In this document: positions 1 to 64,000 of the stretch, in pieces | Layout: every line of letters starts with the position of its first letter | Position numbering within the stretch: the first letter of the stretch is position 1 | Assembly: GCA_017405785.1 (NCBI GenBank) | Contig: JAFQZR010000018.1 | Span: forward strand, 1 to 64,000 | Origin: Erysipelotrichaceae bacterium | Lineage (GTDB): Bacteria > Bacillota_I > Bacilli_A > Erysipelotrichales > Erysipelotrichaceae | Reading direction: 5' to 3' | DNA length: 64,000 nt | The notes under the pieces: model-generated | The model's input: only the letters and a program-made list of their open reading frames with translations | The model's database searches: none | Told to the model about the DNA's origin: nothing | Program-made: the position numbers and the translations under genes

Positions 1-2
1 AG

Positions 3-41
3 ATGGAGTTTGAGGACCCGTTTACGGGCCGTAAGAAATAG
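3..41 (+). CDS. possible C-terminal tail of a gene entering from the left
   Basis: A frame open from the window edge reads MEFEDPFTGRKK and stops at TAG 39-41. It is too short to identify and could be chance. The same bases also form part of a run of small hairpins (see 1-131), so a structured RNA is an equally good reading. Confidence 0.2.
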   Translation: MEFEDPFTGRKK

Positions 42-112
42 TGCAAGTCGCAGGTCACATGTACGCTGTAAAGCGTGGCTTTGAGAGCAGGGCTACGCCC
101 GCACATGAAAAA

Positions 113-131
113 CCTCCGGCTTTGCCGGAGG
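113..131 (-). terminator. hairpin terminator, mainly for leftward transcription
   Basis: An 8-bp perfect GC-rich stem (CCTCCGGC / GCCGGAGG) with a TTT loop. Read on the minus strand it is followed directly by TTTTT, the classic intrinsic layout. It would stop leftward read-through from the LCP gene; on the plus strand the T tract is poor. Confidence 0.55.
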
Positions 132-160
132 ATCATTTATTAGTGCTTTATTATTTGTAT

Positions 161-262
161 TTTTCTAAGAATATTGAATACCCTGAAGCATTGAAGAATA
201 ACAAGAAGATATTACCAATTGAAATGGTTCCTACTGATAAGAAAGAATTGTTCAACCAGTAG
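161..262 (+). pseudogene. fragment of a TIR-domain protein gene
   Basis: The translation from about codon 161 to the TAG at 260-262 contains IEYPEALKNNKKILPIEMV and then TDKKELFNQ. It aligns without gaps to residues 244-272 of the TIR-TPR protein at 46074-48641 (VEYPQAVKSYKRIIPVEMV, then TDRIELSKQ). Only the C-terminal part of the TIR fold is left, with no start codon or ribosome site of its own, so this is a relic. The segment is AT-rich like the full-length relative. Downstream bases up to about 315 may hold more decayed coding sequence but the match is weak. Confidence 0.6.
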
Positions 263-314
263 AAAACTATAATAGAGCTATACAGTGTTTATTAGGATTT
301 GTTAATTACTATTT

Positions 315-346
315 AAAGAGAGAATCACATGACTCTCTCTTTTGTT
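315..346. terminator. terminator of the LCP gene (bidirectional)
   Basis: AAAGAGAGA (315-323) pairs with TCTCTCTTT (334-342), with T-rich sequence on both sides. It lies just beyond the stop codon of the minus-strand LCP gene. Confidence 0.6.
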
Positions 347-1915
347 TTAATTACCTAATACTTTATGGATGTTCTGTAGGGCTGTCTGCAGCTCATCTTC
401 ATACATCACACCGCTGAACATTTCGTCTCCGTTGGCACTGTAGCAAGGATACTTATTATAGTCAGCATGAATCTCCTGGATTCTGAAGTTCCATTTTCCT
501 GAACCAGATAAACTGTCTTTGATTATGAAGCGTAACAGTTCGTCAGCGTCAATATCAGTAGCCAGGAACCTCTCAGCTTTATCAATTAATGACCGGCATT
601 TCCGGATGTTATCCTTAAAACTCTGAATGGTATCAGGTATGGAGTTCTGTTGCCGGAAGGAGATATCATTGATTTCAGGTTTGATCTTATCCCACAGGGC
701 AGTAAACACACGCTTCATGTTGTTCCACTGGGCGTCGTGTCCGTTAGCCAGGTGTTTAACCTCACGCATGTATACCAGAGCCTTGTCACCGGTCAGTTCG
801 ATTTCTCCGCTGTTGAAATACCAGGCAGGATCATACCAGCCATCTTCAGTTCTGATGTCTCGATAGGTCCGGAATCCGTAAGGATTGTCTACGGTAATGC
901 CTCCGTACAGGTCTATCAGTTCGGCGATCCTGGAAAAGTTGAATCTGACGAAATAATCAATGTTAATGCCCATTAACTTTTCTACACATTCTTTCCAGCA
1001 GCTGATGCCATAGAACGTGGTATCGGTCAAACGGTCCTGTTCTCCATTGATATCTACCAGCAGATCCAGCGGCAAAACGGTTAACAGTGCTGTTCTGGTC
1101 TGTGGGTTAACGGTTAATAACATATTAGCTGCAGAACGGTTAAGGAAATCTTCATCTGTCTTTATTCCTCGGGCATCATTTCCGCCGATCAGTACGGTAA
1201 AAGGCCTGCTACCGATAACGGAGTCTTCTTTTTCAGGAAGAGCTGTAGATACTTCTTCAGTATACTGATGTTTGATTTTTGCGTTGGAAAGTAATACTTC
1301 AGTACTCCACACTTCACCCCGAAGCTCGACCAGTTCATCGGAAAGGATGGTTGACATTACATAATGGGTAACATTGTCATTAGTAACTCTGTTCCACTCA
1401 TGCAGCAGATTATAGAAACTGTTGTATGGACTGTCCGAAGTCATCTTCAGTGTTACATTACGGCTTTTAATACTGTTGATGACAGTGTCATAATCGAAAG
1501 TATTGTAATGATCCATAATGCCGATTTCGACTTCTTTGTTATCAATTTCATCTTTGATCATATAATAAGTATGATTTAGCAGATATGTTGAATGCTCTGT
1601 TGTTTCCGGTATTTCCGTAAAAACCTTACCTGCATAGTTAATGGCTGTGTTGACCATCTTGTCAGCGAATATTCCACCTGCAGAAATCAGCAGTAATAAG
1701 ACGGAAAGTATACACTGTAGCCGTTTGTGTTTAGCTAATAAACCAATTAATATGCAGATGACATTTATTATGGCCAGTATGCCCAGCAGAACGAAAAGTA
1801 TCTTATTAGGTAAATAACCGCCTCTTATTGCGGTAAATGCCAGCCATAATGACGGTAACAAACCCAAAAGTAACAGAATCATTGAAACCGGTCTGATCTT
1901 TTTCCCATTATTCAT
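347..1915 (-). CDS. LytR-CpsA-Psr (LCP) family protein, divergent active site
   Basis: A 522-residue membrane protein. Three hydrophobic segments lie near the N terminus (about residues 12-90), then an extracellular region with an LCP domain (about 250-430: LIGGNDARGI, RSAANMLLTVNP, LVDINGEQDRL, NIDYFVRFNFSRI, LYGGITVDNPYGF, ALVYMREVK). LCP enzymes transfer polymers from undecaprenyl carriers to peptidoglycan. Several canonical residues differ: RSD reads RSA, the PRD motif reads LPLDL, and the late D-x-x-R segment reads DAQWNNMKR. Activity may therefore be reduced or altered. The start at 1915 is chosen because GAGGATACTTGT precedes it; a longer frame to 2146 has no such site and would overlap the divergent gene. 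Compare the second LCP protein at 5088. Confidence 0.8.
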   Translation of the reverse strand: MNNGKKIRPVSMILLLLGLLPSLWLAFTAIRGGYLPNKILFVLLGILAIINVICILIGLLAKHKRLQCILSVLLLLISAGGIFADKMVNTAINYAGKVFTEIPETTEHSTYLLNHTYYMIKDEIDNKEVEIGIMDHYNTFDYDTVINSIKSRNVTLKMTSDSPYNSFYNLLHEWNRVTNDNVTHYVMSTILSDELVELRGEVWSTEVLLSNAKIKHQYTEEVSTALPEKEDSVIGSRPFTVLIGGNDARGIKTDEDFLNRSAANMLLTVNPQTRTALLTVLPLDLLVDINGEQDRLTDTTFYGISCWKECVEKLMGINIDYFVRFNFSRIAELIDLYGGITVDNPYGFRTYRDIRTEDGWYDPAWYFNSGEIELTGDKALVYMREVKHLANGHDAQWNNMKRVFTALWDKIKPEINDISFRQQNSIPDTIQSFKDNIRKCRSLIDKAERFLATDIDADELLRFIIKDSLSGSGKWNFRIQEIHADYNKYPCYSANGDEMFSGVMYEDELQTALQNIHKVLGN

Positions 1916-1942
1916 ACAAGTATCCTCTATAAATCTACATTT

Positions 1943-1948
1943 ATTATA
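1943..1948 (-). promoter_or_regulatory. -10 box for the minus-strand LCP gene
   Basis: TATAAT on the minus strand 28 bases before the LCP start codon, inside the 121-base region that separates it from the divergent DUF2207 gene. No convincing -35 box was found. A plus-strand TATAAT at 1971-1976 could serve the divergent gene. Confidence 0.4.
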
Positions 1949-2036
1949 CCCTAATCTCAGAGCAGTGAAATATAATGATACACAGGGGCAAGTGTGATAG
2001 AATGTCCTTAAGCAATTTCTATACAGGAGGTGCTTT

Positions 2037-3758
2037 ATGAAAAAAAGAACAGTAATTATGCTGGTGATGATACTATTAGCGGGTTTGTTATTTATGAAGC
2101 CTTTATTTGTGCAGGCTGATGAAACCCTGAAAGCCAGTAATATCAAGGTTGAAATTACGGTACATGATGATAATACCTATGAAATAACGGAGACCATAGA
2201 TATTGTGTACAATACCCCTCATCACGGCATCATACGCAACATTCCTCTGGAAAACCAGATTGTCAGAGAAGACGGATCCAGAGGCGAGACCTCTGCCAGC
2301 ATTACCAATGTGAATTGTAACGAAGAGTATACTACATATCACAGCGGTAATTACTATGTCATTAAGATCGGTAACCGGGACGTTGAAATAGAAGGGGAAA
2401 AGCAGTATGTAATTTCCTATAACTATGCTTTGGGTAACGATACTTTAAAGGGAGCAGATGAGTTCTATCTCAACATTATTGGTACAGAATGGGACTATGA
2501 TATTGAGCATCTGGAAGTTATCATCCACATGCCTAAGGACTTCGATTATGACAAGTTCGGGGCAACCCATGGGCCTTACGGCCGGCCTGATCCTTCCGGT
2601 GTATTAAAAAAGAGAGTAGACAATACCATGTATTTCGAATACAACGATGTTCTGAAGCCGGGAGAAGCTTTTACAGTCAGATGTGAACTGGAAGAGGGAT
2701 ATTTCAAGTTCATAATTCCATGGGCAGACATTTGGGCCGGTATCGGCACAGCTCTGGCAGCACTTGGTGTCACTCTGTTAAACATCAGAAACTATGTTAA
2801 GTACGGAAAGCCGGAAACTGTAGTCAAGACGGTTGAATTCTATCCGCCGGAAAACATGTCTCCTCCTAGAGTGCGTAATCTGATATACGGAACAGTAAAT
2901 GACAAGTCAGTAAATGCGCTGTTACTGATGCTGGCAAATAAGGGCTTCCTTACCATCAATGACTATGGGGACAGTTATGAGTTTACTCTGTATGAAAAGG
3001 ATACCGCAGAACTAAGTGAAGAAGAAAAAATGTATTATGAAGGTCTGTGGGCTAAGGGAACGATTCAGGATGACGGAACGATGCTGGTTAAGGATGAAGA
3101 TCTGAAAAACAGTTTCTATCACACCATCTGGGACATTGAAAGCATGATCAAAAGGACTTCTGAACCTGTATATGAAAAGAAACAGTACATATTTGCGGTA
3201 TTCAGTGTTCTCTGCGGAGTAGCGCTGTTAGCACGGGCTCCTATCATTCTGATTCTTATGGTTGCCATGTGGAACATGAAACTGTATCATTGGCTAATCA
3301 TTGCCTTCTGCATGATTGCCGGTTTGTATCTTATCTACATTGGCTGTCACTATAAGCGCAGAACCAAGAGAAACAATAAACTTTACGGCATGGCTCTGGG
3401 TTTCCGTGACTTCATCAACGTAACGGAAAAGGACAGATTGGAAATGCTGGCGGAAGAGAATCCGTTGTATTTCTACGATATCCTGCCATACGCCTACGCT
3501 ATGGATATCAGCAGTGCCTGGATCAGAAAGTTTGAAGGCATGATGACGGAACCAGTATCCTGGTATCATGGTGATGACTTCAATTACTTCATGTATAACC
3601 GTATTTATGACTTTGAGAGTTCTTCAACAAGCTATGAACGTTCTTATGATTCATCTTCTGACTGGTCGTCAGACAGCAGCAGCTATTCCAGCAGTGATTC
3701 CGGTGGCGGAGGTGTTTCCGGTGGCGGATCCGGCGGTGGCGGAAGCAGCGGCTGGTAA
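2037..3758 (+). CDS. DUF2207-type membrane protein with Ser/Gly-rich tail
   Basis: A 573-residue protein. A signal peptide or anchor covers residues 1-28 (KKRTVIMLVMILLAG, ending near VQADE). The DUF2207 extracellular domain follows (about 30-225; ITVHDDNTYEITETIDI, HHGIIRNIPL), then a membrane span near 230-255, a cytoplasmic part, and two or three spans around 380-440. The last 40 residues are almost all Ser then Gly (GGGGVSGGGSGGGGSSGW), a tail seen in many members of this family. Function is unknown; an envelope role is likely. The start is fixed by AGGAGGTG seven bases upstream. It diverges from the LCP gene. Confidence 0.8.
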   Translation: MKKRTVIMLVMILLAGLLFMKPLFVQADETLKASNIKVEITVHDDNTYEITETIDIVYNTPHHGIIRNIPLENQIVREDGSRGETSASITNVNCNEEYTTYHSGNYYVIKIGNRDVEIEGEKQYVISYNYALGNDTLKGADEFYLNIIGTEWDYDIEHLEVIIHMPKDFDYDKFGATHGPYGRPDPSGVLKKRVDNTMYFEYNDVLKPGEAFTVRCELEEGYFKFIIPWADIWAGIGTALAALGVTLLNIRNYVKYGKPETVVKTVEFYPPENMSPPRVRNLIYGTVNDKSVNALLLMLANKGFLTINDYGDSYEFTLYEKDTAELSEEEKMYYEGLWAKGTIQDDGTMLVKDEDLKNSFYHTIWDIESMIKRTSEPVYEKKQYIFAVFSVLCGVALLARAPIILILMVAMWNMKLYHWLIIAFCMIAGLYLIYIGCHYKRRTKRNNKLYGMALGFRDFINVTEKDRLEMLAEENPLYFYDILPYAYAMDISSAWIRKFEGMMTEPVSWYHGDDFNYFMYNRIYDFESSSTSYERSYDSSSDWSSDSSSYSSSDSGGGGVSGGGSGGGGSSGW

Positions 3759-3769
3759 TAAACAAAATT

Positions 3770-3806
3770 AAAAGCAGATTTCTTACGAGATCTGCTTTTG
3801 TTTTTT
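3770..3806. terminator. bidirectional terminator between convergent genes
   Basis: AAAAGCAGAT (3770-3779) pairs perfectly with ATCTGCTTTT (3790-3799), followed by GTTTTTT on the plus strand and A-rich DNA on the other side, so it serves both the DUF2207 gene and the convergent gene at 3805. Confidence 0.8.
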
Positions 3807-4332
3807 AATTGTCGGGCTGAATGGCAACCGTGTTAGTGCTGGCTTCACTTACCGTAAGCCAAGGATACAGTTGTATTATCGTCATGATATATCTGAACAG
3901 TCCTCTTCTGCCTCCTAACGGAATCAAAAGCTGCAGAGTTGCCTTTGGGAATATGATGTTATATGAACCATCCAGCTTTTCCAGGCGGTTCAGCAGTGAG
4001 AACATCGTACATCCCATGACCAGCTGAATAATAGAGGAGAAAGTGACGGTAATTACCGGTTCTGCCATGGAAGCGTTAATTTTGGCAATTCCGCCTTCGC
4101 CTAACCGCCAGATAACTCTTTCCTTCTGCTGCGGTGATAGTGCGTCAAACTTTTCGGTAGTAAGCGGTTCTCCGCCTGTATTTACAAACTTGCAGTAAAT
4201 ACGTGCTTCAGACATGGATCTTTGTTCCAGTTCTGTAAGTATCCTGGCAAACTCTTCATCGCTTTCCGCTTTTTCGTAAATCAGTTCAATTTCATCGTAA
4301 CATCCTGATTCCCATTTGATCTGTCTGTTCAT
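3805..4332 (-). CDS. hypothetical protein, 175 residues
   Basis: I do not recognise this family. The N-terminal half is charged (CYDEIELIYEKAESDEEFARIL), followed by a possible helical segment with one or two moderately hydrophobic stretches (about 98-118 and 145-160). GGAGG lies seven bases before the start. It sits 34 bases downstream of yigZ on the same strand, so the two may be co-transcribed. Confidence 0.6.
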   Translation of the reverse strand: MNRQIKWESGCYDEIELIYEKAESDEEFARILTELEQRSMSEARIYCKFVNTGGEPLTTEKFDALSPQQKERVIWRLGEGGIAKINASMAEPVITVTFSSIIQLVMGCTMFSLLNRLEKLDGSYNIIFPKATLQLLIPLGGRRGLFRYIMTIIQLYPWLTVSEASTNTVAIQPDN

Positions 4333-4366
4333 GTAATACCTCCAATAATACTGTTTTATACATGAT

Positions 4367-4975
4367 TCAGTTTTCCTGAACTAGTTCCTTTTCAACGATC
4401 AAAGTCTCCTGGAATACCGGAGCATACTGACCGTTGGTTATTTCCTGAAACTGAGGGGCCAGATCGGTTTCACTCTGATAAATGAAAGTGATCTGCTCAT
4501 CATACAGACGGTCAATAATGATGGCTTCTTTCTGCAGGAGGTTTTCTGCCTTGCTGATGAGGTCGTAAGGAAGAGTTATCTCATACTGTCCTGTTTCAAC
4601 AGGAAGAGTCAGAGTGGCGTTATTGATTGCTTCCAGAGTGGACTGCTGATAAGCTTTTACCAGTCCGCCTGTCCCCAGAAGAGTTCCCCCGAAGTAACGG
4701 ACAACGATCATTATTACATTGTCCAGATCCTTATGTCTGAGACACTCCAGCATCGGCAAACCTGCTGTACCTGAAGGCTCGCCGTCATCATTGGATCTCT
4801 GGATATTTCCTAAGATCATGGCAGTACAGTAATGAGTCGCATTTGGATATCTCTTACGGACATCAGTGAGTATTTCACGGGCTTCATCAAGGGAGGAAGC
4901 AGGCGAAAGAATACCAAAGAACTTGGACTTTTTTATTTCAATCTCACTAATGGCTTCATGATTGATGTGATACAT
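4367..4975 (-). CDS. yigZ: YigZ/IMPACT family protein (UPF0029)
   Basis: A 202-residue protein of the usual YigZ length. Hallmarks are KKSKFFGI near the N terminus, ATHYCTAM, the DDGEPSGTAGLPML block, and VVRYFGGTLLGTGGLVKAY, followed by the small C-terminal DUF1949-type domain. The family is linked to IMPACT, a regulator of the Gcn2 stress kinase in eukaryotes, and is associated with nucleic-acid or ribosome binding; the bacterial role is unsettled. There is no clear ribosome site: a TATAAT on the minus strand sits about nine bases before the ATG, so the mRNA may be leaderless or nearly so. Confidence 0.9.
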   Translation of the reverse strand: MYHINHEAISEIEIKKSKFFGILSPASSLDEAREILTDVRKRYPNATHYCTAMILGNIQRSNDDGEPSGTAGLPMLECLRHKDLDNVIMIVVRYFGGTLLGTGGLVKAYQQSTLEAINNATLTLPVETGQYEITLPYDLISKAENLLQKEAIIIDRLYDEQITFIYQSETDLAPQFQEITNGQYAPVFQETLIVEKELVQEN

Positions 4976-5055
4976 ATATCAATATTATACATAAAAATCT
5001 ACAAGAACGCTTATTTCACAGGTAAAATGCCATAATTTCGCGAGGTTTTATATGA

Positions 5056-5061
5056 TATAAT
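5056..5061 (+). promoter_or_regulatory. -10 box upstream of the second LCP gene
   Basis: TATAAT 27 bases before the start codon, preceded by AT-rich DNA. No good -35 box was found. Confidence 0.4.
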
Positions 5062-5087
5062 AAACTGTAACCCAGGAGGAACAGCTG

Positions 5088-6668
5088 ATGTCTGAAAAAC
5101 CGCAGTTAACAAGAGAAGAAAAAGCCCGTCGTATAGCGTACAGGAAAAGAAGGAAACTGATTTTCCCTGTTGCCCGTGTAATGGCTCTGATGACTGTTGT
5201 TCTCTCGCTGGTCTTTTTCATTGTCTTAATGACGCTGGGAATGCTGCCTTTCAAGTATCTGTTGCGGATCTTGGTGGTACTGCTGATAATTGACCTGATC
5301 ATTTTCCTGCTGGGATTCTCCAAGAAGGTTAAGAATAAGGGAAAGGTCTGGCAGATAGCCATCAGCCTGGTACTGTGTATTCTGATGGTTATCGGTTCCA
5401 TTAAGATACCGGCTGTCAAAGGTCAGATTGAAAGAATGTTCAACCGCATTCCTTTGGAAAAGGAAGTTGTATATAACGTCTATGTTCTGAAAGATTCCAG
5501 TGCTCAGAACCTGAAGGATCTGGAACAGGGTTCAATAGGATTCCAGAGCATCATGGAAGATGAAGAAGTAGAATACATCTTCGAAAAGCTGTCAAAGGAA
5601 ATGAGCACCAAGCAGCTTTCCAAACGTGACTGTCACAGTGTCATCGACAGCATAAACAAGCTTTACAACGGGGTAGTTGATGCGATATTGCTAAATGAGA
5701 CAAGTGTAGCCATCCTGTCAAACTATGAAGACTATAAGGATTTTGCCCAAAGGGCAAGATCAATATATACATGTACGAGAAATGTCCGGCTTAAGTCAGA
5801 AGCCGAAAAGGTCAAATCAATAACCACAACACCGTTTGTGGTAGGCATCGTCGGCAATGACGAGTGGTATCTGGATAATCTGAACATGGAAAGCGGATTC
5901 AGAAGTGACGTCAACATGATCGTGGCTGTTAACCCTAATACCTCACAGGTGCTGCTGATATCGGTACCGCGTGACTCTTATGTGGCGGTTAACGGTGAAG
6001 AAACCAAAATGGATAAGCTGACGCATGCAACCTTCTTTGAAGGAATAAACGGCTGGATAAATACTCTGGAAAAACTGCTGGGCTTTGAAATGAACTATTT
6101 TGTCAAGGTCAACTTCTCCTCAGTAGTTAAGATAGTGGATGCCATCGGAGGACTGGACATAGATAACCCATATGGCTTTGAAACCAGTGCCGTAACGTAT
6201 TACGATGAGGAAAGAGATGTTGAACAGCATGTCCTGAAGTATTTCCCTGAAGGAGAACTGCATCTTAATGGTGCTGAAGCTCTGGGTTATGTCAGAGAGA
6301 GATACAACCTGCCTGACGGAGACTTAGGCAGAAACATGCATCAGACACTGGTAATCAAGGCTCTGGTCAAGAAGGCAACTTCCGCTGAAGTCATAATCAA
6401 CTATGAAAAACTGTTAAATGCTCTCAGCAATACTTTCATGACCAACATGGAAGTCAAGCAGATCATGGAACTGGGAAGAATGCAGCTGGATAAGAATCCT
6501 CACTGGGAAATCATGAATGTCGGCATTAAGGGAGAAAGCGACTTCGCCTACAGCATGGAAGTCGGTGAAGAACTGTCAATGCTGATACTGGATGAGGAAA
6601 GCGTAAACAAGGCTACGTATTATATAAATGCACTGTTAAATGGAGAAAGGATATCCATAGGTAACTGA
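5088..6668 (+). CDS. LytR-CpsA-Psr (LCP) family protein
   Basis: A 526-residue protein with a basic cytoplasmic start (EEKARRIAYRKRRK), three membrane spans (about 22-105) and an extracellular LCP domain (about 245-440). Conserved blocks are RSDVNMIVAVNP, LLISVPRDSYVAV, KMDKLTHATFF, NYFVKVNFSSV, AIGGLDIDNPYGF and GYVRERYNLPDGDLGRNMHQ. These match phosphotransferases that attach teichoic acids or capsule to peptidoglycan. Unlike its relative at 347-1915 it keeps the RSD, PRD and D-x-x-R features, though the usual early D-x-R reads DEW. AGGAGG lies eight bases before the ATG. The next gene starts one base after the stop. Confidence 0.88.
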   Translation: MSEKPQLTREEKARRIAYRKRRKLIFPVARVMALMTVVLSLVFFIVLMTLGMLPFKYLLRILVVLLIIDLIIFLLGFSKKVKNKGKVWQIAISLVLCILMVIGSIKIPAVKGQIERMFNRIPLEKEVVYNVYVLKDSSAQNLKDLEQGSIGFQSIMEDEEVEYIFEKLSKEMSTKQLSKRDCHSVIDSINKLYNGVVDAILLNETSVAILSNYEDYKDFAQRARSIYTCTRNVRLKSEAEKVKSITTTPFVVGIVGNDEWYLDNLNMESGFRSDVNMIVAVNPNTSQVLLISVPRDSYVAVNGEETKMDKLTHATFFEGINGWINTLEKLLGFEMNYFVKVNFSSVVKIVDAIGGLDIDNPYGFETSAVTYYDEERDVEQHVLKYFPEGELHLNGAEALGYVRERYNLPDGDLGRNMHQTLVIKALVKKATSAEVIINYEKLLNALSNTFMTNMEVKQIMELGRMQLDKNPHWEIMNVGIKGESDFAYSMEVGEELSMLILDEESVNKATYYINALLNGERISIGN

Positions 6669-6669
6669 T

Positions 6670-8061
6670 ATGAAAAAACATTATGATGCAGTAATTGTGG
6701 GCTGCGGAGAAGCCGGTCTTTATGCCGCTTATGAGCTTCTGCAGCTGTGCCCGGACATTAACATCGTTATTCTGGAAAAAGGACGTGACATCAGACACCG
6801 CAGCTGTCCAATCGTTGAAGGCAAAGTGAAGGAATGCATTAACTGCCCAAGCTGTGCCATCATGAACGGATTCGGCGGAGCGGGAGCATTCTCTGACGGC
6901 AAGTTCAATTTCACCACTGACTTCGGTGGCTGGCTGACTGATCTGATGCCGGGAGATGAAGTCATGGACCTGATTGAACATGTCGACTCAATCAATGTTC
7001 AGTTTGGCGCTACCCTGGAAAGATATTCCACATTTTCACCTGAGGCTGTTGAGTTAAGAAAGAAAGCCCTGCAGAACGACCTACATTTATTACAGGCTTC
7101 CTGTAAGCATCTGGGAACTGAGAACAACCTCAGGATCCTGACCAATATCTTCGATTATCTCAATGAAAGAATTGAACTGAAATTCAACAGTGAAGTTGTT
7201 GAAATCAATAAGAACGGTTCATTAAATGCCGTACTGAAGAACGGTGATGTCTATTCAGGTGATTATCTGGTTGTAGCACCGGGCAGAAGCGGAGCCGAGT
7301 GGTTCGCTGCTCAGTGTCAGAACATGGGTATCAGCCTGTCCAATAACCAGGTCGATATCGGTGTCAGAGTTGAGTTACCGGCTGAGGTATTCCAGCATAT
7401 TACCGATGTTGTTTACGAAAGCAAGCTTATCTACCGTACCAAGCAGTACGGTGACAGTGTCAGAACCTTCTGCATGAACCCATACGGTTATGTTGTAACG
7501 GAAAATGTTGACGGCATTCAGACTGTTAACGGCCACAGCTATTCCGATGGCAACTTGAGAAGCAATAACACCAACTTTGCCTTGCTGGTATCCAATAAGT
7601 TCACCGAACCGTTTGATGAACCTTACAGATACGGCAAGCACATCGCTTCCTTAAGCAACATGCTGGGCGGTGGTGTACTGGTACAGAGATACGGTGATTT
7701 GATGCGCGGATGCAGAACAACAGAACACCGTCTGTCAAAGTCAATGGTCAAGCCGACCTTACCGGCAGCTACTCCTGGTGATCTGTCACTGGCCTTACCG
7801 AAGAGACAGCTGGATGACATCATTGAGATGATCCAGGCTCTGGATAAGATCGCTCCGGGTACTGCTAACTATGACACTCTGTTATACGGAGCAGAAGTTA
7901 AGTTCTATTCCAGCCGCATCAAGCTTGACAGTAATCTGGAAACTGAAGTACCTAACTTCTTCGCCATCGGCGATGGAGCAGGAATTACCAGAGGACTGGC
8001 TCAGGCCGGTGCCAGCGGCGTCAAAGTTGCCCGTGTAATAGCTGACAGAGTCAATAAATAA
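6670..8061 (+). CDS. FAD-dependent dehydrogenase of the COG2509 type
   Basis: A 463-residue flavoprotein. The N terminus has the dinucleotide-binding motif VIVGCGEAGLYAAYEL, with a second FAD segment VVILEKGRD-like (residues about 34-42). CINCPSCAIMNGFGGAGAFSDGKFN and the C-terminal FFAIGDGAGITRGLAQAGASGVKVA are typical of the uncharacterised FAD-dependent dehydrogenases in COG2509. The CxxCxxC cluster after residue 56 may bind metal or act in redox chemistry. Substrate unknown. The one-base gap to the LCP gene implies one transcript, closed by the terminator at 8069. Confidence 0.85.
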   Translation: MKKHYDAVIVGCGEAGLYAAYELLQLCPDINIVILEKGRDIRHRSCPIVEGKVKECINCPSCAIMNGFGGAGAFSDGKFNFTTDFGGWLTDLMPGDEVMDLIEHVDSINVQFGATLERYSTFSPEAVELRKKALQNDLHLLQASCKHLGTENNLRILTNIFDYLNERIELKFNSEVVEINKNGSLNAVLKNGDVYSGDYLVVAPGRSGAEWFAAQCQNMGISLSNNQVDIGVRVELPAEVFQHITDVVYESKLIYRTKQYGDSVRTFCMNPYGYVVTENVDGIQTVNGHSYSDGNLRSNNTNFALLVSNKFTEPFDEPYRYGKHIASLSNMLGGGVLVQRYGDLMRGCRTTEHRLSKSMVKPTLPAATPGDLSLALPKRQLDDIIEMIQALDKIAPGTANYDTLLYGAEVKFYSSRIKLDSNLETEVPNFFAIGDGAGITRGLAQAGASGVKVARVIADRVNK

Positions 8062-8068
8062 AGACAAG

Positions 8069-8091
8069 AGCCATCATAAGATGGCTTTTTT
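8069..8091 (+). terminator. terminator after the flavoprotein gene
   Basis: AGCCATC (8069-8075) and GATGGCT (8080-8086) with an ATAA loop, followed by six T. Confidence 0.85.
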
Positions 8092-8102
8092 CCGGCAAAA
8101 AC

Positions 8103-8111
8103 TGTTAAAAT
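8103..8111 (+). promoter_or_regulatory. extended -10 element directly before the sensor kinase
   Basis: TG-T-TAAAAT is an extended -10 type sequence ending six bases before the ATG at 8118. No Shine-Dalgarno site is present, so transcription would begin near the start codon itself and give a leaderless mRNA. The -35 region falls in the preceding terminator. Confidence 0.4.
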
Positions 8112-8117
8112 AAGTAC

Positions 8118-9803
8118 ATGATACGCAGAAGGCTGATAATCGTTAACATCGTTATTCTGACTCTGACCTTAGGCCTGGCAACCATCTTTGAAACCAGGGC
8201 ACTTAAGAGTCTTTTATATCGTGAAAACACCATTTCCTATAACAGCATGATTACTTCTGCACATGAATCCCTGCGGAAGATCTTTGAACAGGGAGAAGAC
8301 AGACTGCTTATTGTCTGTGCCAACAGACAACTGCAGGGACTTATCAAAGATTCACTGCCGGAAAAAGAAGCATTGGATGATACATTGAACACCCTGGCAT
8401 CCATCATGGATGTGGAAAGAATAACCGTCTATCCGGTAAGAGGAACGGATGTCTATACCTGGGATAATGAGGCCGGTATTTATCATGTCGAGGAAAACGG
8501 CCTGTATAACTTTGTGCTGGACTATTCCTACGACTGGAGTTTCCGCCCGGATAATGTTCCGGTGGTCAGAGTTACCAGAGCCATTTACTGCATTGATAAT
8601 ATCGAAGAGATAATAGGTATTGCCTCGCTGGATATTTCATTAACGGAATTCACGGAGATAATCTATTCCTTCAAGGGTAACAACGCTGATGACTACATGT
8701 GTCTTCTTGATGGGAACAATGAATATCTGCTTCCATCCAATAAGACAGGAAAACTGGACATTGAAGAAGCTGAAGGCGGTACAATAGGTACTGATGTTAC
8801 CACTGACCGTGATGTTGTTATGGTAAGTAACAACTTCCGCCAGAATGACTGGAAACTGGTAGCGGTTCTTTCCGGTTCGGTTCTGTATAAGGACAGCCAG
8901 AACAGAATAAGAATGACCTTACTGGCAGCGGCCATACTGGAAGTAATAGGCATCATATTTACATTCCTGGTAACAAGCCATATTACCAATCCTATCAAGA
9001 ATCTTTCCAATGAGATTCATAACGTCAGAGTCCGGAAGAAGTTTGATCACATTAATACACCTGAAGGCAGCACAGGTGAGATAAGGGAACTCTATGACAG
9101 TTATAACCAGCTGATCGACCAGGTCAACCGGTCAATGTCTGAAGTAGAAGAATTCTCCCGTAAGGATGCTGAGAATGAATTCAAGCTGTTACAGGCGGAA
9201 ATCAATCCGCACTTCCTTTACAATACGCTCAATACCATTTCCTGGATGGCGGCTAATAATCAGGATGAGGACATTCAGAAGGTTGTCATTGCCTTGGTTG
9301 GGTTATACAGAATCAGCCTTAACAATGGTAAGTCAACACTGCCGGTAAGACTGGAAATGGAACATGTTAAGAATTATCTGGAAATCATGTCGTTCCGTTA
9401 TCCTGACCGCTATGAAACGGAATTCCACATTGCGGAAGATACATCTGAACTCATAGTAACCAAGCAGATATTACAGCCTCTGGCTGAAAATGCTCTGATG
9501 CATGGCTTTGTACAGTCCCAGGAAAAGGGCAAAATAATCATCTCCAGCTACATTGAAGGTGATGATCTGGTACTGGAAGTAGCCAATACCGGAACGGAAG
9601 TTGAACTTGACAAGGTCAATAAACTGCTCAATAATGATGCCGAACTGTCACAGAAACATTACGGCATCAGAAATGTCAATGACAGACTGATGATGTACTA
9701 TGGACCTGACTGCCATCTGCAGTATGATCTGGAAGACGGCATGACAGTTGTAAGAATGAAGCTTCCTCTGGAAAAGGTGAAGACGGAGAACTGGTATGAG
9801 TGA
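8118..9803 (+). CDS. sensor histidine kinase, LytS/YesM type
   Basis: A 561-residue membrane kinase. TM1 covers about residues 7-25, an extracytoplasmic sensing domain about 30-255, TM2 about 262-286, then a HAMP linker. The His_kinase domain (PF06580 type) has the phospho-acceptor His365 in the motif INPHFLYNTLN. A HATPase domain follows (QPLAENALMHGF, and a G-rich GIRNVNDRLMMYYG box). This class usually senses nutrients outside the cell and works with an AraC-type regulator, here the next gene, which overlaps by eight bases. The pair stands directly before the Liv-URO-D-CyuA operon, so that operon is its likely target (inference). Confidence 0.9.
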   Translation: MIRRRLIIVNIVILTLTLGLATIFETRALKSLLYRENTISYNSMITSAHESLRKIFEQGEDRLLIVCANRQLQGLIKDSLPEKEALDDTLNTLASIMDVERITVYPVRGTDVYTWDNEAGIYHVEENGLYNFVLDYSYDWSFRPDNVPVVRVTRAIYCIDNIEEIIGIASLDISLTEFTEIIYSFKGNNADDYMCLLDGNNEYLLPSNKTGKLDIEEAEGGTIGTDVTTDRDVVMVSNNFRQNDWKLVAVLSGSVLYKDSQNRIRMTLLAAAILEVIGIIFTFLVTSHITNPIKNLSNEIHNVRVRKKFDHINTPEGSTGEIRELYDSYNQLIDQVNRSMSEVEEFSRKDAENEFKLLQAEINPHFLYNTLNTISWMAANNQDEDIQKVVIALVGLYRISLNNGKSTLPVRLEMEHVKNYLEIMSFRYPDRYETEFHIAEDTSELIVTKQILQPLAENALMHGFVQSQEKGKIIISSYIEGDDLVLEVANTGTEVELDKVNKLLNNDAELSQKHYGIRNVNDRLMMYYGPDCHLQYDLEDGMTVVRMKLPLEKVKTENWYE

Positions 9804-10854
9804 TATTAAGGTAGTTGTAGCCGATGATGAGATATTGGCATTAAACGGCATCAGTAACCTGATTGACAGAACTGAAGGTTATAAGGTCGTAGGCAGGGCC
9901 GAAAACGGCCGGGAATGTCTCAGACTGATCAGGGAAAACAACCCGCAACTGGTTGTTACCGACATCAAGATGCCGGTGATGAACGGACTGGAACTGATTG
10001 AGACCTGTGTGGCTGAGAATCTGGCTGTCAGTGTTATTGTTGTCAGTGCCTATGATGACAGGGATTATTTAAGAGCGGCCATCAGGTGCCCGCTGGTATA
10101 TGACTATCTGTTCAAGCCTTTCCGTAATGAAGAACTCTTTGCGGCTTTACAGGGTGCCGGAAGCTTCCAAAAGAAATATGCCGGTGAAATAAATGATGAA
10201 TCTGGCATGGCCTTACTGGTAACCCTGATCTTCAATAATGACTTTACATCTCTGCAGAACTACATGAATGAATACTTTGTCAGGGATGATCTGTCTTTAC
10301 AGGAAATGAAAAACCAGTGCTACGGCTGGATAATGCATATTCACAGTACGGTCTTCGCCGATAACAAGACCAGATCCTTTGACTCCCGCCGGACCATGAA
10401 GAAGGTCTTTGAGGCCAGAGACAGGGAAGAACTGCAGGAAGTCATGACAGAGTATTTAAGAGGCTGCTGCGACAGGTTCGTATATAATGACAACGTCACG
10501 GTACTGGTCAAGTCATGTCTGCGCATTGTCCGGAGTGAATACGGCAATGAAGATCTTAACCTTAATTACTGTGCCAATAAGCTGGCAGTGACACCGAGTT
10601 ATCTGTCAGGGCGATTCTCCCGTGACATGGGACAGAGCTTTTCCAACTATCTGAATACTCTGCGAATGGAAAAGGCCGGGGAGATGCTGAAGAATGTATC
10701 TCTGAAGGTCTATGAAGTAGCAGAAAAAGTCGGTATCTCCGATGTCAGTTACTTCAACAAACTGTTCAGAGAATATGAAGGGAAAACCCCGTTGCAGTAC
10801 CGCAAGGGGATCATGGAAAGCGATTATGAAAACGAAAATGAGGACCGGCATTAA
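9796..10854 (+). CDS. response regulator, YesN type (receiver plus AraC HTH)
   Basis: A 352-residue protein. The receiver domain (about 1-120) has the acidic pair D10-D11, phospho-acceptor D56 in VVTDIKMPVMNG and the conserved Lys in YLFKPF. A linker leads to a C-terminal AraC-family double helix-turn-helix (about 245-340; LAVTPSYLSGRFSRDMG, EVAEKVGISDVSYFNKLFRE, TPLQYRK). It probably activates nutrient-uptake genes when phosphorylated by the kinase encoded immediately upstream. Its stop codon lies in the loop of the following terminator hairpin. Confidence 0.92.
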   Translation: MSDIKVVVADDEILALNGISNLIDRTEGYKVVGRAENGRECLRLIRENNPQLVVTDIKMPVMNGLELIETCVAENLAVSVIVVSAYDDRDYLRAAIRCPLVYDYLFKPFRNEELFAALQGAGSFQKKYAGEINDESGMALLVTLIFNNDFTSLQNYMNEYFVRDDLSLQEMKNQCYGWIMHIHSTVFADNKTRSFDSRRTMKKVFEARDREELQEVMTEYLRGCCDRFVYNDNVTVLVKSCLRIVRSEYGNEDLNLNYCANKLAVTPSYLSGRFSRDMGQSFSNYLNTLRMEKAGEMLKNVSLKVYEVAEKVGISDVSYFNKLFREYEGKTPLQYRKGIMESDYENENEDRH

Positions 10855-10866
10855 CCGGTCCTTTTA
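10841..10866 (+). terminator. terminator of the two-component operon
   Basis: AGGACCGG (10841-10848) pairs with CCGGTCCT (10855-10862), followed by TTTTA. The loop contains the TAA stop of the response-regulator gene, so the terminator overlaps the coding end. Confidence 0.8.
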
Positions 10867-10928
10867 CATAGTAAAAAAGTCAAAAAAAGCATAGATTTTT
10901 ATTATTTATCCACGATTTCACAACATAT

Positions 10929-10934
10929 TATAAT
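10929..10934 (+). promoter_or_regulatory. -10 box of the ATC-hydrolase/Liv operon
   Basis: A TATAAT 32 bases before the first gene, in an AT-rich 112-base gap after a terminator. The -35 region (near 10905, TTTATC) is poor, which suits a promoter that needs an activator such as the neighbouring response regulator. Confidence 0.45.
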
Positions 10935-10966
10935 AAAAATATAAAGGTGAAACGAGGATTATTACC

Positions 10967-11476
10967 ATGAGCAAAATAACTAATAAGCCGACTGTTACTG
11001 ATAATTACGCATGTAATGTCAGAAGAGCCGCCATTGAACAGCGTGGCAGATGGGCCGCAGGTTTTTACGTTGAAGCCAGAGAAGAAGGAATCGATCTGGA
11101 ACCAATCATGCGCAAGGCCATCCGTAAGATCGGTCTGGAAGGCGGACGGAATGAAAAGAAGAAATACTTCAATGATGAGCAGGTAACTGCCAGCGGCTAC
11201 GCTCATTATTTCACGGAAAAGGCTCTGAGTGAGACTTTCGAAAAGAGTCTTGATTACGATACGGAAGATGAAGCTGTTGTGACACTTCACTACTGTGCAC
11301 TGTTAAGTGCCTGGCAGAAGATGGGCTTAAGCGATGAAGACTGTGCCAAGTTATGCGATATCGCCATGGAAGGCGACCGCGGCATAGCCGAAGGCGCCGG
11401 CCTGGACTTCGAACTGGAAGGCACTCTGGCTGAAGGATGCAAGTGCTGCACCCTCAGATACAAAACACGTAAATAA
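10967..11476 (+). CDS. L-2-amino-thiazoline-4-carboxylate (ATC) hydrolase-like protein
   Basis: A 169-residue protein resembling the PF14196 family. Features are the N-terminal RRAAIEQRGRWAAGFYVEA helix, a central helical region, and the C-terminal FELEGTLAEGCKCCTLRYK with clustered cysteines that are typical and probably catalytic or metal-binding. In Pseudomonas the named family member takes part in opening 2-amino-thiazoline-4-carboxylate on the way to L-cysteine; most Firmicutes members are untested. It is first in an operon that ends with a cysteine desulfidase, which supports a role in sulfur-compound breakdown. Start chosen at MSKITN; the upstream ribosome site is weak (ACGAGG). Confidence 0.75.
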   Translation: MSKITNKPTVTDNYACNVRRAAIEQRGRWAAGFYVEAREEGIDLEPIMRKAIRKIGLEGGRNEKKKYFNDEQVTASGYAHYFTEKALSETFEKSLDYDTEDEAVVTLHYCALLSAWQKMGLSDEDCAKLCDIAMEGDRGIAEGAGLDFELEGTLAEGCKCCTLRYKTRK

Positions 11477-11518
11477 GGTCGTTAGTGGGCAAACCACAGT
11501 AATAAAGAAGGAGGAACT

Positions 11519-12766
11519 ATGAAAAAGTTATTAAGTTTATTATTAGTAGTCTTAATGCTGATCACATCATTCGGTTGTACAAAGCCTGAAGACAAGGTTG
11601 AATCAGCTGCAGACGAAAACGGCGATTTCCACATTGCAGTAAGCTTACCTTATACAGGTACAAATGCTTCTTATGCTGAATACATTGATATGGGTATCAA
11701 GGTTGCTCTTAAGAAGCTGGAAAATGAAGGCTGGTTAAACGGCGATGGCACTGGCAAGATCATCTGCGATTACTATGATGACAAAAACGATGCTACCGAA
11801 GGTGCAACAATCGCAACCAAGGTAACCACAAGCACTGAACCTTACTATCTGTTGGAAGTTGGTTCATTTGCTTCAGGCGTTTCTTATCCATGTGCAAACA
11901 TCTATAAGGAAGCCGAAATGGTACAGTATGCCTTAACATGCTCAAAGTCAGACTATCTGGCAACAAGCGGTGACTGGGGATTCTCTCTGTCAATGACACA
12001 GGATACAGCTGCTGCCCGTGTTGCTGCCTATGACATCAAGTACTTGAACTTTGACAAGATCGCTCTGATCTACTCAAATGACTCATGGGGTCTGGAAACA
12101 TGCAAGTTCTACACTGAAACAGCTGAAAAGTTAGGCGTTCAGTTACTGGCAAGCGAAAAGTATGATGATGGCCAGCAGGACTTCACTTCAATCTTGACCA
12201 AGATCAAGCAAACCAACCCTCAGTTAGTTATGTGCTTCTGCGCTGAAAACGACATCGTTCTGATCAGACAGCAGGCTGAAACTGTCGGCTTAAGCTGCGA
12301 ATGGCAGGTATCTTCAAAGTCACGTACATCTAACGTTTTACAGAACTTAGGTGACTTAGGTGAAGGCTTATACGGTATCTATGCCAAGACAAAGGACTTA
12401 AATGACCCTGTATATATCGAATACGAAAAGTTATACAAGGAAATGTATCCTCAGAAGTTTGCTGATGACAACAACACCACTCAGAAGTATGCCGACCAGG
12501 GCTACAACTGCATGATGACTGTTATCTGGGCTATCAAGGAAACCATGAAGACCGGTACAACCCGTCAGGCATTCAGAGATAAGCTCGCTACATTAACAGA
12601 CTTCCCAGGCGTTCAGGGTAAGTTAACATTCGCTACCGGCCGTAAGATTTTACAGATCCAATATCTGTCAAGAATCGTTCGCGGCGAAGACGGCAAGTTA
12701 AAATGGGTCAACTTCGAAGATATCCTCGATACATTCGATGTTGATGCTGTAGCCGGATTAAAATAA
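11519..12766 (+). CDS. ABC transporter substrate-binding lipoprotein, LivJ type
   Basis: A 415-residue lipoprotein. The signal peptide ends in a lipobox (LITSFGC, Cys20). The mature protein has the type I periplasmic-binding fold of branched-chain amino-acid receptors (IAVSLPYTGTNASYAEYIDMG, IICDYYDDKNDATEGATIATKV, KIALIYSNDSWG). It would capture the substrate of the LivHMGF importer that follows. AAGGAGG precedes the ATG. A strong hairpin after the gene (12788) probably lets it be made in excess over the permease genes. The ligand cannot be read from sequence; the downstream cysteine desulfidase suggests a sulfur amino acid or relative. Confidence 0.88.
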   Translation: MKKLLSLLLVVLMLITSFGCTKPEDKVESAADENGDFHIAVSLPYTGTNASYAEYIDMGIKVALKKLENEGWLNGDGTGKIICDYYDDKNDATEGATIATKVTTSTEPYYLLEVGSFASGVSYPCANIYKEAEMVQYALTCSKSDYLATSGDWGFSLSMTQDTAAARVAAYDIKYLNFDKIALIYSNDSWGLETCKFYTETAEKLGVQLLASEKYDDGQQDFTSILTKIKQTNPQLVMCFCAENDIVLIRQQAETVGLSCEWQVSSKSRTSNVLQNLGDLGEGLYGIYAKTKDLNDPVYIEYEKLYKEMYPQKFADDNNTTQKYADQGYNCMMTVIWAIKETMKTGTTRQAFRDKLATLTDFPGVQGKLTFATGRKILQIQYLSRIVRGEDGKLKWVNFEDILDTFDVDAVAGLK

Positions 12767-12787
12767 TAAATATTTATTAAAAAAACA

Positions 12788-12826
12788 GATAGACTTCACT
12801 TCAACTGAATGAAGTGAAGTCTATTT
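12788..12826 (+). terminator. strong intercistronic hairpin between binding protein and permease
   Basis: A perfect 14-bp stem (12788-12801 with 12810-12823), loop AACTGAAT, followed by a T run to 12826. Because the operon continues with a good ribosome site at AAAGGAG, this is best read as a partial terminator or mRNA-stabilising stem that raises binding-protein output relative to the permease. Confidence 0.75.
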
Positions 12827-12845
12827 TACAAGAAAGGAGAATTAT

Positions 12846-13733
12846 ATGGCCAAGTTTCTGCAGATTCTTGTCAACGGTATATCGCTGGGATCGATATATG
12901 CGCTGACTGCCATAGGATATTCATTGATTTATTCAATTTTGCAGCTTATTAACATGTCCAATGCTGCTGTATTTTTGACAAGTGCTGTTATTTTCTATGC
13001 CTTATACAGTTCAATAACAGCCGGGCAGGTTGCCCTTACTTTCATTCTTACCTTACTGGCAGCAGGAGCCTTAGGGTACGTAATTGAATTAGTCGCCATC
13101 AGACCTATCCGTGAGAAGGGCGACTCCAATACTTATGCACTGATTTCTTCAATCGGTGTCAAAACCATACTTGAACAGATCTGCCAGGGAACATTCGGAA
13201 GTGAGATCAAGTCATTCCCGACACTGCTCGCCGGCAAGTATATAGATATCATGGGGGCCAGAACAAGCGCTATTCAGATAATCATCATCGTGGTTACACT
13301 GAGTATTCTGTTTGTCATGAACTGGTACACCCAGCATAACAGAGTCGGCAGAGGTTTAAGAGCTCTGTCTCAGAACCTCAATGCCTGCCACCTGATGGGT
13401 ATGCCTGTAAATACTCTGATCGGTGTGTCCTTTGCCGTAGGAAGCATCCTGGCTGCAGTCAGCGGTGTTGCCTATTGCATGTACTTAAGCAGTATTTCCA
13501 TTTCTGTAGGTGCCGCAATTGGTAATAAGGCGTTCGCGGCTACGGTTTTAGGCGGTATCGGTGTCCTGAAGGGTGCCGTTGTCGGTGGTTACATTCTGGC
13601 AGTAATCGAAAGCTTTGTTGCCGGATACTGGTCAATGTCAGCGATGAACTTCGTTTCATTCTCTGTAATCATCATTGTCCTGATCATCAAGCCTACCGGT
13701 ATATTTGGTAAGAAAGAGCAGTATAAGGTGTAG
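12846..13733 (+). CDS. livH: branched-chain-type ABC permease, LivH
   Basis: A 295-residue integral membrane protein with about eight spans and the LivH pattern: LVNGISLGSIYALTAIGYSL at the start, RGLRALSQNLNACHLMGMPV as the coupling-loop region, and a C-terminal GGIGVLKGAVVGGYIL. It forms the channel with LivM. AAAGGAG lies seven bases upstream. The specificity of such permeases is broad and set by the binding protein. The gene is in the middle of the nine-gene operon. Confidence 0.9.
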   Translation: MAKFLQILVNGISLGSIYALTAIGYSLIYSILQLINMSNAAVFLTSAVIFYALYSSITAGQVALTFILTLLAAGALGYVIELVAIRPIREKGDSNTYALISSIGVKTILEQICQGTFGSEIKSFPTLLAGKYIDIMGARTSAIQIIIIVVTLSILFVMNWYTQHNRVGRGLRALSQNLNACHLMGMPVNTLIGVSFAVGSILAAVSGVAYCMYLSSISISVGAAIGNKAFAATVLGGIGVLKGAVVGGYILAVIESFVAGYWSMSAMNFVSFSVIIIVLIIKPTGIFGKKEQYKV

Positions 13734-13736
13734 TAT

Positions 13737-14732
13737 ATGAAGAACACAGCATTATTAAAGAAACACCTGTTATTTATCATTATTGCCGTCAGTATGCTTG
13801 TTGCGCCGCTGTTTACCAACGCCTATCAGCTGCGTATCCTTATTTCCGCTGCACTGGCAATGATCTTCGCCATGAGCCTTAACCTTCTGATGGGCATAGG
13901 AGGAACAGTCTCATTCGGCCATGCTGCCTTCTACAGCATCGGAGCTTATACCACGGCGGTACTGTGGTATCATTTCAAGACTCCGTATTCAACCAACTTC
14001 ATTCCGGTAATTCTCATCACTGGCCTGGCAGGCTTGTTACTGTCACTGCCTATGAGCCGTATTACAGGAAGATACGTTACGATCATTACCCTGTCATTTG
14101 CTGAGATCGTTAACCTGATCATCAAGAACTGGGACCCTGTAACCCTGGGACAGATGGGTATTGTCGGTATTCCGTCAGTCAATCTGTTTGGCCATGTTCT
14201 GAAGGATAAGAGAGAATTCTTCTATCTGACGATGCTGTTTGTCATTCTGACATATATCATAATGAACTGGCTGGTTGATTCCAAACTGGGCAGAAACCTC
14301 AGAGCAATCAGTAATGATGCGATCGCTGCTGAAGCCATGGGTATTAAGATATTCCCTTATAAGGTCATCGTCTTTACGATCTCAGCGATCTTTGCGGGTA
14401 TTGCAGGTTCTCTGTATGCACATCTGATGTCATATGTTGAACCGGCAACATTCAATGCCAATCTGTCATTTGAGTGCATCAGCATGGTTGTTATCGGCGG
14501 ATTAGGCAATTTCGCCGGTACGATGGTCGGTGCTCTGTTCCTTAAGATCCTGCCTGAATACCTGAGACAGTTTGAATTCCTGTTCAAATACCGTATGATA
14601 GCTTACGGTCTGGTTCTGGTAATCGTCATGTGGATCAACCATTCAATTCCTGGTACCAAGCTGAAAAATGCAATCAGTACCAGAATCAGTGCTCTGTTCC
14701 GCAAAAAGAGCGCAGAAGCTGAGGAGGTGTGA
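13737..14732 (+). CDS. livM: branched-chain-type ABC permease, LivM
   Basis: A 331-residue membrane protein with LivM hallmarks: LNLLMGIGGTVSFGHAAFYSIGAY, the coupling loop KLGRNLRAISNDAIAAEAMG, and VIGGLGNFAGTMVGA near the C terminus. It pairs with LivH; the gap to livH is three bases. The stop codon lies in the ribosome-site region of livG, implying translational coupling. Confidence 0.9.
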   Translation: MKNTALLKKHLLFIIIAVSMLVAPLFTNAYQLRILISAALAMIFAMSLNLLMGIGGTVSFGHAAFYSIGAYTTAVLWYHFKTPYSTNFIPVILITGLAGLLLSLPMSRITGRYVTIITLSFAEIVNLIIKNWDPVTLGQMGIVGIPSVNLFGHVLKDKREFFYLTMLFVILTYIIMNWLVDSKLGRNLRAISNDAIAAEAMGIKIFPYKVIVFTISAIFAGIAGSLYAHLMSYVEPATFNANLSFECISMVVIGGLGNFAGTMVGALFLKILPEYLRQFEFLFKYRMIAYGLVLVIVMWINHSIPGTKLKNAISTRISALFRKKSAEAEEV

Positions 14733-14734
14733 TC

Positions 14735-15550
14735 ATGAGTTTATTATCTGTTAAGAATTTAACTATCAGATTCGGCGGTCTGGTGGCTGTCGATAATCTG
14801 AGTTTCGAAATGGAACCTGGTAAGATCACGTCTCTTATCGGCCCTAACGGTGCCGGCAAGACAACCGTCATCAACATGTTAACCGGTTTCTACACTCCTA
14901 CGGGAGGAAAGATCATTCTGCATGAAAAAGATGAGAAGGGCAATGAGGTTGAGGTAGACATTACCGGCAACAGCACTGACCAGGTCGTCAAGAAAGGCTT
15001 AAGCCGTACCTTCCAGAACATCAGACTGTTCTCCAACATGACAGCTCTCGATAACATTCTGGTCGGAATGCAGCATAGAATCGAATACGGTTCATTCCTG
15101 TCTCTGTTCCCTAACGGCAAGAAGAACAAATGGGAAAAGCAGGCCAGGGAAGAAGCCATGGAAATCTTAAAGAAGGTTGGTCTGGAAGACGCTGCCAACG
15201 AAAGAGCTACCTCACTTCCTTACGGCAAGCAGAGAAAGCTGGAAATCGGCCGTGCCTTGGCATCCCATCCGAAGGTATTGTTACTGGATGAACCGGCAGC
15301 GGGCATGAACCCGGCTGAAAAGAAGGAACTGAGTCAGTTCATCAGATCATTGCTGAATGAAGTAGACGGTATCCTGTTAATTGAACATGACATGAAGCTT
15401 ATCATGGACATCTCTGACAAGATCGTTGTTCTGAACCACGGCGCCAAGATCTGTGAAGGAAAGCCGGAAGAAGTTCAGAACAATGAAGAAGTCATTGAAG
15501 CATATCTGGGAAAGAAAGGAGTACAGCGCAATGTTACTGGAAGTAAATAA
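14735..15550 (+). CDS. livG: ABC transporter ATPase, LivG
   Basis: A 271-residue ATPase. Walker A is GPNGAGKTT, the signature region LPYGKQRKLEIGRAL, Walker B VLLLDEPAAGMN, and the switch His lies in IEHDMK. The degenerate signature LPYG in place of LSGG is usual for LivG. The start at 14735 is preferred over GTG 14729 because GAGGAGG lies at a normal distance. The last 20 bases overlap livF. Confidence 0.92.
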   Translation: MSLLSVKNLTIRFGGLVAVDNLSFEMEPGKITSLIGPNGAGKTTVINMLTGFYTPTGGKIILHEKDEKGNEVEVDITGNSTDQVVKKGLSRTFQNIRLFSNMTALDNILVGMQHRIEYGSFLSLFPNGKKNKWEKQAREEAMEILKKVGLEDAANERATSLPYGKQRKLEIGRALASHPKVLLLDEPAAGMNPAEKKELSQFIRSLLNEVDGILLIEHDMKLIMDISDKIVVLNHGAKICEGKPEEVQNNEEVIEAYLGKKGVQRNVTGSK

Positions 15551-16238
15551 CCTACATACCTATTACGGTAATATCAAGGCTTTACGCGGTGTCTCCTTCC
15601 ACGTAAACGAAGGTGAGATCCTGTCCTTCATCGGTGCCAACGGCGCCGGTAAGAGCACCCTGATGAACACCCTGGCAGGTACCTTAAAGCCAAAACAGGG
15701 ACAGATCATCTTTCAGGGTGAAGACATCACCAAGATGAGCCCGAGAGACAGAGTCAGAAAGGGATTCATTCTGTGTCCTGAAGGCAGACAGATCTTCCCT
15801 AAGTTCACGGTTGAGGAAAACCTGTTAATGGGTGCTTATACTGTACAGGATAAGAACCTGATCAAGCAGAACTATAACAAGGTATTTGAACTGTTCCCGC
15901 AGATCAAGGACCGTCAGAAACAGATGGCAGGTACCTTATCAGGCGGTGAGCAGCAGATGCTGGCAATTTCCCGCGCCTTAATGGGAAACCCGCATATCCT
16001 GATGCTGGATGAACCGTCATTAGGCTTAAGCCCGATCCTGGTTGAACAGATCTTTGCCTTAATTGAAGAAATCAATAAGCAGGGAACCACCATTCTGCTG
16101 GTTGAGCAGAATGCCATGGCAGCCCTGGAGATATCCAACAGAGCCTATGTTCTGGAAACCGGTGAAATCACCCTGACCGGAACAGGTAAGGAACTGCTGG
16201 AAAACGAAATGGTCGTTAAGAGCTATCTTGGCGGCTAG
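15531..16238 (+). CDS. livF: ABC transporter ATPase, LivF
   Basis: A 235-residue ATPase with Walker A GANGAGKST, Q-loop CPEGRQIFPKFTVEENL, signature LSGGEQQMLAISRAL and Walker B ILMLDEPSLGLS. The start ATG 15531 follows AAAGGAG and gives the usual LivF N terminus (LLEVNNLHTYYG). A longer frame would run back inside livG and has no support. It completes a full importer with the binding protein, LivH, LivM and LivG. Confidence 0.92.
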   Translation: MLLEVNNLHTYYGNIKALRGVSFHVNEGEILSFIGANGAGKSTLMNTLAGTLKPKQGQIIFQGEDITKMSPRDRVRKGFILCPEGRQIFPKFTVEENLLMGAYTVQDKNLIKQNYNKVFELFPQIKDRQKQMAGTLSGGEQQMLAISRALMGNPHILMLDEPSLGLSPILVEQIFALIEEINKQGTTILLVEQNAMAALEISNRAYVLETGEITLTGTGKELLENEMVVKSYLGG

Positions 16239-16254
16239 ACAGGAGGTGTGAAGT

Positions 16255-17325
16255 ATGATGACTTCCAGTGAACGCATCAGAGCCATGATAAACCATCAGC
16301 CGTTTGACCGTATTGGCGTGGCAGGCTGGGTTCACATGCCTTTTGTCGATCATAATGTTACTGACATGACCAGGGCAACCATAATGGTTACAGATTACTG
16401 CGGCTGGGACTTTGTCAAGATCATGACTACCGGACACTATGTACCGGAAGCCTTTGGTGCTGACATTACCCTTTCCAAGGATCCAACCCATTGGAACGGT
16501 GTCATTCACCGTTACCCGATCACCAATCTGGAAGAACTGAAGAAGATTCCGGTTCTGACTAAAGATAACTGGGTGTTCAAGAGGGAAGTAGCCATCGCCA
16601 AGAACCTGGTAGAACACTACAAAGGTGAAAAACCGGTAATAGCCACGATCTTTACACCGCTGACCTGTTTACAGGAAATGATGGAAAGAGGCACTCATAA
16701 CAAGACCATTCCTTTAATGGAAAACCATAAGGAAGAAGTTCATGAAGCTCTGAGAAAACTGGTTGAAACCAACAAGAACTATCTTGATGCGCTGATTGAA
16801 GAAGCTCATATTGACGGCATCTTCTATGCGCATCAGTACATAACCACCAATGTGATCACTGAAGAACTGTTTGATGAGTTCTGCACTCCATATGATCTGG
16901 AATTACTGGATTATATCAAGGACAGAACCTGGTTCAATGTTCTCCATGTTCACGGTGAAAACAATCTGATGTTTGACAAGGCCATGTTATATGATGTACA
17001 GGCTTACAGCTGGGAAAACTGTGTTCCTGGTCTGGAGTCTGACACCATCAGTACTGTGGCCAAAGTCAGAGAAATGACTGACAAGGTTCTTATTACGGGT
17101 CTGGCCAGACATTATGACTACTACAACGATAACAACGACCGTGATGAACTCAAGGAGTTCTTCCGTAAGCGTTTATTGACTGTACTGGATGAAAGTCAGG
17201 ACAAGAGAGTGGTATTTGCGCCTGGATGTGCCTTACCAATGGATGTCGACAGGTACGTATTCACATTAATGAAGGAAGTAGTGGAAGAAGAGGGATACAT
17301 CGATGGTAAGCAGGGAAGTTTATAA
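16255..17325 (+). CDS. URO-D superfamily methyltransferase-like protein (copy 1)
   Basis: A 356-residue protein of the uroporphyrinogen-decarboxylase superfamily, on the MtaA/CmuA-like side rather than HemE. It starts MTSSERIRAMINHQPFDRI, the usual opening of these proteins. Likely Zn ligands are H231 and H233 (LHVHGEN) and C325 (APGCALP). Corrinoid:thiol methyltransferases of this group normally use H-x-C plus a distant Cys; here the first Cys position is His. No corrinoid protein is encoded nearby, so classical methylcobamide chemistry is not shown. AGGAGGTG precedes the start. The end overlaps the CyuA gene by 23 bases. Confidence 0.8.
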   Translation: MMTSSERIRAMINHQPFDRIGVAGWVHMPFVDHNVTDMTRATIMVTDYCGWDFVKIMTTGHYVPEAFGADITLSKDPTHWNGVIHRYPITNLEELKKIPVLTKDNWVFKREVAIAKNLVEHYKGEKPVIATIFTPLTCLQEMMERGTHNKTIPLMENHKEEVHEALRKLVETNKNYLDALIEEAHIDGIFYAHQYITTNVITEELFDEFCTPYDLELLDYIKDRTWFNVLHVHGENNLMFDKAMLYDVQAYSWENCVPGLESDTISTVAKVREMTDKVLITGLARHYDYYNDNNDRDELKEFFRKRLLTVLDESQDKRVVFAPGCALPMDVDRYVFTLMKEVVEEEGYIDGKQGSL

Positions 17326-18574
17326 TGAGTATACGGCTCTTCTTAAAGAGGAGCTGATTGAAGCGACAGGCTGTACCGAACCGATCGCTTTAGCTTTGGC
17401 AGCAGCCAAGGCCAGACAGACCCTCGGTCAGATGCCGGAAGAAGTAGAAGTCTACTGCAGCGGCAACATTGTCAAGAATGTAAAGGCTGTCGTTGTTCCT
17501 AACAGCGGCGGATTAAAAGGCATTAAAGTAGCGGCTTTACTGGGTATTGTCGCCGGTGACGCTGATGCTTCCTTACAGGTCATCAGCCATGTTGATGATG
17601 AAGGACGTAAGGCACTTAATGAAGCTCTGGAACATGTCAGAGTAAAGGTCATTCTGGCTGAAAGAGTACCGCCTCTGTACATCCGGGTTAAAGTCAGAAA
17701 CGGCTATAATACTGCTGAGATCGAGATAGCCCTAGCTCATACCAATGTGACCAGAGTTATCAAGAACAAGGAAGTTCTTTACAGTCAGGATTATGACAGA
17801 GATGCGATTGCCGGCATTGAAACCGACAAGATGAACATCAATGACATCATTGAGTACGCCGAAACAGTTGATCTTGATGATATCAGAGAGACCATTGAGA
17901 GACAGATCGCGGACAATACCGCCATCAGTAATGAAGGTTTAAGGAATAACTGGGGCGAAAGAGTCGGCCAGACACTTCTGGAAGAATACGGTAATAACAT
18001 TATTATCAGAGCCAGAGCCGCAGCCGCAGCCGGCAGCGATGCCAGAATGAACGGCTGTGCCATGCCGGTAGTTATCAACTCCGGTTCAGGCAACCAGGGC
18101 ATGACGGTATCCTTACCGGTTATAGAATATGCCAGGGAACTGAACTGTGATCATGATAAGCTGTTAAGAGCACTGGTACTGGCAAACCTGATGGCTCTGC
18201 ATCAGAAGAAATACATCGGATACTTAAGTGCCTATTGCGGTGCGGTAAGTGCCGGGGCCGGAGCAGCCTGCGGAATCTGCTGGCTGCTGGGCGGAACCAG
18301 AAAACAGATCGCTGACACTCTGGTAAATGCCATGGCTACCATTGGTGGAATGGTCTGTGACGGTGCCAAGAGCAGCTGCGCAGGCAAGATATCGCTCAGT
18401 ATCGAAGCCGGCATACAGGGTATGAAAATGGCCATGAAGGGCTTAAGATACAGACCAGGTGAAGGCATCGTAAAGGAAGACGATGACGAAACGGTCAGAG
18501 AAGTCGGCAGAATGGGTAATGCAGGCATGAAGGGCACTGACCTGGAAATTCTGCATATAATGCTGGAGGAATAA
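17303..18574 (+). CDS. cyuA: L-cysteine desulfidase (CyuA/UPF0597 family)
   Basis: A 423-residue protein of the UPF0597 family (serine-dehydratase alpha-like). Typical blocks are IEATGCTEPIALALAAA with C24, SGNIVKNVKAVVVPNSGG, and GGMVCDGAKSSCAGK with C352 and C359. CyuA is an Fe-S enzyme that splits L-cysteine to pyruvate, ammonia and sulfide; the cysteines seen fit the [4Fe-4S] site. Gene order places it between two URO-D proteins, and coupling is tight: a 23-base overlap upstream and a TAATG stop/start downstream. It gives the best clue that the operon handles a cysteine-yielding compound. Confidence 0.85.
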   Translation: MVSREVYNEYTALLKEELIEATGCTEPIALALAAAKARQTLGQMPEEVEVYCSGNIVKNVKAVVVPNSGGLKGIKVAALLGIVAGDADASLQVISHVDDEGRKALNEALEHVRVKVILAERVPPLYIRVKVRNGYNTAEIEIALAHTNVTRVIKNKEVLYSQDYDRDAIAGIETDKMNINDIIEYAETVDLDDIRETIERQIADNTAISNEGLRNNWGERVGQTLLEEYGNNIIIRARAAAAAGSDARMNGCAMPVVINSGSGNQGMTVSLPVIEYARELNCDHDKLLRALVLANLMALHQKKYIGYLSAYCGAVSAGAGAACGICWLLGGTRKQIADTLVNAMATIGGMVCDGAKSSCAGKISLSIEAGIQGMKMAMKGLRYRPGEGIVKEDDDETVREVGRMGNAGMKGTDLEILHIMLEE

Positions 18575-19566
18575 TGGTTACAAAGAAGGAAAGAATCTAC
18601 AATGCCGTTAACGGATTAAAGACCGACAGGCAGCCATATGCCATGTGGACACATCTGCCTGGCATCGACCTTGATCCGGTTAAGCTGGCTGAAACCACAT
18701 ATCAGTTCTTTAAGGAATATGACATTGATCTGATCAAGACCATGAACAACGGCATGTATGCCATTGAGGATTTCGGCTGTGAAGTTGATTATTCCGATAT
18801 CGCCAAAGGCGGTGTTGCCAAGGTCGTTAAGACTCCGGTCAATACCATTGATGACTGGAAGGACATCAAGCCGGTATCAATTGAGGATTCCGTAGCTTTG
18901 AAGAGAGAACTGTATTCACTGAAAGTGTTGCTGGATCTTGTCAAAGATGATGAGGTACCTGTCTTGTTTACGGTATTCTCACCGTTTACCACTGCCAACA
19001 AGCTGTGCGGCGGTAAGATACTTGAGCACATTAAAACAGGGAAGACAGAAGACATTCACAGACGGTTACAGATAATCACTGATGTAACGGTCGAAGTTGT
19101 TAAGGAAGCCAACAGACTGGGAGCTTCAGGTGTATACTTCGCTACCCAGATGAGCAACTACTCAGTATGTTCTGAAGAAGTGTTCAGAGAATTCGGTTCA
19201 CCTTATGACATTCAGGTACTGGAAGCCTCTGAAGGCTTTGCGGACGCTGTTCACTGCCATGGTTCAGATATCATGTACGACATTCTTAAGGAATATCCGG
19301 TAGATATCTTCAACTGGCACGCCGGTGAATCATTACCGACCATAGAAGAAGCCAAAAAGATGAACAAATGCTTAATGGGCGGTATTATCAGAGGCGACAT
19401 TACTGACAGTAACCACCAGCGGATCAGAGAACAGATCCAGCATTGCTGGGATGTCATGGGTGGTGTTCATCATATCCTGTCACCGGGATGTGTCATCAGG
19501 TATCCTCTGAATGAGGTAACGCTGAAATACATAAAGGAAGCTATTGAAGAAGTAACTTCCAAATAG
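18574..19566 (+). CDS. URO-D superfamily methyltransferase-like protein (copy 2)
   Basis: A 330-residue relative of the protein at 16255, only moderately similar. It opens MVTKKERIYNAVNGLKTDRQP and carries the probable Zn site H227-C228-H229 (VHCHGSD) with C306 (SPGCVIRYPLN). Both copies share the H-x-H-G and PGC pattern, so they probably act on related substrates or as two halves of one reaction. The ATG overlaps the cyuA stop (TAATG). It is the last gene of the operon, closed by the terminator at 19568. Confidence 0.8.
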   Translation: MVTKKERIYNAVNGLKTDRQPYAMWTHLPGIDLDPVKLAETTYQFFKEYDIDLIKTMNNGMYAIEDFGCEVDYSDIAKGGVAKVVKTPVNTIDDWKDIKPVSIEDSVALKRELYSLKVLLDLVKDDEVPVLFTVFSPFTTANKLCGGKILEHIKTGKTEDIHRRLQIITDVTVEVVKEANRLGASGVYFATQMSNYSVCSEEVFREFGSPYDIQVLEASEGFADAVHCHGSDIMYDILKEYPVDIFNWHAGESLPTIEEAKKMNKCLMGGIIRGDITDSNHQRIREQIQHCWDVMGGVHHILSPGCVIRYPLNEVTLKYIKEAIEEVTSK

Positions 19567-19567
19567 T

Positions 19568-19599
19568 AAAAGAAGACAACAGGAATGTTGTTTTCTTTT
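19568..19599 (+). terminator. terminator of the Liv/URO-D/CyuA operon
   Basis: A 14-bp stem (19568-19581 with 19586-19599, one G-T wobble), loop GGAA. The T-rich right arm provides the tract. Confidence 0.8.
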
Positions 19600-19649
19600 A
19601 GTCATGAAGGTTATGGTATGATGATAAGTAGAAAAGAGAGGTGGTATCT

Positions 19650-19961
19650 ATGGCTGTCTATGTAATTGTGATGTCAGTAGTTGCAGGCATTATGATGACC
19701 TTAGGATTTTCCATATACAGAGGCAATACCTCTCTTATTAACAGTTACCATCAGAATAAGGTCAAACCGGATGATCTGAAGATGTACGGCAGATCATTTG
19801 GACGCTGTCTTATTTTACTGGGTGTATTTATGATCGTCAGTGCAGCCATTGAACTGGCTGGATATATGAAAGAAGCTGTTATTGAACTGTTTATCGGCAT
19901 AATAATCGGTCTGATATGTCTGTTTTCTGTACAGAAAAAGTATAACGGCAGTATATTCTGA
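19650..19961 (+). CDS. small membrane protein, DUF3784-like
   Basis: A 103-residue protein with three hydrophobic segments (about 4-22, 50-72, 78-95). The pattern of a YxRG loop followed by YGRSFG and two C-terminal spans resembles DUF3784 proteins of Firmicutes. Function unknown. Start at ATG 19650, five bases after AGGTGG; a GTG at 19641 lies on the ribosome site itself. It is followed by the XRE regulator gene. Confidence 0.6.
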   Translation: MAVYVIVMSVVAGIMMTLGFSIYRGNTSLINSYHQNKVKPDDLKMYGRSFGRCLILLGVFMIVSAAIELAGYMKEAVIELFIGIIIGLICLFSVQKKYNGSIF

Positions 19962-19964
19962 TTG

Positions 19965-20012
19965 TGTTACGGAAAGTAACAGCAATGTTACAGTCCGTCC
20001 CTTGTGTGTTAC
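19965..20012 (+). repeat. TGTTAC repeats with 21-bp spacing (possible operator)
   Basis: TGTTAC occurs at 19965-19970, 19986-19991 and 20007-20012, exactly 21 bases apart, with an inverted copy (GTAACA) at 19976-19981. Two helical turns per step would put bound proteins on one DNA face. The last copy overlaps the probable -35 region of the XRE gene (-10 TATGAT at 20026-20031), so auto-repression is a natural guess. Confidence 0.5.
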
Positions 20013-20077
20013 CTGAATATGACCATATGATGAGGGTGTAAGAAAGATCCGTGACAGCGGATAAGGAGGAATTAACA

Positions 20078-20653
20078 ATGACATTTGGAGAGAAATTCAG
20101 AACTGCAAGGAAAGAAGCCGGCTTTACTCAGGAACAGCTGGCAGAAAAGCTCAGTGTTTCCAGATCGGCCATAGCCAAGTGGGAAAGCGATAACGGCATG
20201 CCTGATGTTAACAACCTGAAGGCCATAAGCGAACTGCTTAACGTCAGCATTGACTATCTGTTAAGTGAGGATGACAGGATCTGTTTTAATGAAACCAGAG
20301 AACCGATCAATCTGGAAAACTATGTAAAGACAGGCAAGTGCCGTGATAAGAAGGATCAGGCCTGTTATGAAAAGTATAAGGATGCTGAGGCAATATATCC
20401 TCTGATTCGCAAGAAGAAGCTGAATTGGAAGGAACAGCTGCTTGATCTGTTCACTTTCTGGGGAGCCAGCCAGATGGTTGATTATGCCAATAATAATGAC
20501 GGTTATTATCTGGTTGAAAAAGATGGCAGACAGTATCTGGTAAGAGTATCATCTGATTTCATCAGTACCAGTGAACTGGCGACCAGAATAGATGCCAGGA
20601 AATTCGTCATTGGGAACAATGTTTTCACTAAGTGCACTTATCAGCTGATCTGA
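20078..20653 (+). CDS. XRE-family transcriptional regulator
   Basis: A 191-residue protein. The N-terminal helix-turn-helix (about 4-62) reads FRTARKEAGFTQEQLAEKLSVSRSAIAKWES. The C-terminal 120 residues contain no recognised domain and are mostly soluble. The start at 20078 follows AAGGAGG at a normal distance; a longer GTG frame would include the ribosome site. The TGTTAC repeats directly upstream are its likely autoregulatory site. Confidence 0.8.
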   Translation: MTFGEKFRTARKEAGFTQEQLAEKLSVSRSAIAKWESDNGMPDVNNLKAISELLNVSIDYLLSEDDRICFNETREPINLENYVKTGKCRDKKDQACYEKYKDAEAIYPLIRKKKLNWKEQLLDLFTFWGASQMVDYANNNDGYYLVEKDGRQYLVRVSSDFISTSELATRIDARKFVIGNNVFTKCTYQLI

Positions 20654-20692
20654 TATAAAAAGAACATAAAATATAGACAGAAATGTTATTTG

Positions 20693-20733
20693 CTCAGATG
20701 GAATATGCGTAAGTTAATCCGTCTGAGTTTTTT
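20693..20733 (+). terminator. terminator of the XRE gene
   Basis: CTCAGATGG (20693-20701) pairs with CCGTCTGAG (20719-20727, one wobble), followed by six T. Confidence 0.75.
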
Positions 20734-20740
20734 ATTGTTT

Positions 20741-20769
20741 TTGACATAGGTACTGTAATAAAGTATGAG
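20741..20769 (+). promoter_or_regulatory. near-consensus promoter with no gene behind it
   Basis: A perfect -35 box TTGACA (20741-20746), an exact 17-base spacer and TATGAG (20764-20769). No protein gene follows on this strand; about 100 bases later comes a strong terminator. Best explained as the promoter of a small RNA. Confidence 0.6.
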
Positions 20770-20775
20770 GTGAAA

Positions 20776-20871
20776 TGTCATTTTCTGATATTTCATTTCA
20801 TCCAAGAGGAATCCTAAAGGATTCTTTCTACTGAAAACCAGATAGTCTGTGCTATCTGGTTTTCCCTTTTT
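20776..20871 (+). ncRNA. candidate small RNA, about 95 nt
   Basis: Between a near-consensus promoter (20741-20769) and a strong terminator lie three successive hairpins: GAAAT/ATTTC (about 20772-20794), AGGAATCC-TAAA-GGATTCTT (about 20807-20826) and AAAACCAGATAG/CTATCTGGTTTT (20834-20845 with 20852-20863) followed by CCCTTTTT. No reading frame of useful size is present. It converges on the minus-strand gene ending at 20871, so its terminator probably serves both. Not matched to a known family. Confidence 0.5.
20834..20871. terminator. bidirectional terminator
   Basis: A perfect 12-bp stem with a six-base loop, followed by CCCTTTTT on the plus strand. It also lies just after the stop of the minus-strand gene at 20871. 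Confidence 0.8.
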
Positions 20872-21089
20872 CAGTATATGATCTCGAGATCTTCGGTTAT
20901 GCCGTATATGTCCTTGAACTCCTTGAGGTCCTTGGGATTTCTGATCAGCAGGATCTCTTCAAAGTGGCCGGTCCGGATATCCTGAAAACCGGCAACCTGT
21001 TCACCGGTACAGATGCTGGCTCTGATGACAGGTTTCCTGACTTTTGGATCGTATGTTTTCTTCTGGGTCTTTTTCTTAAAGAATATCAT
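20871..21089 (-). CDS. small conserved hypothetical protein, 72 residues
   Basis: A basic N terminus (IFFKKKTQKKTYDPK) followed by KPVIRASICTGEQVAGFQDI, then a region rich in E, I and L. I recall small Firmicutes proteins with a similar SICTGEQVAGF segment but know no function. The ATG overlaps the stop of the upstream gene (ATGA), and GGGGAGG precedes it. Last gene of the minus-strand ROK cluster. Confidence 0.65.
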   Translation of the reverse strand: MIFFKKKTQKKTYDPKVRKPVIRASICTGEQVAGFQDIRTGHFEEILLIRNPKDLKEFKDIYGITEDLEIIY

Positions 21090-21313
21090 GTTACCTCCCC
21101 GGATTTATGAATTCGTACTGCCAATACAATACCTAGAATAAGGAATACGGCTGCTACAAGGAAACCGAAGACTTTTCCCCATAACATTTCACTGTTTGTG
21201 CCGGTTTCAAGGCCTATGTATACGATAAAACCGGTTATCAGTGAAACAATGAGGTACCTTATGATTTTAGGTATCTTACTGTTGTTTATGATGTCTGCTA
21301 TAAAAGGTTCCAT
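21086..21313 (-). CDS. small membrane protein, 75 residues
   Basis: Two predicted spans (about 20-37 and 48-68). The start at 21313 follows AAAGGAG at six bases, and its ATG overlaps the stop of the gene before it (TAATG). No family recognised. Part of the tightly coupled ROK cluster. Confidence 0.6.
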   Translation of the reverse strand: MEPFIADIINNSKIPKIIRYLIVSLITGFIVYIGLETGTNSEMLWGKVFGFLVAAVFLILGIVLAVRIHKSGEVT

Positions 21314-21579
21314 TATCGGCTCCTTTCCTTTTCCAGTTCCCACAGTTCATCAATGCTCTTGAGAGTATCAGGGAACAGGAATATCGATGTTTTATGATAG
21401 ATTTCTGTAGTGGCTGTTGCGGCTTTGGGAACAAAACGGTTCCATATGACAACTCTGTAGGTCAGCGCCTTATAGTCTCTGGTGCCGCCGTCTCTGTATT
21501 TGACACAGCCCATGGGGCAGAACAGGATCAGTAAGACGATGATAATGATGAATGATCTGATTATTCTTTTCTTTTTCAT
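21313..21579 (-). CDS. small exported protein with a DGGTRDY motif (copy 1)
   Basis: An 88-residue protein: hydrophobic N-terminal segment (about 6-22) with a possible lipobox (FCPMGC), then YRDGGTRDYKALTYRVVIWN and a C-terminal FLFPDTLKSIDELWELEK. It is clearly related to the protein at 30773-31042, which shares the DGGTRDY, YRVV-WN and LFP-KSIDELW segments. Function unknown. The start overlaps the ROK stop (TAATG). Confidence 0.65.
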   Translation of the reverse strand: MKKKRIIRSFIIIIVLLILFCPMGCVKYRDGGTRDYKALTYRVVIWNRFVPKAATATTEIYHKTSIFLFPDTLKSIDELWELEKERSR

Positions 21580-22475
21580 TACTTCATGCCCCAGGTAATG
21601 CAGGCACCGATCAGGTTGGCATCATTGCGGAACTGACAATTGACGATCTCAACAGGAAGCTCGACCTTACGGCCTCCTCCGGTATAGCTGGCCAGCCTGA
21701 CTTCTTCAAACTTTTCCCTGATTCTTTCAACAACAATCGGCTGAGCACTTATGCCTCCGCCAATGGCAACCTTTTCCAAATCCAGCATGTAGTACATGTT
21801 ATATAACTGTACGGCTATGTTGGTACACAGCTGGTCAAATATTTCCTGTGCGATCGGATCATCAGGCATTCTGCGGAAGAATTCTCTGCCGTCGATCTGT
21901 TCTTCACTGTTGGTTCTTTCCTTGTATGTACGTAACAGATATGTCGTTGAACAGCATTCGCCCAGAATCTGATAAGGGTAGTTGATATTGTTGGCTTCCG
22001 TATTTATGAAACTGAATTCACCGGCACTGAAATGCGGACCTCTGACGATCTGTCCGTTGATGACAAGACCTCCGCCTATGCCGGTACCGATAACAAATAC
22101 GGCTGCGTTCTGGCAGCCCTGTAAGGCTCCCTTATGGAATTCAGCCCGAACAGCTGCCTTAGCATCATTATCAATGGTTACTCGACATCCGCAGATCTCA
22201 CTTAGAACCCTGGCCACGTGTCTGTCATACTTATATCTCATGATGTTTGAACCGACACAGTATCCTGTTTGGGCATCAACGACTCCCGGTAAGGTCATGG
22301 CAATGCCTTCAACTTCATCCTTGCACTGCTGGTATACTTCGTTAATAAGACCGGAGAAGCTTTCAAAGCTTTCCTTCGGAGTTGGAACAGTTCCTCTGTT
22401 GGTTATGTTGAGCTGATCATCCACAATGCCATATTTAATTAAGGTTGCGCCTACGTCAAAAGACAGAAGTTTCAT
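21579..22475 (-). CDS. ROK-family protein (sugar kinase-like)
   Basis: A 298-residue protein with the ROK layout: N-terminal phosphate motif LLSFDVGATLIKYGIVD, central VTIDNDAKAAVRAEF, VFVIGTGIGGGLVINGQIV and AIGGGISAQP near the end. No N-terminal helix-turn-helix, so a kinase (glucose, fructose or N-acetyl sugars) is more likely than a repressor. The Zn-binding Cys motif is poorly conserved (GECCSTTYL). AAAGGATG precedes the start. It heads a cluster of four coupled genes on the minus strand. Confidence 0.82.
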   Translation of the reverse strand: MKLLSFDVGATLIKYGIVDDQLNITNRGTVPTPKESFESFSGLINEVYQQCKDEVEGIAMTLPGVVDAQTGYCVGSNIMRYKYDRHVARVLSEICGCRVTIDNDAKAAVRAEFHKGALQGCQNAAVFVIGTGIGGGLVINGQIVRGPHFSAGEFSFINTEANNINYPYQILGECCSTTYLLRTYKERTNSEEQIDGREFFRRMPDDPIAQEIFDQLCTNIAVQLYNMYYMLDLEKVAIGGGISAQPIVVERIREKFEEVRLASYTGGGRKVELPVEIVNCQFRNDANLIGACITWGMK

Positions 22476-22534
22476 ATTATCATCCTTTCCGCAATTCAGT
22501 TCTTATAATCATTATACTATATTGACAGATGCGA

Positions 22535-23284
22535 TTATCTTTTTCTGATCAGATAGTATTCCCGCATGTAAAGCAGATAACTGCCGGCTGTAATGGCACC
22601 TAAATAAATTAGTACTCCCGGTAATATGCCCAGGGCAACGGATATCTGATGAAATACCGGCTGGGTGGTAGGGTAGTAAGGTGTTATGTAGAACATGTTG
22701 GCTTCAACATGGGTATTATTGATGATGTGATGGCTGATGACATTGATTATTTCAGCAATTACAGCCATTACTGAAAACAGGATGACCGCAGGAAAGAAAG
22801 GTGCCTTCTTTCTTTGCCTGAGGATGAGAATAGAAGCCAGACACTCCAGTATCATGATTCCATGGTAGATGAAACCATGACAGAACAGCCAGATCTGCGG
22901 ACGCATCATGTCAGCAGGAATCAGTAAGGCTATTACTGCCGCCAGCAGGGAATAGGTAGCCACAAACATCAGGAAAGTGTTCTGCCGTTTTCCCTTAAGA
23001 TGAGGAATCAGCACTGAGCAGTACATGGCCATGCTGCAGAGCTGCCATGGGAAAAACCAGGTGGAAGGTCCGTCGGTATAGACATATCTCGGGACAAACC
23101 ACTGTTTCCAGATCTCACCGATAACCATGATGATACCCATTATTCCGATTATTCTGATCAGTGTTTTTTCTTTCCGGTTTTTAAGCAGCATAAAGAAAAT
23201 CACTGATATTACCGTAATCAGTATCAGTATGGCTATATGTAATAAACCGAACATTTCCGGTGTCTGCTTGAAGGTAATACCCAT
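22535..23284 (-). CDS. integral membrane protein, YwaF/TMEM164-like
   Basis: A 249-residue protein with six or seven spans. The segment FFPWQLCSMAMYCSVLIP, a conserved FCHGFIYHGIM and the C-terminal YYPTTQPVFHQI fit the TIGR02206/YwaF membrane family. Function unknown. It is 14 bases downstream of the GNAT gene on the same strand. Confidence 0.6.
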   Translation of the reverse strand: MGITFKQTPEMFGLLHIAILILITVISVIFFMLLKNRKEKTLIRIIGIMGIIMVIGEIWKQWFVPRYVYTDGPSTWFFPWQLCSMAMYCSVLIPHLKGKRQNTFLMFVATYSLLAAVIALLIPADMMRPQIWLFCHGFIYHGIMILECLASILILRQRKKAPFFPAVILFSVMAVIAEIINVISHHIINNTHVEANMFYITPYYPTTQPVFHQISVALGILPGVLIYLGAITAGSYLLYMREYYLIRKR

Positions 23285-23298
23285 CAGGATCTCCTTAT

Positions 23299-23823
23299 TT
23301 ATGAGAAGTCATTAAAGGTTTCAGGGGTAAGTTCATAGTCAATGAATGACTGCGGTACACCAACCTGATCTATCCAGGCATCAATGTTGACTCTGGTCTT
23401 CTGGAAACCGATGGTTTCATAGACATGCTGGGCTCTCAGGTTCTTAAGATTGGTATCAAGAACGATCTTTTCATAACCTCTGGAAAACAGTTCCTTTATC
23501 AGTGAGCTGAGAATGATCTTTCCAAGTCCTCTGTTCTGATATGCAGGATCACAGATCTTGATGCCCATTTTAGCAGTATTGTTGCCTATATTGGTATAAC
23601 TCATTTCCCCGATCAGCTTATCCTGATATTCGATGACCAGACGGCGTCTGGTATCATCAGTATCATCTGAAAGCTGTTCTCTGATAATGTCAGCTGAAGT
23701 CCCTAATCCATTAGGAAAACCGGCATGAGCCATGACGCTGCCGTCATTCCACCAGTCAGCTAACTGCTGACAGTCAGCACTTTCAACATTTCTTATGCTT
23801 ATATCATTGTTTCTGATTAACAT
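23299..23823 (-). CDS. GNAT family N-acetyltransferase
   Basis: A 174-residue acetyltransferase. The acetyl-CoA motif A is PAYQNRGLGKIILSSLIKELF, followed by LDTNLKNLRAQHVYETIGF, typical of the RimJ/RimL-like branch. Substrate unknown. Its ATG overlaps the stop of the gene before it (TAATG), so the two are translationally coupled. Confidence 0.85.
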   Translation of the reverse strand: MLIRNNDISIRNVESADCQQLADWWNDGSVMAHAGFPNGLGTSADIIREQLSDDTDDTRRRLVIEYQDKLIGEMSYTNIGNNTAKMGIKICDPAYQNRGLGKIILSSLIKELFSRGYEKIVLDTNLKNLRAQHVYETIGFQKTRVNIDAWIDQVGVPQSFIDYELTPETFNDFS

Positions 23824-24227
23824 TACTTTACCTCATTGACCAGAAGATACTTTCCTCTGGTTTTCATTGCTTCTGTATATACTATTGCGAAACAGTCTCC
23901 AATGATTACAATAGCGTCTGTATTCATGGCAGCCCGTATAACGGCAGTTTCCAAAGGCAGGACTGCTTCATTGAGATCAGGATCAGGTGACAGGATATAA
24001 CACTGCTGGTCATGCTTTCTGATGAATTTCTGGAAATCGTTCTGGCGTTCCAGATCTTCACCCTGCATGACGATCAGCTTGGTATCAAGGAAATCTTCGG
24101 CCTGATGACAGAAACGACTTAAGCCTTCATAGCGTTTCTTCTTGCTGGCCAGCTCATAAAGCAGACGTTCACGTCTGTTTTTTCTGATAAACTTCTGGAC
24201 AAACATTTCTTCCTTAAACTGATCCAT
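23823..24227 (-). CDS. hypothetical protein, 134 residues
   Basis: Soluble, basic N-terminal half (FIRKNRRERLLYELASKKKRYEGLSRFCH) and an alpha/beta-looking C-terminal half (DAIVIIGDCFAIVYTEA). I do not recognise it. The start at 24227 is chosen because AAGGAG lies nine bases upstream; a longer frame to 24284 lacks one. First gene of the GNAT/YwaF cluster, diverging from the SGNH gene. Confidence 0.6.
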   Translation of the reverse strand: MDQFKEEMFVQKFIRKNRRERLLYELASKKKRYEGLSRFCHQAEDFLDTKLIVMQGEDLERQNDFQKFIRKHDQQCYILSPDPDLNEAVLPLETAVIRAAMNTDAIVIIGDCFAIVYTEAMKTRGKYLLVNEVK

Positions 24228-24344
24228 AAAGTATCTCCTTATGCAGTTATTGTAACATATCATCAACCATTCAGCAGAGTTCATTTGATAGACAAGATAA
24301 ATACTTGATGCTAGAGTTATTTTAAGAAATGCAGAGGTACGGAT

Positions 24345-25034
24345 ATGAAGGTATTATTTGTAGGAAACAGTCATACGTTCTTTAATGACATGCCGGAACT
24401 GTTTGGCAGGTTCGTAGAAAAAACAACAGGTGAAAAACCTGAAGTTGTGATGCTGGCGTACAGTGGCAGGGATTATACATGGCACAGAAAGGAGTACTTC
24501 GCAGTAAGATTCAATCTGATGTACGGAGGATTTGATTATTGTATTCTTCAGCAGGCTGCTCATCCGTATCCGCCGATTGAAACAACGCTGGAATACGGGA
24601 AGATGTTAATTGATCTGTGTAAGAAGTGCAACGTTAAACCGGTTGTATACATGACCTGGGCAGAGAAGAGATTCCCGGAAAACCAGCAGAAAATGATAGA
24701 CACCTGTAAGACACTGACAAATGAAAACGGTGCCTTACTGGCACCGATAGGAGAAGTCTGGCAGAAGGTACAGCAGGAATATCCTGACATTGAACTGTAT
24801 TTCCGTGACGGGGAACATGCAGGGCCTTACGGTGATTTCCTGATTGCTTCTGTATTATGTAAGTTACTGACCGGAGATGTTTCAGATGAAGTTATCGGAC
24901 AGGGCTTTGATTTCCGGCAGGACAGTGTCTTTAATTTCGAATTACCGGAAATTATTGAAGATAAAGAAAAAGTTCCAGTTGAATTGGATAGAAATAAATC
25001 ATCCAGGATACTGGAAATTATAAAAGGAATATAA
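24345..25034 (+). CDS. SGNH-type hydrolase-like protein
   Basis: A 229-residue cytosolic protein. Block I reads LFVGNSHTFFNDMP with the nucleophile Ser, and the catalytic pair near the C terminus is in FRDGEHAGPYGDFLIA (D and H). This matches SGNH/GDSL-like esterases, although the oxyanion Gly/Asn blocks are less clear. Substrate unknown. No signal peptide. AGAGG lies nine bases upstream. Confidence 0.65.
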   Translation: MKVLFVGNSHTFFNDMPELFGRFVEKTTGEKPEVVMLAYSGRDYTWHRKEYFAVRFNLMYGGFDYCILQQAAHPYPPIETTLEYGKMLIDLCKKCNVKPVVYMTWAEKRFPENQQKMIDTCKTLTNENGALLAPIGEVWQKVQQEYPDIELYFRDGEHAGPYGDFLIASVLCKLLTGDVSDEVIGQGFDFRQDSVFNFELPEIIEDKEKVPVELDRNKSSRILEIIKGI

Positions 25035-25042
25035 GCATATGA

Positions 25043-25066
25043 AAACGGCATCATAGGATGCCGTTT
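25043..25066. terminator. bidirectional terminator between convergent genes
   Basis: AAACGGCATC (25043-25052) pairs perfectly with GATGCCGTTT (25057-25066), loop ATAG. Confidence 0.75.
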
Positions 25067-25069
25067 GTG

Positions 25070-26803
25070 TTATTCGTTTTCCTTCTGAATATCGTTCATG
25101 CGGGCATACTGACCACCTAAGGCTACTAACTGGTCATGTGTGCCTCTTTCTATGACTGTACCATCTTCAATTACCAGGATCTGTTCAGCGGATCTGATGG
25201 TGCTCAGTCTGTGGGCAATTGCGATGATGGTTCTCTTGCCGGCCAGTGAATTGATGGCGTTGCGGATCTGCTGCTCGGTTTCAACGTCAACGGCAGCAGT
25301 GGCTTCATCAAGAACGATGATCGGTGAACGGCGCAGTATGGCACGGGCAATGGCGATACGCTGCTTCTGGCCACCTGACAGTTTGACACCTCTTTCGCCT
25401 GTTTCGGTATTGTATCCGTCAGGCATGGCTTCGATTTCCTTATCAATATTAGCAGCTTTGGCTGCGGCCTTTATCTCATCCATGGTGGCATCAGGTCTTG
25501 CATAACTAATATTTTCAGCTATGGTTCCGTTAAACAGGAAGGTATCCTGTAATACTGTTGAGATGTTCTGTCTCAGACTCTCAATTGTAATATCCTGAAT
25601 GTCCTGTCCATCGATCAGAATTCTTCCTGAATCTGGTTCATAGAAACGGGACAGAAGTTCGGTGATGGTTGTCTTACCGACTCCTGTCGGTCCGACCAGT
25701 GCCAGCATTTCGCCCGGCTTGCAGGTGAATGATACATCGTTGAGTACCGGTACACCGTCAACATAGGAGAAACTGACATGATCGAAGGTTATTTCACCTT
25801 TGACATCGGTAAGTGGCTTGGCATTTGGTTTGTCTTCTATTTCATTTGGTGCATCCAGGATGACCATGACTCTTTCGGCACCTGCCAGAGACTGCTGCAT
25901 GTTTTCAACCAGATTGGATAAGCCGATAATTGGCTGATAGAACAGACTCAGATACAGTAAGAAGGCAACGATGTCTTCAACCTGCAGTCCTTCCGCATAA
26001 GCCAGATAACCGCCAAAAGCTACAACCAGAATCGTACCGATCGATGATATGAATTCAACAGCCGGATGGAAGACGGCACTGACCTTTAGGGCCCGTAACA
26101 TGGCTTTGACATGTTCAATGTTCTTCTCATCAACTCTGCCGGTTTCATATTCTTCCTGACCGAAGGCCTGGATCTCATGAATGCCGGAGAGATTATCCTG
26201 CAGCTTGCCGTTGAGTTCACCCATTTTCCGCTGTGATACACGGAAATATGGTCTGACCTTTTTGGCAAATATCAGTCCCGATATCATGATCAGAGGAATC
26301 GGAGCACAGGTGATAAGAGCCAGTTTAGGATTGATTGTCAGCAAAATGATCAGTACACCGGCAAAGGTGACAAGGTTGGTTATTGATTCAGGGATCATGT
26401 GGGCATATAAGAGCTCAAAGTCCCTGGTGTCATTGACTACTCTGCTCATCAGATCACCGGTCTGCTTGTCATGGAAATAACCCAAGTGCATGTGGGTGAG
26501 TTTGTTATAGACCTTGGTTCTGAGGTCTCTTACCAGATACCAGGCAGCTTCATGTGACAGATAACTGCTCATGAAGCGGAACACTATACGTAACAGATAT
26601 AAACCGATGAGAATGATGGTTAGTTTTTTAATATCAGTCAGTTTTTCAGCGGTTACACCGTCCTTGACGATTCCCGTCATGGCTGACAGAACCCTTGGTG
26701 CTGCCAGATTGAGAAGGGTCAGTGAAAGAGTGGCAGTGATTGCCAGTAAGTAGAGTTTCTTATAACGCAGAGCTTCCTTGCTGAGTTTCCACAGTGTTTT
26801 CAT
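25070..26803 (-). CDS. ABC exporter, fused permease and ATPase (MsbA-like)
   Basis: A 577-residue half-transporter: six-span membrane domain (about 1-310), then an ATPase with Walker A GPTGVGKTT, signature LSGGQKQRIAIARAI, Walker B IIVLDEATAAVD and switch IAHRLST. A single gene with no partner nearby, so it probably works as a homodimer. Type IV exporters of this kind move lipids, drugs or peptides; the substrate is not apparent. The start follows GAAAGGAG. Confidence 0.88.
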   Translation of the reverse strand: MKTLWKLSKEALRYKKLYLLAITATLSLTLLNLAAPRVLSAMTGIVKDGVTAEKLTDIKKLTIILIGLYLLRIVFRFMSSYLSHEAAWYLVRDLRTKVYNKLTHMHLGYFHDKQTGDLMSRVVNDTRDFELLYAHMIPESITNLVTFAGVLIILLTINPKLALITCAPIPLIMISGLIFAKKVRPYFRVSQRKMGELNGKLQDNLSGIHEIQAFGQEEYETGRVDEKNIEHVKAMLRALKVSAVFHPAVEFISSIGTILVVAFGGYLAYAEGLQVEDIVAFLLYLSLFYQPIIGLSNLVENMQQSLAGAERVMVILDAPNEIEDKPNAKPLTDVKGEITFDHVSFSYVDGVPVLNDVSFTCKPGEMLALVGPTGVGKTTITELLSRFYEPDSGRILIDGQDIQDITIESLRQNISTVLQDTFLFNGTIAENISYARPDATMDEIKAAAKAANIDKEIEAMPDGYNTETGERGVKLSGGQKQRIAIARAILRRSPIIVLDEATAAVDVETEQQIRNAINSLAGKRTIIAIAHRLSTIRSAEQILVIEDGTVIERGTHDQLVALGGQYARMNDIQKENE

Positions 26804-26887
26804 TGCCTTCTCCTTTCGGTCGTATATATCTGCATATTAATAATACAATATTGAAAGTGATTAGTTCGTTTATATGCCCGCTAATGT

Positions 26888-26916
26888 TTACTTTAAATGG
26901 TCTAAAAATATATAAT
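26888..26916 (+). promoter_or_regulatory. promoter of the Mg2+ ATPase transcript
   Basis: TATAAT (26911-26916) with a weak -35 (TTTACT region, 26887-26892). Transcription would start near 26923, directly before the upstream reading frame. The 142 bases between the ABC gene and the upstream frame hold only these signals and the divergent ABC promoter. Confidence 0.5.
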
Positions 26917-26945
26917 TAAGATAGAGAAAAGGAGGGTTTTGCAGT

Positions 26946-27026
26946 ATGTCCCGATTAGACGATTATCACAGTAGACACATCACGGAATCTGGCGGTCATG
27001 CTGCAGAAAAGCATCTGTTTTTCTAA
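26946..27026 (+). CDS. 26-codon upstream reading frame (leader peptide candidate)
   Basis: An ATG at 26946 ten bases after a full AAAGGAGG site opens 26 codons (MSRLDDYHSRHITESGG and onward) ending at TAA 27024-27026, 35 bases before the Mg2+ ATPase gene. It has four His and many charged residues and no signal peptide. The 3' half contains hairpin ATGCT/AGCAT (26998-27014) followed by CTGTTTTT, which resembles a weak terminator, and GGCGG (26991-26995) can pair with CCGCC (27037-27041). A leader peptide that controls mgtA expression is a good hypothesis. Confidence 0.5.
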   Translation: MSRLDDYHSRHITESGGHAAEKHLFF

Positions 27027-27054
27027 GCGTTAAAGGCCGCCTTGGAAGAGGGGG
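26991..27054 (+). promoter_or_regulatory. possible attenuator before the Mg2+ ATPase gene
   Basis: Hairpin ATGCT-GCAGAAA-AGCAT then CTGTTTTT, enclosed by a possible long-range stem GGCGG/CCGCC. It lies within the end of the leader frame and just before the ATPase ribosome site (GAGGGGG). It does not look like the M-box riboswitch. Confidence 0.35.
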
Positions 27055-27061
27055 TTTTTAT

Positions 27062-29680
27062 ATGGCAAAGACAAAAAATAATACTGACAGCAAAGCCGTT
27101 GAAAAGAAGCTTGAAGATTATGCTCGTCTCAGCAAGGAAGAGCTTTTTGAGCGTTTTGAGATTGATAACGGCGGCTTAAGCAACGAACAGGTAGCCGCCA
27201 ATACCGAGAAATACGGCAAGAACATAATCAACCAGAGCAATGAAAATACATTGATAATCCGTCTGAAAGATGCGGTGATCAATCCGTTTAACATTGTTCT
27301 TTTAGCGGTTGCCGGAGTTACATACTTTACGGATGTCATTCTGGCTGAAAATGCCAGCTATGCTTCATTCGCGATGCTGCTGATCGTTGTAGCTATCTCG
27401 TCAACTGTATCATTTGTACAGTCAGAAAAGAGCAGCAATGCCGCCAAGCAGCTGCAGAAGATGATCAGCAACAACATTGAAGTTGTCCGTAACGGTTACA
27501 CCATCACCATCAATATCGAAGATGCCGTTCCGGGTGATGTCGTCAAGCTAGGTGCCGGTGACATGGTACCAGGCGATGTCCGTTTATATGATCTGAAGGA
27601 CTTGTTTATTGACCAGTCACAGCTGACCGGTGAATCCGTTCCGGTCGAGAAGTTTACTGACTGCCGTGAATACGACAACATAACGGAACTGTCCAATATT
27701 GCCTTTATGGGCAGCAACGTTGTTTCCGGAAGTGCCAAGGCCGTTATCCTTTCAACCGGTAACTATACTTACTTCGGATCAATGGCCAAGTCACTGTCTT
27801 CCGAAAACACCAAGAGCACCTTTGATGAGAACATGGATTCCATATCCAGGTTACTGATCAGATTCATGCTGATAATGATTCCGGTCATCTTTGTGGCTAA
27901 CCTTCTGACCAAGAGCAACTGGCTGGATTCTCTGATGTTCGGCATTACCATTGCCGTTGGTCTGATGCCGGAAATGCTACCGGTCATCATGACCAGCTCT
28001 CTGGCAAAGGGAGCCATCTCCATGAGTAAGAAGAAGACCATCGTCAAGCGTCTGGGTGCCATTCAGACATTTGGTGAAATGGACGTATTATGTACGGATA
28101 AGACCGGAACCCTGACGGAAGACAAGGTCATTCTGGAAAAGTATCTCAACTGTAAAGGTGAGGAAGACAGAAGAGTTCTGTCCCATGCCTTCCTTAACAG
28201 CTATTTCCAGACTGGAATGAAGAACCTGATGGACAGAGCCATCATTGCCAGAGGTGAGAAAGAAGGACTCAACAGACTTAAGAGAGAATATGTCAGAGAG
28301 GACGAGATCCCGTTTGACTTCTCCAGACGTATGATGTCTGTTGTTATGAGAGATAAGAAACTGAAACGTCAGCTGATTACCAAGGGTGCAGTTGACGAGA
28401 TAATCAGCCGCTGCAAGTATGTTGACGTAGACGGTCAGGCACTGGAAATAAATGAAGAATGGCTGCAGATCGCCCGTAACATTGCCGAGGAAAACGGCCG
28501 GGAAGGAATCCGTGTCATTGCGGTTGCCCAGAAAAATGAGATTCATGATGTCGATACCTTCGGTATTGATGATGAAAAGGATATGGTATTGCTGGGCTTC
28601 ATCGGTTTCCTGGATCCTCCAAAAGAATCAGCTAAACCGGCTCTGGATAACCTGAAGAAGAGCGGCATCAAGACCGTTGTTCTGACCGGTGACAGTGAAG
28701 GTGTTGCCATTGCGGTTGCCAAGCGTCTGGGAATCGATGTTACCTATACTTATAACGGTGCTGCCGTTGACAAGATGAGCGATGAAGAACTGGGTGAAGC
28801 CTGTGACAGATGTTATGTCTTTGCCAAGCTGAATCCGATGCAGAAAAAGAGGATCGTCTCGATCATGCAGAATCAGGGTCATACCGTTGGCTATATGGGT
28901 GACGGTATCAATGACTCACCGCCGTTAAAGCAGTCTGATGTCGGCATTTCTGTTGATACAGCTGTTGACATTGCCAAGGAAGTAGCTGATATCATCCTTC
29001 TGGAGAAGGATCTGCAGGTACTGGAAGACGGTGTCATGGAAGGACGCCGTACCTTCGCAAATATGAACAAGTATCTCAAGATGGCTATTTCCGGTAACTT
29101 CGGTAACATGTTATCAGTAGTAATTGCTTCACTGGCGTTACCGTTTTTGCCACTGATGCCGATTCATATCCTGGTTCAGAACATCCTGAACGACTTCGCC
29201 CAGCTGGGTATGCCGTTTGATAATGTTGAACCGGAGTATATTGAAAAACCAAAGAAGTGGAACGTGGACGGTATTAAGAAATTCATGGTTTACTTTGGAT
29301 TCTTATCAACCATACTCGACGTTCTGTGCTTTGTAGTATTATGGAAAGTCTTCCATTACGATAATCCGTCAAAGGCCATGTTCTTCCAGTGCGGATGGTT
29401 CATGTTCGGTGTAATTTCACAGACCATGGTAATCCACACCATCAGAACTCATAAGATACCGTTTATCCAGGCCAATGCCTCATTACAGCTGTATCTGTCC
29501 AATATTGCCGTTGTTATTGTTACCCTGATAATAGGCATGACAGATATTTCCGCTTTATTTGAAATGGGTAAGGTTCCGGGTGTTTACGGATTATGGATGA
29601 TCTTATTGCTGGTGATCTATCTGATACTGGCACAGATCATCAAGAAGATTTACATTAAGATCAATAAGGAATGGATATAG
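27062..29680 (+). CDS. mgtA: magnesium-importing P-type ATPase (MgtA/MgtB)
   Basis: An 872-residue P3B-type ATPase, the usual length. Actuator motif LTGESVPVEK, phosphorylation site CTDKTGTLTED, nucleotide-binding KGAVDEI, hinge GDGINDSPPLK, and about ten spans including GLMPEMLPVIMTSSLAKGA (the PEML-type TM4 of Mg2+ pumps) and QNILNDFAQLGMPFDNV. It imports Mg2+ at the cost of ATP. Its start is preceded by a run of G (GAGGGGG). A leader frame lies upstream and an MgtE-type sensor protein 13 bases downstream, suggesting Mg2+-responsive control. Confidence 0.9.
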   Translation: MAKTKNNTDSKAVEKKLEDYARLSKEELFERFEIDNGGLSNEQVAANTEKYGKNIINQSNENTLIIRLKDAVINPFNIVLLAVAGVTYFTDVILAENASYASFAMLLIVVAISSTVSFVQSEKSSNAAKQLQKMISNNIEVVRNGYTITINIEDAVPGDVVKLGAGDMVPGDVRLYDLKDLFIDQSQLTGESVPVEKFTDCREYDNITELSNIAFMGSNVVSGSAKAVILSTGNYTYFGSMAKSLSSENTKSTFDENMDSISRLLIRFMLIMIPVIFVANLLTKSNWLDSLMFGITIAVGLMPEMLPVIMTSSLAKGAISMSKKKTIVKRLGAIQTFGEMDVLCTDKTGTLTEDKVILEKYLNCKGEEDRRVLSHAFLNSYFQTGMKNLMDRAIIARGEKEGLNRLKREYVREDEIPFDFSRRMMSVVMRDKKLKRQLITKGAVDEIISRCKYVDVDGQALEINEEWLQIARNIAEENGREGIRVIAVAQKNEIHDVDTFGIDDEKDMVLLGFIGFLDPPKESAKPALDNLKKSGIKTVVLTGDSEGVAIAVAKRLGIDVTYTYNGAAVDKMSDEELGEACDRCYVFAKLNPMQKKRIVSIMQNQGHTVGYMGDGINDSPPLKQSDVGISVDTAVDIAKEVADIILLEKDLQVLEDGVMEGRRTFANMNKYLKMAISGNFGNMLSVVIASLALPFLPLMPIHILVQNILNDFAQLGMPFDNVEPEYIEKPKKWNVDGIKKFMVYFGFLSTILDVLCFVVLWKVFHYDNPSKAMFFQCGWFMFGVISQTMVIHTIRTHKIPFIQANASLQLYLSNIAVVIVTLIIGMTDISALFEMGKVPGVYGLWMILLLVIYLILAQIIKKIYIKINKEWI

Positions 29681-29693
29681 GAGGTTGTGTAAT

Positions 29694-30719
29694 ATGACTG
29701 AAAGAAATACAGAAGAAATAATGGACGAAAGATATTACGCCCAGGAAATATTTGATCTGGTACGCAAGACACCGGATAAGAAAAAACTGGCAACTGCTCT
29801 GTCATACTATCATGACAACGACATTGCCAGCGCTCTGAGTTATCTGACTCCGAAAGAAAGAAAACATCTATATGATTCAATAGGTATTGAAGCCACCTCC
29901 CGTGTCTTTGCTTACCTGGATGAAGATGTTGATAAGTACTTCGCTGAATTGGAAGCCGATCAGGCTGCAGACATCATTGAAGAGATGGACGCTGACGACG
30001 CTGTCGACATCCTGGAAGGACTGAATGACCGCAAGGCCAAGGAAATCATCGGCTTGATGGAACCTGAGGCTAAGGAAGACATCGATCTGATCAATTCCTA
30101 TGCTGATAACCAGTTTGGTTCATTAATGACCACTAACTTCATCGCGGTTAAAACAGGGCTGTCAATTAAGGAAACCATGAGTTCCCTGGTTGAACAGGCT
30201 AAGGAAAACGACAATATCGGTACCATCTATCTGATCAACGATAATGACACGCTGCATGGAGCCATCGACTTAAGAGACCTGCTGACATCCAAGAATGAAG
30301 AAGAACTGGAAGAAACCGTCATTACTTCATATCCGTATGTCTATGCTGACCAGATCATCAGTAAGGAATCTCTGGATGAGCTGATCGACTATGATGAAGA
30401 CTCAATTCCGGTACTCTCAGAAAAGACAAATGAGGTTCTCGGTGTCATCACGGCTCAGGATCTGGCTGAGTATACATTCGAAGATATGGATGAACAGCCT
30501 GAAGAACCGGAAGTAGTTGTTCCTGAGAAGGAAAACAAGACAGGCGGACTGTTACTGTTATGCGGTACCGTCCTTCTGATAGCTGCCGCAATTGCCGGAC
30601 ATACTGTTGTTTCCGATAACGTTTCCAGAGAAACAGCCTTCATTGTTCTGCTGGTTGCCGGTACAGTGTTTAGCGTAGTTGGTCTGTATTATTTCTACGC
30701 CAAGAAGAAAAATGAATAA
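29694..30719 (+). CDS. MgtE cytoplasmic sensor domain (N and CBS) without the channel
   Basis: A 341-residue protein. Residues about 20-135 resemble the superhelical MgtE N domain (AADIIEEMDADDAVDILEGL). Next, SLMTTNFIAVKTGLSIKETM opens a CBS pair (about 135-275; DNIGTIYLINDNDTLHGAIDLRDLL, DEDSIPVLSEKTNEVLGVITAQDL). In MgtE these domains bind Mg2+ and gate the pore. Here the five-span channel is missing and replaced by two C-terminal spans. It follows the Mg2+ ATPase by 13 bases. Probably a membrane-bound Mg2+ sensor acting on that pump (inference). Start ATG 29694, nine bases after AGGAGG. Confidence 0.82.
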   Translation: MTERNTEEIMDERYYAQEIFDLVRKTPDKKKLATALSYYHDNDIASALSYLTPKERKHLYDSIGIEATSRVFAYLDEDVDKYFAELEADQAADIIEEMDADDAVDILEGLNDRKAKEIIGLMEPEAKEDIDLINSYADNQFGSLMTTNFIAVKTGLSIKETMSSLVEQAKENDNIGTIYLINDNDTLHGAIDLRDLLTSKNEEELEETVITSYPYVYADQIISKESLDELIDYDEDSIPVLSEKTNEVLGVITAQDLAEYTFEDMDEQPEEPEVVVPEKENKTGGLLLLCGTVLLIAAAIAGHTVVSDNVSRETAFIVLLVAGTVFSVVGLYYFYAKKKNE

Positions 30720-30721
30720 TT

Positions 30722-30745
30722 GAAGAGAGAAATCTCTTCTTTTTT
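30722..30745 (+). terminator. terminator of the mgtA transcript
   Basis: GAAGAGA (30722-30728), loop GAAA, TCTCTTC (30733-30739), then six T. Confidence 0.82.
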
Positions 30746-30772
30746 GTTAAAGAAAAAAGAACAGAATGTGTT

Positions 30773-31042
30773 TCAGGGATTCATTCTGTTCTTTTCTATC
30801 TTCCATAATTCATCAATGCTTTTGAAGTTAACTGGAAACAGATATACGGCTGTTCTGTGATGAATGTATTCTCCTTCCGGAGTTGGATCCTCCAGCAGCA
30901 CATTCCAAACTACTACTCTGTACAGTATTGCGGGATAATCACGTGTACCGCCGTCCTTGTAGATAAGAGGGATTGGGCAAGGGCATAAGAGAACAAATAT
31001 CGTTAGAATGGTGAGAAAGGTTTTCAGTGTTTTCTTTTTCAT
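30773..31042 (-). CDS. small exported protein with a DGGTRDY motif (copy 2)
   Basis: An 89-residue protein: hydrophobic N-terminal segment (about 6-24), then YKDGGTRDYPAILYRVVVWN and YLFPVNFKSIDELWKIEK. Related to the protein at 21313-21579. Start at ATG 31042, eight bases after AAGGAGG; a TTG at 31048 is too close to that site. The ribosome site overlaps the stop of the TetR gene, so the two are probably one transcript. Confidence 0.65.
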   Translation of the reverse strand: MKKKTLKTFLTILTIFVLLCPCPIPLIYKDGGTRDYPAILYRVVVWNVLLEDPTPEGEYIHHRTAVYLFPVNFKSIDELWKIEKNRMNP

Positions 31043-31055
31043 GATCAATTCCTCC

Positions 31056-31595
31056 TTAATTCTCAGTTATTAACCCGGAACACCATCTTATAAAGGCGTC
31101 ATTAATATCTTCAACAGACATGTCACAGCCTCTTTTCATCCATTCAGTAAGGATTCCAACGGTGATCCAGGCCTTGGCAGCATAATTGTAGTGCTTGATA
31201 GGCGGTATATTCGTTCTGCCCGCATAATTGGACCGAATGATCGCGTCAGTAAAAACGTCAAAATACTGTTTCGGAGCAGCCTTATAGAAACAGAGAAGAA
31301 ATACGCGGTTTACTCTGGCTGTTTCAAAGAAGGAATAGGCAATGTTGGTCATGAAATCACCCTGTAGTGACGCCAGAAGCTTGCCTGACTGGGTAGCTAC
31401 TTCCCGGAACTTGTCAGTGAAAATGTCGTCCTTGCTGGTGAAGTTGCGGTAAAAGGAATTACGGCAGACTCCGGCTTCATCAACTATTTCCTGGATGGTG
31501 ATCTGATCATACGGTTCTTCGTCAGAAGACACCAGTCTGATCAGAGCATCATAGATTCTTTCCTTAACAGATTTATCTCTTTTTTTATATGGCAT
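31056..31595 (-). CDS. TetR-family transcriptional regulator
   Basis: A 179-residue protein. The N-terminal helix-turn-helix reads ERIYDALIRLV, ITIQEIVDEAGVCRNSFYRNFTSKDDIF. The C-terminal ligand-binding half is of the Dha-kinase-activator-like type common in Firmicutes (FVLLCFYKA-like region and WMKRGCDMS). The start at 31595 follows AAAGAGGAAAG. It diverges from the esterase-ABC-ABC-esterase operon, which it very likely controls through the inverted repeat at 31690-31718. Confidence 0.85.
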   Translation of the reverse strand: MPYKKRDKSVKERIYDALIRLVSSDEEPYDQITIQEIVDEAGVCRNSFYRNFTSKDDIFTDKFREVATQSGKLLASLQGDFMTNIAYSFFETARVNRVFLLCFYKAAPKQYFDVFTDAIIRSNYAGRTNIPPIKHYNYAAKAWITVGILTEWMKRGCDMSVEDINDAFIRWCSGLITEN

Positions 31596-31689
31596 ATTCT
31601 TTCCTCTTTTGTTCCAAATCATCCCGTTGTATTGTCTGTAGAAACATATGATGATTTAATAAAAGTAATGGAACACTTTGTTACATTTT

Positions 31690-31718
31690 AATGCTTTGAC
31701 AGTTTTTGTTCAAGCATT
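31690..31718. promoter_or_regulatory. inverted repeat between tetR and the esterase operon (operator candidate)
   Basis: AATGCTT (31690-31696) and AAGCATT (31712-31718) are perfect inverted half-sites with 15 bases between them. A TTGACA (31696-31701) overlaps the left half. The position, in the divergent control region, is right for a TetR operator. Confidence 0.5.
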
Positions 31719-31740
31719 GACATGACGGAGAACGAATAAT

Positions 31741-32667
31741 ATGAGAATGTCAGATGTTTTTAAAAGAATACTGGTAACCATACTCAGAGTAAAACCAAAG
31801 ATTCTTTCTGCTGAAGAAAAGGAAAAAATGAAACGGAAACTAACCGAAGTAAACCGTACTCATGACAGGGATCTCACGACATGTGATAAGGAGCTGATTG
31901 AGGGGCTGAAGATGGAAGAGGTAAAGCTCAGTAACTGCTCGGGTTGGTTCATCAGCAGGGAAAGGAATCCTGAAGATAAAATCGTTTATTACATCCATGG
32001 CGGCGGCTTTGTGAATTCCTATACCAGAGACAGAATGAGATTTGTGTCCTATCTTGTTAAGAAGTTCGGATACAACGTCTTCTCCATTGATTACCGTCTG
32101 GCCCCGGAGTTCATGTTCCCATGTGCTCCAAATGACTGTCTGGAAGGTTATCAGATGTTACTGGAAAAAATTGACAGTAATAAGATCGCTGTCATAGGAG
32201 AGTCAGCAGGTGGAACCCTGTCATTTGTCCTTTCACTGGTGTCAAAGGATAAGGGCTTGCCTCAGCCGGCGGCGATCTATGCCAATTCACCGGCTACCCA
32301 GCTAATTGAGTATACCGACAGCTATCGCAAGTATTCATTAAAGAGGGATTTCATCGTTACGGAAGGAATAATCGAGAACATGATGGGTATCTACTTCAAT
32401 TCGGAAGACGGAAAGAATCCGTATGTCTCACCGCTGTATGGACAACTAAGCGGATTACCGCCGGTAACTATCACAGCCAGTAACTGTGAATGTCTGCTGG
32501 ATGATTCAGTAATGATGTATGAGAAATTAAAGGAAGCGGGTAATGATGTAACTATTAAGATCTATGATGGCTTATGCCATGCATTCATCATTTCCCCGCA
32601 GATGAAGGAAGTAGTCAGGGATGCCTATCCTGATTTACAGGCATTTCTGAATAAATATCTGGGATAA
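31741..32667 (+). CDS. alpha/beta hydrolase, HSL-type esterase (copy 1)
   Basis: A 308-residue hydrolase. The oxyanion motif is YIHGGGFVNS, the nucleophile Ser lies in GESAGGTLS, and the late acid and His are in ECLLDDSVMMYEKL and GLCHAFIIS. The family (hormone-sensitive lipase-like) hydrolyses esters of small acyl groups. No signal peptide. The fourth gene downstream, at 36141, is a paralogue with the same motifs. First gene of the TetR-linked operon; GGAG lies ten bases upstream. Confidence 0.85.
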   Translation: MRMSDVFKRILVTILRVKPKILSAEEKEKMKRKLTEVNRTHDRDLTTCDKELIEGLKMEEVKLSNCSGWFISRERNPEDKIVYYIHGGGFVNSYTRDRMRFVSYLVKKFGYNVFSIDYRLAPEFMFPCAPNDCLEGYQMLLEKIDSNKIAVIGESAGGTLSFVLSLVSKDKGLPQPAAIYANSPATQLIEYTDSYRKYSLKRDFIVTEGIIENMMGIYFNSEDGKNPYVSPLYGQLSGLPPVTITASNCECLLDDSVMMYEKLKEAGNDVTIKIYDGLCHAFIISPQMKEVVRDAYPDLQAFLNKYLG

Positions 32668-32679
32668 AGGAGACCAAAT

Positions 32680-34404
32680 ATGAAAGAGAACAAGAATCAA
32701 CATGTATGGAGAGACTACTTCAGCATGCTGCTTAATGCAGGACTGCCATGGGTCTTAATGGCTGTCTGTTTTGGCCTGAGCATGCTGAAGGCGATCATGT
32801 CACTGGCCTTGGCCAATCAGATCACTGTCGCTCTGAAGGACTATTCCAACATAAAGGAAGCCATTCCTGAACTGTGGAAGCTGATAGGAATTCTGCTTGT
32901 CGGTATTGCAGCAAGTGTTGCCGGCATTCATCTGCAGGGAATCGTCGGGGCACAGGTAGACAGAAATGTTCAGAGATACGCTGTCGACAATGTCCTGTAT
33001 CTGAAGACCAAGGATCTGGAAGAAAACGATACCAGAAACTTCATCACCAGACTGACAGATGATGCCTGCAAGAACAGTCCTTTCCTGATTGAATTAACAA
33101 TTAATGAGATACCGCGTATCTACTATATAATCGCAGCCATCATTGCGGTCAGAAAGATCGGACAGCCGACACTGACCGGTGCGATGTTCTTATTGATTCC
33201 TTGCATTGTCATTCTGTCACTGGTTTCCGGTAAGATCACTTTCACCAACAGAAACAAGGTTCAGACTAAACTGGCTGCCGTTACGGCCAAGCTGGCTGAA
33301 AAGATCGATGACATTGAACTGATCAAGTCCTACAGTACGGAAGAAAAGGAAATCAAATCCGGTAATGAGGTACTTGACGAACTGAGTAAGGTCAGAAAAG
33401 AAGGCGCTCTGGTTGACCACATCAACAAATATATCAAGAACATGATCTGGTTCATTGACGTAGCCATTATGGTCATTCCTCCGACACTGCTGATGTTCAA
33501 GGGTGTCATTGACAGAACAGTCTACTATGCTTACATCTTGTTGGTAAGCCGTTTTGAAACCTATATCAGAGAGCACCTGATCGTCTGGGTATACCTGAAG
33601 GAAGCTCAGGGTGCAACCCGCAGACTGTCAGCCGTACTGAACATGGAAAATGAAAAGAGCGTTTCTGCTGAAACGGCATTTAACAGCGGTGACATTGAGT
33701 TCATAAATGTCTGCTTCGCTTACGGTGAGGAAAATGTTCTCAACGATGTATCCTTTGTGATTGAAAAGAGTAAGAAGACCGGTATTGTCGGTTTAAGCGG
33801 TTCCGGTAAGTCAACGGTTCTTAATCTGATAGAGAAGTTCTATGAACCTGATGAAGGCAAGATCCTGATTGGCGGTAAGGATATCAGTAAACTGGATTAC
33901 ACTGATTACCGCAGCAGATTTGCCTATCTGCCGCAGAATGCACCGTGTGTAAGCGGTACGGTCAGGGAAATGCTTAATTATTCCACTCAGAGAGAATACA
34001 GCGATGAAGAACTGGTAAAAGCTCTGAAAGATGTCATGTTATACGACGATATCATGAAACTGGGCGGTCTGGATTATCAGATCGGTCATAACGGCGAAAA
34101 CCTGTCAGGCGGCCAGAGACAGAAGCTGGGCATTGCCAGAATGTTACTGTCTGACAGTGAATATGTCATGCTGGATGAAGCTACCAGTGCTCTGGACCCG
34201 GAAGCCACAGCTGCCATTCAGAAGAAGATCGATGAGAAGTGCCGGGGCAAGACCCTGATCGTTGTGGCACATGACCTTTCAACGATTGAGAACGCTGATA
34301 AGGTTCTGGTATTTGATAAGGGAAGAATGATCGCGGAGGGTACACATCGGCAGTTAAAAGAAAAACTGCCTCTGTATCGCGACTTAGTAAAGGGGGACAG
34401 ATAA
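32680..34404 (+). CDS. ABC exporter half-transporter (subunit 1)
   Basis: A 574-residue protein: membrane domain (about 1-320) and ATPase with Walker A GLSGSGKST, signature LSGGQRQKLGIARML, Walker B YVMLDEATSALD, and switch VAHDLST (His present). Followed after one base by a second half-transporter; the two probably form a heterodimer. Twelve bases separate it from the esterase gene upstream. Substrate unknown; flanking esterases suggest a lipid, acylated compound or antibiotic. Confidence 0.88.
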   Translation: MKENKNQHVWRDYFSMLLNAGLPWVLMAVCFGLSMLKAIMSLALANQITVALKDYSNIKEAIPELWKLIGILLVGIAASVAGIHLQGIVGAQVDRNVQRYAVDNVLYLKTKDLEENDTRNFITRLTDDACKNSPFLIELTINEIPRIYYIIAAIIAVRKIGQPTLTGAMFLLIPCIVILSLVSGKITFTNRNKVQTKLAAVTAKLAEKIDDIELIKSYSTEEKEIKSGNEVLDELSKVRKEGALVDHINKYIKNMIWFIDVAIMVIPPTLLMFKGVIDRTVYYAYILLVSRFETYIREHLIVWVYLKEAQGATRRLSAVLNMENEKSVSAETAFNSGDIEFINVCFAYGEENVLNDVSFVIEKSKKTGIVGLSGSGKSTVLNLIEKFYEPDEGKILIGGKDISKLDYTDYRSRFAYLPQNAPCVSGTVREMLNYSTQREYSDEELVKALKDVMLYDDIMKLGGLDYQIGHNGENLSGGQRQKLGIARMLLSDSEYVMLDEATSALDPEATAAIQKKIDEKCRGKTLIVVAHDLSTIENADKVLVFDKGRMIAEGTHRQLKEKLPLYRDLVKGDR

Positions 34405-34405
34405 T

Positions 34406-36139
34406 ATGAATATCAAAAAGTATTTCGTGTTTGATACCCGTGACGGAAAGTCAGAAGAAACAAATAATAAAAAGATCTTAAAGACTCTCTATAAGGGAGT
34501 GAAGATCCCATGGATCAGAATCATCGTCGGTGCCTTTTTGGCCGTATTCAATGTTCTGGTTCTGATGACCCAGTATGAAAACTACATGGCCATTTATCAG
34601 GGAACCCTGACAAGTTTAAAGCCTCTGTGGAGTTATCTGATTGCTTTGTTCATCCAGTATGTGCTGATTTTCCTGTATGTTTTTACCGATCAGGCTCTGG
34701 TTGAACTGGTAATATCTGTCAGTAAGAAAATCTGGAGAAAGATGATGAAGATGCCGGTCCGTGACTTTGAAACCAGTGAACCTGGCAGCATGTTATCAAG
34801 AATTACTCTTGACGCTACTTATTCTGCCAGACCATTTGAAGCTGTCATGGCTTTCCTGCAGGTAGTCGCTGCCATACTGTCACTTTCTGCAACCGTACCT
34901 TACGGCGCTGCTTTCGCTACTCCTTGGCTGATCGTGGCACTAATAGCTGCTCTGGTACTGGCTTACTTTACTGCCAGAACGCTGTCCAGATCCACGATGT
35001 TCTCTCAGAACAAGAAGGCTGAACAGACAGATCACTACAATGAGGTGTTAGGTAACATCAGATTCATCAAGGCATCCAATTCCGAAGAAAAGGCCATTGA
35101 AAAGAGCTATGAATACATTGAAAAGAGATATACTGCCGGCTTATATACCGCTTTCTATCAGGGACTGCTGGAATTTGTCAATAACTACAGCAACGTTACT
35201 CTGGTAGTATGTTTCCTGGCTGCCATAGCAGCCATCGGCAGCGGTGTCATCAAGACCATTGAGCCGGTTAATGAAGTCTATGCGTTTATCTTTGCGATAG
35301 GTGCAGTCATCATCGGATTCATGGAATTCCCGACTTTCTTCTCCGAGGCAATCGGCGGTACCAGAAAGATCGTCTCCATCTTCAGACATGAGGAAGAAGA
35401 TGTTGAAAGCGGCAGAGATGTTTCGGATGCATACGGTGATATAAAAATGGAAGATGTCAGTTTTGCGTACGCCGACAGAAATGTAATAAAGAATGTCAAT
35501 GTAACCATTCCGGCTGATAAGATCACGGCGATCGTAGGCATTAACGGTTCCGGTAAGTCAACGCTGATAAAGCTGATTGACAGACTGTATCCGGGAAAGG
35601 ACGGAGAGATAACCTTAGGAGATGTGAAGGCATCTGAAGCATCATTAAGCAGCTGGCGTAAGAAGTTCGCTGTGGTATCACAGAAGACAGCACTGTTCTC
35701 CGGAACGATCAGAGACAACATCTGTTACGGCATTGATGAAGTATCAGATGAGGATATCATGAAGGCAGTAAAGATTGCCGGATTAGGTGAGCTTGTTGAG
35801 GAAAAGGGACTTGACTATGAAGTAGGTGTTGCCGGTACCAAGTTATCAGGCGGTGAAGCCCAGAGAGTAGCCATTGCCCGTGCTCTGGTAAAGAATCCTG
35901 AATATCTGATCCTTGATGAGGCTACTGCCAACCTCGACAGCAAGACCGAAGAAACTGTCAGCAACGGCATTGCGGAACTGATGAAGGGACGTACGGTCAT
36001 CATCATTGCCCATGATTATGCCACCATCGAAAAAGCTGATAATGTCATCGTCATGAGAGACGGTAAGGTTGAAGACTTCGGCTCCAGAGAAGAAATGATC
36101 CGGCGTAACCCGTACATGAAGCTCATGGTAGAAGGTTAA
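34406..36139 (+). CDS. ABC exporter half-transporter (subunit 2)
   Basis: A 577-residue protein with membrane domain (about 30-330) and ATPase: Walker A GINGSGKST, signature LSGGEAQRVAIARAL, Walker B LILDEATANLD, switch IAHDYAT. Partner of the preceding gene. Its stop codon is one base from the next start, so all four genes are tightly linked. Confidence 0.88.
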   Translation: MNIKKYFVFDTRDGKSEETNNKKILKTLYKGVKIPWIRIIVGAFLAVFNVLVLMTQYENYMAIYQGTLTSLKPLWSYLIALFIQYVLIFLYVFTDQALVELVISVSKKIWRKMMKMPVRDFETSEPGSMLSRITLDATYSARPFEAVMAFLQVVAAILSLSATVPYGAAFATPWLIVALIAALVLAYFTARTLSRSTMFSQNKKAEQTDHYNEVLGNIRFIKASNSEEKAIEKSYEYIEKRYTAGLYTAFYQGLLEFVNNYSNVTLVVCFLAAIAAIGSGVIKTIEPVNEVYAFIFAIGAVIIGFMEFPTFFSEAIGGTRKIVSIFRHEEEDVESGRDVSDAYGDIKMEDVSFAYADRNVIKNVNVTIPADKITAIVGINGSGKSTLIKLIDRLYPGKDGEITLGDVKASEASLSSWRKKFAVVSQKTALFSGTIRDNICYGIDEVSDEDIMKAVKIAGLGELVEEKGLDYEVGVAGTKLSGGEAQRVAIARALVKNPEYLILDEATANLDSKTEETVSNGIAELMKGRTVIIIAHDYATIEKADNVIVMRDGKVEDFGSREEMIRRNPYMKLMVEG

Positions 36140-36140
36140 T

Positions 36141-37082
36141 ATGAGACCGATATTGTACTTAGCCATTCAAAAGGGTAAACGGTATCGAAAGAAGCATAAT
36201 CTTCCTGATTACATGGAGATAACCGAAAAGGATCTTCAGAAACGCTTTGAAGAAAACGAAAAGAAGGACTATGACTGCTTTACCGTTGCATCTAAACTGA
36301 GAAAAGGCCTGGATCTGAAGAGAGTCGATCTGGAAGGCTGCAGTAGCTGGCTGATAAAGAAGGAAGGGAATCCTGAAGACAAGGTGATCTATTACATTCA
36401 CGGCGGCGGTTTTGTGAACGGAAGTACCAGGCAGGGATTCAGGTTTGTTTCCTATGCCGTAAACAATTTCGGTTATAACATGTATTCCGTAGACTACCGT
36501 CTGACCCCAAACTATACGTGTAAGGAAACCATCAAGGACTGTGAGGACGGTTACAGATATCTTCTGGAACACTATTCACCTGATAACATCATCCTGATGG
36601 GTGAATCAGCCGGAGGAAATCTGGTACTGGCCTTGCCGCAGAGACTTAAGGATGTCGGATTACCGCTTCCGGGAGGAATAGTATCCTGTTCACCGGTTGT
36701 GCAGTTCATGCATTATCCGTACAGTTATTATGAGTGTTCCTGCAAGACGGATTATGGTATCATTTTTGGTATAAATGACATAGTGGAAACATACCGCGGT
36801 GAACTGCCGAAAGATTCACCTTACATCTCTCCTTTATGCGGCGATCTCAGTAATTACCCTCCGGTATATCTGGACGCTTCCGATGTGGAGAGCCTGAGGG
36901 ATGAAGCGAGGATGATGTTTGTCAGACTGAAGGAGGAAGGCTGTGATGTTGAGTATCACGAACTGAAAGACTTCTTCCATGCCATGCTGACGGCACCGCA
37001 GTTCGGTTTTGTCCGCAAGGAAGAGTATCCGCTGATCATAAGTTTCCTTAACAGGATCTTCAGGAGGACAGATGAAAAATAA
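36141..37082 (+). CDS. alpha/beta hydrolase, HSL-type esterase (copy 2)
   Basis: A 313-residue relative of the esterase at 31741. Motifs are YIHGGGFVNGSTRQGFRFVSYA, GESAGGNLVLAL, and late acid/His segments ASDVESLRDEARMMFVRL and DFFHAMLTA. It overlaps the following PHP gene by 11 bases. Two copies of one enzyme family bracketing an exporter is unusual and suggests acyl removal before or after export. Confidence 0.85.
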   Translation: MRPILYLAIQKGKRYRKKHNLPDYMEITEKDLQKRFEENEKKDYDCFTVASKLRKGLDLKRVDLEGCSSWLIKKEGNPEDKVIYYIHGGGFVNGSTRQGFRFVSYAVNNFGYNMYSVDYRLTPNYTCKETIKDCEDGYRYLLEHYSPDNIILMGESAGGNLVLALPQRLKDVGLPLPGGIVSCSPVVQFMHYPYSYYECSCKTDYGIIFGINDIVETYRGELPKDSPYISPLCGDLSNYPPVYLDASDVESLRDEARMMFVRLKEEGCDVEYHELKDFFHAMLTAPQFGFVRKEEYPLIISFLNRIFRRTDEK

Positions 37083-37791
37083 ACTCGTAGTTGATATCCA
37101 TACTCACACCATAGCCTCAGGTCATGCCTATGGAACCATCAGAGAAAATGCTCTGGCAGCCAGTGAAAAAGGTCTGGTGGGCTTAGGTGTCAGTGAACAT
37201 GCACCGGGACTGCCTGATGCTCCTCATCCGTTCTATTTCAATAACATTCCAGCCATACCGAGAGAACTGTACGGTGTACATATTTATTACGGTGTTGAAA
37301 ACAATGTAATGAATGACGGATCATTGGGTTTAGTACCGCGGTTTATGAGAAAACTGGATTACGGCATTGTCGGGATTCATGGTACCTGTTACCAGGATCA
37401 GGGCATTGAAAAGAATACCGACAATCTGATCAAGGCGATGTCTGATCCGAAGATCTTCTTTGTTTCCCATCCTGATGACGGCTATTATCCTCTGGATTAT
37501 GAAAGAGTGGTTCTGGCAGCTAAGGAATTAGGTGTAGCTTTGGAAGTCAATAACTCTTCAGTAAGAGGGGGATGGAAGAAAAACTGCATCGAGAACATCC
37601 ATACCTATCTGGAATTATGCATGAAGTACCGTACTAACATCTTTGTCGGTTCTGATGCTCATGATCCAAGCAACATCGGTCATTTTGATGAAGCGGTAGC
37701 TTTACTGGATGAAGTCGGGTTTGATGAAGATCTGATCATCAATAACTCTGAAGAGAAGTTCAGGGAATTCATACATTTTAAGGAATTGTAA
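37072..37791 (+). CDS. PHP-domain phosphoesterase, YcdX-like
   Basis: A 239-residue metal hydrolase. The PHP motifs are VDIHTHTIASGHAYGT, GVSEHAPGL, YYGVENNV, GIHGTCYQ, VSHPDDGYYP, LEVNNSSV and VGSDAHDPSNIG, covering the expected set of His/Asp/Glu metal ligands. YcdX-type enzymes have phosphatase activity. AGGAGG precedes the ATG and lies inside the end of the esterase gene. Last gene of the TetR-linked operon. Confidence 0.85.
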   Translation: MKNKLVVDIHTHTIASGHAYGTIRENALAASEKGLVGLGVSEHAPGLPDAPHPFYFNNIPAIPRELYGVHIYYGVENNVMNDGSLGLVPRFMRKLDYGIVGIHGTCYQDQGIEKNTDNLIKAMSDPKIFFVSHPDDGYYPLDYERVVLAAKELGVALEVNNSSVRGGWKKNCIENIHTYLELCMKYRTNIFVGSDAHDPSNIGHFDEAVALLDEVGFDEDLIINNSEEKFREFIHFKEL

Positions 37792-37820
37792 AAACTGTCT
37801 CAGAAATAAGACAGTTTTTT
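37791..37820 (+). terminator. terminator of the TetR-linked operon
   Basis: AAAACTGTCT (37791-37800) pairs with AGACAGTTTT (37809-37818), followed by T. Confidence 0.82.
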
Positions 37821-37863
37821 ATGTGTTAATGGATTCTTATGCTTAATCAGGCTTACTCTGTAC

Positions 37864-37869
37864 TATAAT
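37864..37869 (+). promoter_or_regulatory. -10 box upstream of the Cys-rich protein gene
   Basis: TATAAT 45 bases before the start codon, after a terminator. No clear -35 box. Confidence 0.35.
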
Positions 37870-37914
37870 AATATATTGAAAAGCTATACAAACATTTAGT
37901 AAAGGGGGATATTT

Positions 37915-38352
37915 ATGGATACATATTGCGGGGCAAACTGCTTTGGCTGTCCTTTCTCACAGGGATGCAAAGGTTGTATTAAAACCTGCGGATCACCTTT
38001 TGGGGGAAAGTGCGTGGCAGCTGAATATATAAAGGAAAATGGGAAACAGGCTTATGATGAATTCAAACAGGGACTTCTGGAAGAAGTCAATGCATTACTT
38101 GTGGAACAGGGTATTCCTGAGGCACAGGGACTGTATGAACTGACAGGCAGGTTTGTAAATATGCAATATGTGCTGCCTAACGGTGAGAAGATTAAGTTCC
38201 TTGATGACCGAAATGAATATCTGGGAACTCAGGTTGGGCCTGTTGAATCAGGAAGATGCTATGGTGTGGCTGCGGATACGACCTTTATTCTGATCTGCAG
38301 TTACGGACCTGATGGCAGTGATCCTGAACTGGTATTATATAAGAAACGTTAA
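37915..38352 (+). CDS. Cys-rich DUF3795-like protein
   Basis: A 145-residue protein. The N terminus has seven cysteines within 33 residues (YCGANCFGCPFSQGCKGC, then TCG and KCV), likely a metal or Fe-S site, followed by an alpha/beta domain without recognised motifs. It resembles DUF3795 proteins; another is at 40616. AAAGGGGG precedes the ATG. Function unknown. Confidence 0.6.
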   Translation: MDTYCGANCFGCPFSQGCKGCIKTCGSPFGGKCVAAEYIKENGKQAYDEFKQGLLEEVNALLVEQGIPEAQGLYELTGRFVNMQYVLPNGEKIKFLDDRNEYLGTQVGPVESGRCYGVAADTTFILICSYGPDGSDPELVLYKKR

Positions 38353-38370
38353 TAATCTGGGGGATAGGGA

Positions 38371-39381
38371 ATGGATCTGTTGATAACAACGGCGATATTA
38401 TGGGCAATACTGTTTGCGTGTACGGCACTGTTTCCGTACAGGCTCTTTAACAGTGTCACATTATCAATCGCTTTGATATCTACTGCCTTCATGATCCTCT
38501 ATTTCTTCACCCGTGATGTCGGTATTGCCATGATGATAGAATTTCTGGCAATCGGAGCGGCGCTGTTACTGGTACCGTTCTTACTGATATTTAACGGTAT
38601 AATCATGATCAGGAAAGAAGGAAGATCACTGGCTAACTTGCTTTCCTTATTACTGGGAATAGGAATTGAAATAGGTGAACTGGCGTTAATTGTTAATGTG
38701 ATCTTCAATTACAGCATGGGTATTGATTTCTTTAAGAAGATAGACGCCTTACTGTTATTTACGGGGATGACGGTATTTTATTTCTCATTTTTGATCCTGT
38801 TATTTGTGTTATACATGATCTATTTCCAGTGGGTACCGCACCGCTATGACTTTGAATACATCATTATTCACGGATGCGGCTTATTACAGGGATATAAGGT
38901 TTCCCGTCTGCTGAGTAACAGAATCGATAAGGGAATATCTGTTTTCCATAAGGGAAACGAAAAGGCCATGATCATCTGTTCGGGCGGTCAGGGCAGTGAT
39001 GAAGATCTTTCCGAAGCTGCCGCCATGGCCGGTTATCTGAAAGAAAAAGGCGTTCCGGAAAACCACATCCTGCTGGAGGACAAATCAACAACTACAGAAG
39101 AGAATCTGAAATTCTCTTATGAGATCATCAAGGCCAGGGGCGGAGCCAAGCGCATCGCTGTTGTCAGCAGCAATTATCATGTATTCCGCTGTGTGTTACT
39201 GGCTCATAAGATGAAGATACCGGCAGTGGGAATTGGTGCTGCCACGGCTTTCTACTACTGGCCAAGTGCAGTCATAAGGGAATTTGTGGCTGTATATGCG
39301 GATAAGAAACGTATTTTATGGACATTATTGGGATATCTGCTGTTTATCAGTCCATTCCTGTATTTATTATTTAACAGTTAA
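38371..39381 (+). CDS. YdcF/ElyC-type membrane protein (DUF218)
   Basis: A 336-residue protein with about five N-terminal spans and a C-terminal DUF218 domain (about 165-310): YIIIHGCGLLQGYKVSRLL, AMIICSGGQGSDE, ILLEDKSTTTEENL, IAVVSSNYHVFRC. A final span closes the protein. Family members such as ElyC and SanA act in envelope maintenance. GGGGGATAGG precedes the start. The Cys-rich gene ends 18 bases upstream. Confidence 0.85.
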   Translation: MDLLITTAILWAILFACTALFPYRLFNSVTLSIALISTAFMILYFFTRDVGIAMMIEFLAIGAALLLVPFLLIFNGIIMIRKEGRSLANLLSLLLGIGIEIGELALIVNVIFNYSMGIDFFKKIDALLLFTGMTVFYFSFLILLFVLYMIYFQWVPHRYDFEYIIIHGCGLLQGYKVSRLLSNRIDKGISVFHKGNEKAMIICSGGQGSDEDLSEAAAMAGYLKEKGVPENHILLEDKSTTTEENLKFSYEIIKARGGAKRIAVVSSNYHVFRCVLLAHKMKIPAVGIGAATAFYYWPSAVIREFVAVYADKKRILWTLLGYLLFISPFLYLLFNS

Positions 39382-39397
39382 TTAAAGGAACATTTAT

Positions 39398-40567
39398 ATG
39401 AATGAACAGATATTAAAAGATTATGAAACTCTGCTGGAACACTGGAATACGGTTTTCAGACTGACAAGAGAAGAAAAAGACCGGAGTGAATGGACGGCCA
39501 GGGAAGACGGATGGAAAGATCTGACTCCGTCAGAGAAGCTCATTGAAGCTGCTGCATCGTTAAAAGACTGCAAAAATGTGCTTGATTACGGCAGCGGTTG
39601 TGGCTGGGCCGGCATTGCCATGGCCAAGTACGGATGTCAGAATATTACCTGTGCTGATCCGGCTTTAAATGCCAAAGAGATGGCTGAATTCTATGCCAGA
39701 CGGTTTGGTGTGGCCGAAAATGTTCATCCTGTACATATAACAGACAGCTGGCTTTCTGAGGTGCCTGAAGGCAGTTATGACGGTTTTTTCTGCTCCAATG
39801 TATTAGATGTTATCCCGCCTGAAATGGCCGAGGAAATACTGCAGAATGCCTCCAGAATCGTCCGGAATAACAGCCCGGTCATCATCAGTCTGAACTATTA
39901 CATGCCTGATGAATTTGTAAAGGAAAGAGGTCTTGACTGCCGCAACGGCAACATGATCTACATTGACGGAATACTGCGATTGGTCAACAGAAGTGATGAA
40001 GAGTGGCGCGAATTATTAAGCAGATATTTCACTGTAGAAAAACTGGATTACTTTGCCTGGCCGGGTGAAACAAGTGAAACCAGAAGACTGTTTTATCTAA
40101 GAAAGAAAGATACTACAGTGACACTGGAAAAGGTAACCGCAGAAGATTACGATGCTGTTTTTGAGTTATGGAACAGTACGGCTGAAACCAGACGTGCCTT
40201 AAATACTGTCGATGACAGCAGGGAAGGAATTGAGCGTTATCTGAAACGCAATCCGGACACATGCTTCAAGGCATTGGATGAAAACGGCAGAATCATGGGA
40301 GTGATTCTGTCAGGCAATGACGGCAGAAGAGGAATCATACATCATCTGTGTGTACATCCTGATCATCGCCGTGAAGGCGTTGCCGGCATGCTGGTAAAAA
40401 GAGCTGAAGAAGCATTACAGGAAGAAGGAATCTCAAAGATATTCTGTCTGGTCTTTGTGGATAATGATGCAGCTAATGAGTTCTGGGAGAAACAGAGATA
40501 TACGGTACGTACAAATATCAATTACCGTAATAAGAGCCTGAATGAAAAGGTACCTCAGGGTGATTGA
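39398..40567 (+). CDS. fusion: SAM methyltransferase and GNAT acetyltransferase
   Basis: A 389-residue two-domain protein. Residues about 30-230 form a class I methyltransferase with motif I VLDYGSGCGWAGIAMAKYG and NITCADPA. Residues about 245-385 are a GNAT domain with motif A LCVHPDHRREGVAGMLVKRA and a late KIFCLVFVDNDAANEFW. Both domains look intact, so one polypeptide may methylate and acetylate the same target. The target is unknown. AAAGGAAC precedes the ATG. Confidence 0.82.
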   Translation: MNEQILKDYETLLEHWNTVFRLTREEKDRSEWTAREDGWKDLTPSEKLIEAAASLKDCKNVLDYGSGCGWAGIAMAKYGCQNITCADPALNAKEMAEFYARRFGVAENVHPVHITDSWLSEVPEGSYDGFFCSNVLDVIPPEMAEEILQNASRIVRNNSPVIISLNYYMPDEFVKERGLDCRNGNMIYIDGILRLVNRSDEEWRELLSRYFTVEKLDYFAWPGETSETRRLFYLRKKDTTVTLEKVTAEDYDAVFELWNSTAETRRALNTVDDSREGIERYLKRNPDTCFKALDENGRIMGVILSGNDGRRGIIHHLCVHPDHRREGVAGMLVKRAEEALQEEGISKIFCLVFVDNDAANEFWEKQRYTVRTNINYRNKSLNEKVPQGD

Positions 40568-40615
40568 TGCCTGATATAATTGAAGTATCATATAACAATA
40601 AAAGGAAAAAAGTAT

Positions 40616-40990
40616 ATGAAACGTGAACTTGGATTGGGAAGATGCGGACTGGCCTGCTGTCTGTGTAAGGAAAACGAGCACTGTAACGGATGCATGTCTG
40701 ATCAGTGTCCTGACAGAGAATGGTGCATCAACAGAAAGTGTGCCATTGAAAAAAATATAGGGCACTGTTATGAATGTACTGAAGAATGCCGTAAAGGATT
40801 GTTAGGCAAGAGCAAGTCTTACGGTTTTACTCTGTTTGTTAAAAGATACGGGATTGAAGAACTGCTGGACTGTCTGGAAAGAAATGAAGAAAAGGGTGTA
40901 GTATATCACCGTGAAGGTATCGTTGGTGACTATGATGATTTTGACGATGTTGAAAAACTGATCGAATTCATCAGAACAGGAGAAAGATAA
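40616..40990 (+). CDS. Cys-rich DUF3795 protein
   Basis: A 124-residue protein with eleven or more Cys in the first 70 residues (GRCGLACCLCKENEHCNGC, CPDREWC, HCYECTEECRKG). The pattern and the following KSYGFTLFVKRYG fit DUF3795, a putative Zn or Fe-S binding family. Start at 40616 after AAAGGAA; a longer frame includes that site. Its stop overlaps the next ATG (TAATG). Confidence 0.75.
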   Translation: MKRELGLGRCGLACCLCKENEHCNGCMSDQCPDREWCINRKCAIEKNIGHCYECTEECRKGLLGKSKSYGFTLFVKRYGIEELLDCLERNEEKGVVYHREGIVGDYDDFDDVEKLIEFIRTGER

Positions 40991-41502
40991 TGATCATTCT
41001 GATAACCGGAGCAACCCATACCGGCAAGACTCTGCTGGCGCAGAGAATGCTGGAGAGGTTTCATTATCCTTATCTGTCAGTTGACCATCTGAAGATGGGT
41101 CTGATAAGAAGTGGCAATACTTCTCTGACTGTTGAAGATGATGAAGAACTGACGGAATATCTGTGGCCGATTGTCCGTGAAATGATCAAGACAGCCATTG
41201 AGAATAAACAGAACCTTATTGTGGAAGGCTGTTACATTCCTTTTAACTGGCGGGATGATTTTGAAGAAGAGTATCTGAAAGAGATAAGATTCATCTGTCT
41301 GGCCATGACGGACGAATACATTGATAGACATTTCAGTGACATCAAGGAACATGGCAGCGATGTGGAATCCAGACTGGATGAAAGCTATCTGAATATTGAA
41401 TCACTGAAAGAAGACAATAGAAGATACATTGAAGGATTTGGCAGTCAGGTATCTCTGATAGATGATGATTATCTGTCATATATTGAATCATTGATGAAAT
41501 AA
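40990..41502 (+). CDS. P-loop NTPase, small-molecule kinase-like
   Basis: A 170-residue protein with Walker A ITGATHTGKTLLAQRML at the N terminus, SVDHLKMGL as a likely substrate-binding loop, and NLIVEGCYIPF as the Walker B strand. Its size and layout resemble adenylate- or shikimate-kinase-like proteins. Substrate unknown. It is translationally coupled to the DUF3795 gene upstream. Confidence 0.7.
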   Translation: MIILITGATHTGKTLLAQRMLERFHYPYLSVDHLKMGLIRSGNTSLTVEDDEELTEYLWPIVREMIKTAIENKQNLIVEGCYIPFNWRDDFEEEYLKEIRFICLAMTDEYIDRHFSDIKEHGSDVESRLDESYLNIESLKEDNRRYIEGFGSQVSLIDDDYLSYIESLMK

Positions 41503-41523
41503 AGCTTCCTCAGGGAAGTTTTT
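41503..41523 (+). terminator. short terminator after the P-loop gene
   Basis: CTTCC (41505-41509), loop TCAG, GGAAG (41514-41518), then five T. Short stem, extended by wobble pairs. Confidence 0.55.
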
Positions 41524-41575
41524 ATGTGATTTATTATGTCTGTTTCAGGTGGTAGAATATATCTGGAGGAAATAT

Positions 41576-42276
41576 ATGAGACAGATAATAATAGATACCA
41601 TGGCTCCGATCTTATGGGTTCTTACCATCTTTGATGCCGTTTCAATTTTCCGGATGTTCAGGGCTTATAAGCGTCATAAAGTCAGTGAGATATCCTTACT
41701 GACAGGAATACTGTGTCTGGGTTTGTTCTATGACTCGCTGATGCTTTCGCTGGGTGCTGTTCTGCCTTTCGGCTCAGTACTTAAGTTCTTAAGCCAGTTC
41801 AGATACATACTGCACTGTGTGTTAATTCCTTTACTGTTCCCAATCTGCGGGCACGCTCTGAAAGTCAGCAAGAAGACAATGAAAGTCATCTGGATCATAT
41901 CAATTGTCATCATGGTCATCGGCTTATATGCCGGCATTTCCGTTGTCACGGAAGAAAGAACGGTAGGCCGGATAAGAAGATATGCCGAATCTGATCTGAC
42001 TAATAAGTTGCGGATACGGTCATCCAGATGCTGGATATCGTACCGGTATTCTTCATGATGGGCATCGGTATCTATCTGTGGATAAAGAAAAAGAATCCAA
42101 ACATGTTTCTGTCAGGGTTCTTCATGTTCCTGTTTACGATGCTGGGCATTTTCCTGGGAAAGGATCCGGGCGGTGACAGGACTCAGAGCCTGATGTTCTA
42201 CATCAGCATGTACGGTGAATCTCTGATGGTTTACTTCCTCTACCGTTTCATCAGAAAAGAAGAACAGAACCGGTAA
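41576..42276 (+). pseudogene. membrane protein gene broken by one frameshift
   Basis: The frame starting at 41576 (GGAGG seven bases upstream) encodes a multi-span protein up to YAESDLTN near 42003; then the frame falls out of use. Reading continues in the -1 frame with ADTVIQMLDIVPVFFMMG and two or three more spans to TAA at 42276. Restoring one base near 42004 (AATAAG to AATAAAG would do) joins them into a protein of about 233 residues with six or seven spans. No family recognised. Either a real mutation or a sequencing error in a short A run. Confidence 0.7.
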
Positions 42277-42281
42277 TAAGA

Positions 42282-42310
42282 TGAAAACCCGTCGTAATGA
42301 CGGGTTTTCA
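42282..42310. terminator. strong bidirectional terminator
   Basis: A 12-bp perfect stem (42282-42293 with 42299-42310, TGAAAACCCGTC), A-rich before and T-rich after on each strand. Confidence 0.82.
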
Positions 42311-42339
42311 TATGTTTATAACTGTTTGTAAGTATAACC

Positions 42340-42501
42340 TTACATCGGTGAGGTGAACCACTTATATACCAAAACGGCAGTGATGATGGCTATGATCAGA
42401 AGAAAGAAAAATCCAAGTTTCTTCTTTCTGTTAAGGAAAGACATGAACGTCAGATCGGCAAGCACGATATAGACGATCAGCATGTAGCCTAATAATCCCA
42501 T
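42340..42501 (-). CDS. 53-residue membrane protein
   Basis: A short frame with two hydrophobic segments (GLLGYMLIVYIVLADLTF, and FFFLLIIAIITAVLVY) separated by a basic NRKKKLG loop, which fits a small two-span protein with the loop in the cytoplasm. An AAAGGA lies 12 bases upstream, a little far. It begins nine bases after the stop of the ligase gene on the same strand, so co-transcription is likely. Function unknown. Confidence 0.5.
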   Translation of the reverse strand: MGLLGYMLIVYIVLADLTFMSFLNRKKKLGFFFLLIIAIITAVLVYKWFTSPM

Positions 42502-42510
42502 AGATAATGA

Positions 42511-43848
42511 TTATCCTTTCTGCTGCAGGTCAGCGTAGATGTGTTTGAACTTGCCGCTGACACTGTTGGAGGCTGGCGGAGAATCAGATAGAGTAATCTG
42601 AATATCAGATAAGCCTTTGGACGTGAAGAAGGCGATAAGATCTTCTTTCGCTTCCTTGAAGGCCTTTTCCTTATTGTCGGCGATCATTCGCAGTTCAAGT
42701 TTATTTACCGCTTTCTGAACAAGCTGGAATCTCTTAACGGATTTAACTTCTTCAAGTATCTTGTAAAGTGACATCGGAGCAACACTTACTTCGTTTTCAA
42801 ACTTCAGAATATCATCGGTTCTTCCTTCGATTTCCAGCCACAGTGAACTCTTTCCGCATTTGCATGGTTCATTGTGAACGATGATACGGTCAGTCAGTTC
42901 ATAGCGGATAAACGGCTGAATGTAGTTAGACAGATTGGTGATCAGGAGCTTGTCAGACTGCACTCCGAAGGCCACAGGGTTGTTATTATTGTCAACAGGT
43001 TCTACTATGACCCAGTCCTCATTGATGTGTAGATGGCCTTCGCTGCATTCACAGGCGATCTCACCGGCTTCCGTGCAGGAGTAATGAGTCTGGACATAAC
43101 AGCCGAATCTGTCGATCAGTTTCTTTCTTATTTCATCTGTCAGTAACTCACCGCCGGTTATGATTACATCCGGCTGGATCTTAAGTTCATCGTAATCTGC
43201 CAGTAAGGCCAGATTTGACGGATAGCCGCTGAGCATGGAAGGCATGAAATCATTGAGCTGTTTTATGATGACTTCTTCCGGAGCATTGACATCGACAGTG
43301 ATCTTGGTCTTTTTCTGCGGCATCTGCAGCTGCAGATATCTGGACATGCCGCAGGCCAGATAGAAACCGTAATCCGCAAAGACGCCGGCGGTTTTCTTGC
43401 CGTGCTTCATGAAGGCCTTGAAGTCTTCCTTTCTGGCAAAAGTACGGAAGGCTGCCACGGCTGAAGAAACATCGATGTTCTGCTTATCATAGAGAACTAC
43501 GGCTGGATTACCGGTGGACCCTGATGTCTTGAAGATCAGATACTTACCGTCGATCATGCGGCCGATGTTATCAAGATCCTGGGTGAATTCATTTATTCTG
43601 TTCATGGTGATGTTTCTGTCGGTCAGAAAATCATCAAAATGAGCCATCATTTCAACCTTATTGGTGGCTGGTAAATCGCTCAGGCTGAAATCATCACCGA
43701 TACCGGAATACAGTTCTTTATAATACGGACTGTTTTCTCTGGCATAACGTACCAGTTTCTTAAGTCTCTGCTGCTGGATCTGTGCTATTTTGTTTCTGTC
43801 AGCGTTATTGTTCTTCCAGGTCTTTAGCATTGCGTTTACAAGACTCAT
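42511..43848 (-). CDS. adenylate-forming CoA ligase-like protein (PaaK type)
   Basis: A 445-residue protein resembling phenylacetate-CoA ligase and the related adenylate-forming enzymes of exopolysaccharide loci. Motifs are VRYARENSPYYKELY, the P-loop FKTSGSTGNPAVV, VQTHYSCTEAGEIACECSEGHLH, and FIRYELTDRIIV followed by CKCGKSSLWLEIEGRTDDIL. It would activate a carboxylic acid with ATP; the acceptor is unknown. Start at 43848 is preferred; a longer frame to 43914 lacks a ribosome site. A 53-residue membrane protein follows it. Confidence 0.82.
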   Translation of the reverse strand: MSLVNAMLKTWKNNNADRNKIAQIQQQRLKKLVRYARENSPYYKELYSGIGDDFSLSDLPATNKVEMMAHFDDFLTDRNITMNRINEFTQDLDNIGRMIDGKYLIFKTSGSTGNPAVVLYDKQNIDVSSAVAAFRTFARKEDFKAFMKHGKKTAGVFADYGFYLACGMSRYLQLQMPQKKTKITVDVNAPEEVIIKQLNDFMPSMLSGYPSNLALLADYDELKIQPDVIITGGELLTDEIRKKLIDRFGCYVQTHYSCTEAGEIACECSEGHLHINEDWVIVEPVDNNNNPVAFGVQSDKLLITNLSNYIQPFIRYELTDRIIVHNEPCKCGKSSLWLEIEGRTDDILKFENEVSVAPMSLYKILEEVKSVKRFQLVQKAVNKLELRMIADNKEKAFKEAKEDLIAFFTSKGLSDIQITLSDSPPASNSVSGKFKHIYADLQQKG

Positions 43849-43964
43849 AGTATAAACCCCATCTCTTTCATTACTGTTAAAAACATAATAACATACATTT
43901 GCGGTTATCGGCATGTGTTAGAATATAGAAAAGAAGCATACAGAAATGACGATGGGTATATGAT

Positions 43965-44654
43965 ATGAAAACGAGTAAACTGATAATACTGTTAGTGATC
44001 ACTCTGTTTCTTTTCAGTGGGTGCAACAGTAAGAAATATGACAGAGTGTATATCGGTTCCAGTGCAAATGAACTGAACGAAAAGGATGCCCGGGATACAT
44101 ATGAACTGCTGATGAAGACCATTAACGGTAATTCCGAAAAACTGAATCCCGAAGATAAGTATATTGGCGGAGTTAATACAACTGTTTATGTTGAACGCAA
44201 CAAGGATGTTACGGGATATGCTTTCTTATTGGATACATTGTATGTAATGAAGGATGATAAGATAACTGAAAGCTATAAGATCAATGAAGAATTCTATAAA
44301 AATGAGTTCTATCCGTTTATGAGTCAGGTTACTGCCTCCTATATTCCGTTTACCTATCAGCTGTTTAACGGTTATCAGTATGGCGGAATGTACTGGGAGA
44401 AGGACGGTCAGAAGGGTGAAATAGGAAAAGACAGGATCGATGAACTGCTGAACTTCGGCATGTATGTCGGTTATAACTACGGTTTGGCTGAAGAGTATAA
44501 GGGAAATGATGAACCGTTATACAGAATAGTGTTTGAGGATCCTTTCTCCCGTCAAGAAATAGCCATTTACGATACATTTACAGTTGTTAAAGGTAAGAGA
44601 ATAGACATGTGGAGTGAGTTCTCAGCTCAGCAGCTGTGGGAAACAATTCAGTAA
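43965..44654 (+). CDS. lipoprotein of unknown function
   Basis: A 229-residue protein. The signal peptide ends in a lipobox (LFLFSGC, Cys20). The mature part is soluble, rich in Tyr, Asp and Glu, with no recognised domain. It diverges from the ligase gene; an extended -10-like TGTTAGAAT lies near 43916. The ribosome site is weak (GATGGG). Confidence 0.65.
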   Translation: MKTSKLIILLVITLFLFSGCNSKKYDRVYIGSSANELNEKDARDTYELLMKTINGNSEKLNPEDKYIGGVNTTVYVERNKDVTGYAFLLDTLYVMKDDKITESYKINEEFYKNEFYPFMSQVTASYIPFTYQLFNGYQYGGMYWEKDGQKGEIGKDRIDELLNFGMYVGYNYGLAEEYKGNDEPLYRIVFEDPFSRQEIAIYDTFTVVKGKRIDMWSEFSAQQLWETIQ

Positions 44655-44662
44655 AAACAATT

Positions 44663-44688
44663 AAGGGATCAGTAATGATCCTTTTTTA
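44663..44688 (+). terminator. terminator after the lipoprotein gene
   Basis: GGATCA (44666-44671), loop GTAA, TGATCC (44676-44681), followed by T6; flanking A-T pairs extend the stem. Confidence 0.8.
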
Positions 44689-44770
44689 TACAGAGCACCA
44701 TTGTTGGAATGGATGCTCAATCGTGGTATATTTTGAGTAATATGAAAATTCAATAGATAGGAGAATGAAT

Positions 44771-45913
44771 ATGATAATTAAGAACGGTTTGATTCATGAC
44801 GCAGTTAACCGGGAACCTTATGTAGCAGACATAAGAGTTGTTGACGGTAAGATCAGTGAAATAGGGAAGGATCTGTTTATTGGGGAAAACGAAGAATGTG
44901 TTGATGCGACAGGATTAAGTGTCTATCCTGGTTTCATTGATGCTCATTGTCACCTTGGTCTTGATGGCTGGGGTATCGGCTTTGAAGGTGCTGACTATAA
45001 TGAACCCGGCGATATCTGTACACCGCATTTAAGATCTGAAGACAGCTTCAATCCACTGGATCCAAGTGTCCATGACGCGGCTAAGGGCGGTGTTACCAGT
45101 GTAGCTACCGGTCAGGGAAGTGCCAATGCGATTGGCGGAACCTGGATCGCTGTAAAGACCGTAGGCAAATGTGTTGATGACATGATCATCAAGACACCTG
45201 TTGCGATGAAATGTGCTTTAGGTGAAAACCCGAAGAGATGTTACCGTGAAAAGGGAAACGCTGCCAGAATGTCAACAGCTTCCGTTATCCGTAACATGAT
45301 GTTCAAAGCCCAAGAATACTTACGGAAGAAAGAAGCTGCCGGAGATGACATCTTTAAGAAACCGGCATTTGACTTCAAGTGCGAGGCCATGATCCCTGTT
45401 CTTAAGAAGGAAATACCTCTGAAGATACATGCTCATCAGGCTAATGACATTTTAACTGCCATCCGTCTGGCCAAGGAATTTGACGTGCTTCTGACCATTG
45501 AACACGTTACCGAAGGTCATCTGATTGCAGATAAGCTGGAAAACTGTCCTTATCCTCTGGCTGTTGGTCCGTCACTGACTCATGCCACCAAGTTTGAGTT
45601 ACAGAACAAGTCATGGACTACTCCTGGTATTCTGGCTGCCAAGGGATGTCAGGTTTCCATCATAACTGACTCACCGGTAATTCCTCAGGAATATCTGCCT
45701 TTATGTGCCGGACTGGCTGTTAAGGCCGGGATGGACCCGTTTGAAGCCCTAAAGGCCATTACTATCAACCCCGCAAAGCAGATCGGTATTGCGGACAGAG
45801 TAGGCTCAATTGAAACAGGCAAGGATGCTGACCTGGTCATCACCAATGGTGATCCGATGGTAAGTGATACTGCCATTGTTGAAGTATTCATTAACGGCAA
45901 TAAGGTAGAATAA
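44771..45913 (+). CDS. amidohydrolase (imidazolonepropionase-like superfamily)
   Basis: A 380-residue metal-dependent hydrolase. Metal ligands are in YPGFIDAHCHLGLD, KIHAHQANDI, IEHVTEGHL and ITDSPVIP, and the C terminus has IGSIETGKDADLVITNGDP-type closing motifs. This COG1228-type group acts on cyclic amides or dipeptides; the substrate is not clear. It is near the hut operon but separated by the TIR-TPR gene. Start 44771 is chosen because AGGAG is seven bases away; ATG 44765 is too close. Confidence 0.8.
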   Translation: MIIKNGLIHDAVNREPYVADIRVVDGKISEIGKDLFIGENEECVDATGLSVYPGFIDAHCHLGLDGWGIGFEGADYNEPGDICTPHLRSEDSFNPLDPSVHDAAKGGVTSVATGQGSANAIGGTWIAVKTVGKCVDDMIIKTPVAMKCALGENPKRCYREKGNAARMSTASVIRNMMFKAQEYLRKKEAAGDDIFKKPAFDFKCEAMIPVLKKEIPLKIHAHQANDILTAIRLAKEFDVLLTIEHVTEGHLIADKLENCPYPLAVGPSLTHATKFELQNKSWTTPGILAAKGCQVSIITDSPVIPQEYLPLCAGLAVKAGMDPFEALKAITINPAKQIGIADRVGSIETGKDADLVITNGDPMVSDTAIVEVFINGNKVE

Positions 45914-45934
45914 CAGATACTGTTTATTTAACAG

Positions 45935-45965
45935 GAAGATATGGATGACCATATCTTCTTTCATT
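45935..45965 (+). terminator. terminator after the amidohydrolase gene
   Basis: GAAGATATGG (45935-45944), loop ATGA, CCATATCTTC (45949-45958), then T-rich sequence. Confidence 0.82.
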
Positions 45966-46073
45966 CTTATAGCAGGAGATGAATAATAACTTACAATAAA
46001 GTAAAATATATTTGTCAACAGCATAAGCTGGTTGATTACTGATAGAAGAACTCTATAAGGAGGTAGGCTCCAA

Positions 46074-48641
46074 ATGGCTGAATTGCTTTACAAAACTAGA
46101 AATAATAATAATAATCTGCAAGAGAAACCTAAAGTGTTTTTTACATGTCATCCTGATGATTTTGACAAATCATTTGAGAATATATGTAAGGATCTTTTGA
46201 GTGCAGTAGACTGTATTGTATTCTATACGAAGGACATGTCAGAACAGTTCAGTCAGGAAGAATACGATTTTGACCTTAAGAGAATGAATCTATTTGTAAT
46301 ACCTGTTACTCTTACGCTTCTCAATGATGATAATAGGGCAATGTCTCAGGATTTCGTATATGCAAAAAAGGAGCACATACCTGTATTACCTATTATGCTT
46401 GAGGATGAACTAGATGATATGTATTCGAAGGAAGATCGTTTTGGAGAACTTCAATATCTAGATCCTAAAGGATATGATGGAACTGGAATAAGTTATGAAG
46501 AAAAACTGAAAAAATATTTACAATCAGTACTTGTTAGTGATGAAACTGCTAAATTAATCAGGGCAGCATTTGATGCTTATGTATTTTTAAGCTATCGTAA
46601 GAAAGACAGAAAGCATGCAGATGAACTAATGAGATTTATACATGATGATTCAAAATGCAGAAATATAGCAATCTGGTATGATGAGTATCTTATACCAGGA
46701 GAAAATTTCAGTGAAGCGATTGCATCAGCAATGCAGAAAAGTAAGCTATTTACTATGGTCGTAACACCAAACCTTATAAACGAGGAGAATTATGTACATT
46801 TAGTAGAGTACCCACAAGCTGTTAAAAGCTATAAAAGAATAATTCCTGTAGAGATGGTAGATACTGATAGAATTGAATTGAGTAAGCAGTATGAAGGACT
46901 CACAGAGTGTTTTAGTATTAAAAATGATGAAGAGGTAAAAAACGGTATATTAAGTGCTATAAGAGAATTAGCAATGCAGAATGACGATGATCCTATTCAT
47001 AATTATTTAATTGGATTGGCATATTTGGAAGGAATAGATGTAGAGATAAATAGGAAAAGAGCTTTGGAATTACTCACCTCAGCTGGAGAAGCAGAACTTC
47101 CTGAAGCCATGAAAAAACTGTGTGATGTGTATCTTAACTCGGAAAATGAGGAGAAAAACAACAGAATAGCGGTTTACTGGGCAGCAAAATTAACTGACTA
47201 CTATAAGAAAACACTTGGTGATCAAGATCCCGAAACACTAAAATCTTTAGACAAATTAGCAAGCGCTTATTGTAGGAACAAAGAAAACGATAAAGCAATA
47301 GAAGCGAGTAAAAAAGCTTATTTATTGCGAAAAGAAATACTAGGTGATACTCATCCAGAAACAATAAACTCTTTAAACAATCTAGCTAGCATATATGAAA
47401 GGAGTGGAAAAATAAAAGAAGCAATAAAATTGAAAGAAAAAGTGTATTTATTGCGAAAAGAAACATTAGGTAATACTCATCCGGAAACAATAAAATCTCT
47501 AGATAGTTTGGCAGTTGTTTATCGCAGGAACAGAGCGGTTGCTTATCGCAGTAACATAGAAAAAGATAAAGCAATAAAAGCAAGTGAAAAAGCTTATTCG
47601 TTGCGAAAAGAAACACTAGGTGATACTCATCCAGAAACATTGAAAGCTTTAGAAAGGTTGGCCTTAACTTATTATTGTGTTGGTAAATACGATAAAGAAC
47701 TGATAATAAGAGAAAAGGTCTATTCACTGCAAAAAGAAACGTTAGGTGATACTCATGCCGAAACATTAAAATCTCTAGATAGTTTGGCCAATGCTTATAG
47801 ACATGTAGGTGAAAAAGACAAAGCAATAGAAGCAAGTGAAAAAGTTTACTTATTACGAAAGGAAACTTTAGGAGAGACTAATATAGGTACAATTGATTCA
47901 CTAGAAGCTTTGGCTATTGCTTATGGTGATGTTGGAGATAGCACTAAGGCATTAGAACTGAAAGAAAAAGCTTACGCATTAAAAAAAGAAGTGTTAGGAA
48001 AGGCCGATATAAAAACAATCAACTCACTGGAAGCTCTGGCTATTGCTTATGGTGATGTTGGAGATAGCGCTAAGGCATTAGAACTGAAAGAAAAAGCTTA
48101 CGCATTAAAACAAGAAGTGTTAGGAGATAATCATTTAGAAACACTAAAGTCTTTAGACAGACTAGCTTTTGCGTATGACAAGGTTGGAAATAGCGCTAAG
48201 GCATTAGAACTAAAAGAAAAAGCTTACGCATTAAATAAAGAAGTGTTAGGAGATAATCATTTAGAAACACTAAAGTCTTTAGACAGACTAGCTTTTGCAT
48301 ATGATAAGGGCGGAGAATACGCTAAAGCGCTGGAACTAAAAGAAAAGTCCTACTCACTGAGGAAAGAAACATTAGGAGAGACAAATAGTTTTACATTGAG
48401 ATCTTTAAGCAGTATAGGGAGTACGCTTAAGCGTATGGGAGAAAATGGTAAAGCAACAGAAATATATGAAAAGGTTTACTCATTACGAAAAGAAATATTG
48501 GGAGAAACACATCTCGAGACTCTTAATTCCCTTAAATCCCTAATATCGTGTTATAAAGACAGTGGAAATGATAAAAAGGCAGTGGAACTCCAAGAAATGC
48601 TAACCAGCATTCAAAGCAAAAAGCATAATAGTAAGAAATAA
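46074..48641 (+). CDS. TIR-TIR-TPR protein
   Basis: An 855-residue cytosolic protein. Residues about 20-155 form a divergent TIR-like domain (KVFFTCHPDDFD). Residues about 168-300 form a clearer TIR domain (AYVFLSYRKKDRKHADEL, WYDEYLIPGENF, and VEYPQAV with E245 at the position of the usual catalytic Glu). A Sel1-like segment (about 305-355) leads to eleven 42-residue kinesin-light-chain-type TPR units (LGDTHPETLKSL pattern). Bacterial TIR domains often cleave NAD in antiphage defence; TPR arrays usually bind proteins. The gene is AT-rich compared with its neighbours and sits alone between terminators, suggesting transfer. AAGGAGG precedes the ATG. A fragment of a relative lies at 161-262. 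Confidence 0.82.
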   Translation: MAELLYKTRNNNNNLQEKPKVFFTCHPDDFDKSFENICKDLLSAVDCIVFYTKDMSEQFSQEEYDFDLKRMNLFVIPVTLTLLNDDNRAMSQDFVYAKKEHIPVLPIMLEDELDDMYSKEDRFGELQYLDPKGYDGTGISYEEKLKKYLQSVLVSDETAKLIRAAFDAYVFLSYRKKDRKHADELMRFIHDDSKCRNIAIWYDEYLIPGENFSEAIASAMQKSKLFTMVVTPNLINEENYVHLVEYPQAVKSYKRIIPVEMVDTDRIELSKQYEGLTECFSIKNDEEVKNGILSAIRELAMQNDDDPIHNYLIGLAYLEGIDVEINRKRALELLTSAGEAELPEAMKKLCDVYLNSENEEKNNRIAVYWAAKLTDYYKKTLGDQDPETLKSLDKLASAYCRNKENDKAIEASKKAYLLRKEILGDTHPETINSLNNLASIYERSGKIKEAIKLKEKVYLLRKETLGNTHPETIKSLDSLAVVYRRNRAVAYRSNIEKDKAIKASEKAYSLRKETLGDTHPETLKALERLALTYYCVGKYDKELIIREKVYSLQKETLGDTHAETLKSLDSLANAYRHVGEKDKAIEASEKVYLLRKETLGETNIGTIDSLEALAIAYGDVGDSTKALELKEKAYALKKEVLGKADIKTINSLEALAIAYGDVGDSAKALELKEKAYALKQEVLGDNHLETLKSLDRLAFAYDKVGNSAKALELKEKAYALNKEVLGDNHLETLKSLDRLAFAYDKGGEYAKALELKEKSYSLRKETLGETNSFTLRSLSSIGSTLKRMGENGKATEIYEKVYSLRKEILGETHLETLNSLKSLISCYKDSGNDKKAVELQEMLTSIQSKKHNSKK
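47884..48350 (+). repeat. near-identical 126-bp TPR-coding repeats
   Basis: Units beginning at GTTGG 47931, 48057 and 48183 are exactly 126 bases apart and nearly identical over 60 bases or more (AAGGCATTAGAACTGAAAG and onward). A second block, starting GATAATCATTTAGAAACAC, is also duplicated 126 bases apart. This shows recent unit duplication inside the TPR array. Confidence 0.85.
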
Positions 48642-48654
48642 TATACATAGTTTT

Positions 48655-48700
48655 AACAATGGTTTATGTACTTTGATGTCATAAACCATTGTTTATTTAT
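48655..48700 (+). terminator. terminator of the TIR-TPR gene
   Basis: A 14-bp perfect stem (48655-48668 with 48680-48693), loop of 11 bases, followed by TATTTATATT. Confidence 0.75.
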
Positions 48701-48749
48701 ATTGCTGTAAAAGATAAATGAAAAAACAGCAGATGAAAATCAGGCTTCT

Positions 48750-48777
48750 TTGACGTACAATATAGTTGTAAAACAAC
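48750..48777 (+). promoter_or_regulatory. possible hut operon control site
   Basis: TTGACG (48750-48755) resembles a -35 box, and GTTGT-AAA-ACAAC (48765-48777) is a small perfect inverted repeat just before the hutH ribosome site. No convincing -10 box at the right distance. No hut regulator gene is recognised in the window. Confidence 0.3.
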
Positions 48778-48795
48778 ATAAAAGAGAGAAAGATA

Positions 48796-50358
48796 ATGAA
48801 TACTGCAGTTTTATTTGATGAAGTTGAACTGACTGGCCATGATCTGACCCTGAAACAGCTGGTAGCAGTGGCCCGTTTTTATTGTGAGGTCAGAATAAGC
48901 GATGATGCACTGGAGAGAATAAGAGAAAGCCGTCAGCGTGTTGACAGGATCACCGAAAACAAACAGGTTGCCTATGGCATTACAACCGGTTTCGGCGGCC
49001 TGGCCAAGGTAAATGTTTCGACAGAACTGTCAAAACAGCTTTCCAACAATCTAATTCTGTCACATTGTGTCGCGACAGGAGATCCTTACAGTGAAGAACA
49101 GGTCAGAGGAATGATGCTTTTACTGGTAAATGCCTTCTGCCATGGTGTCAGCGGATTAAGACCTGAAGTTGCAAAAACATATGTAGACATGCTCAACAGA
49201 AATGTCATTCCGGTGGTACCTCAGAAGGGATCTCTGGGAGCCAGCGGTGACCTGGCCCCGTTAAGCCACATTGCTCTGGTTGTTCTGGGTAAGGGAGAAG
49301 CCTTCTATAAGGGAGAGAGAATGCCGGGAGCCAAGGCCATGGAAATAGCCGGCATCAAGCCGATTGATACTCTGTTCAGCAAGGAGGCATTGGCCATGAC
49401 AAACGGAACCTATGCCATGACGGCTGTAGGAGCACTTAATCTGTATGATGCACTTGATCTGGTGGCAATCTCTGATGTAACTGCGGCTCTGTCACTTTCA
49501 GCCTTAACAGGTCAGCTTGATGCTTTTGATAAGAGGATACAGCTGGAAAGAGGACAGAAGGGACAGCAAGTAGCTGCAGCTAATATTCTGAAACTTACTG
49601 AAGGATGCGACATGCTGAAGGACAGTCAGGGCTTAAGAGTGCAGGATTCCTATTCTCTCAGATGCATCCCGCAGGTTCACGGTGCCATAAGAGATGCCTT
49701 AGCATATGTCAGGGAAAAGACGGAAATAGAACTCAATGCCGTAACGGATAACCCTCTGATCTTTGAAGGTGATGAGGTAATATCCGGAGGTAACTTCCAT
49801 GGTGAGCCGATGGCTCTGGCTTATGATTTCATGGGCATGGCATTAAGTGAAGTTGCCTCGATATCGGAAAGAAGAACGGAAAAGATGGTCAATGCGGCCA
49901 TTTCCAACGGATTAACACCGTTTTTGACTGTTGATCCTGGTATTAACAGCGGCTTCATGATCGTACAGTACTCAGCTGCCAGTATGGTATCGGAAAACAA
50001 GGTGCTGGCTCATCCGGCCTGTGTGGATTCCATTCCAAGCAGCGCCAACCAGGAAGACTTTGTTTCCATGGGTACCACATCTGCCCGCAAGAGCGGATGG
50101 ATACTGGAAAACAGCCGTTCAGTAGTGGCTTATGAATTATTCACAGCCTGCCAGGCTGTTGATATCAGAAGACGTGTCGGCAATGTTTCTCCGGGATTAT
50201 CACCGGTATTACAGGCCGTATACTCTCTGGTAAGAGAAAACATAGATTTTATAGATAAGGACAGAGAAATAAGAATTGATATTGCCAGAATTGAAGAACT
50301 GCTCAGAAGCGGAAAGATTCTGGAAACGGTCAGACAGCATATTCCTGACTTTGAATAG
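48796..50358 (+). CDS. hutH: histidine ammonia-lyase
   Basis: A 520-residue enzyme of the usual size. The MIO cofactor forms from A149-S150-G151 in GSLGASGDLAPL. Other conserved blocks are YGITTGFGGLA, NFHGEPMALAYDF and QEDFVSMGTTSARK. It converts L-histidine to urocanate and ammonia in the cytosol. First gene of a five-gene histidine-degradation operon ordered by pathway step; GAGAGAAAG precedes the start. Confidence 0.96.
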   Translation: MNTAVLFDEVELTGHDLTLKQLVAVARFYCEVRISDDALERIRESRQRVDRITENKQVAYGITTGFGGLAKVNVSTELSKQLSNNLILSHCVATGDPYSEEQVRGMMLLLVNAFCHGVSGLRPEVAKTYVDMLNRNVIPVVPQKGSLGASGDLAPLSHIALVVLGKGEAFYKGERMPGAKAMEIAGIKPIDTLFSKEALAMTNGTYAMTAVGALNLYDALDLVAISDVTAALSLSALTGQLDAFDKRIQLERGQKGQQVAAANILKLTEGCDMLKDSQGLRVQDSYSLRCIPQVHGAIRDALAYVREKTEIELNAVTDNPLIFEGDEVISGGNFHGEPMALAYDFMGMALSEVASISERRTEKMVNAAISNGLTPFLTVDPGINSGFMIVQYSAASMVSENKVLAHPACVDSIPSSANQEDFVSMGTTSARKSGWILENSRSVVAYELFTACQAVDIRRRVGNVSPGLSPVLQAVYSLVRENIDFIDKDREIRIDIARIEELLRSGKILETVRQHIPDFE

Positions 50359-50372
50359 ATGGAGGAGCAAAT

Positions 50373-52394
50373 ATGGAACTGAATTACGAAGATGCCATGA
50401 TCATCAGACTTGATGAAGAATTACCTGACTACCCGGAAATACTGCCGGGATACCGCAGAGCCCCGAAGAGAGAGTCAGAACTGTCAGAGAGCGACATGAA
50501 GCTGGCCATCAGTAATGCGCTGCGCTACATTCATCCGAAATACCATAAGCAGATGGCTCGGGAATTCGCTGAAGAACTGAGAACCAGAGGCAGAATATAC
50601 GGCTACCGTTTCCGCCCGGCCGGACAGATCTACGGTAAGCCGATTGATGAATATAAAGGCAACTGCATTGAAGGCAAGGCCATCCAGGTAATGATCGACA
50701 ATAACCTGGACTTTGAAACCGCTCTGTATCCGTATGAACTTGTTACTTACGGTGAAACAGGACAGGTATGTCAGAACTGGATGCAGTACCGTCTGATAAA
50801 GAAATATCTGGAACAGCTTACTGATCAGCAGACACTGGTGGTCATGAGCGGTCATCCTCTGGGACTGTTCCATTCACATAAACTGGCTCCGAGAGTCATC
50901 ATTACCAACGGCTTGATGGTCGGTAACTATGACACTCAGAAGGACTTCAACAGAGCAGCTGCCTTAGGCGTAGCCAACTACGGCCAGATGACAGCGGGCG
51001 GCTGGATGTACATCGGTCCGCAGGGAATCGTTCACGGAACTTTCAATACTCTGCTTAATGCCGGAAGACTTAAACTCGGTGTTCCGGAAGACGGTAACCT
51101 GGCCGGCAAGCTGTTTGTTTCCGCCGGTTTGGGCGGTATGAGCGGCGCTCAGGGCAAGGCAGCGGAAATTGCCGGTGCTGTAGCCATCATTGCGGAAGTT
51201 GATGAAAGCCGTATCGATACCCGTCTCAATCAGGGCTGGGTCAGTGAAAAGACAGCCAGTCTGGATGAAGCTTTGGCCAGTGCTCAGGCACATCTGGAGA
51301 AAAAGGAACCATGTGCCATTGCCTATCTAGGTAACGTTGTGGATCTGCTGGAATATCTCTATGCCAAGAATGTCCATGTTGATCTGATGAGCGACCAGAC
51401 CAGCTGCCATGTGCCTTATGACGGCGGTTACTGTCCGGTTGAACTGACATTTGAAGAAAGAACCAAGATGCTGGCTCAGGACCGTGAGCAGTTCAAGGTT
51501 CTGGTCAACAGAAGTCTGCAGCGTCATTTCAGAATCATTCAGAAGTTCCATGACAGAGGAACATACTTCTTTGACTACGGCAACAGCTTCCTTAAGGCAG
51601 TATATGACTCCGGCATGAAGGAGATCTGCCGTAACGGGGAAAACGATCTGGATGGCTTCATCTTCCCTTCATATGTTGAGGATATTTTAGGGCCGCAGCT
51701 GTTTGACTACGGTTATGGACCGTTCAGATGGTGCTGTCTGAGCCGTAAGCCGGAAGATCTGGATAAGACAGACGCAGCAGCGGCTGAATACATAATCAAC
51801 CATAACAGAAGATATCAGGACTATGATAACTATGTCTGGGTAAGAGATGCCAAGAAGAACAAGATGGTTGTCGGTACTCAGTGCCGTATTCTGTATCAGG
51901 ATGCCATAGGAAGAATGAACATCTCCCTGAAGTTCAATGAAATGGTCAGAAACGGAGAGATCGGGCCGGTCATTCTGGGCAGAGACCATCATGATACCGG
52001 CGGAACTGACTCTCCGTTCAGAGAAACATCCAATATCAAGGACGGCTCCAATATCATGGCTGACATGGCTGTACAGTGCTATGCCGGCAACGCGGCCAGA
52101 GGCATGAGCTACATCGCTCTGCACAATGGCGGAGGCGTCGGTATCGGCAAGGCTGTTAACGGTGGTTTCGGCATGGTTCTGGACGGCAGTGAAAGAGTTG
52201 ATGAAATACTGAAGATGAGCATGCCATGGGATACCATGGTCGGTGTTGCCCGCCGCAGCTGGGCCAGAAATGAAAATGCCATGAGTGTCGCTGCCGAATA
52301 CAACAGAGACAATCAGGGCACTGACCACATTACTCTTCCGTATGTTGCCGATCCGCAGCTTGTAGAAGAAGCGCTGAAGGAAGTCTGTGACTGA
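50373..52394 (+). CDS. hutU: urocanate hydratase
   Basis: A 673-residue urocanase, the long form found in Firmicutes (about 670 residues rather than 555). NAD-binding GGMSGAQGKAAEIAG, MSDQTSCHVPYDGGYCP and the C-terminal HNGGGVGIGKAVNGGFGMV are present. It converts urocanate to imidazolone propionate. GGAGGAGC precedes the ATG; the stop overlaps the hutI start (TGATG). Confidence 0.95.
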   Translation: MELNYEDAMIIRLDEELPDYPEILPGYRRAPKRESELSESDMKLAISNALRYIHPKYHKQMAREFAEELRTRGRIYGYRFRPAGQIYGKPIDEYKGNCIEGKAIQVMIDNNLDFETALYPYELVTYGETGQVCQNWMQYRLIKKYLEQLTDQQTLVVMSGHPLGLFHSHKLAPRVIITNGLMVGNYDTQKDFNRAAALGVANYGQMTAGGWMYIGPQGIVHGTFNTLLNAGRLKLGVPEDGNLAGKLFVSAGLGGMSGAQGKAAEIAGAVAIIAEVDESRIDTRLNQGWVSEKTASLDEALASAQAHLEKKEPCAIAYLGNVVDLLEYLYAKNVHVDLMSDQTSCHVPYDGGYCPVELTFEERTKMLAQDREQFKVLVNRSLQRHFRIIQKFHDRGTYFFDYGNSFLKAVYDSGMKEICRNGENDLDGFIFPSYVEDILGPQLFDYGYGPFRWCCLSRKPEDLDKTDAAAAEYIINHNRRYQDYDNYVWVRDAKKNKMVVGTQCRILYQDAIGRMNISLKFNEMVRNGEIGPVILGRDHHDTGGTDSPFRETSNIKDGSNIMADMAVQCYAGNAARGMSYIALHNGGGVGIGKAVNGGFGMVLDGSERVDEILKMSMPWDTMVGVARRSWARNENAMSVAAEYNRDNQGTDHITLPYVADPQLVEEALKEVCD

Positions 52395-53629
52395 TGAAGA
52401 CTCTGGTTAAAAACATCGGAACACTGGTAACACCTCTGGGAAATACTGCTCGCAAAGGCATTCACCAGGGTGAAACGGAAACGATCCATGATGCCTGGAT
52501 ACTGTCAGAAGATGGGATCATTAAGGAAATTGGGACAGGAGAGTTTTCAGGTGTTGTCGATGAAGTGATCGATGTGGAAGGAAAACTGGTTACCCCGGGT
52601 CTGGTTGACAGCCATACCCATCTGATTTTCGGTGGTTGGCGTAACAACGAGATGGAACAGAAGCTCAAAGGAGTTTCCTATCTTGACATACTGGCTTCAG
52701 GAGGAGGCATACATTCAACCGTCAAGGCTACCCGTGAAGCTTCATTTGAAGAACTGGTGGAAAGAGGAAAAGCCGCACTTGATGAAATGCTTGGTTACGG
52801 TACCACCTCATGTGAAGCTAAAAGCGGCTACGGGCTTGACAGTGAAACCGAGATAAAGCAGTTGGAGGTCATCAGAAAACTGAATGAAATACAACCGGTT
52901 GATCTTGTCGCTACTTTCCTGGGTGCCCATGCCTTGCCAAAGGAGTATGCGGATAACCGTGAAGGATACATTGATCTGCTGTGTAATGAAATAATACCGA
53001 AGGTTGCTGAAGAAAAACTGGCTGAATTCTGCGATGTATTCTGTGAAGAAGGAGTCTTTACGGCTGAAGAAAGCCGCAGGATCCTTTTGAAAGGGCAGGA
53101 ATATGGCTTAAAGTCTAAGATACATGCTGATGAAATATATCCGATCGGCGGATCGGTGGTAGCTGGTGATATCGGGGCTGTTTCAGCCGAACACCTTATC
53201 GTCTGCAATGATGAAGGTATAGAAGCCTTAAGCGGGGGAAACACCATAGCCTGTCTTTTACCGGCAACCAGTCATTATCTCAATGCCGGTTATGCACCAG
53301 CCCGTAAGATGATTGAAAACAATGTCGCCGTTGCCCTGGCTACGGATTATAACCCGGGAACCTGCCCGTGTCTGAATCTGCAGCTGGTAATGACTCTGGG
53401 ATGTCTGAAATACCGCATGACACCTGAAGAGGTACTGAATGCCGTAACTATCAACGGGGCCGCTGCCATCGGCAGAGCGGATGTTGTTGGCAGTCTTGAA
53501 GAAGGCAAGCAGGCTGACATGGTAATATGGAACGCCAGGGAACTGAGCTACATCTGTTACAGAATGGGCAGCAATCTGGCTGATAAGGTAATAAAAAAGG
53601 GAAAGATAGTTAAGGGAGGACGGCAATGA
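52394..53629 (+). CDS. hutI: imidazolonepropionase
   Basis: A 411-residue amidohydrolase. Metal and substrate motifs are LVDSHTHLIFGGWR, YGLDSETE-like region, ATFLGAHALP, KIHADEIYPIGG, AEHLIVC and ALATDYNPGTCP. It opens the imidazolone ring to give N-formimidoyl-L-glutamate. It overlaps hutU by one base and the next gene by four bases. Confidence 0.95.
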   Translation: MKTLVKNIGTLVTPLGNTARKGIHQGETETIHDAWILSEDGIIKEIGTGEFSGVVDEVIDVEGKLVTPGLVDSHTHLIFGGWRNNEMEQKLKGVSYLDILASGGGIHSTVKATREASFEELVERGKAALDEMLGYGTTSCEAKSGYGLDSETEIKQLEVIRKLNEIQPVDLVATFLGAHALPKEYADNREGYIDLLCNEIIPKVAEEKLAEFCDVFCEEGVFTAEESRRILLKGQEYGLKSKIHADEIYPIGGSVVAGDIGAVSAEHLIVCNDEGIEALSGGNTIACLLPATSHYLNAGYAPARKMIENNVAVALATDYNPGTCPCLNLQLVMTLGCLKYRMTPEEVLNAVTINGAAAIGRADVVGSLEEGKQADMVIWNARELSYICYRMGSNLADKVIKKGKIVKGGRQ

Positions 53630-54531
53630 GAAAACTGATTGAATTCATACCGAATTTCAGCGTATCCGAGCAGAAGGATGAAGCAGTTTTTAATGAACTG
53701 GTCAAAACGGCAGAAAGTGTACCGGGATGTACGCTTCTGGATGCTGAATCAGACGGCAGCCATAACAGAACCGTTCTGACCATTACCGGTTCCCCTGAAG
53801 CAATCGAAGAAGTGGCTTTCCTGTTATGTAAGAAAGCCATGGAAACCATCGACTTGAGAAAGCATACAGGTGCCCATCCGCGAATGGGTGCAACTGATGT
53901 CATGCCGTTTGTTCCCGCTCAGGATGTGTCACTGGAAGAATGTATTGAGCTTTCCAAGCGTGTCGCGGAAAGAATATGGAACCAGTTAAGGATACCTTGT
54001 TTCCTCTATGAAGATTCATGTACCAGTGAAGAAAGAAGGAATCTGGCCAACATCAGAAAAGGTGAATTTGAAGGCATGAGTGAAAAGCTCCAGCTTCCTG
54101 AATGGGAACCTGATTACGGTGAAAGAGAACCTCATCCTACCGCCGGTGTCACGGCAGTGGGAGCCAGAATGCCTCTGGTAGCTTTCAATGTCAATCTTGA
54201 TACAGATGATATTGAAATAGCTAAGAAGATCGCCAAAGCCATAAGAGGGTCTTCCGGAGGTTTCAAATACTGCAAGGCCATGGGAGTCATGATTGCGGAA
54301 ACCGGTAAGGCTCAGGTCAGCATGAACATGGTCAATTATGAGAAGACACCGCTGTTTTATGCCTATGAAATGATCAGAACTCTGGCGGCGTCATATGGTG
54401 TAAACATCATTGGCAGTGAAATAGTTGGCTTGACACCTGCCAAGGCACTTATTGACTGTGCATCTTTCTATCTGAGATTAAGAGATTTTGACTGTTATAA
54501 ACAGGTCATGGAATATCACCTGGGGGAATAG
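53626..54531 (+). CDS. ftcD: glutamate formimidoyltransferase
   Basis: A 301-residue protein equal to the transferase half of FTCD. It begins LIEFIPNFSVSEQKD, with DAESDGSHNRTVLT, HTGAHPRMGATDVMPFVP and PTAGVTAVGARMPLVAFNVNL. It moves the formimidoyl group from formimidoylglutamate to tetrahydrofolate, releasing glutamate. In animals it is fused to the cyclodeaminase; here the cyclodeaminase is the next gene, three bases away. Confidence 0.94.
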   Translation: MRKLIEFIPNFSVSEQKDEAVFNELVKTAESVPGCTLLDAESDGSHNRTVLTITGSPEAIEEVAFLLCKKAMETIDLRKHTGAHPRMGATDVMPFVPAQDVSLEECIELSKRVAERIWNQLRIPCFLYEDSCTSEERRNLANIRKGEFEGMSEKLQLPEWEPDYGEREPHPTAGVTAVGARMPLVAFNVNLDTDDIEIAKKIAKAIRGSSGGFKYCKAMGVMIAETGKAQVSMNMVNYEKTPLFYAYEMIRTLAASYGVNIIGSEIVGLTPAKALIDCASFYLRLRDFDCYKQVMEYHLGE

Positions 54532-54534
54532 AAA

Positions 54535-55164
54535 ATGGAACTTGTAGAATTAAAGGTAAGAGAATTCATGGATGAACTGGCTTCATCATCACCGGCACCG
54601 GGTGGCGGTTCGGTAGCTGCTGTGGAAGCGGCATATGGGGCATCACTATTGGCAATGGTCTGCAATCTCACTCTGGGCCGTAAGAAATATGCCGATTATC
54701 AGGAGTTAGCTGCTGAAACCGAAAAGAAGGCACAGAATCTGAAGGAGATCCTGCTGTTACTGGTCGATGAGGATACAGCTGCCTATAATCTGGTGTCTGC
54801 CGCTTATAAGCTGCCTAAGGAAACTGATGAAGAAAAGGTTTACCGTAAAACTCGCATACAGGCCGGTCTGAAGGAAAGCTGCCAGCCGCCTTTAAAAGTC
54901 ATGAATCTGTCCATGCAGTGTCTGGATCTGTTAAAGGCCACCTGGGGTTATCTGAATCAGTCATGCATGAGCGATCTTTATGTTGCGGTTGCTTCTTTGA
55001 AGACAGGTCTTAACGGAGCTTATGCCAATGTGCTGATCAATCTTTCGGGAATTGAAGATCAGCGGTATGTAACCGAAACGAAAGAAAAGATCGGTAAAGA
55101 AGCAGAAGAATACAACAGCCTGGCTGACAGCCTCATGGAAGAACTGTTTGCCAGACTGGGATAG
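54535..55164 (+). CDS. fchA: formimidoyltetrahydrofolate cyclodeaminase
   Basis: A 209-residue mostly helical protein. The conserved start LASSSPAPGGGSVAA and VCNLTLGRKKYADY match FchA. It converts 5-formimidoyl-THF to 5,10-methenyl-THF and ammonia, completing the recovery of the one-carbon unit from histidine. Last gene of the hut operon. Confidence 0.93.
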   Translation: MELVELKVREFMDELASSSPAPGGGSVAAVEAAYGASLLAMVCNLTLGRKKYADYQELAAETEKKAQNLKEILLLLVDEDTAAYNLVSAAYKLPKETDEEKVYRKTRIQAGLKESCQPPLKVMNLSMQCLDLLKATWGYLNQSCMSDLYVAVASLKTGLNGAYANVLINLSGIEDQRYVTETKEKIGKEAEEYNSLADSLMEELFARLG

Positions 55165-55217
55165 CATAATGTCTGTGAAATAAACAATTGCGAAGGTCAC
55201 TGCAAAAAATACATAAT

Positions 55218-55275
55218 AATAAACCGTAATTTTCAACTTGAAGTATGTAAGGGTGGGATGAACGGTTTATTTATT
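55218..55275 (+). terminator. inverted repeat after the hut operon
   Basis: AATAAACCGT (55218-55227) and ACGGTTTATT (55262-55271) pair perfectly over 10 bp, followed by TATTTT. The 34-base loop is long for a terminator, so it could instead be a regulatory site for the XRE gene. The rest of the 231-base gap is AT-rich without other signals. Confidence 0.4.
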
Positions 55276-55395
55276 TTGGCTAAAACTGGAAAGATAGATT
55301 TATTTAATTATATCAACGAGGATTTACAGTAAATTCTACCAAAAGTTCCTTCTAATATAGATTACTAAGTCATAATATATAGATGGGTGATAAAA

Positions 55396-56070
55396 ATGAA
55401 CCAAGTAAAAACGGGTAAATTTATAGCAACACTTCGTAAAAAGAAAGGCTTGACACAAGAAGACCTGGCAGAAAAAATGGCTGTTTCCAATAAAGCAGTA
55501 TCTAAATGGGAAACAGGGAGAAGTTTCCCTGATGCTGATAAAATACCAGCCCTTTGTGAGTTACTGGGGATAAGTATAAATGATTTTTATAATGGAGAAA
55601 TAGTACCTGATGACATTTATCAGAGTAAGGCAGAGCAGAGTATTATAACAATCCAGAAAAACATGGAAATGAATAACAAGAAGTCACAACAGAAAATGGC
55701 TATTGTTCTTGTTGTCTCTGCTTTAATCATTGCATTATTAGTTATGATGAACATACATTCGATCGAACAGTATAAAAAATATACTTTACCAGGTATAATT
55801 CAAGGGACATTTTTACTTGGAGATGAATTATTAAATCCAGAATATATAGTTGTCGATCAAAACATGAGTATTAGTAAATATCACCAGTTCGGCCAAATAA
55901 CACAAGGTAATATCAGTTCAGTCAGCAATAATTATTATTATGTTGAATTTGATAACGACTGTTTTTATATCGTGTATCATACTGATTATGTAGAAATACT
56001 TTACAAAGACTCGCTATTAGAAGCAGTAAAAATATCATCTGTACCAACGTATATAAACATTAGTCATTAG
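55396..56070 (+). CDS. XRE regulator with one membrane span
   Basis: A 224-residue protein. The helix-turn-helix (about 6-65) reads IATLRKKKGLTQEDLAEKMAVSNKAVSKWETGRSFPDA in two stretches, then a linker, a single span (about 104-122, MAIVLVVSALIIALLVMM) and an extracytoplasmic C-terminal domain. Membrane-bound XRE proteins of this design are common in Firmicutes and of unknown role. The gene is more AT-rich than the hut operon. Start at ATG 55396; a GTG at 55387 overlaps the ribosome site. Confidence 0.78.
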   Translation: MNQVKTGKFIATLRKKKGLTQEDLAEKMAVSNKAVSKWETGRSFPDADKIPALCELLGISINDFYNGEIVPDDIYQSKAEQSIITIQKNMEMNNKKSQQKMAIVLVVSALIIALLVMMNIHSIEQYKKYTLPGIIQGTFLLGDELLNPEYIVVDQNMSISKYHQFGQITQGNISSVSNNYYYVEFDNDCFYIVYHTDYVEILYKDSLLEAVKISSVPTYINISH

Positions 56071-56099
56071 TGACTGTAAAAAGGAATTAAATGAAAACT

Positions 56100-56127
56100 A
56101 AGCCCAGGCATAATAGCTTGGGCTTTT
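56100..56127. terminator. terminator between convergent genes
   Basis: AAGCCCA (56100-56106) with TGGGCTT (56119-56125), extended by an inner GC pair, then T. Confidence 0.72.
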
Positions 56128-56156
56128 AGTAATGTTAATCTGTATGATATCTGTTT

Positions 56157-57458
56157 TTACCCTATGGTTTTGAGTTTTTTAAGAACGGTCTGCGGATCAA
56201 TTTCCTTCCCGTCGATGAAACGGTGAACGATGTTTCTGTCATCGCCTCCGTAACAGAATCTTTCAAGGCATTCTTCAGGGGTCAGGGTATAACCTTCGTC
56301 CTGCAGATTGTCTAGTACCAATGCATTGAACTGGTAGCCGGGCTTGATTTTGCCTATCTTTCCGAATACTTCGCCGCCTGTTACCGTTGCCATGTAGAAG
56401 GCATTCGCGAATACCAGTCTCTTATAGTCCGGTTCGTAGAATTCCTTCATTTTGGATATCTGCACCGTACGGGCTATCTGACGGTAGATTCCCAGGAAAT
56501 GGCCTCCGCCTACATCGCTGCCCAAAGCTATCTTCATGTCTTTATTCAGCATTACTGAGGCAGGCATGATTCCGGCAGTTATGTTGGAAGTGGAATCCGG
56601 ACAATGTACGCTGACACAGTCATATTGTTTAAGGATTCTCTCTTCGGTTTCTGTAGGGAATATTACATGGGCAAAGATCTTTGGGCCTTTTCCTTTTAAC
56701 AGACCGGTTTTCTCATATATTTCTCCGTCTGAAGCACAGTCAGGGAACAGTTCCTTAGACCAGGCGGCTTCGGCCTTGCTTTCAACCAGGTGAGTATGAA
56801 TACCCAGATCATATTTTTCGGCCAGTTTTCCCAAACCGGTTAACAGTTCTCTGGAACAGGTCGGTGCGAAACGCGGAATCAGGATAGGTTTTACATGATC
56901 ACTGAGATCCTTATGTTCAATAATGAATCTCTCGGTATCTTCCAGTGATTTCTGTGTATCTTCAACATAGAATTCTGGGGAATTCTGATCCATGTTGATC
57001 TTGCTAGAGTAGGCATACATGCCACTTTCTATCAGCATTCTGAACAGCAGGTCACAGCTGTCATAATGAATGGTTGTAAACAGGGCTGTATGTAAAGTGC
57101 CGTGCTTGATCATTTCATACAGAAGCTGGGCATAGATGATCCTGGCATAATCAGTGTCTTTGAACATTGATTCCTGAGGGAAGGTATAATTATTAAGCCA
57201 GTCAAACAGAAGACAGTCCATGCCGACCCCTCTTTCCACAAACTGAGGAGCATGCATGTGCAGATCGGTAAAGGCAGGGATTATGATTCCGTTTCCGTAA
57301 TCGGTTATATCAGCTTCAGGATATCTGCCATTGAGATCACCCTCAATGACATCAATTATAATTCCATCCTGAACCACAACGTGGCAGTTATTGATGACGG
57401 TTAGTTTGTCTAAAGTATCGGTGTAGATGACGGTGCCCTTGAAAATCCTGACAGACAT
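56157..57458 (-). CDS. guaD: guanine deaminase
   Basis: A 433-residue amidohydrolase. Guanine deaminase motifs are IPAFTDLHMHAPQFVERG, HTHLVESKAEAAWSKELFP, FAHVIFPTETEERIL, SVHCPDSTSNITAG and ALGSDVGGGHFLGIYRQI. It converts guanine to xanthine and ammonia. The related SsnA-type proteins are an alternative but the motifs favour GuaD. Start at 57458, nine bases after GGGAGG; a longer frame lacks a ribosome site. Confidence 0.85.
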   Translation of the reverse strand: MSVRIFKGTVIYTDTLDKLTVINNCHVVVQDGIIIDVIEGDLNGRYPEADITDYGNGIIIPAFTDLHMHAPQFVERGVGMDCLLFDWLNNYTFPQESMFKDTDYARIIYAQLLYEMIKHGTLHTALFTTIHYDSCDLLFRMLIESGMYAYSSKINMDQNSPEFYVEDTQKSLEDTERFIIEHKDLSDHVKPILIPRFAPTCSRELLTGLGKLAEKYDLGIHTHLVESKAEAAWSKELFPDCASDGEIYEKTGLLKGKGPKIFAHVIFPTETEERILKQYDCVSVHCPDSTSNITAGIMPASVMLNKDMKIALGSDVGGGHFLGIYRQIARTVQISKMKEFYEPDYKRLVFANAFYMATVTGGEVFGKIGKIKPGYQFNALVLDNLQDEGYTLTPEECLERFCYGGDDRNIVHRFIDGKEIDPQTVLKKLKTIG

Positions 57459-57619
57459 GGTAATACCTCCCTGATAATATGTTTCATTGTATACTATGGA
57501 AGGAAAATAGTGTATATCAAAAGCAATATTATCTTCCAGAACAGGGAGAGAAAAGTGCATATACAGGTATGCTTTTTAAAACTGCGTTATAATATAGAAA
57601 ACAGAGGAGGCTAACAGTT

Positions 57620-58201
57620 ATGATTTATGATATTACTCAGCCATTATTCGACTGTGTGGTTTATCCGGGAAACTCCGCACCGCAGATGATCCCTATGAAA
57701 AGAATAGCTGACGGTGAAAGATATAACCTGACAGACATTTCATTATGTGTTCATAACGGAACTCATGTTGACTCTCCGTTCCATTTCTATAAAGACGGTA
57801 AGACCATTGAACAGATCAGTCTGGAGAAGTTCATCGGTAAGGCTTACGTGGTCAGTCATAAAGGTGATGTAACTGCTGAAGATGCGAAAAGGATTCTGGA
57901 AAAAGCAGAAAGCGAAGGAGCTGAAAAGATCCTGTTAAAGGGAGAACTAACAATAACACTGGAAGCAGCTCAGGTTTTTGCCCGGGCAAAGATCGACCTG
58001 TTAGGCAACGAATCTCAGTCAACCGGACCTAAAGGAGCAGGAATGCCGGTACATCTGGCTTTGTTAGGCGCGGAAGTAGTTCTGCTGGAAGGAATCAGAC
58101 TGGGAGCAGTTAATGACGGTTTCTATTTCCTTAACTGTGCACCGATAAATCTGGCAGGATGCGACGGTGCACCGTGCCGTGCTACATTGATGGACCTTTA
58201 A
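57620..58201 (+). CDS. cyclase-family metal hydrolase (kynurenine formamidase-like)
   Basis: A 193-residue protein of the PF04199 cyclase family. The metal motif is HNGTHVDSPFHF, with LGNESQSTGP and VLLEGIRLGAV following. Family members hydrolyse N-formylkynurenine, isatin or other cyclic amides. Lying beside guanine deaminase and a PreA-like protein, a ring-opening step in nucleobase breakdown is possible. AGAGGAGG precedes the ATG. A TATAAT lies near 57589. Confidence 0.78.
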   Translation: MIYDITQPLFDCVVYPGNSAPQMIPMKRIADGERYNLTDISLCVHNGTHVDSPFHFYKDGKTIEQISLEKFIGKAYVVSHKGDVTAEDAKRILEKAESEGAEKILLKGELTITLEAAQVFARAKIDLLGNESQSTGPKGAGMPVHLALLGAEVVLLEGIRLGAVNDGFYFLNCAPINLAGCDGAPCRATLMDL

Positions 58202-58206
58202 TTATC

Positions 58207-59031
58207 ATGAGATATACAGTAAAAATCGCACAGTTCAGTGATCTGGATGAGGTTGTAGCTATCGAGAAAGCTACAATGGGTAACTATACCTATGCTGATA
58301 CGGCATGGAATTACTTTATGAACAGTAAAGGTGATTTTCTATGCGCTTATGACGGTGAACAGATGGTAGGCATAGCTCATATTGCGATACTTCCTGATGG
58401 CTGCGGCTGGTTTGAGGCCTTACGCGTTCATCCTGATCATCAGAATCAGGGTGTAGGGAAGGCTTTATATGAGAAGGCTCTTGATCTGGCCGAAAACAGG
58501 TATCATACTCCGGCTTTCTCCATGTATACCGGACCACGTAATGTCCGCAGTTCAGGATTGGCTGCCCGCTACGGTCTGGACAATGTTCATGAGTTCAAGG
58601 AATATACATACAGTGTCAGGGAAACTAAAGATAACAACGGTTTCAGATACGCTGACTGGAAAAAGGCTGAAGAAGTATTTCTTCCTCTTAAGGATGACTT
58701 CGGCGGTTTTATATCAATAAACAGAACAATGTATAACATAAATGCCACCAACATACGTGCTTTGGCTGATGATGGATTTTTCTATTGTGATGATGAAGGA
58801 AACTGCATCTGTCTGGGAAGCCGTTTCCAACAGGGCAATAAACTGTTTATAGGAATGATTGGGGGAGATTACCGCAAAGGATTGGAATTCGCGGAAAATC
58901 TGGCCATGGCAAAGAATGTTTCCAATTTAACCTGTACGTTCGCTTCAAGAAATACGGAACTGGAAGAAACGCTGAAACAATACGGATTTACCTTTGTGGG
59001 TGATCTTATAACAAGAGAAAAAGTTTTCTGA
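58207..59031 (+). CDS. GNAT family acetyltransferase
   Basis: A 274-residue protein with an N-terminal GNAT domain (FEALRVHPDHQNQGVGKALYEKAL as motif A). The C-terminal 120 residues resemble a second, degenerate GNAT-like half (FASRNTELEETLKQYGF). Start at ATG 58207, five bases after the cyclase stop; the ribosome site is weak (GGACC). Probably co-transcribed with the cyclase gene. Substrate unknown. Confidence 0.78.
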   Translation: MRYTVKIAQFSDLDEVVAIEKATMGNYTYADTAWNYFMNSKGDFLCAYDGEQMVGIAHIAILPDGCGWFEALRVHPDHQNQGVGKALYEKALDLAENRYHTPAFSMYTGPRNVRSSGLAARYGLDNVHEFKEYTYSVRETKDNNGFRYADWKKAEEVFLPLKDDFGGFISINRTMYNINATNIRALADDGFFYCDDEGNCICLGSRFQQGNKLFIGMIGGDYRKGLEFAENLAMAKNVSNLTCTFASRNTELEETLKQYGFTFVGDLITREKVF

Positions 59032-59044
59032 ATCAATGAGTAAG

Positions 59045-59078
59045 AAGATGATTGATGTAAAACGGTCATCTTTTCTTT
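59045..59078 (+). terminator. terminator after the GNAT gene
   Basis: AAGATGA (59045-59051) with TCATCTT (59066-59072), then TTTCTTT. The 14-base loop is slightly long. Confidence 0.6.
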
Positions 59079-59134
59079 ATGAGAATACTGTCATTTGGTA
59101 AAATGAATTAGGAAATGAGTATAAGGAGAGAAGT

Positions 59135-60571
59135 ATGATCAATAATTGTCTTTTATGTCATAACGCCAGATGCACTGAGGCGTGTGGAGTTATCGATCCA
59201 GCCAGAATCATCAGGAGTCTTTATTTTGATGATGAAGCTGTAGTAATTAATGAACTGCGGGGACAGTCGCCATGTAAAGACTGTGAAGGCAGATGTGAAA
59301 AGGCCTGTCCGGTAAGTGTAAATATAAAAGACATCATTAGCAGTCTTAAAACCGAAGAAGCAGAGAAAAAGGAAATAGATTACGAGTGTCTTAAAACGGA
59401 TTTCTGTGGAATTCCTCTGGAAAACCCGTTCTTATTGTCATCATCTGTTATTGCTTCTACTTATGACATGTGCGCCAGAGCCTTTGAAGCAGGCTGGGCT
59501 GGTGCCGCTTTCAAGACGGTATGCCTGATGGACATTGTTGAAGCATCTCCTCGTTTCTCGGCTATTAAAGGTGATAATGAAAGAATTATCGGCTTTAAGA
59601 ATATTGAACAGTTATCAGATCACACTCTGATTGAAAACATTGAAATATTCAGGAAGCTGAAGGAAAACTATCCTGACAAGTTCCTGCTGGTATCAATAAT
59701 GGGACGTAATGATGAAGAGTGGGCTTATCTGACTGATGTAATGAACAACAGCGGTGCGGATGCTTTAGAGCTTAACTTCTCCTGTCCTAACATGATGGAA
59801 GGCAATACCGGCAGTGACGTCGGACAGATCCCTGAACTTGTTGAACATTACAGTGCGGTTGTCAAACGGCATACCAGATTGCCGTTTATCGCTAAGCTGA
59901 CTCCGAACATCACCGATATCAGAGAAAGTGCTGATGCGGCTATAAGAGGAGGAGCTGACGGGGTTGCGGCTATCAATACGATCAAGAGTCTGATTGAAGT
60001 TGACATTGACCCTACCGATGGTATTTATTCCGCTTCTATCGGCGGATATTCAGGCAAGGCGGTAAAACCGATTGCCTTAAGATTTACGGCTGAACTGTCA
60101 CAGGATAAGAACCTGGAAGGCAAGCATATCAGTTCAATGGGTGGCATAGAGACCTGGAAGGATGCTCTGGAGTTTATCGTACTGGGTGCTGACAGTGTTC
60201 AGGTGACTACTGCAGTCATGCAATACGGCTACAGAATAATCGATGATCTGAAAGACGGTCTGGCACTGTATCTGAAGGAACACGGTTTTGATTCTGTAAA
60301 GCAGATAGAAAACTCTACGATAAAGGGCATCATACCGACAGATGAACTTGACCGTTCCTATATTATTTATCCAAAATTCTTAAGAGAAAAGTGTGTTGGC
60401 TGTCAGAGGTGCTATATATCCTGCATGGATGGCGGTCATCAGGCCATCTGTATCGTCAATGACAGACCGGTACTAGATGCAGCAAAATGTGTAGGCTGTC
60501 ACTTATGTGTACTGGTATGTCCGCAGAATGCCATTGTCTCTTCAGAAATAAAAGTACCTAAGAAGAAATAG
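59135..60571 (+). CDS. dihydropyrimidine-dehydrogenase-like Fe-S flavoprotein (PreA-like)
   Basis: A 478-residue protein. The N-terminal 80 residues hold two Cys groups (CLLCHNARCTEAC and CKDCEGRCEKACP), as in the Fe-S domain of dihydropyrimidine dehydrogenase and PreT. An FMN barrel (about 90-390) follows, similar to dihydroorotate dehydrogenase (ALELNFSCPNMMEGN, GGYSGKAVKPIALR, SSMGGIETWKDALEFI). The C terminus has two ferredoxin motifs (CVGCQRCYISC, CVGCHLCVLVCP). The FAD and NADPH domains of full DPD are absent. It probably reduces uracil/thymine or a related ring, with electrons from a separate partner. Confidence 0.82.
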   Translation: MINNCLLCHNARCTEACGVIDPARIIRSLYFDDEAVVINELRGQSPCKDCEGRCEKACPVSVNIKDIISSLKTEEAEKKEIDYECLKTDFCGIPLENPFLLSSSVIASTYDMCARAFEAGWAGAAFKTVCLMDIVEASPRFSAIKGDNERIIGFKNIEQLSDHTLIENIEIFRKLKENYPDKFLLVSIMGRNDEEWAYLTDVMNNSGADALELNFSCPNMMEGNTGSDVGQIPELVEHYSAVVKRHTRLPFIAKLTPNITDIRESADAAIRGGADGVAAINTIKSLIEVDIDPTDGIYSASIGGYSGKAVKPIALRFTAELSQDKNLEGKHISSMGGIETWKDALEFIVLGADSVQVTTAVMQYGYRIIDDLKDGLALYLKEHGFDSVKQIENSTIKGIIPTDELDRSYIIYPKFLREKCVGCQRCYISCMDGGHQAICIVNDRPVLDAAKCVGCHLCVLVCPQNAIVSSEIKVPKKK

Positions 60572-60585
60572 AAAAAGGTGAAGAT

Positions 60586-61449
60586 ATGAAAACTGATTAC
60601 CACTTACATACTGAATTCAGCGATGACTCCAGTGAACCAATGGAGAATCAGGTTAAAAGAGCCATCGAACTCGGACTTGATGAGATCTGCTTCACTGATC
60701 ATGTTGACTACGGAGTTAAGAAGGATTGGTCAGAAGGCAATATTGAATACCGTGGCGGTGATGGGATAGCAGTAGCTGAAAATGCCCGTACCCCGATTGC
60801 GAACGTTGATTATCCGCGGTATTTTGAACAGCTGCAGAAGATGAAGAAACTGTACGGTGACAGGATAACCATCAAGCAGGGTCTGGAATTCGGCATGCAG
60901 ACGATGACTCTGGATAAATACAGAAAGCTTTACGATGAATACAGAGATGAACTGGATTTTGTTCTGTTATCGGTACATGAAATAGATAATAAGGAATTCT
61001 GGCTGTATGGTTACCAGAATGAACGTACTCAGAAGGAATATAACGAAGGTTATTACAATGAGATCTATCAGATAATGCAGCAGTATAAGGATTACAGTGT
61101 TCTGGCTCATCTGGACCTGATAGTAAGGTATGACCCGATTGGACGTTATCCGTTTGAAAAGGTGGAAGATCAGGTGGCTGAGATACTGAAACTGGCCATT
61201 AAGGACAATAAGGGCATTGAGATCAATACATCAAGCTGGCATTACGGCCTTGATGATACCATGCCTTGCAGGCAGATTCTGAAACTCTATAAGGATCTGG
61301 GAGGAAAGATCATTACCATCGGATCAGACGGTCATTCAACCAGATATGTCGGCGATCATTATGAGGATGCCGTAAGAATACTTAAGGATATCGGATTTAC
61401 TCAGTTTACAGGTTTCACCAAAATGAAATCTGAGTTCCATGATTTATAG
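60586..61449 (+). CDS. PHP-family histidinol-phosphatase-like protein
   Basis: A 287-residue metal hydrolase: DYHLHTEFSDDSSEPME, CFTDHVDYG, LEFGMQ, LLSVHEID, VLAHLDLIVRYDP, EINTSSWHYG and IGSDGHSTRYVGDH supply the metal ligands. It matches the HisK type of histidinol phosphatase, but there are no his biosynthesis genes nearby, so another phosphate ester is possible. AAAGGTGAAG precedes the ATG. It lies 14 bases after the PreA-like gene. Confidence 0.82.
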   Translation: MKTDYHLHTEFSDDSSEPMENQVKRAIELGLDEICFTDHVDYGVKKDWSEGNIEYRGGDGIAVAENARTPIANVDYPRYFEQLQKMKKLYGDRITIKQGLEFGMQTMTLDKYRKLYDEYRDELDFVLLSVHEIDNKEFWLYGYQNERTQKEYNEGYYNEIYQIMQQYKDYSVLAHLDLIVRYDPIGRYPFEKVEDQVAEILKLAIKDNKGIEINTSSWHYGLDDTMPCRQILKLYKDLGGKIITIGSDGHSTRYVGDHYEDAVRILKDIGFTQFTGFTKMKSEFHDL

Positions 61450-61460
61450 AAAAAGAGATT

Positions 61461-61486
61461 AACAGACCTCAGGGTCTGTTTTCTTT
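61461..61486 (+). terminator. terminator after the PHP gene
   Basis: AACAGACC (61461-61468), loop TCAG, GGTCTGTT (61473-61480), then TTCTTT. Confidence 0.82.
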
Positions 61487-61551
61487 AAAGGTGCTGAAAT
61501 GTTGAAGTATCATATTCATTTTGCCAGAATATACATGAAAGGAGAATGTTC

Positions 61552-62325
61552 ATGGTCTATGTTGATGCTCACTGTCATTTAGGTTCCCGACAGTACGATA
61601 ATGACAGGGCGGAAGTGATAGAAAGAATGCTTGAAAAGGGTGTCAGTGACGCCATCATTATCTGCTGTAGCAGGCACGATCTGCTGGAAAGCGTCAGATT
61701 AAGGCAACAGCATCCAGGTTTTAAACTGGCTGTAAGCATTCATCCGCAGGATCTGGAAGATGATTACAGTGAAAGCAGGCTGAATGAACTGAGGGAAATC
61801 ATAGAAGAATATCATCCTGATATGATCGGGGAAACCGGTCTGGATTATTATTCTCACCCTCATACCAGACTTCAGCAGAAGCATTTCTTCATTTCTCAGC
61901 TGGAAATGGCCAGACAGTATGATCTCCCGATAAATGTTCACAGCCGCAAGGCCAGTGCCGATACTTTGGAAATACTGAGAAAGTATCCATGCAGGGGCAT
62001 CATTCACAGCTACAGCGGTTCTGTTGAAATGGCCAGACTGTTTATAAAGGAAGGGTATTATCTTTCGTTTGGGGCCAGTTTACTGTTTGCGGATGCGAAA
62101 AGGCCTAAGGAAGTGATTTCGCGGATACCTTTGGAAAGACTTCTGATTGAATCTGACTCGCCTTATCAGAGCCCGGTCAAGGGACATCGCCATGAACCGG
62201 AGGATGTTGTTAATATCTATGAGGCTGTCAGCCGGATAAGAAATATCAGTGTTGAGGAACTGGCTGAAATTGTTGAATCATGCTTTAACAGGATATTTGA
62301 AACATCTGATAAAGGCATTGGATAA
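61552..62325 (+). CDS. TatD-family metal-dependent hydrolase
   Basis: A 257-residue protein. Metal-binding motifs are VDAHCHLGS, IGETGLDYYS, INVHSRKA, IIHSYSG and LIESDSPYQSP, as in TatD DNases. It is likely a Mg2+-dependent nuclease or related hydrolase. Start at ATG 61552, with AAAGGAG at normal spacing; ATG 61546 is too close to that site. Confidence 0.88.
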   Translation: MVYVDAHCHLGSRQYDNDRAEVIERMLEKGVSDAIIICCSRHDLLESVRLRQQHPGFKLAVSIHPQDLEDDYSESRLNELREIIEEYHPDMIGETGLDYYSHPHTRLQQKHFFISQLEMARQYDLPINVHSRKASADTLEILRKYPCRGIIHSYSGSVEMARLFIKEGYYLSFGASLLFADAKRPKEVISRIPLERLLIESDSPYQSPVKGHRHEPEDVVNIYEAVSRIRNISVEELAEIVESCFNRIFETSDKGIG

Positions 62326-62386
62326 CCGTACGTGGTATTTTGTGTTATTATTGAATTAGCTATGACTGAAATCAAAGGAGAATAAT

Positions 62387-63097
62387 ATGAAACCAGAGAA
62401 GAAAGCATCAGAAATGACCGTAAGAGAATTGGCTGCTTATATTGACTATTCTGTTCTGAAACCGGAGTTCACGGAAAAAGAGATCATAGAACTCACCAAG
62501 GATGGAGCTGCCTTAGGATGTGCTACTATCTGTATAAATCCTGGATACATTGAATTATGCGAACCTTATGTCAGAGGTACAGATACGATGCTGTGCCCGG
62601 TAACGGATTTTCCGTTTGGCACCAGCTCAACGGAAAGCCGTGTCGAACAGATACAGATGGTTGGCAGATATGACATCGTAAAGGAAATAGATATCGTGGC
62701 TAACTTCGGCCTGATCCGTTCCGGTAAATATGAGGAAGTAACCGCTGACCTAAAAGCCTGTGCTGATGCAGCACATGCCTGCGGACATGAATTAAAAGTT
62801 ATATTGGAGACAGATGCCTTAAACGAAGAACAGATCCGTCAGGGCTGTGAATGCGTTATCGCTGCCGGTGCTGACTTCATCAAGACTTCAACAGGTTTCC
62901 TGACCGGTCATAACAATATCGGTGCTGCACCGGAAGTAATTGAAATTGTCATGGATCAGAATAAAGGCAGAGCCAAGATAAAGGGAAGCGGCTGCATCCG
63001 TACCCGTGAACATTTCCTGCAGCTGATTGACATGGGCATTGACAGGATGGGCATTGGCTATAAGTCTGTACCTGTTGTCTTGGATCTGAAGAGATAA
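62387..63097 (+). CDS. deoC: deoxyribose-phosphate aldolase
   Basis: A 236-residue class I aldolase. Conserved parts are YIDYSVLKPEFTE, CINPGYI, DFPFGTSSTESRV, EIDIVANFGLIRSG, KVILETDAL and the Schiff-base Lys in GADFIKTSTGF. It splits 2-deoxyribose 5-phosphate into glyceraldehyde 3-phosphate and acetaldehyde, feeding nucleoside sugars into glycolysis. AAAGGAG precedes the ATG. Fits the nucleobase-breakdown genes upstream. Confidence 0.93.
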   Translation: MKPEKKASEMTVRELAAYIDYSVLKPEFTEKEIIELTKDGAALGCATICINPGYIELCEPYVRGTDTMLCPVTDFPFGTSSTESRVEQIQMVGRYDIVKEIDIVANFGLIRSGKYEEVTADLKACADAAHACGHELKVILETDALNEEQIRQGCECVIAAGADFIKTSTGFLTGHNNIGAAPEVIEIVMDQNKGRAKIKGSGCIRTREHFLQLIDMGIDRMGIGYKSVPVVLDLKR

Positions 63098-63118
63098 GAA
63101 TAGAATAAGTGAAATGGA

Positions 63119-63148
63119 AGGATCGCTCAGTTGGACGATTCTTTTTTT
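63119..63148 (+). terminator. terminator of deoC
   Basis: AGGATCG (63119-63125) with CGATTCT (63136-63142, one wobble), then seven T. Confidence 0.75.
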
Positions 63149-63149
63149 A

Positions 63150-63178
63150 TTGATAATTGATTTCGTAATGGGTATAAT
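63150..63178 (+). promoter_or_regulatory. promoter of the sdpR-sdpI pair
   Basis: TTGATA (63150-63155), 17-base spacer, TATAAT (63173-63178). Confidence 0.7.
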
Positions 63179-63202
63179 CTATTTAGATAATTTTCTAAAT
63201 AG
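63179..63202. promoter_or_regulatory. palindromic operator for the ArsR/SdpR repressor
   Basis: CTATTTAGA (63179-63187) and TCTAAATAG (63194-63202) are perfect inverted repeats with a six-base centre, lying directly after the -10 box at the expected transcription start. An ideal autorepressor site. Confidence 0.72.
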
Positions 63203-63216
63203 CTTTTGGTGAAAGT

Positions 63217-63498
63217 ATGAAATACGGAGAAACGTTTAAGGCATTCAGTGATCCGGTAAGAAGAGAGATCCTGACCATGCTTAAGAAGGGAAGAATGTCT
63301 GCCGGTGACATCAGCAGTCATTTTGACATGACGCAGGCAACGATTTCATACCATCTTAAGCTGCTTAAGGAAGCTGATCTGGTGTATGAAGAAAGAGAAA
63401 AGAATTTCATATATTACACCCTTAACATATCGGTCATAGAAGAGGTAATGCTGTGGCTGGCAACATTGAAAGAGGCTGATGAACATGAAGAGATTTGA
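63217..63498 (+). CDS. ArsR/SdpR-family repressor
   Basis: A 93-residue winged-helix protein: FKAFSDPVRREILTMLKKG, SAGDISSHFDMTQATISYHLKLLKEADLV, and the wing EEREKNFIYYTLN. No Cys metal site, so it is of the SdpR type rather than a metal sensor. In Bacillus SdpR represses its own operon and is titrated by membrane protein SdpI when toxin is bound; the next gene here is SdpI-like and overlaps by 14 bases. Confidence 0.85.
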   Translation: MKYGETFKAFSDPVRREILTMLKKGRMSAGDISSHFDMTQATISYHLKLLKEADLVYEEREKNFIYYTLNISVIEEVMLWLATLKEADEHEEI

Positions 63499-64000
63499 GA
63501 AAAAGAAATGGGTCATAATTCTTACATTACTGGTGACCTTAAGCCCGCTGTTTGTCGGATTGATTCTCTGGAACAAACTTCCCACTGAGATACCTACACA
63601 TTACGGTATTACCGGAGAACCTGACGGGTACAGTTCCAAAGCCATGACAGTCTTCGGCCTGGCACCGTTAATGCTGCGGTTTCAGTTATTGATCCTATAT
63701 GTTCTGGGAAAGGAACCTAAAACGGCCAATCTCAGCAAAAAGGTTATAAACCTTGTCATATGGATCATCCCGGTACTGTCCCTGAACAACTGTCTGATGG
63801 TATACGGTAAGGCACTTAATCTGCCGATATCAATCAGTAAGTTTACGGTTCTGTTGCTGGGGCTGTTATTCATGTTCATTGGTAACTATCTGCCTAAGAC
63901 CCGACAGAACCATACAGTGGGAATCAGGCTGCCTTGGACTTTGAAGAGTGCGGATAACTGGAACAAGGTTAACCGCTTAAGCGGATATCTGTGGGTGATC
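63485..64000 (+). CDS. SdpI-family membrane protein (runs off the window)
   Basis: The first 172 codons of a membrane protein. It starts KRFEKKKWVIILTLLVTLSP, followed by LPTEIPTHYGITGEPDGYSSK, the DUF1648-type loop, then spans and GNYLPKTRQNHTVGIRLPWTL, a hallmark of SdpI proteins. SdpI gives immunity to the SDP toxin in Bacillus and signals to SdpR. No toxin gene is visible here. The 3' end lies outside the window. Confidence 0.85.
   Translation, partial: MKRFEKKKWVIILTLLVTLSPLFVGLILWNKLPTEIPTHYGITGEPDGYSSKAMTVFGLAPLMLRFQLLILYVLGKEPKTANLSKKVINLVIWIIPVLSLNNCLMVYGKALNLPISISKFTVLLLGLLFMFIGNYLPKTRQNHTVGIRLPWTLKSADNWNKVNRLSGYLWVI

Follow-up and report, generated by a model that had tools for sequence, protein, structure and literature searches.

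The closest described systems each share part of their gene content or chemistry with the locus analysed here. In Pseudomonas, 2-amino-thiazoline-4-carboxylate (ATC) is converted to cysteine by an ATC racemase, an L-ATC hydrolase and a carbamoylcysteine amidohydrolase, and the cysteine is broken down to pyruvate, sulfide and ammonia. In E. coli, CyuPA unites cysteine import and desulfidase functions in one dedicated pair, according to its annotation and to PMC9040844. Finally, the Type 1 mlp gene clusters of anaerobes unite several URO-D-family proteins, which have His-Cys-Cys zinc sites, with sulfur-metabolism genes, a corrinoid protein and a Ram/RACE activase (PMC10418091).

The locus lies in a 64,000-nucleotide stretch of DNA from an Erysipelotrichaceae bacterium (assembly GCA_017405785.1, contig JAFQZR010000018.1), which we call the window. 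It resembles the Pseudomonas pathway in having a protein named ATC hydrolase and a predicted breakdown of cysteine to the same three products, but it lacks the racemase and the amidohydrolase and instead has a Liv-type importer and two URO-D proteins. Like E. coli cyuPA it joins import to a CyuA-type desulfidase, whereas E. coli uses CyuP as importer and has neither a URO-D nor a PF14196 protein alongside. It shares with the mlp clusters their multiple URO-D-family proteins and sulfur theme, but not their corrinoid protein, activase or His-Cys-Cys sites. No paper that we found joins an ATC hydrolase or a cysteine desulfidase with a URO-D protein, and no described pathway with this gene set emerged from a literature search whose partial coverage makes this no proof of novelty.

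Nine close-packed ORFs, all on the forward (+) strand, occupy positions 10967-19566, as the preliminary description had stated, and profile searches confirmed their families. In operon order they encode the PF14196 protein (10967..11476; E=7e-18), a LivJ-type lipoprotein substrate-binding protein (11519..12766; PF13458), LivH- and LivM-type permeases (12846..13733 and 13737..14732; both PF02653), LivG- and LivF-type ABC ATPases (14729..15550, with its probable start at the ATG at 14738, and 15528..16238), URO-D1 (16255..17325; PF01208), a CyuA-type L-cysteine desulfidase (17303..18574; PF03313) and URO-D2 (18574..19566; PF01208). The first intergenic gap is 42 nt and the second, which contains a hairpin, is 79 nt; the remainder range from about -20 to +20 nt. 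The proposed flanking terminators are both strong hairpins as judged by structure z-score, one at the upstream boundary of the operon (hairpin at 10838..10866; z=-5.4 for 10838-10872) and one 3' of URO-D2 (hairpin at 19567..19601; z=-7.0 for 19564-19604); a hairpin comparable to the former is also visible in loci L046 and L048. The hairpin between livJ and livH (12787..12826, 17-pair stem, z=-7.4) is conserved: four other loci have one at the same position, the stem of one of these being unrelated in sequence. Such conservation suggests that the element acts in processing or attenuation and separates the binding protein from the remaining genes. An Rfam search of the window gave no match.

A two-component pair, absent from the preliminary description and counted here as part of the locus, lies immediately upstream, at 8118-10854 on the same strand. 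It consists of a sensor histidine kinase (8118..9803; His_kinase/HATPase_c, LytS/YesM-like), which adjoins the operon, and, syntenic with the kinase gene, a response regulator with an AraC-type HTH (9796..10854); the upstream terminator separates the response regulator gene from the operon.

The same neighbourhood was found in other genomes. The operon URO-D genes are present in 10 of the 245 family genomes sampled, which belong to two genera, and nine genomes besides that of the window carry the set, with pairwise protein identities of 57-98% for the nine genes. Gene order is constant wherever the contig is intact, with the sole exception of a relocated URO-D2 in G122. The two-component pair and the operon occur in the same order in G099, G170, G554 and G568. 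In G122 the pair also precedes the operon, and the URO-D2 gene sits 2 nt upstream of the kinase gene; that URO-D2 has moved and yet stayed in the locus argues for its sharing a function with the set. All nine genes are present in G556, where the pair was not detected within the stretch examined, and the loci of G139, G576 and G580 are interrupted by contig ends but agree in their remaining parts. Outside the conserved set the order of genes is lost: the flanking window genes tested (an FAD protein and an HTH protein) are common only to the window and its closest relative, and had no match in the more distant loci. Because the set recurs in nine further genomes while the tested flanks are unshared beyond the closest relative, we conclude that it is not a chance neighbourhood. 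In a comparison of the window with G099, every gene tested was under purifying selection, with dN/dS from 0.019 (URO-D1) to 0.155 (kinase). Across genes, pairwise distances between orthologues correlated with the URO-D1 distances (r=0.71-0.96), as expected of genes inherited together. The view of the locus as a regulated import-and-degradation operon, conserved in 10 family genomes, is upheld, and its control probably lies with the neighbouring two-component system.

The importer is complete, with all five LivJHMGF subunits recognized by profile matches. It might simply be an ordinary branched-chain amino-acid importer to which unrelated genes have become attached by chance, and LivG, LivF, LivH and LivM are indeed nearest to the LivHMGF models. 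However, their scores fall below the cut-offs of those models, the set is conserved over two genera under purifying selection and survives rearrangement together, and the alignment of LivJ shows differences in the pocket; we consider this explanation barely credible. The nearest structures to LivJ are 3hut and Agrobacterium Atu2422 (3ip5). In the alignment with Atu2422, the serine that presumably binds the carboxylate of ligands across the family is kept (S119), as is the phenylalanine that we take to narrow the pocket (F117; alanine in 3ipc), and A138/T140 occupy the family's A-x-T position. The acidic D226 of Atu2422, which we assume to clamp the ligand amine, corresponds in this low-identity alignment to K267 of LivJ, a lysine that is invariant in nine orthologues. 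Because the amine clamp is replaced in this way, the alignment points to a small carboxylate whose alpha-amine is not free as the predicted ligand, and a derivative of cysteine that is ring-closed or N-blocked would be an example. LivJ is unlikely, on the same grounds, to bind leucine, isoleucine or valine, a point on which the earlier reading is supported.

The claim of a CyuA-type desulfidase is borne out by its residues. With E. coli CyuA the protein shares 33% identity and the catalytic residues, versus 18% identity with the E. coli protein TdcG. The M. maripaludis enzyme (MmCyuA; 9he0) has three cysteines, C287, C329 and C336, that bind its [4Fe-4S] cluster; these align with C312, C352 and C359 here. 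Its catalytic Cys23 and Glu25 are reported to be essential and unique to CyuA enzymes, not being found in serine dehydratases, and R223, N239 and K339 are their active-site neighbours (PMC12647591). The catalytic pair aligns with C24 and E26 of the window protein, within a GCTEP motif whose region is missing from TdcG, and the neighbours align with R, N and K (K362 being the lysine). Since the catalytic and cluster residues of the solved enzyme are retained, the predicted desulfidase activity on L-cysteine is well supported, and this is the sole CyuA found in G000, G099, G139, G122 and G170.

Does this make the substrate of the operon a sulfur compound? The operon could instead degrade a compound that has no sulfur or is not related to cysteine: CyuA would here accept a different beta-substituted amino acid, both the URO-D proteins and the PF14196 protein would act on this compound, and the link to sulfur would come from family names only. 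In keeping with this, CyuA is less conserved (mean 66%) than URO-D1 (79%) and the importer, URO-D/importer clusters elsewhere lack CyuA, and the genomic contexts of PF14196 genes are chemically varied. On the other hand, the CyuA-specific Cys/Glu dyad is intact, as are the cluster cysteines, and none of these residues varies among nine orthologues; CyuA is part of the set at every orthologous locus seen. We judge a non-sulfur or non-cysteine substrate to be unlikely, although worth keeping in mind.

The first gene of the operon is a clear family member (profile score 66.2 bits against a curated cut-off of 28.1). By sequence, the PF14196 family has been grouped with HNOB and V4R domains and has three conserved cysteines, and the same work notes that ATC hydrolase cuts the thiazoline C-S bond (PMC5847659). 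Across the operon set, C110, C130 and C161 do not vary, and the latter two are also invariant in nine diverse members. A structural model (pLDDT 82) has a predicted V4R/Bet3-like fold, matching Bet3/TRAPP and, more weakly, the V4R sensor domains of PoxR and DmpR and H-NOX. The family occurs in up to 12 copies in one related genome, in a 4-hydroxybutyrate gene context in Cetobacterium, and in a sugar-phosphate context, where an E. coli plasmid carries a SIS-domain/PfkB cluster. With so many copies in one genome and such varied contexts, the family name is no evidence of substrate, and the family is too diverse for its name to fix one. The earlier label of ATC hydrolase was therefore over-read, given these contexts and the V4R-like fold, but ATC or another thiazoline is still a candidate. 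Tandem PF14196 paralogues elsewhere in the genome were considered as part of the pathway and rejected, as no URO-D, Liv permease or binding-protein gene lies within 20 kb around them.

In another scheme, the operon scavenges or ferments cysteine or a simple S-alkylcysteine: LivJ would import it, the URO-D proteins would strip the alkyl group, CyuA would degrade the cysteine, and the PF14196 protein would be a sensor or chaperone and not a hydrolase. The model's likeness to Bet3 and, more weakly, to the ligand-binding V4R domains, the link between these families in the literature, and the E. coli precedent all agree with such a scheme. The invariant lysine of LivJ, at the position where related binding proteins have an acidic residue for the alpha-amine, speaks against it, as do PF14196 genes elsewhere, which accompany importers beside metabolic genes. 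Overall, we regard this scheme as quite improbable.

URO-D-superfamily methyltransferases are mostly bound up with corrinoid chemistry, and the preliminary description had read the two URO-D proteins as methyl-transfer enzymes of the MtaA/CmuA type. Both are clear PF01208 members, with a mutual identity of about 25%, and the five genomes tested first have no URO-D members besides these two. On such a reading they would move methyl groups between a thiol compound and a carrier, either a corrinoid or a folate, like the proteins of the mlp gene clusters. The fold is compatible: an AlphaFold model of URO-D1 (mean pLDDT 76, pTM 0.82, with moderate confidence around the putative metal site) best matches the methylcobalamin:CoM methyltransferase of M. 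mazei (4ay7/4ay8), followed by true URO-D and MetE, and the MtaA/CmuA/Mlp corrinoid S-methyltransferases share this URO-D fold (PF01208). NCBIfam models of MtaA and MtbA also match the URO-D proteins, but weakly, with scores far below the curated cut-offs. The zinc ligands of UroD-superfamily S-methyltransferases are His-Cys-Cys (PMC10418091), whereas the site here is His-His-Cys (H230-x-H232...C324 in URO-D1, numbered from the ATG at 16258, and H227-x-H229...C306 in URO-D2), invariant in all nine orthologues.

The corrinoid partner of the known enzymes was likewise not found. No PF02310 B12-binding domain was detected in 5 genomes (the control search was positive in 12 of 14), no PF02607 domain in 8 genomes, three of them near complete (control positive in 9 of 14), and no MTHFR in 6 genomes (control positive in 11 of 14). 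G000, G099 and G170 have a completeness of 90% or more and little contamination, and the other genomes tested are partial MAGs, so the absence of corrinoid proteins and MTHFR is strongest for these three. Because neither the B12-binding domain nor MTHFR was detected in the genomes tested, corrinoid- or methyl-folate-based transfer by the URO-D pair is unlikely; with the site itself also different, the MtaA/CmuA-type reading is not supported, and we assign it only a very small probability. The metal of the URO-D site would probably be zinc. A MetE-like methylation from methyl-folate was also rejected: MTHFR is absent from the 6 genomes, and a PF01717 protein occurs in only 2 of 8 genomes and is missing from the window's own.

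No relative of URO-D1 appeared at E<=1e-25 beyond its own genome in a 392-genome phylum sample. URO-D proteins coupled to importers recur in distant bacteria. On a plasmid of L. kefiri (NZ_CP094504, 51947-56594), a URO-D gene, a polar-amino-acid ABC importer and a PF14196 gene form one gene run. Compared with the window, this cluster has a single URO-D, with H-x-C, lacks CyuA and uses a different importer family; its URO-D and PF14196 proteins are 23% and 31% identical to those of the window. Its URO-D as query gave no match in a 295-genome phylum sample, a search run with no positive control and therefore uninformative. Two URO-D genes accompany an amino-acid ABC importer on a Nicoliella plasmid, two PF14196 genes flank a LivJHMGF-type importer in Azospirillum, and a URO-D2 relative (39%) occurs with a methionine-type ABC importer in Aerococcus tenax. 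In Microvirga and Gemmobacter, tripartite tricarboxylate transporters accompany relatives of URO-D2. No corrinoid gene is annotated in the importer-linked stretches shown, the plasmid gene tables being incomplete.

Taken together, these data lead us to propose that a regulated importer and corrinoid-free metal enzymes take up a cyclic or blocked derivative and release from it cysteine, or a close analogue, for CyuA to degrade. In this scheme the kinase would sense an external compound, and LivJHMGF would import a small carboxylate other than a branched-chain amino acid, perhaps one whose alpha-amine is not free, as in a ring-closed (thiazoline-like) or N-blocked derivative of cysteine. Opening or binding of the ring may fall to the PF14196 protein; URO-D1 and URO-D2, as metal enzymes that need no corrinoid and probably use zinc, would remove the substituent from sulfur, and CyuA would cleave the freed cysteine to pyruvate, ammonia and sulfide. 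The original idea of import, cysteine release and sulfide formation thus stands in its genes, operon and desulfidase, and probably in its sulfur theme, but not in its methyl-transfer mechanism. None of the nine operon genes encodes an enzyme that would remove the carbamoyl group from N- or S-carbamoylcysteine, and the full ATC pathway is therefore not present here. We hold the proposal with somewhat less than even confidence, because this amidohydrolase is missing, PF14196 is broad and the cysteine-derivative ligand is a prediction only.

A more specific version of the proposal, which we think somewhat unlikely but still a serious candidate, is that the URO-D pair represents an importer-coupled, corrinoid-free His-His-Cys branch that carries out a new C-S or C-N cleavage of a cyclic or blocked cysteine derivative, feeding CyuA. 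If true, this would be a catabolic route new to the literature, with cousins in lactobacilli, Aerococcus and Alphaproteobacteria. The locus is of note for a strongly conserved URO-D pair that is linked with an importer and a desulfidase where neither a corrinoid protein nor MTHFR was detected in the genomes tested. If the substrate were found, B12-free URO-D proteins, which other phyla also have beside importers, would gain a defined function, and a source of sulfide would be identified in gut bacteria. The locus also calls for caution with names such as MtaA-like or ATC hydrolase when they derive from a family match alone.

A scan of contigs with URO-D1, whose reach was limited to close relatives, returned three loci, all in Erysipelotrichaceae MAGs and two of them labelled RUG. 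We take this label to denote rumen genomes, so some carriers probably come from the rumen. Cystine and cyanide react to form ATC (PMC9291117), and we speculate that ATC arising in this way could matter in the rumen.

The gap between livJ and livH (12787-12826 in the window) holds a 17-pair hairpin that is present in all five of the loci compared. At the orthologous locus of G122, a genome of the same family, its stem is unrelated in sequence to those of the other loci. Because the position is kept in every locus even with this unrelated stem, we conclude that the hairpin is conserved at the level of structure rather than sequence. The G122 locus (G122:C6; L049) also carries a natural rearrangement: the URO-D2 gene has shifted from the operon end to a position 2 nt upstream of the kinase gene, and the locus stays together.

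The copy number of PF14196 is strongly raised in some relatives, reaching 12 in G552. In the window's own genome, an adjacent pair of PF14196 paralogues lies away from the operon (G000:C23:171173-172452; 9173-10452 of locus L051) and is flanked by neither URO-D nor Liv permease genes. In Cetobacterium somerae (NZ_CP143320, 458865-466229; L060), a PF14196 gene, which adjoins the dipeptidase gene pepV, is enclosed in a 4-hydroxybutyrate gene run, suggesting that this member has a very different substrate.

A plasmid of the bee-associated lactobacillus Nicoliella spurrieriana (NZ_CP093360, 304657-306756; L075) bears two tandem URO-D genes followed by an amino-acid ABC importer. Gemmobacter fulvus (NZ_CP076363, 240914-247584; L057) provides a further URO-D/importer cluster, possibly linked to sulfur, in which a URO-D gene is accompanied by a tripartite tricarboxylate transporter, a Rid protein, a PLP protein of the cysteine synthase family and a member of the octopine dehydrogenase family.
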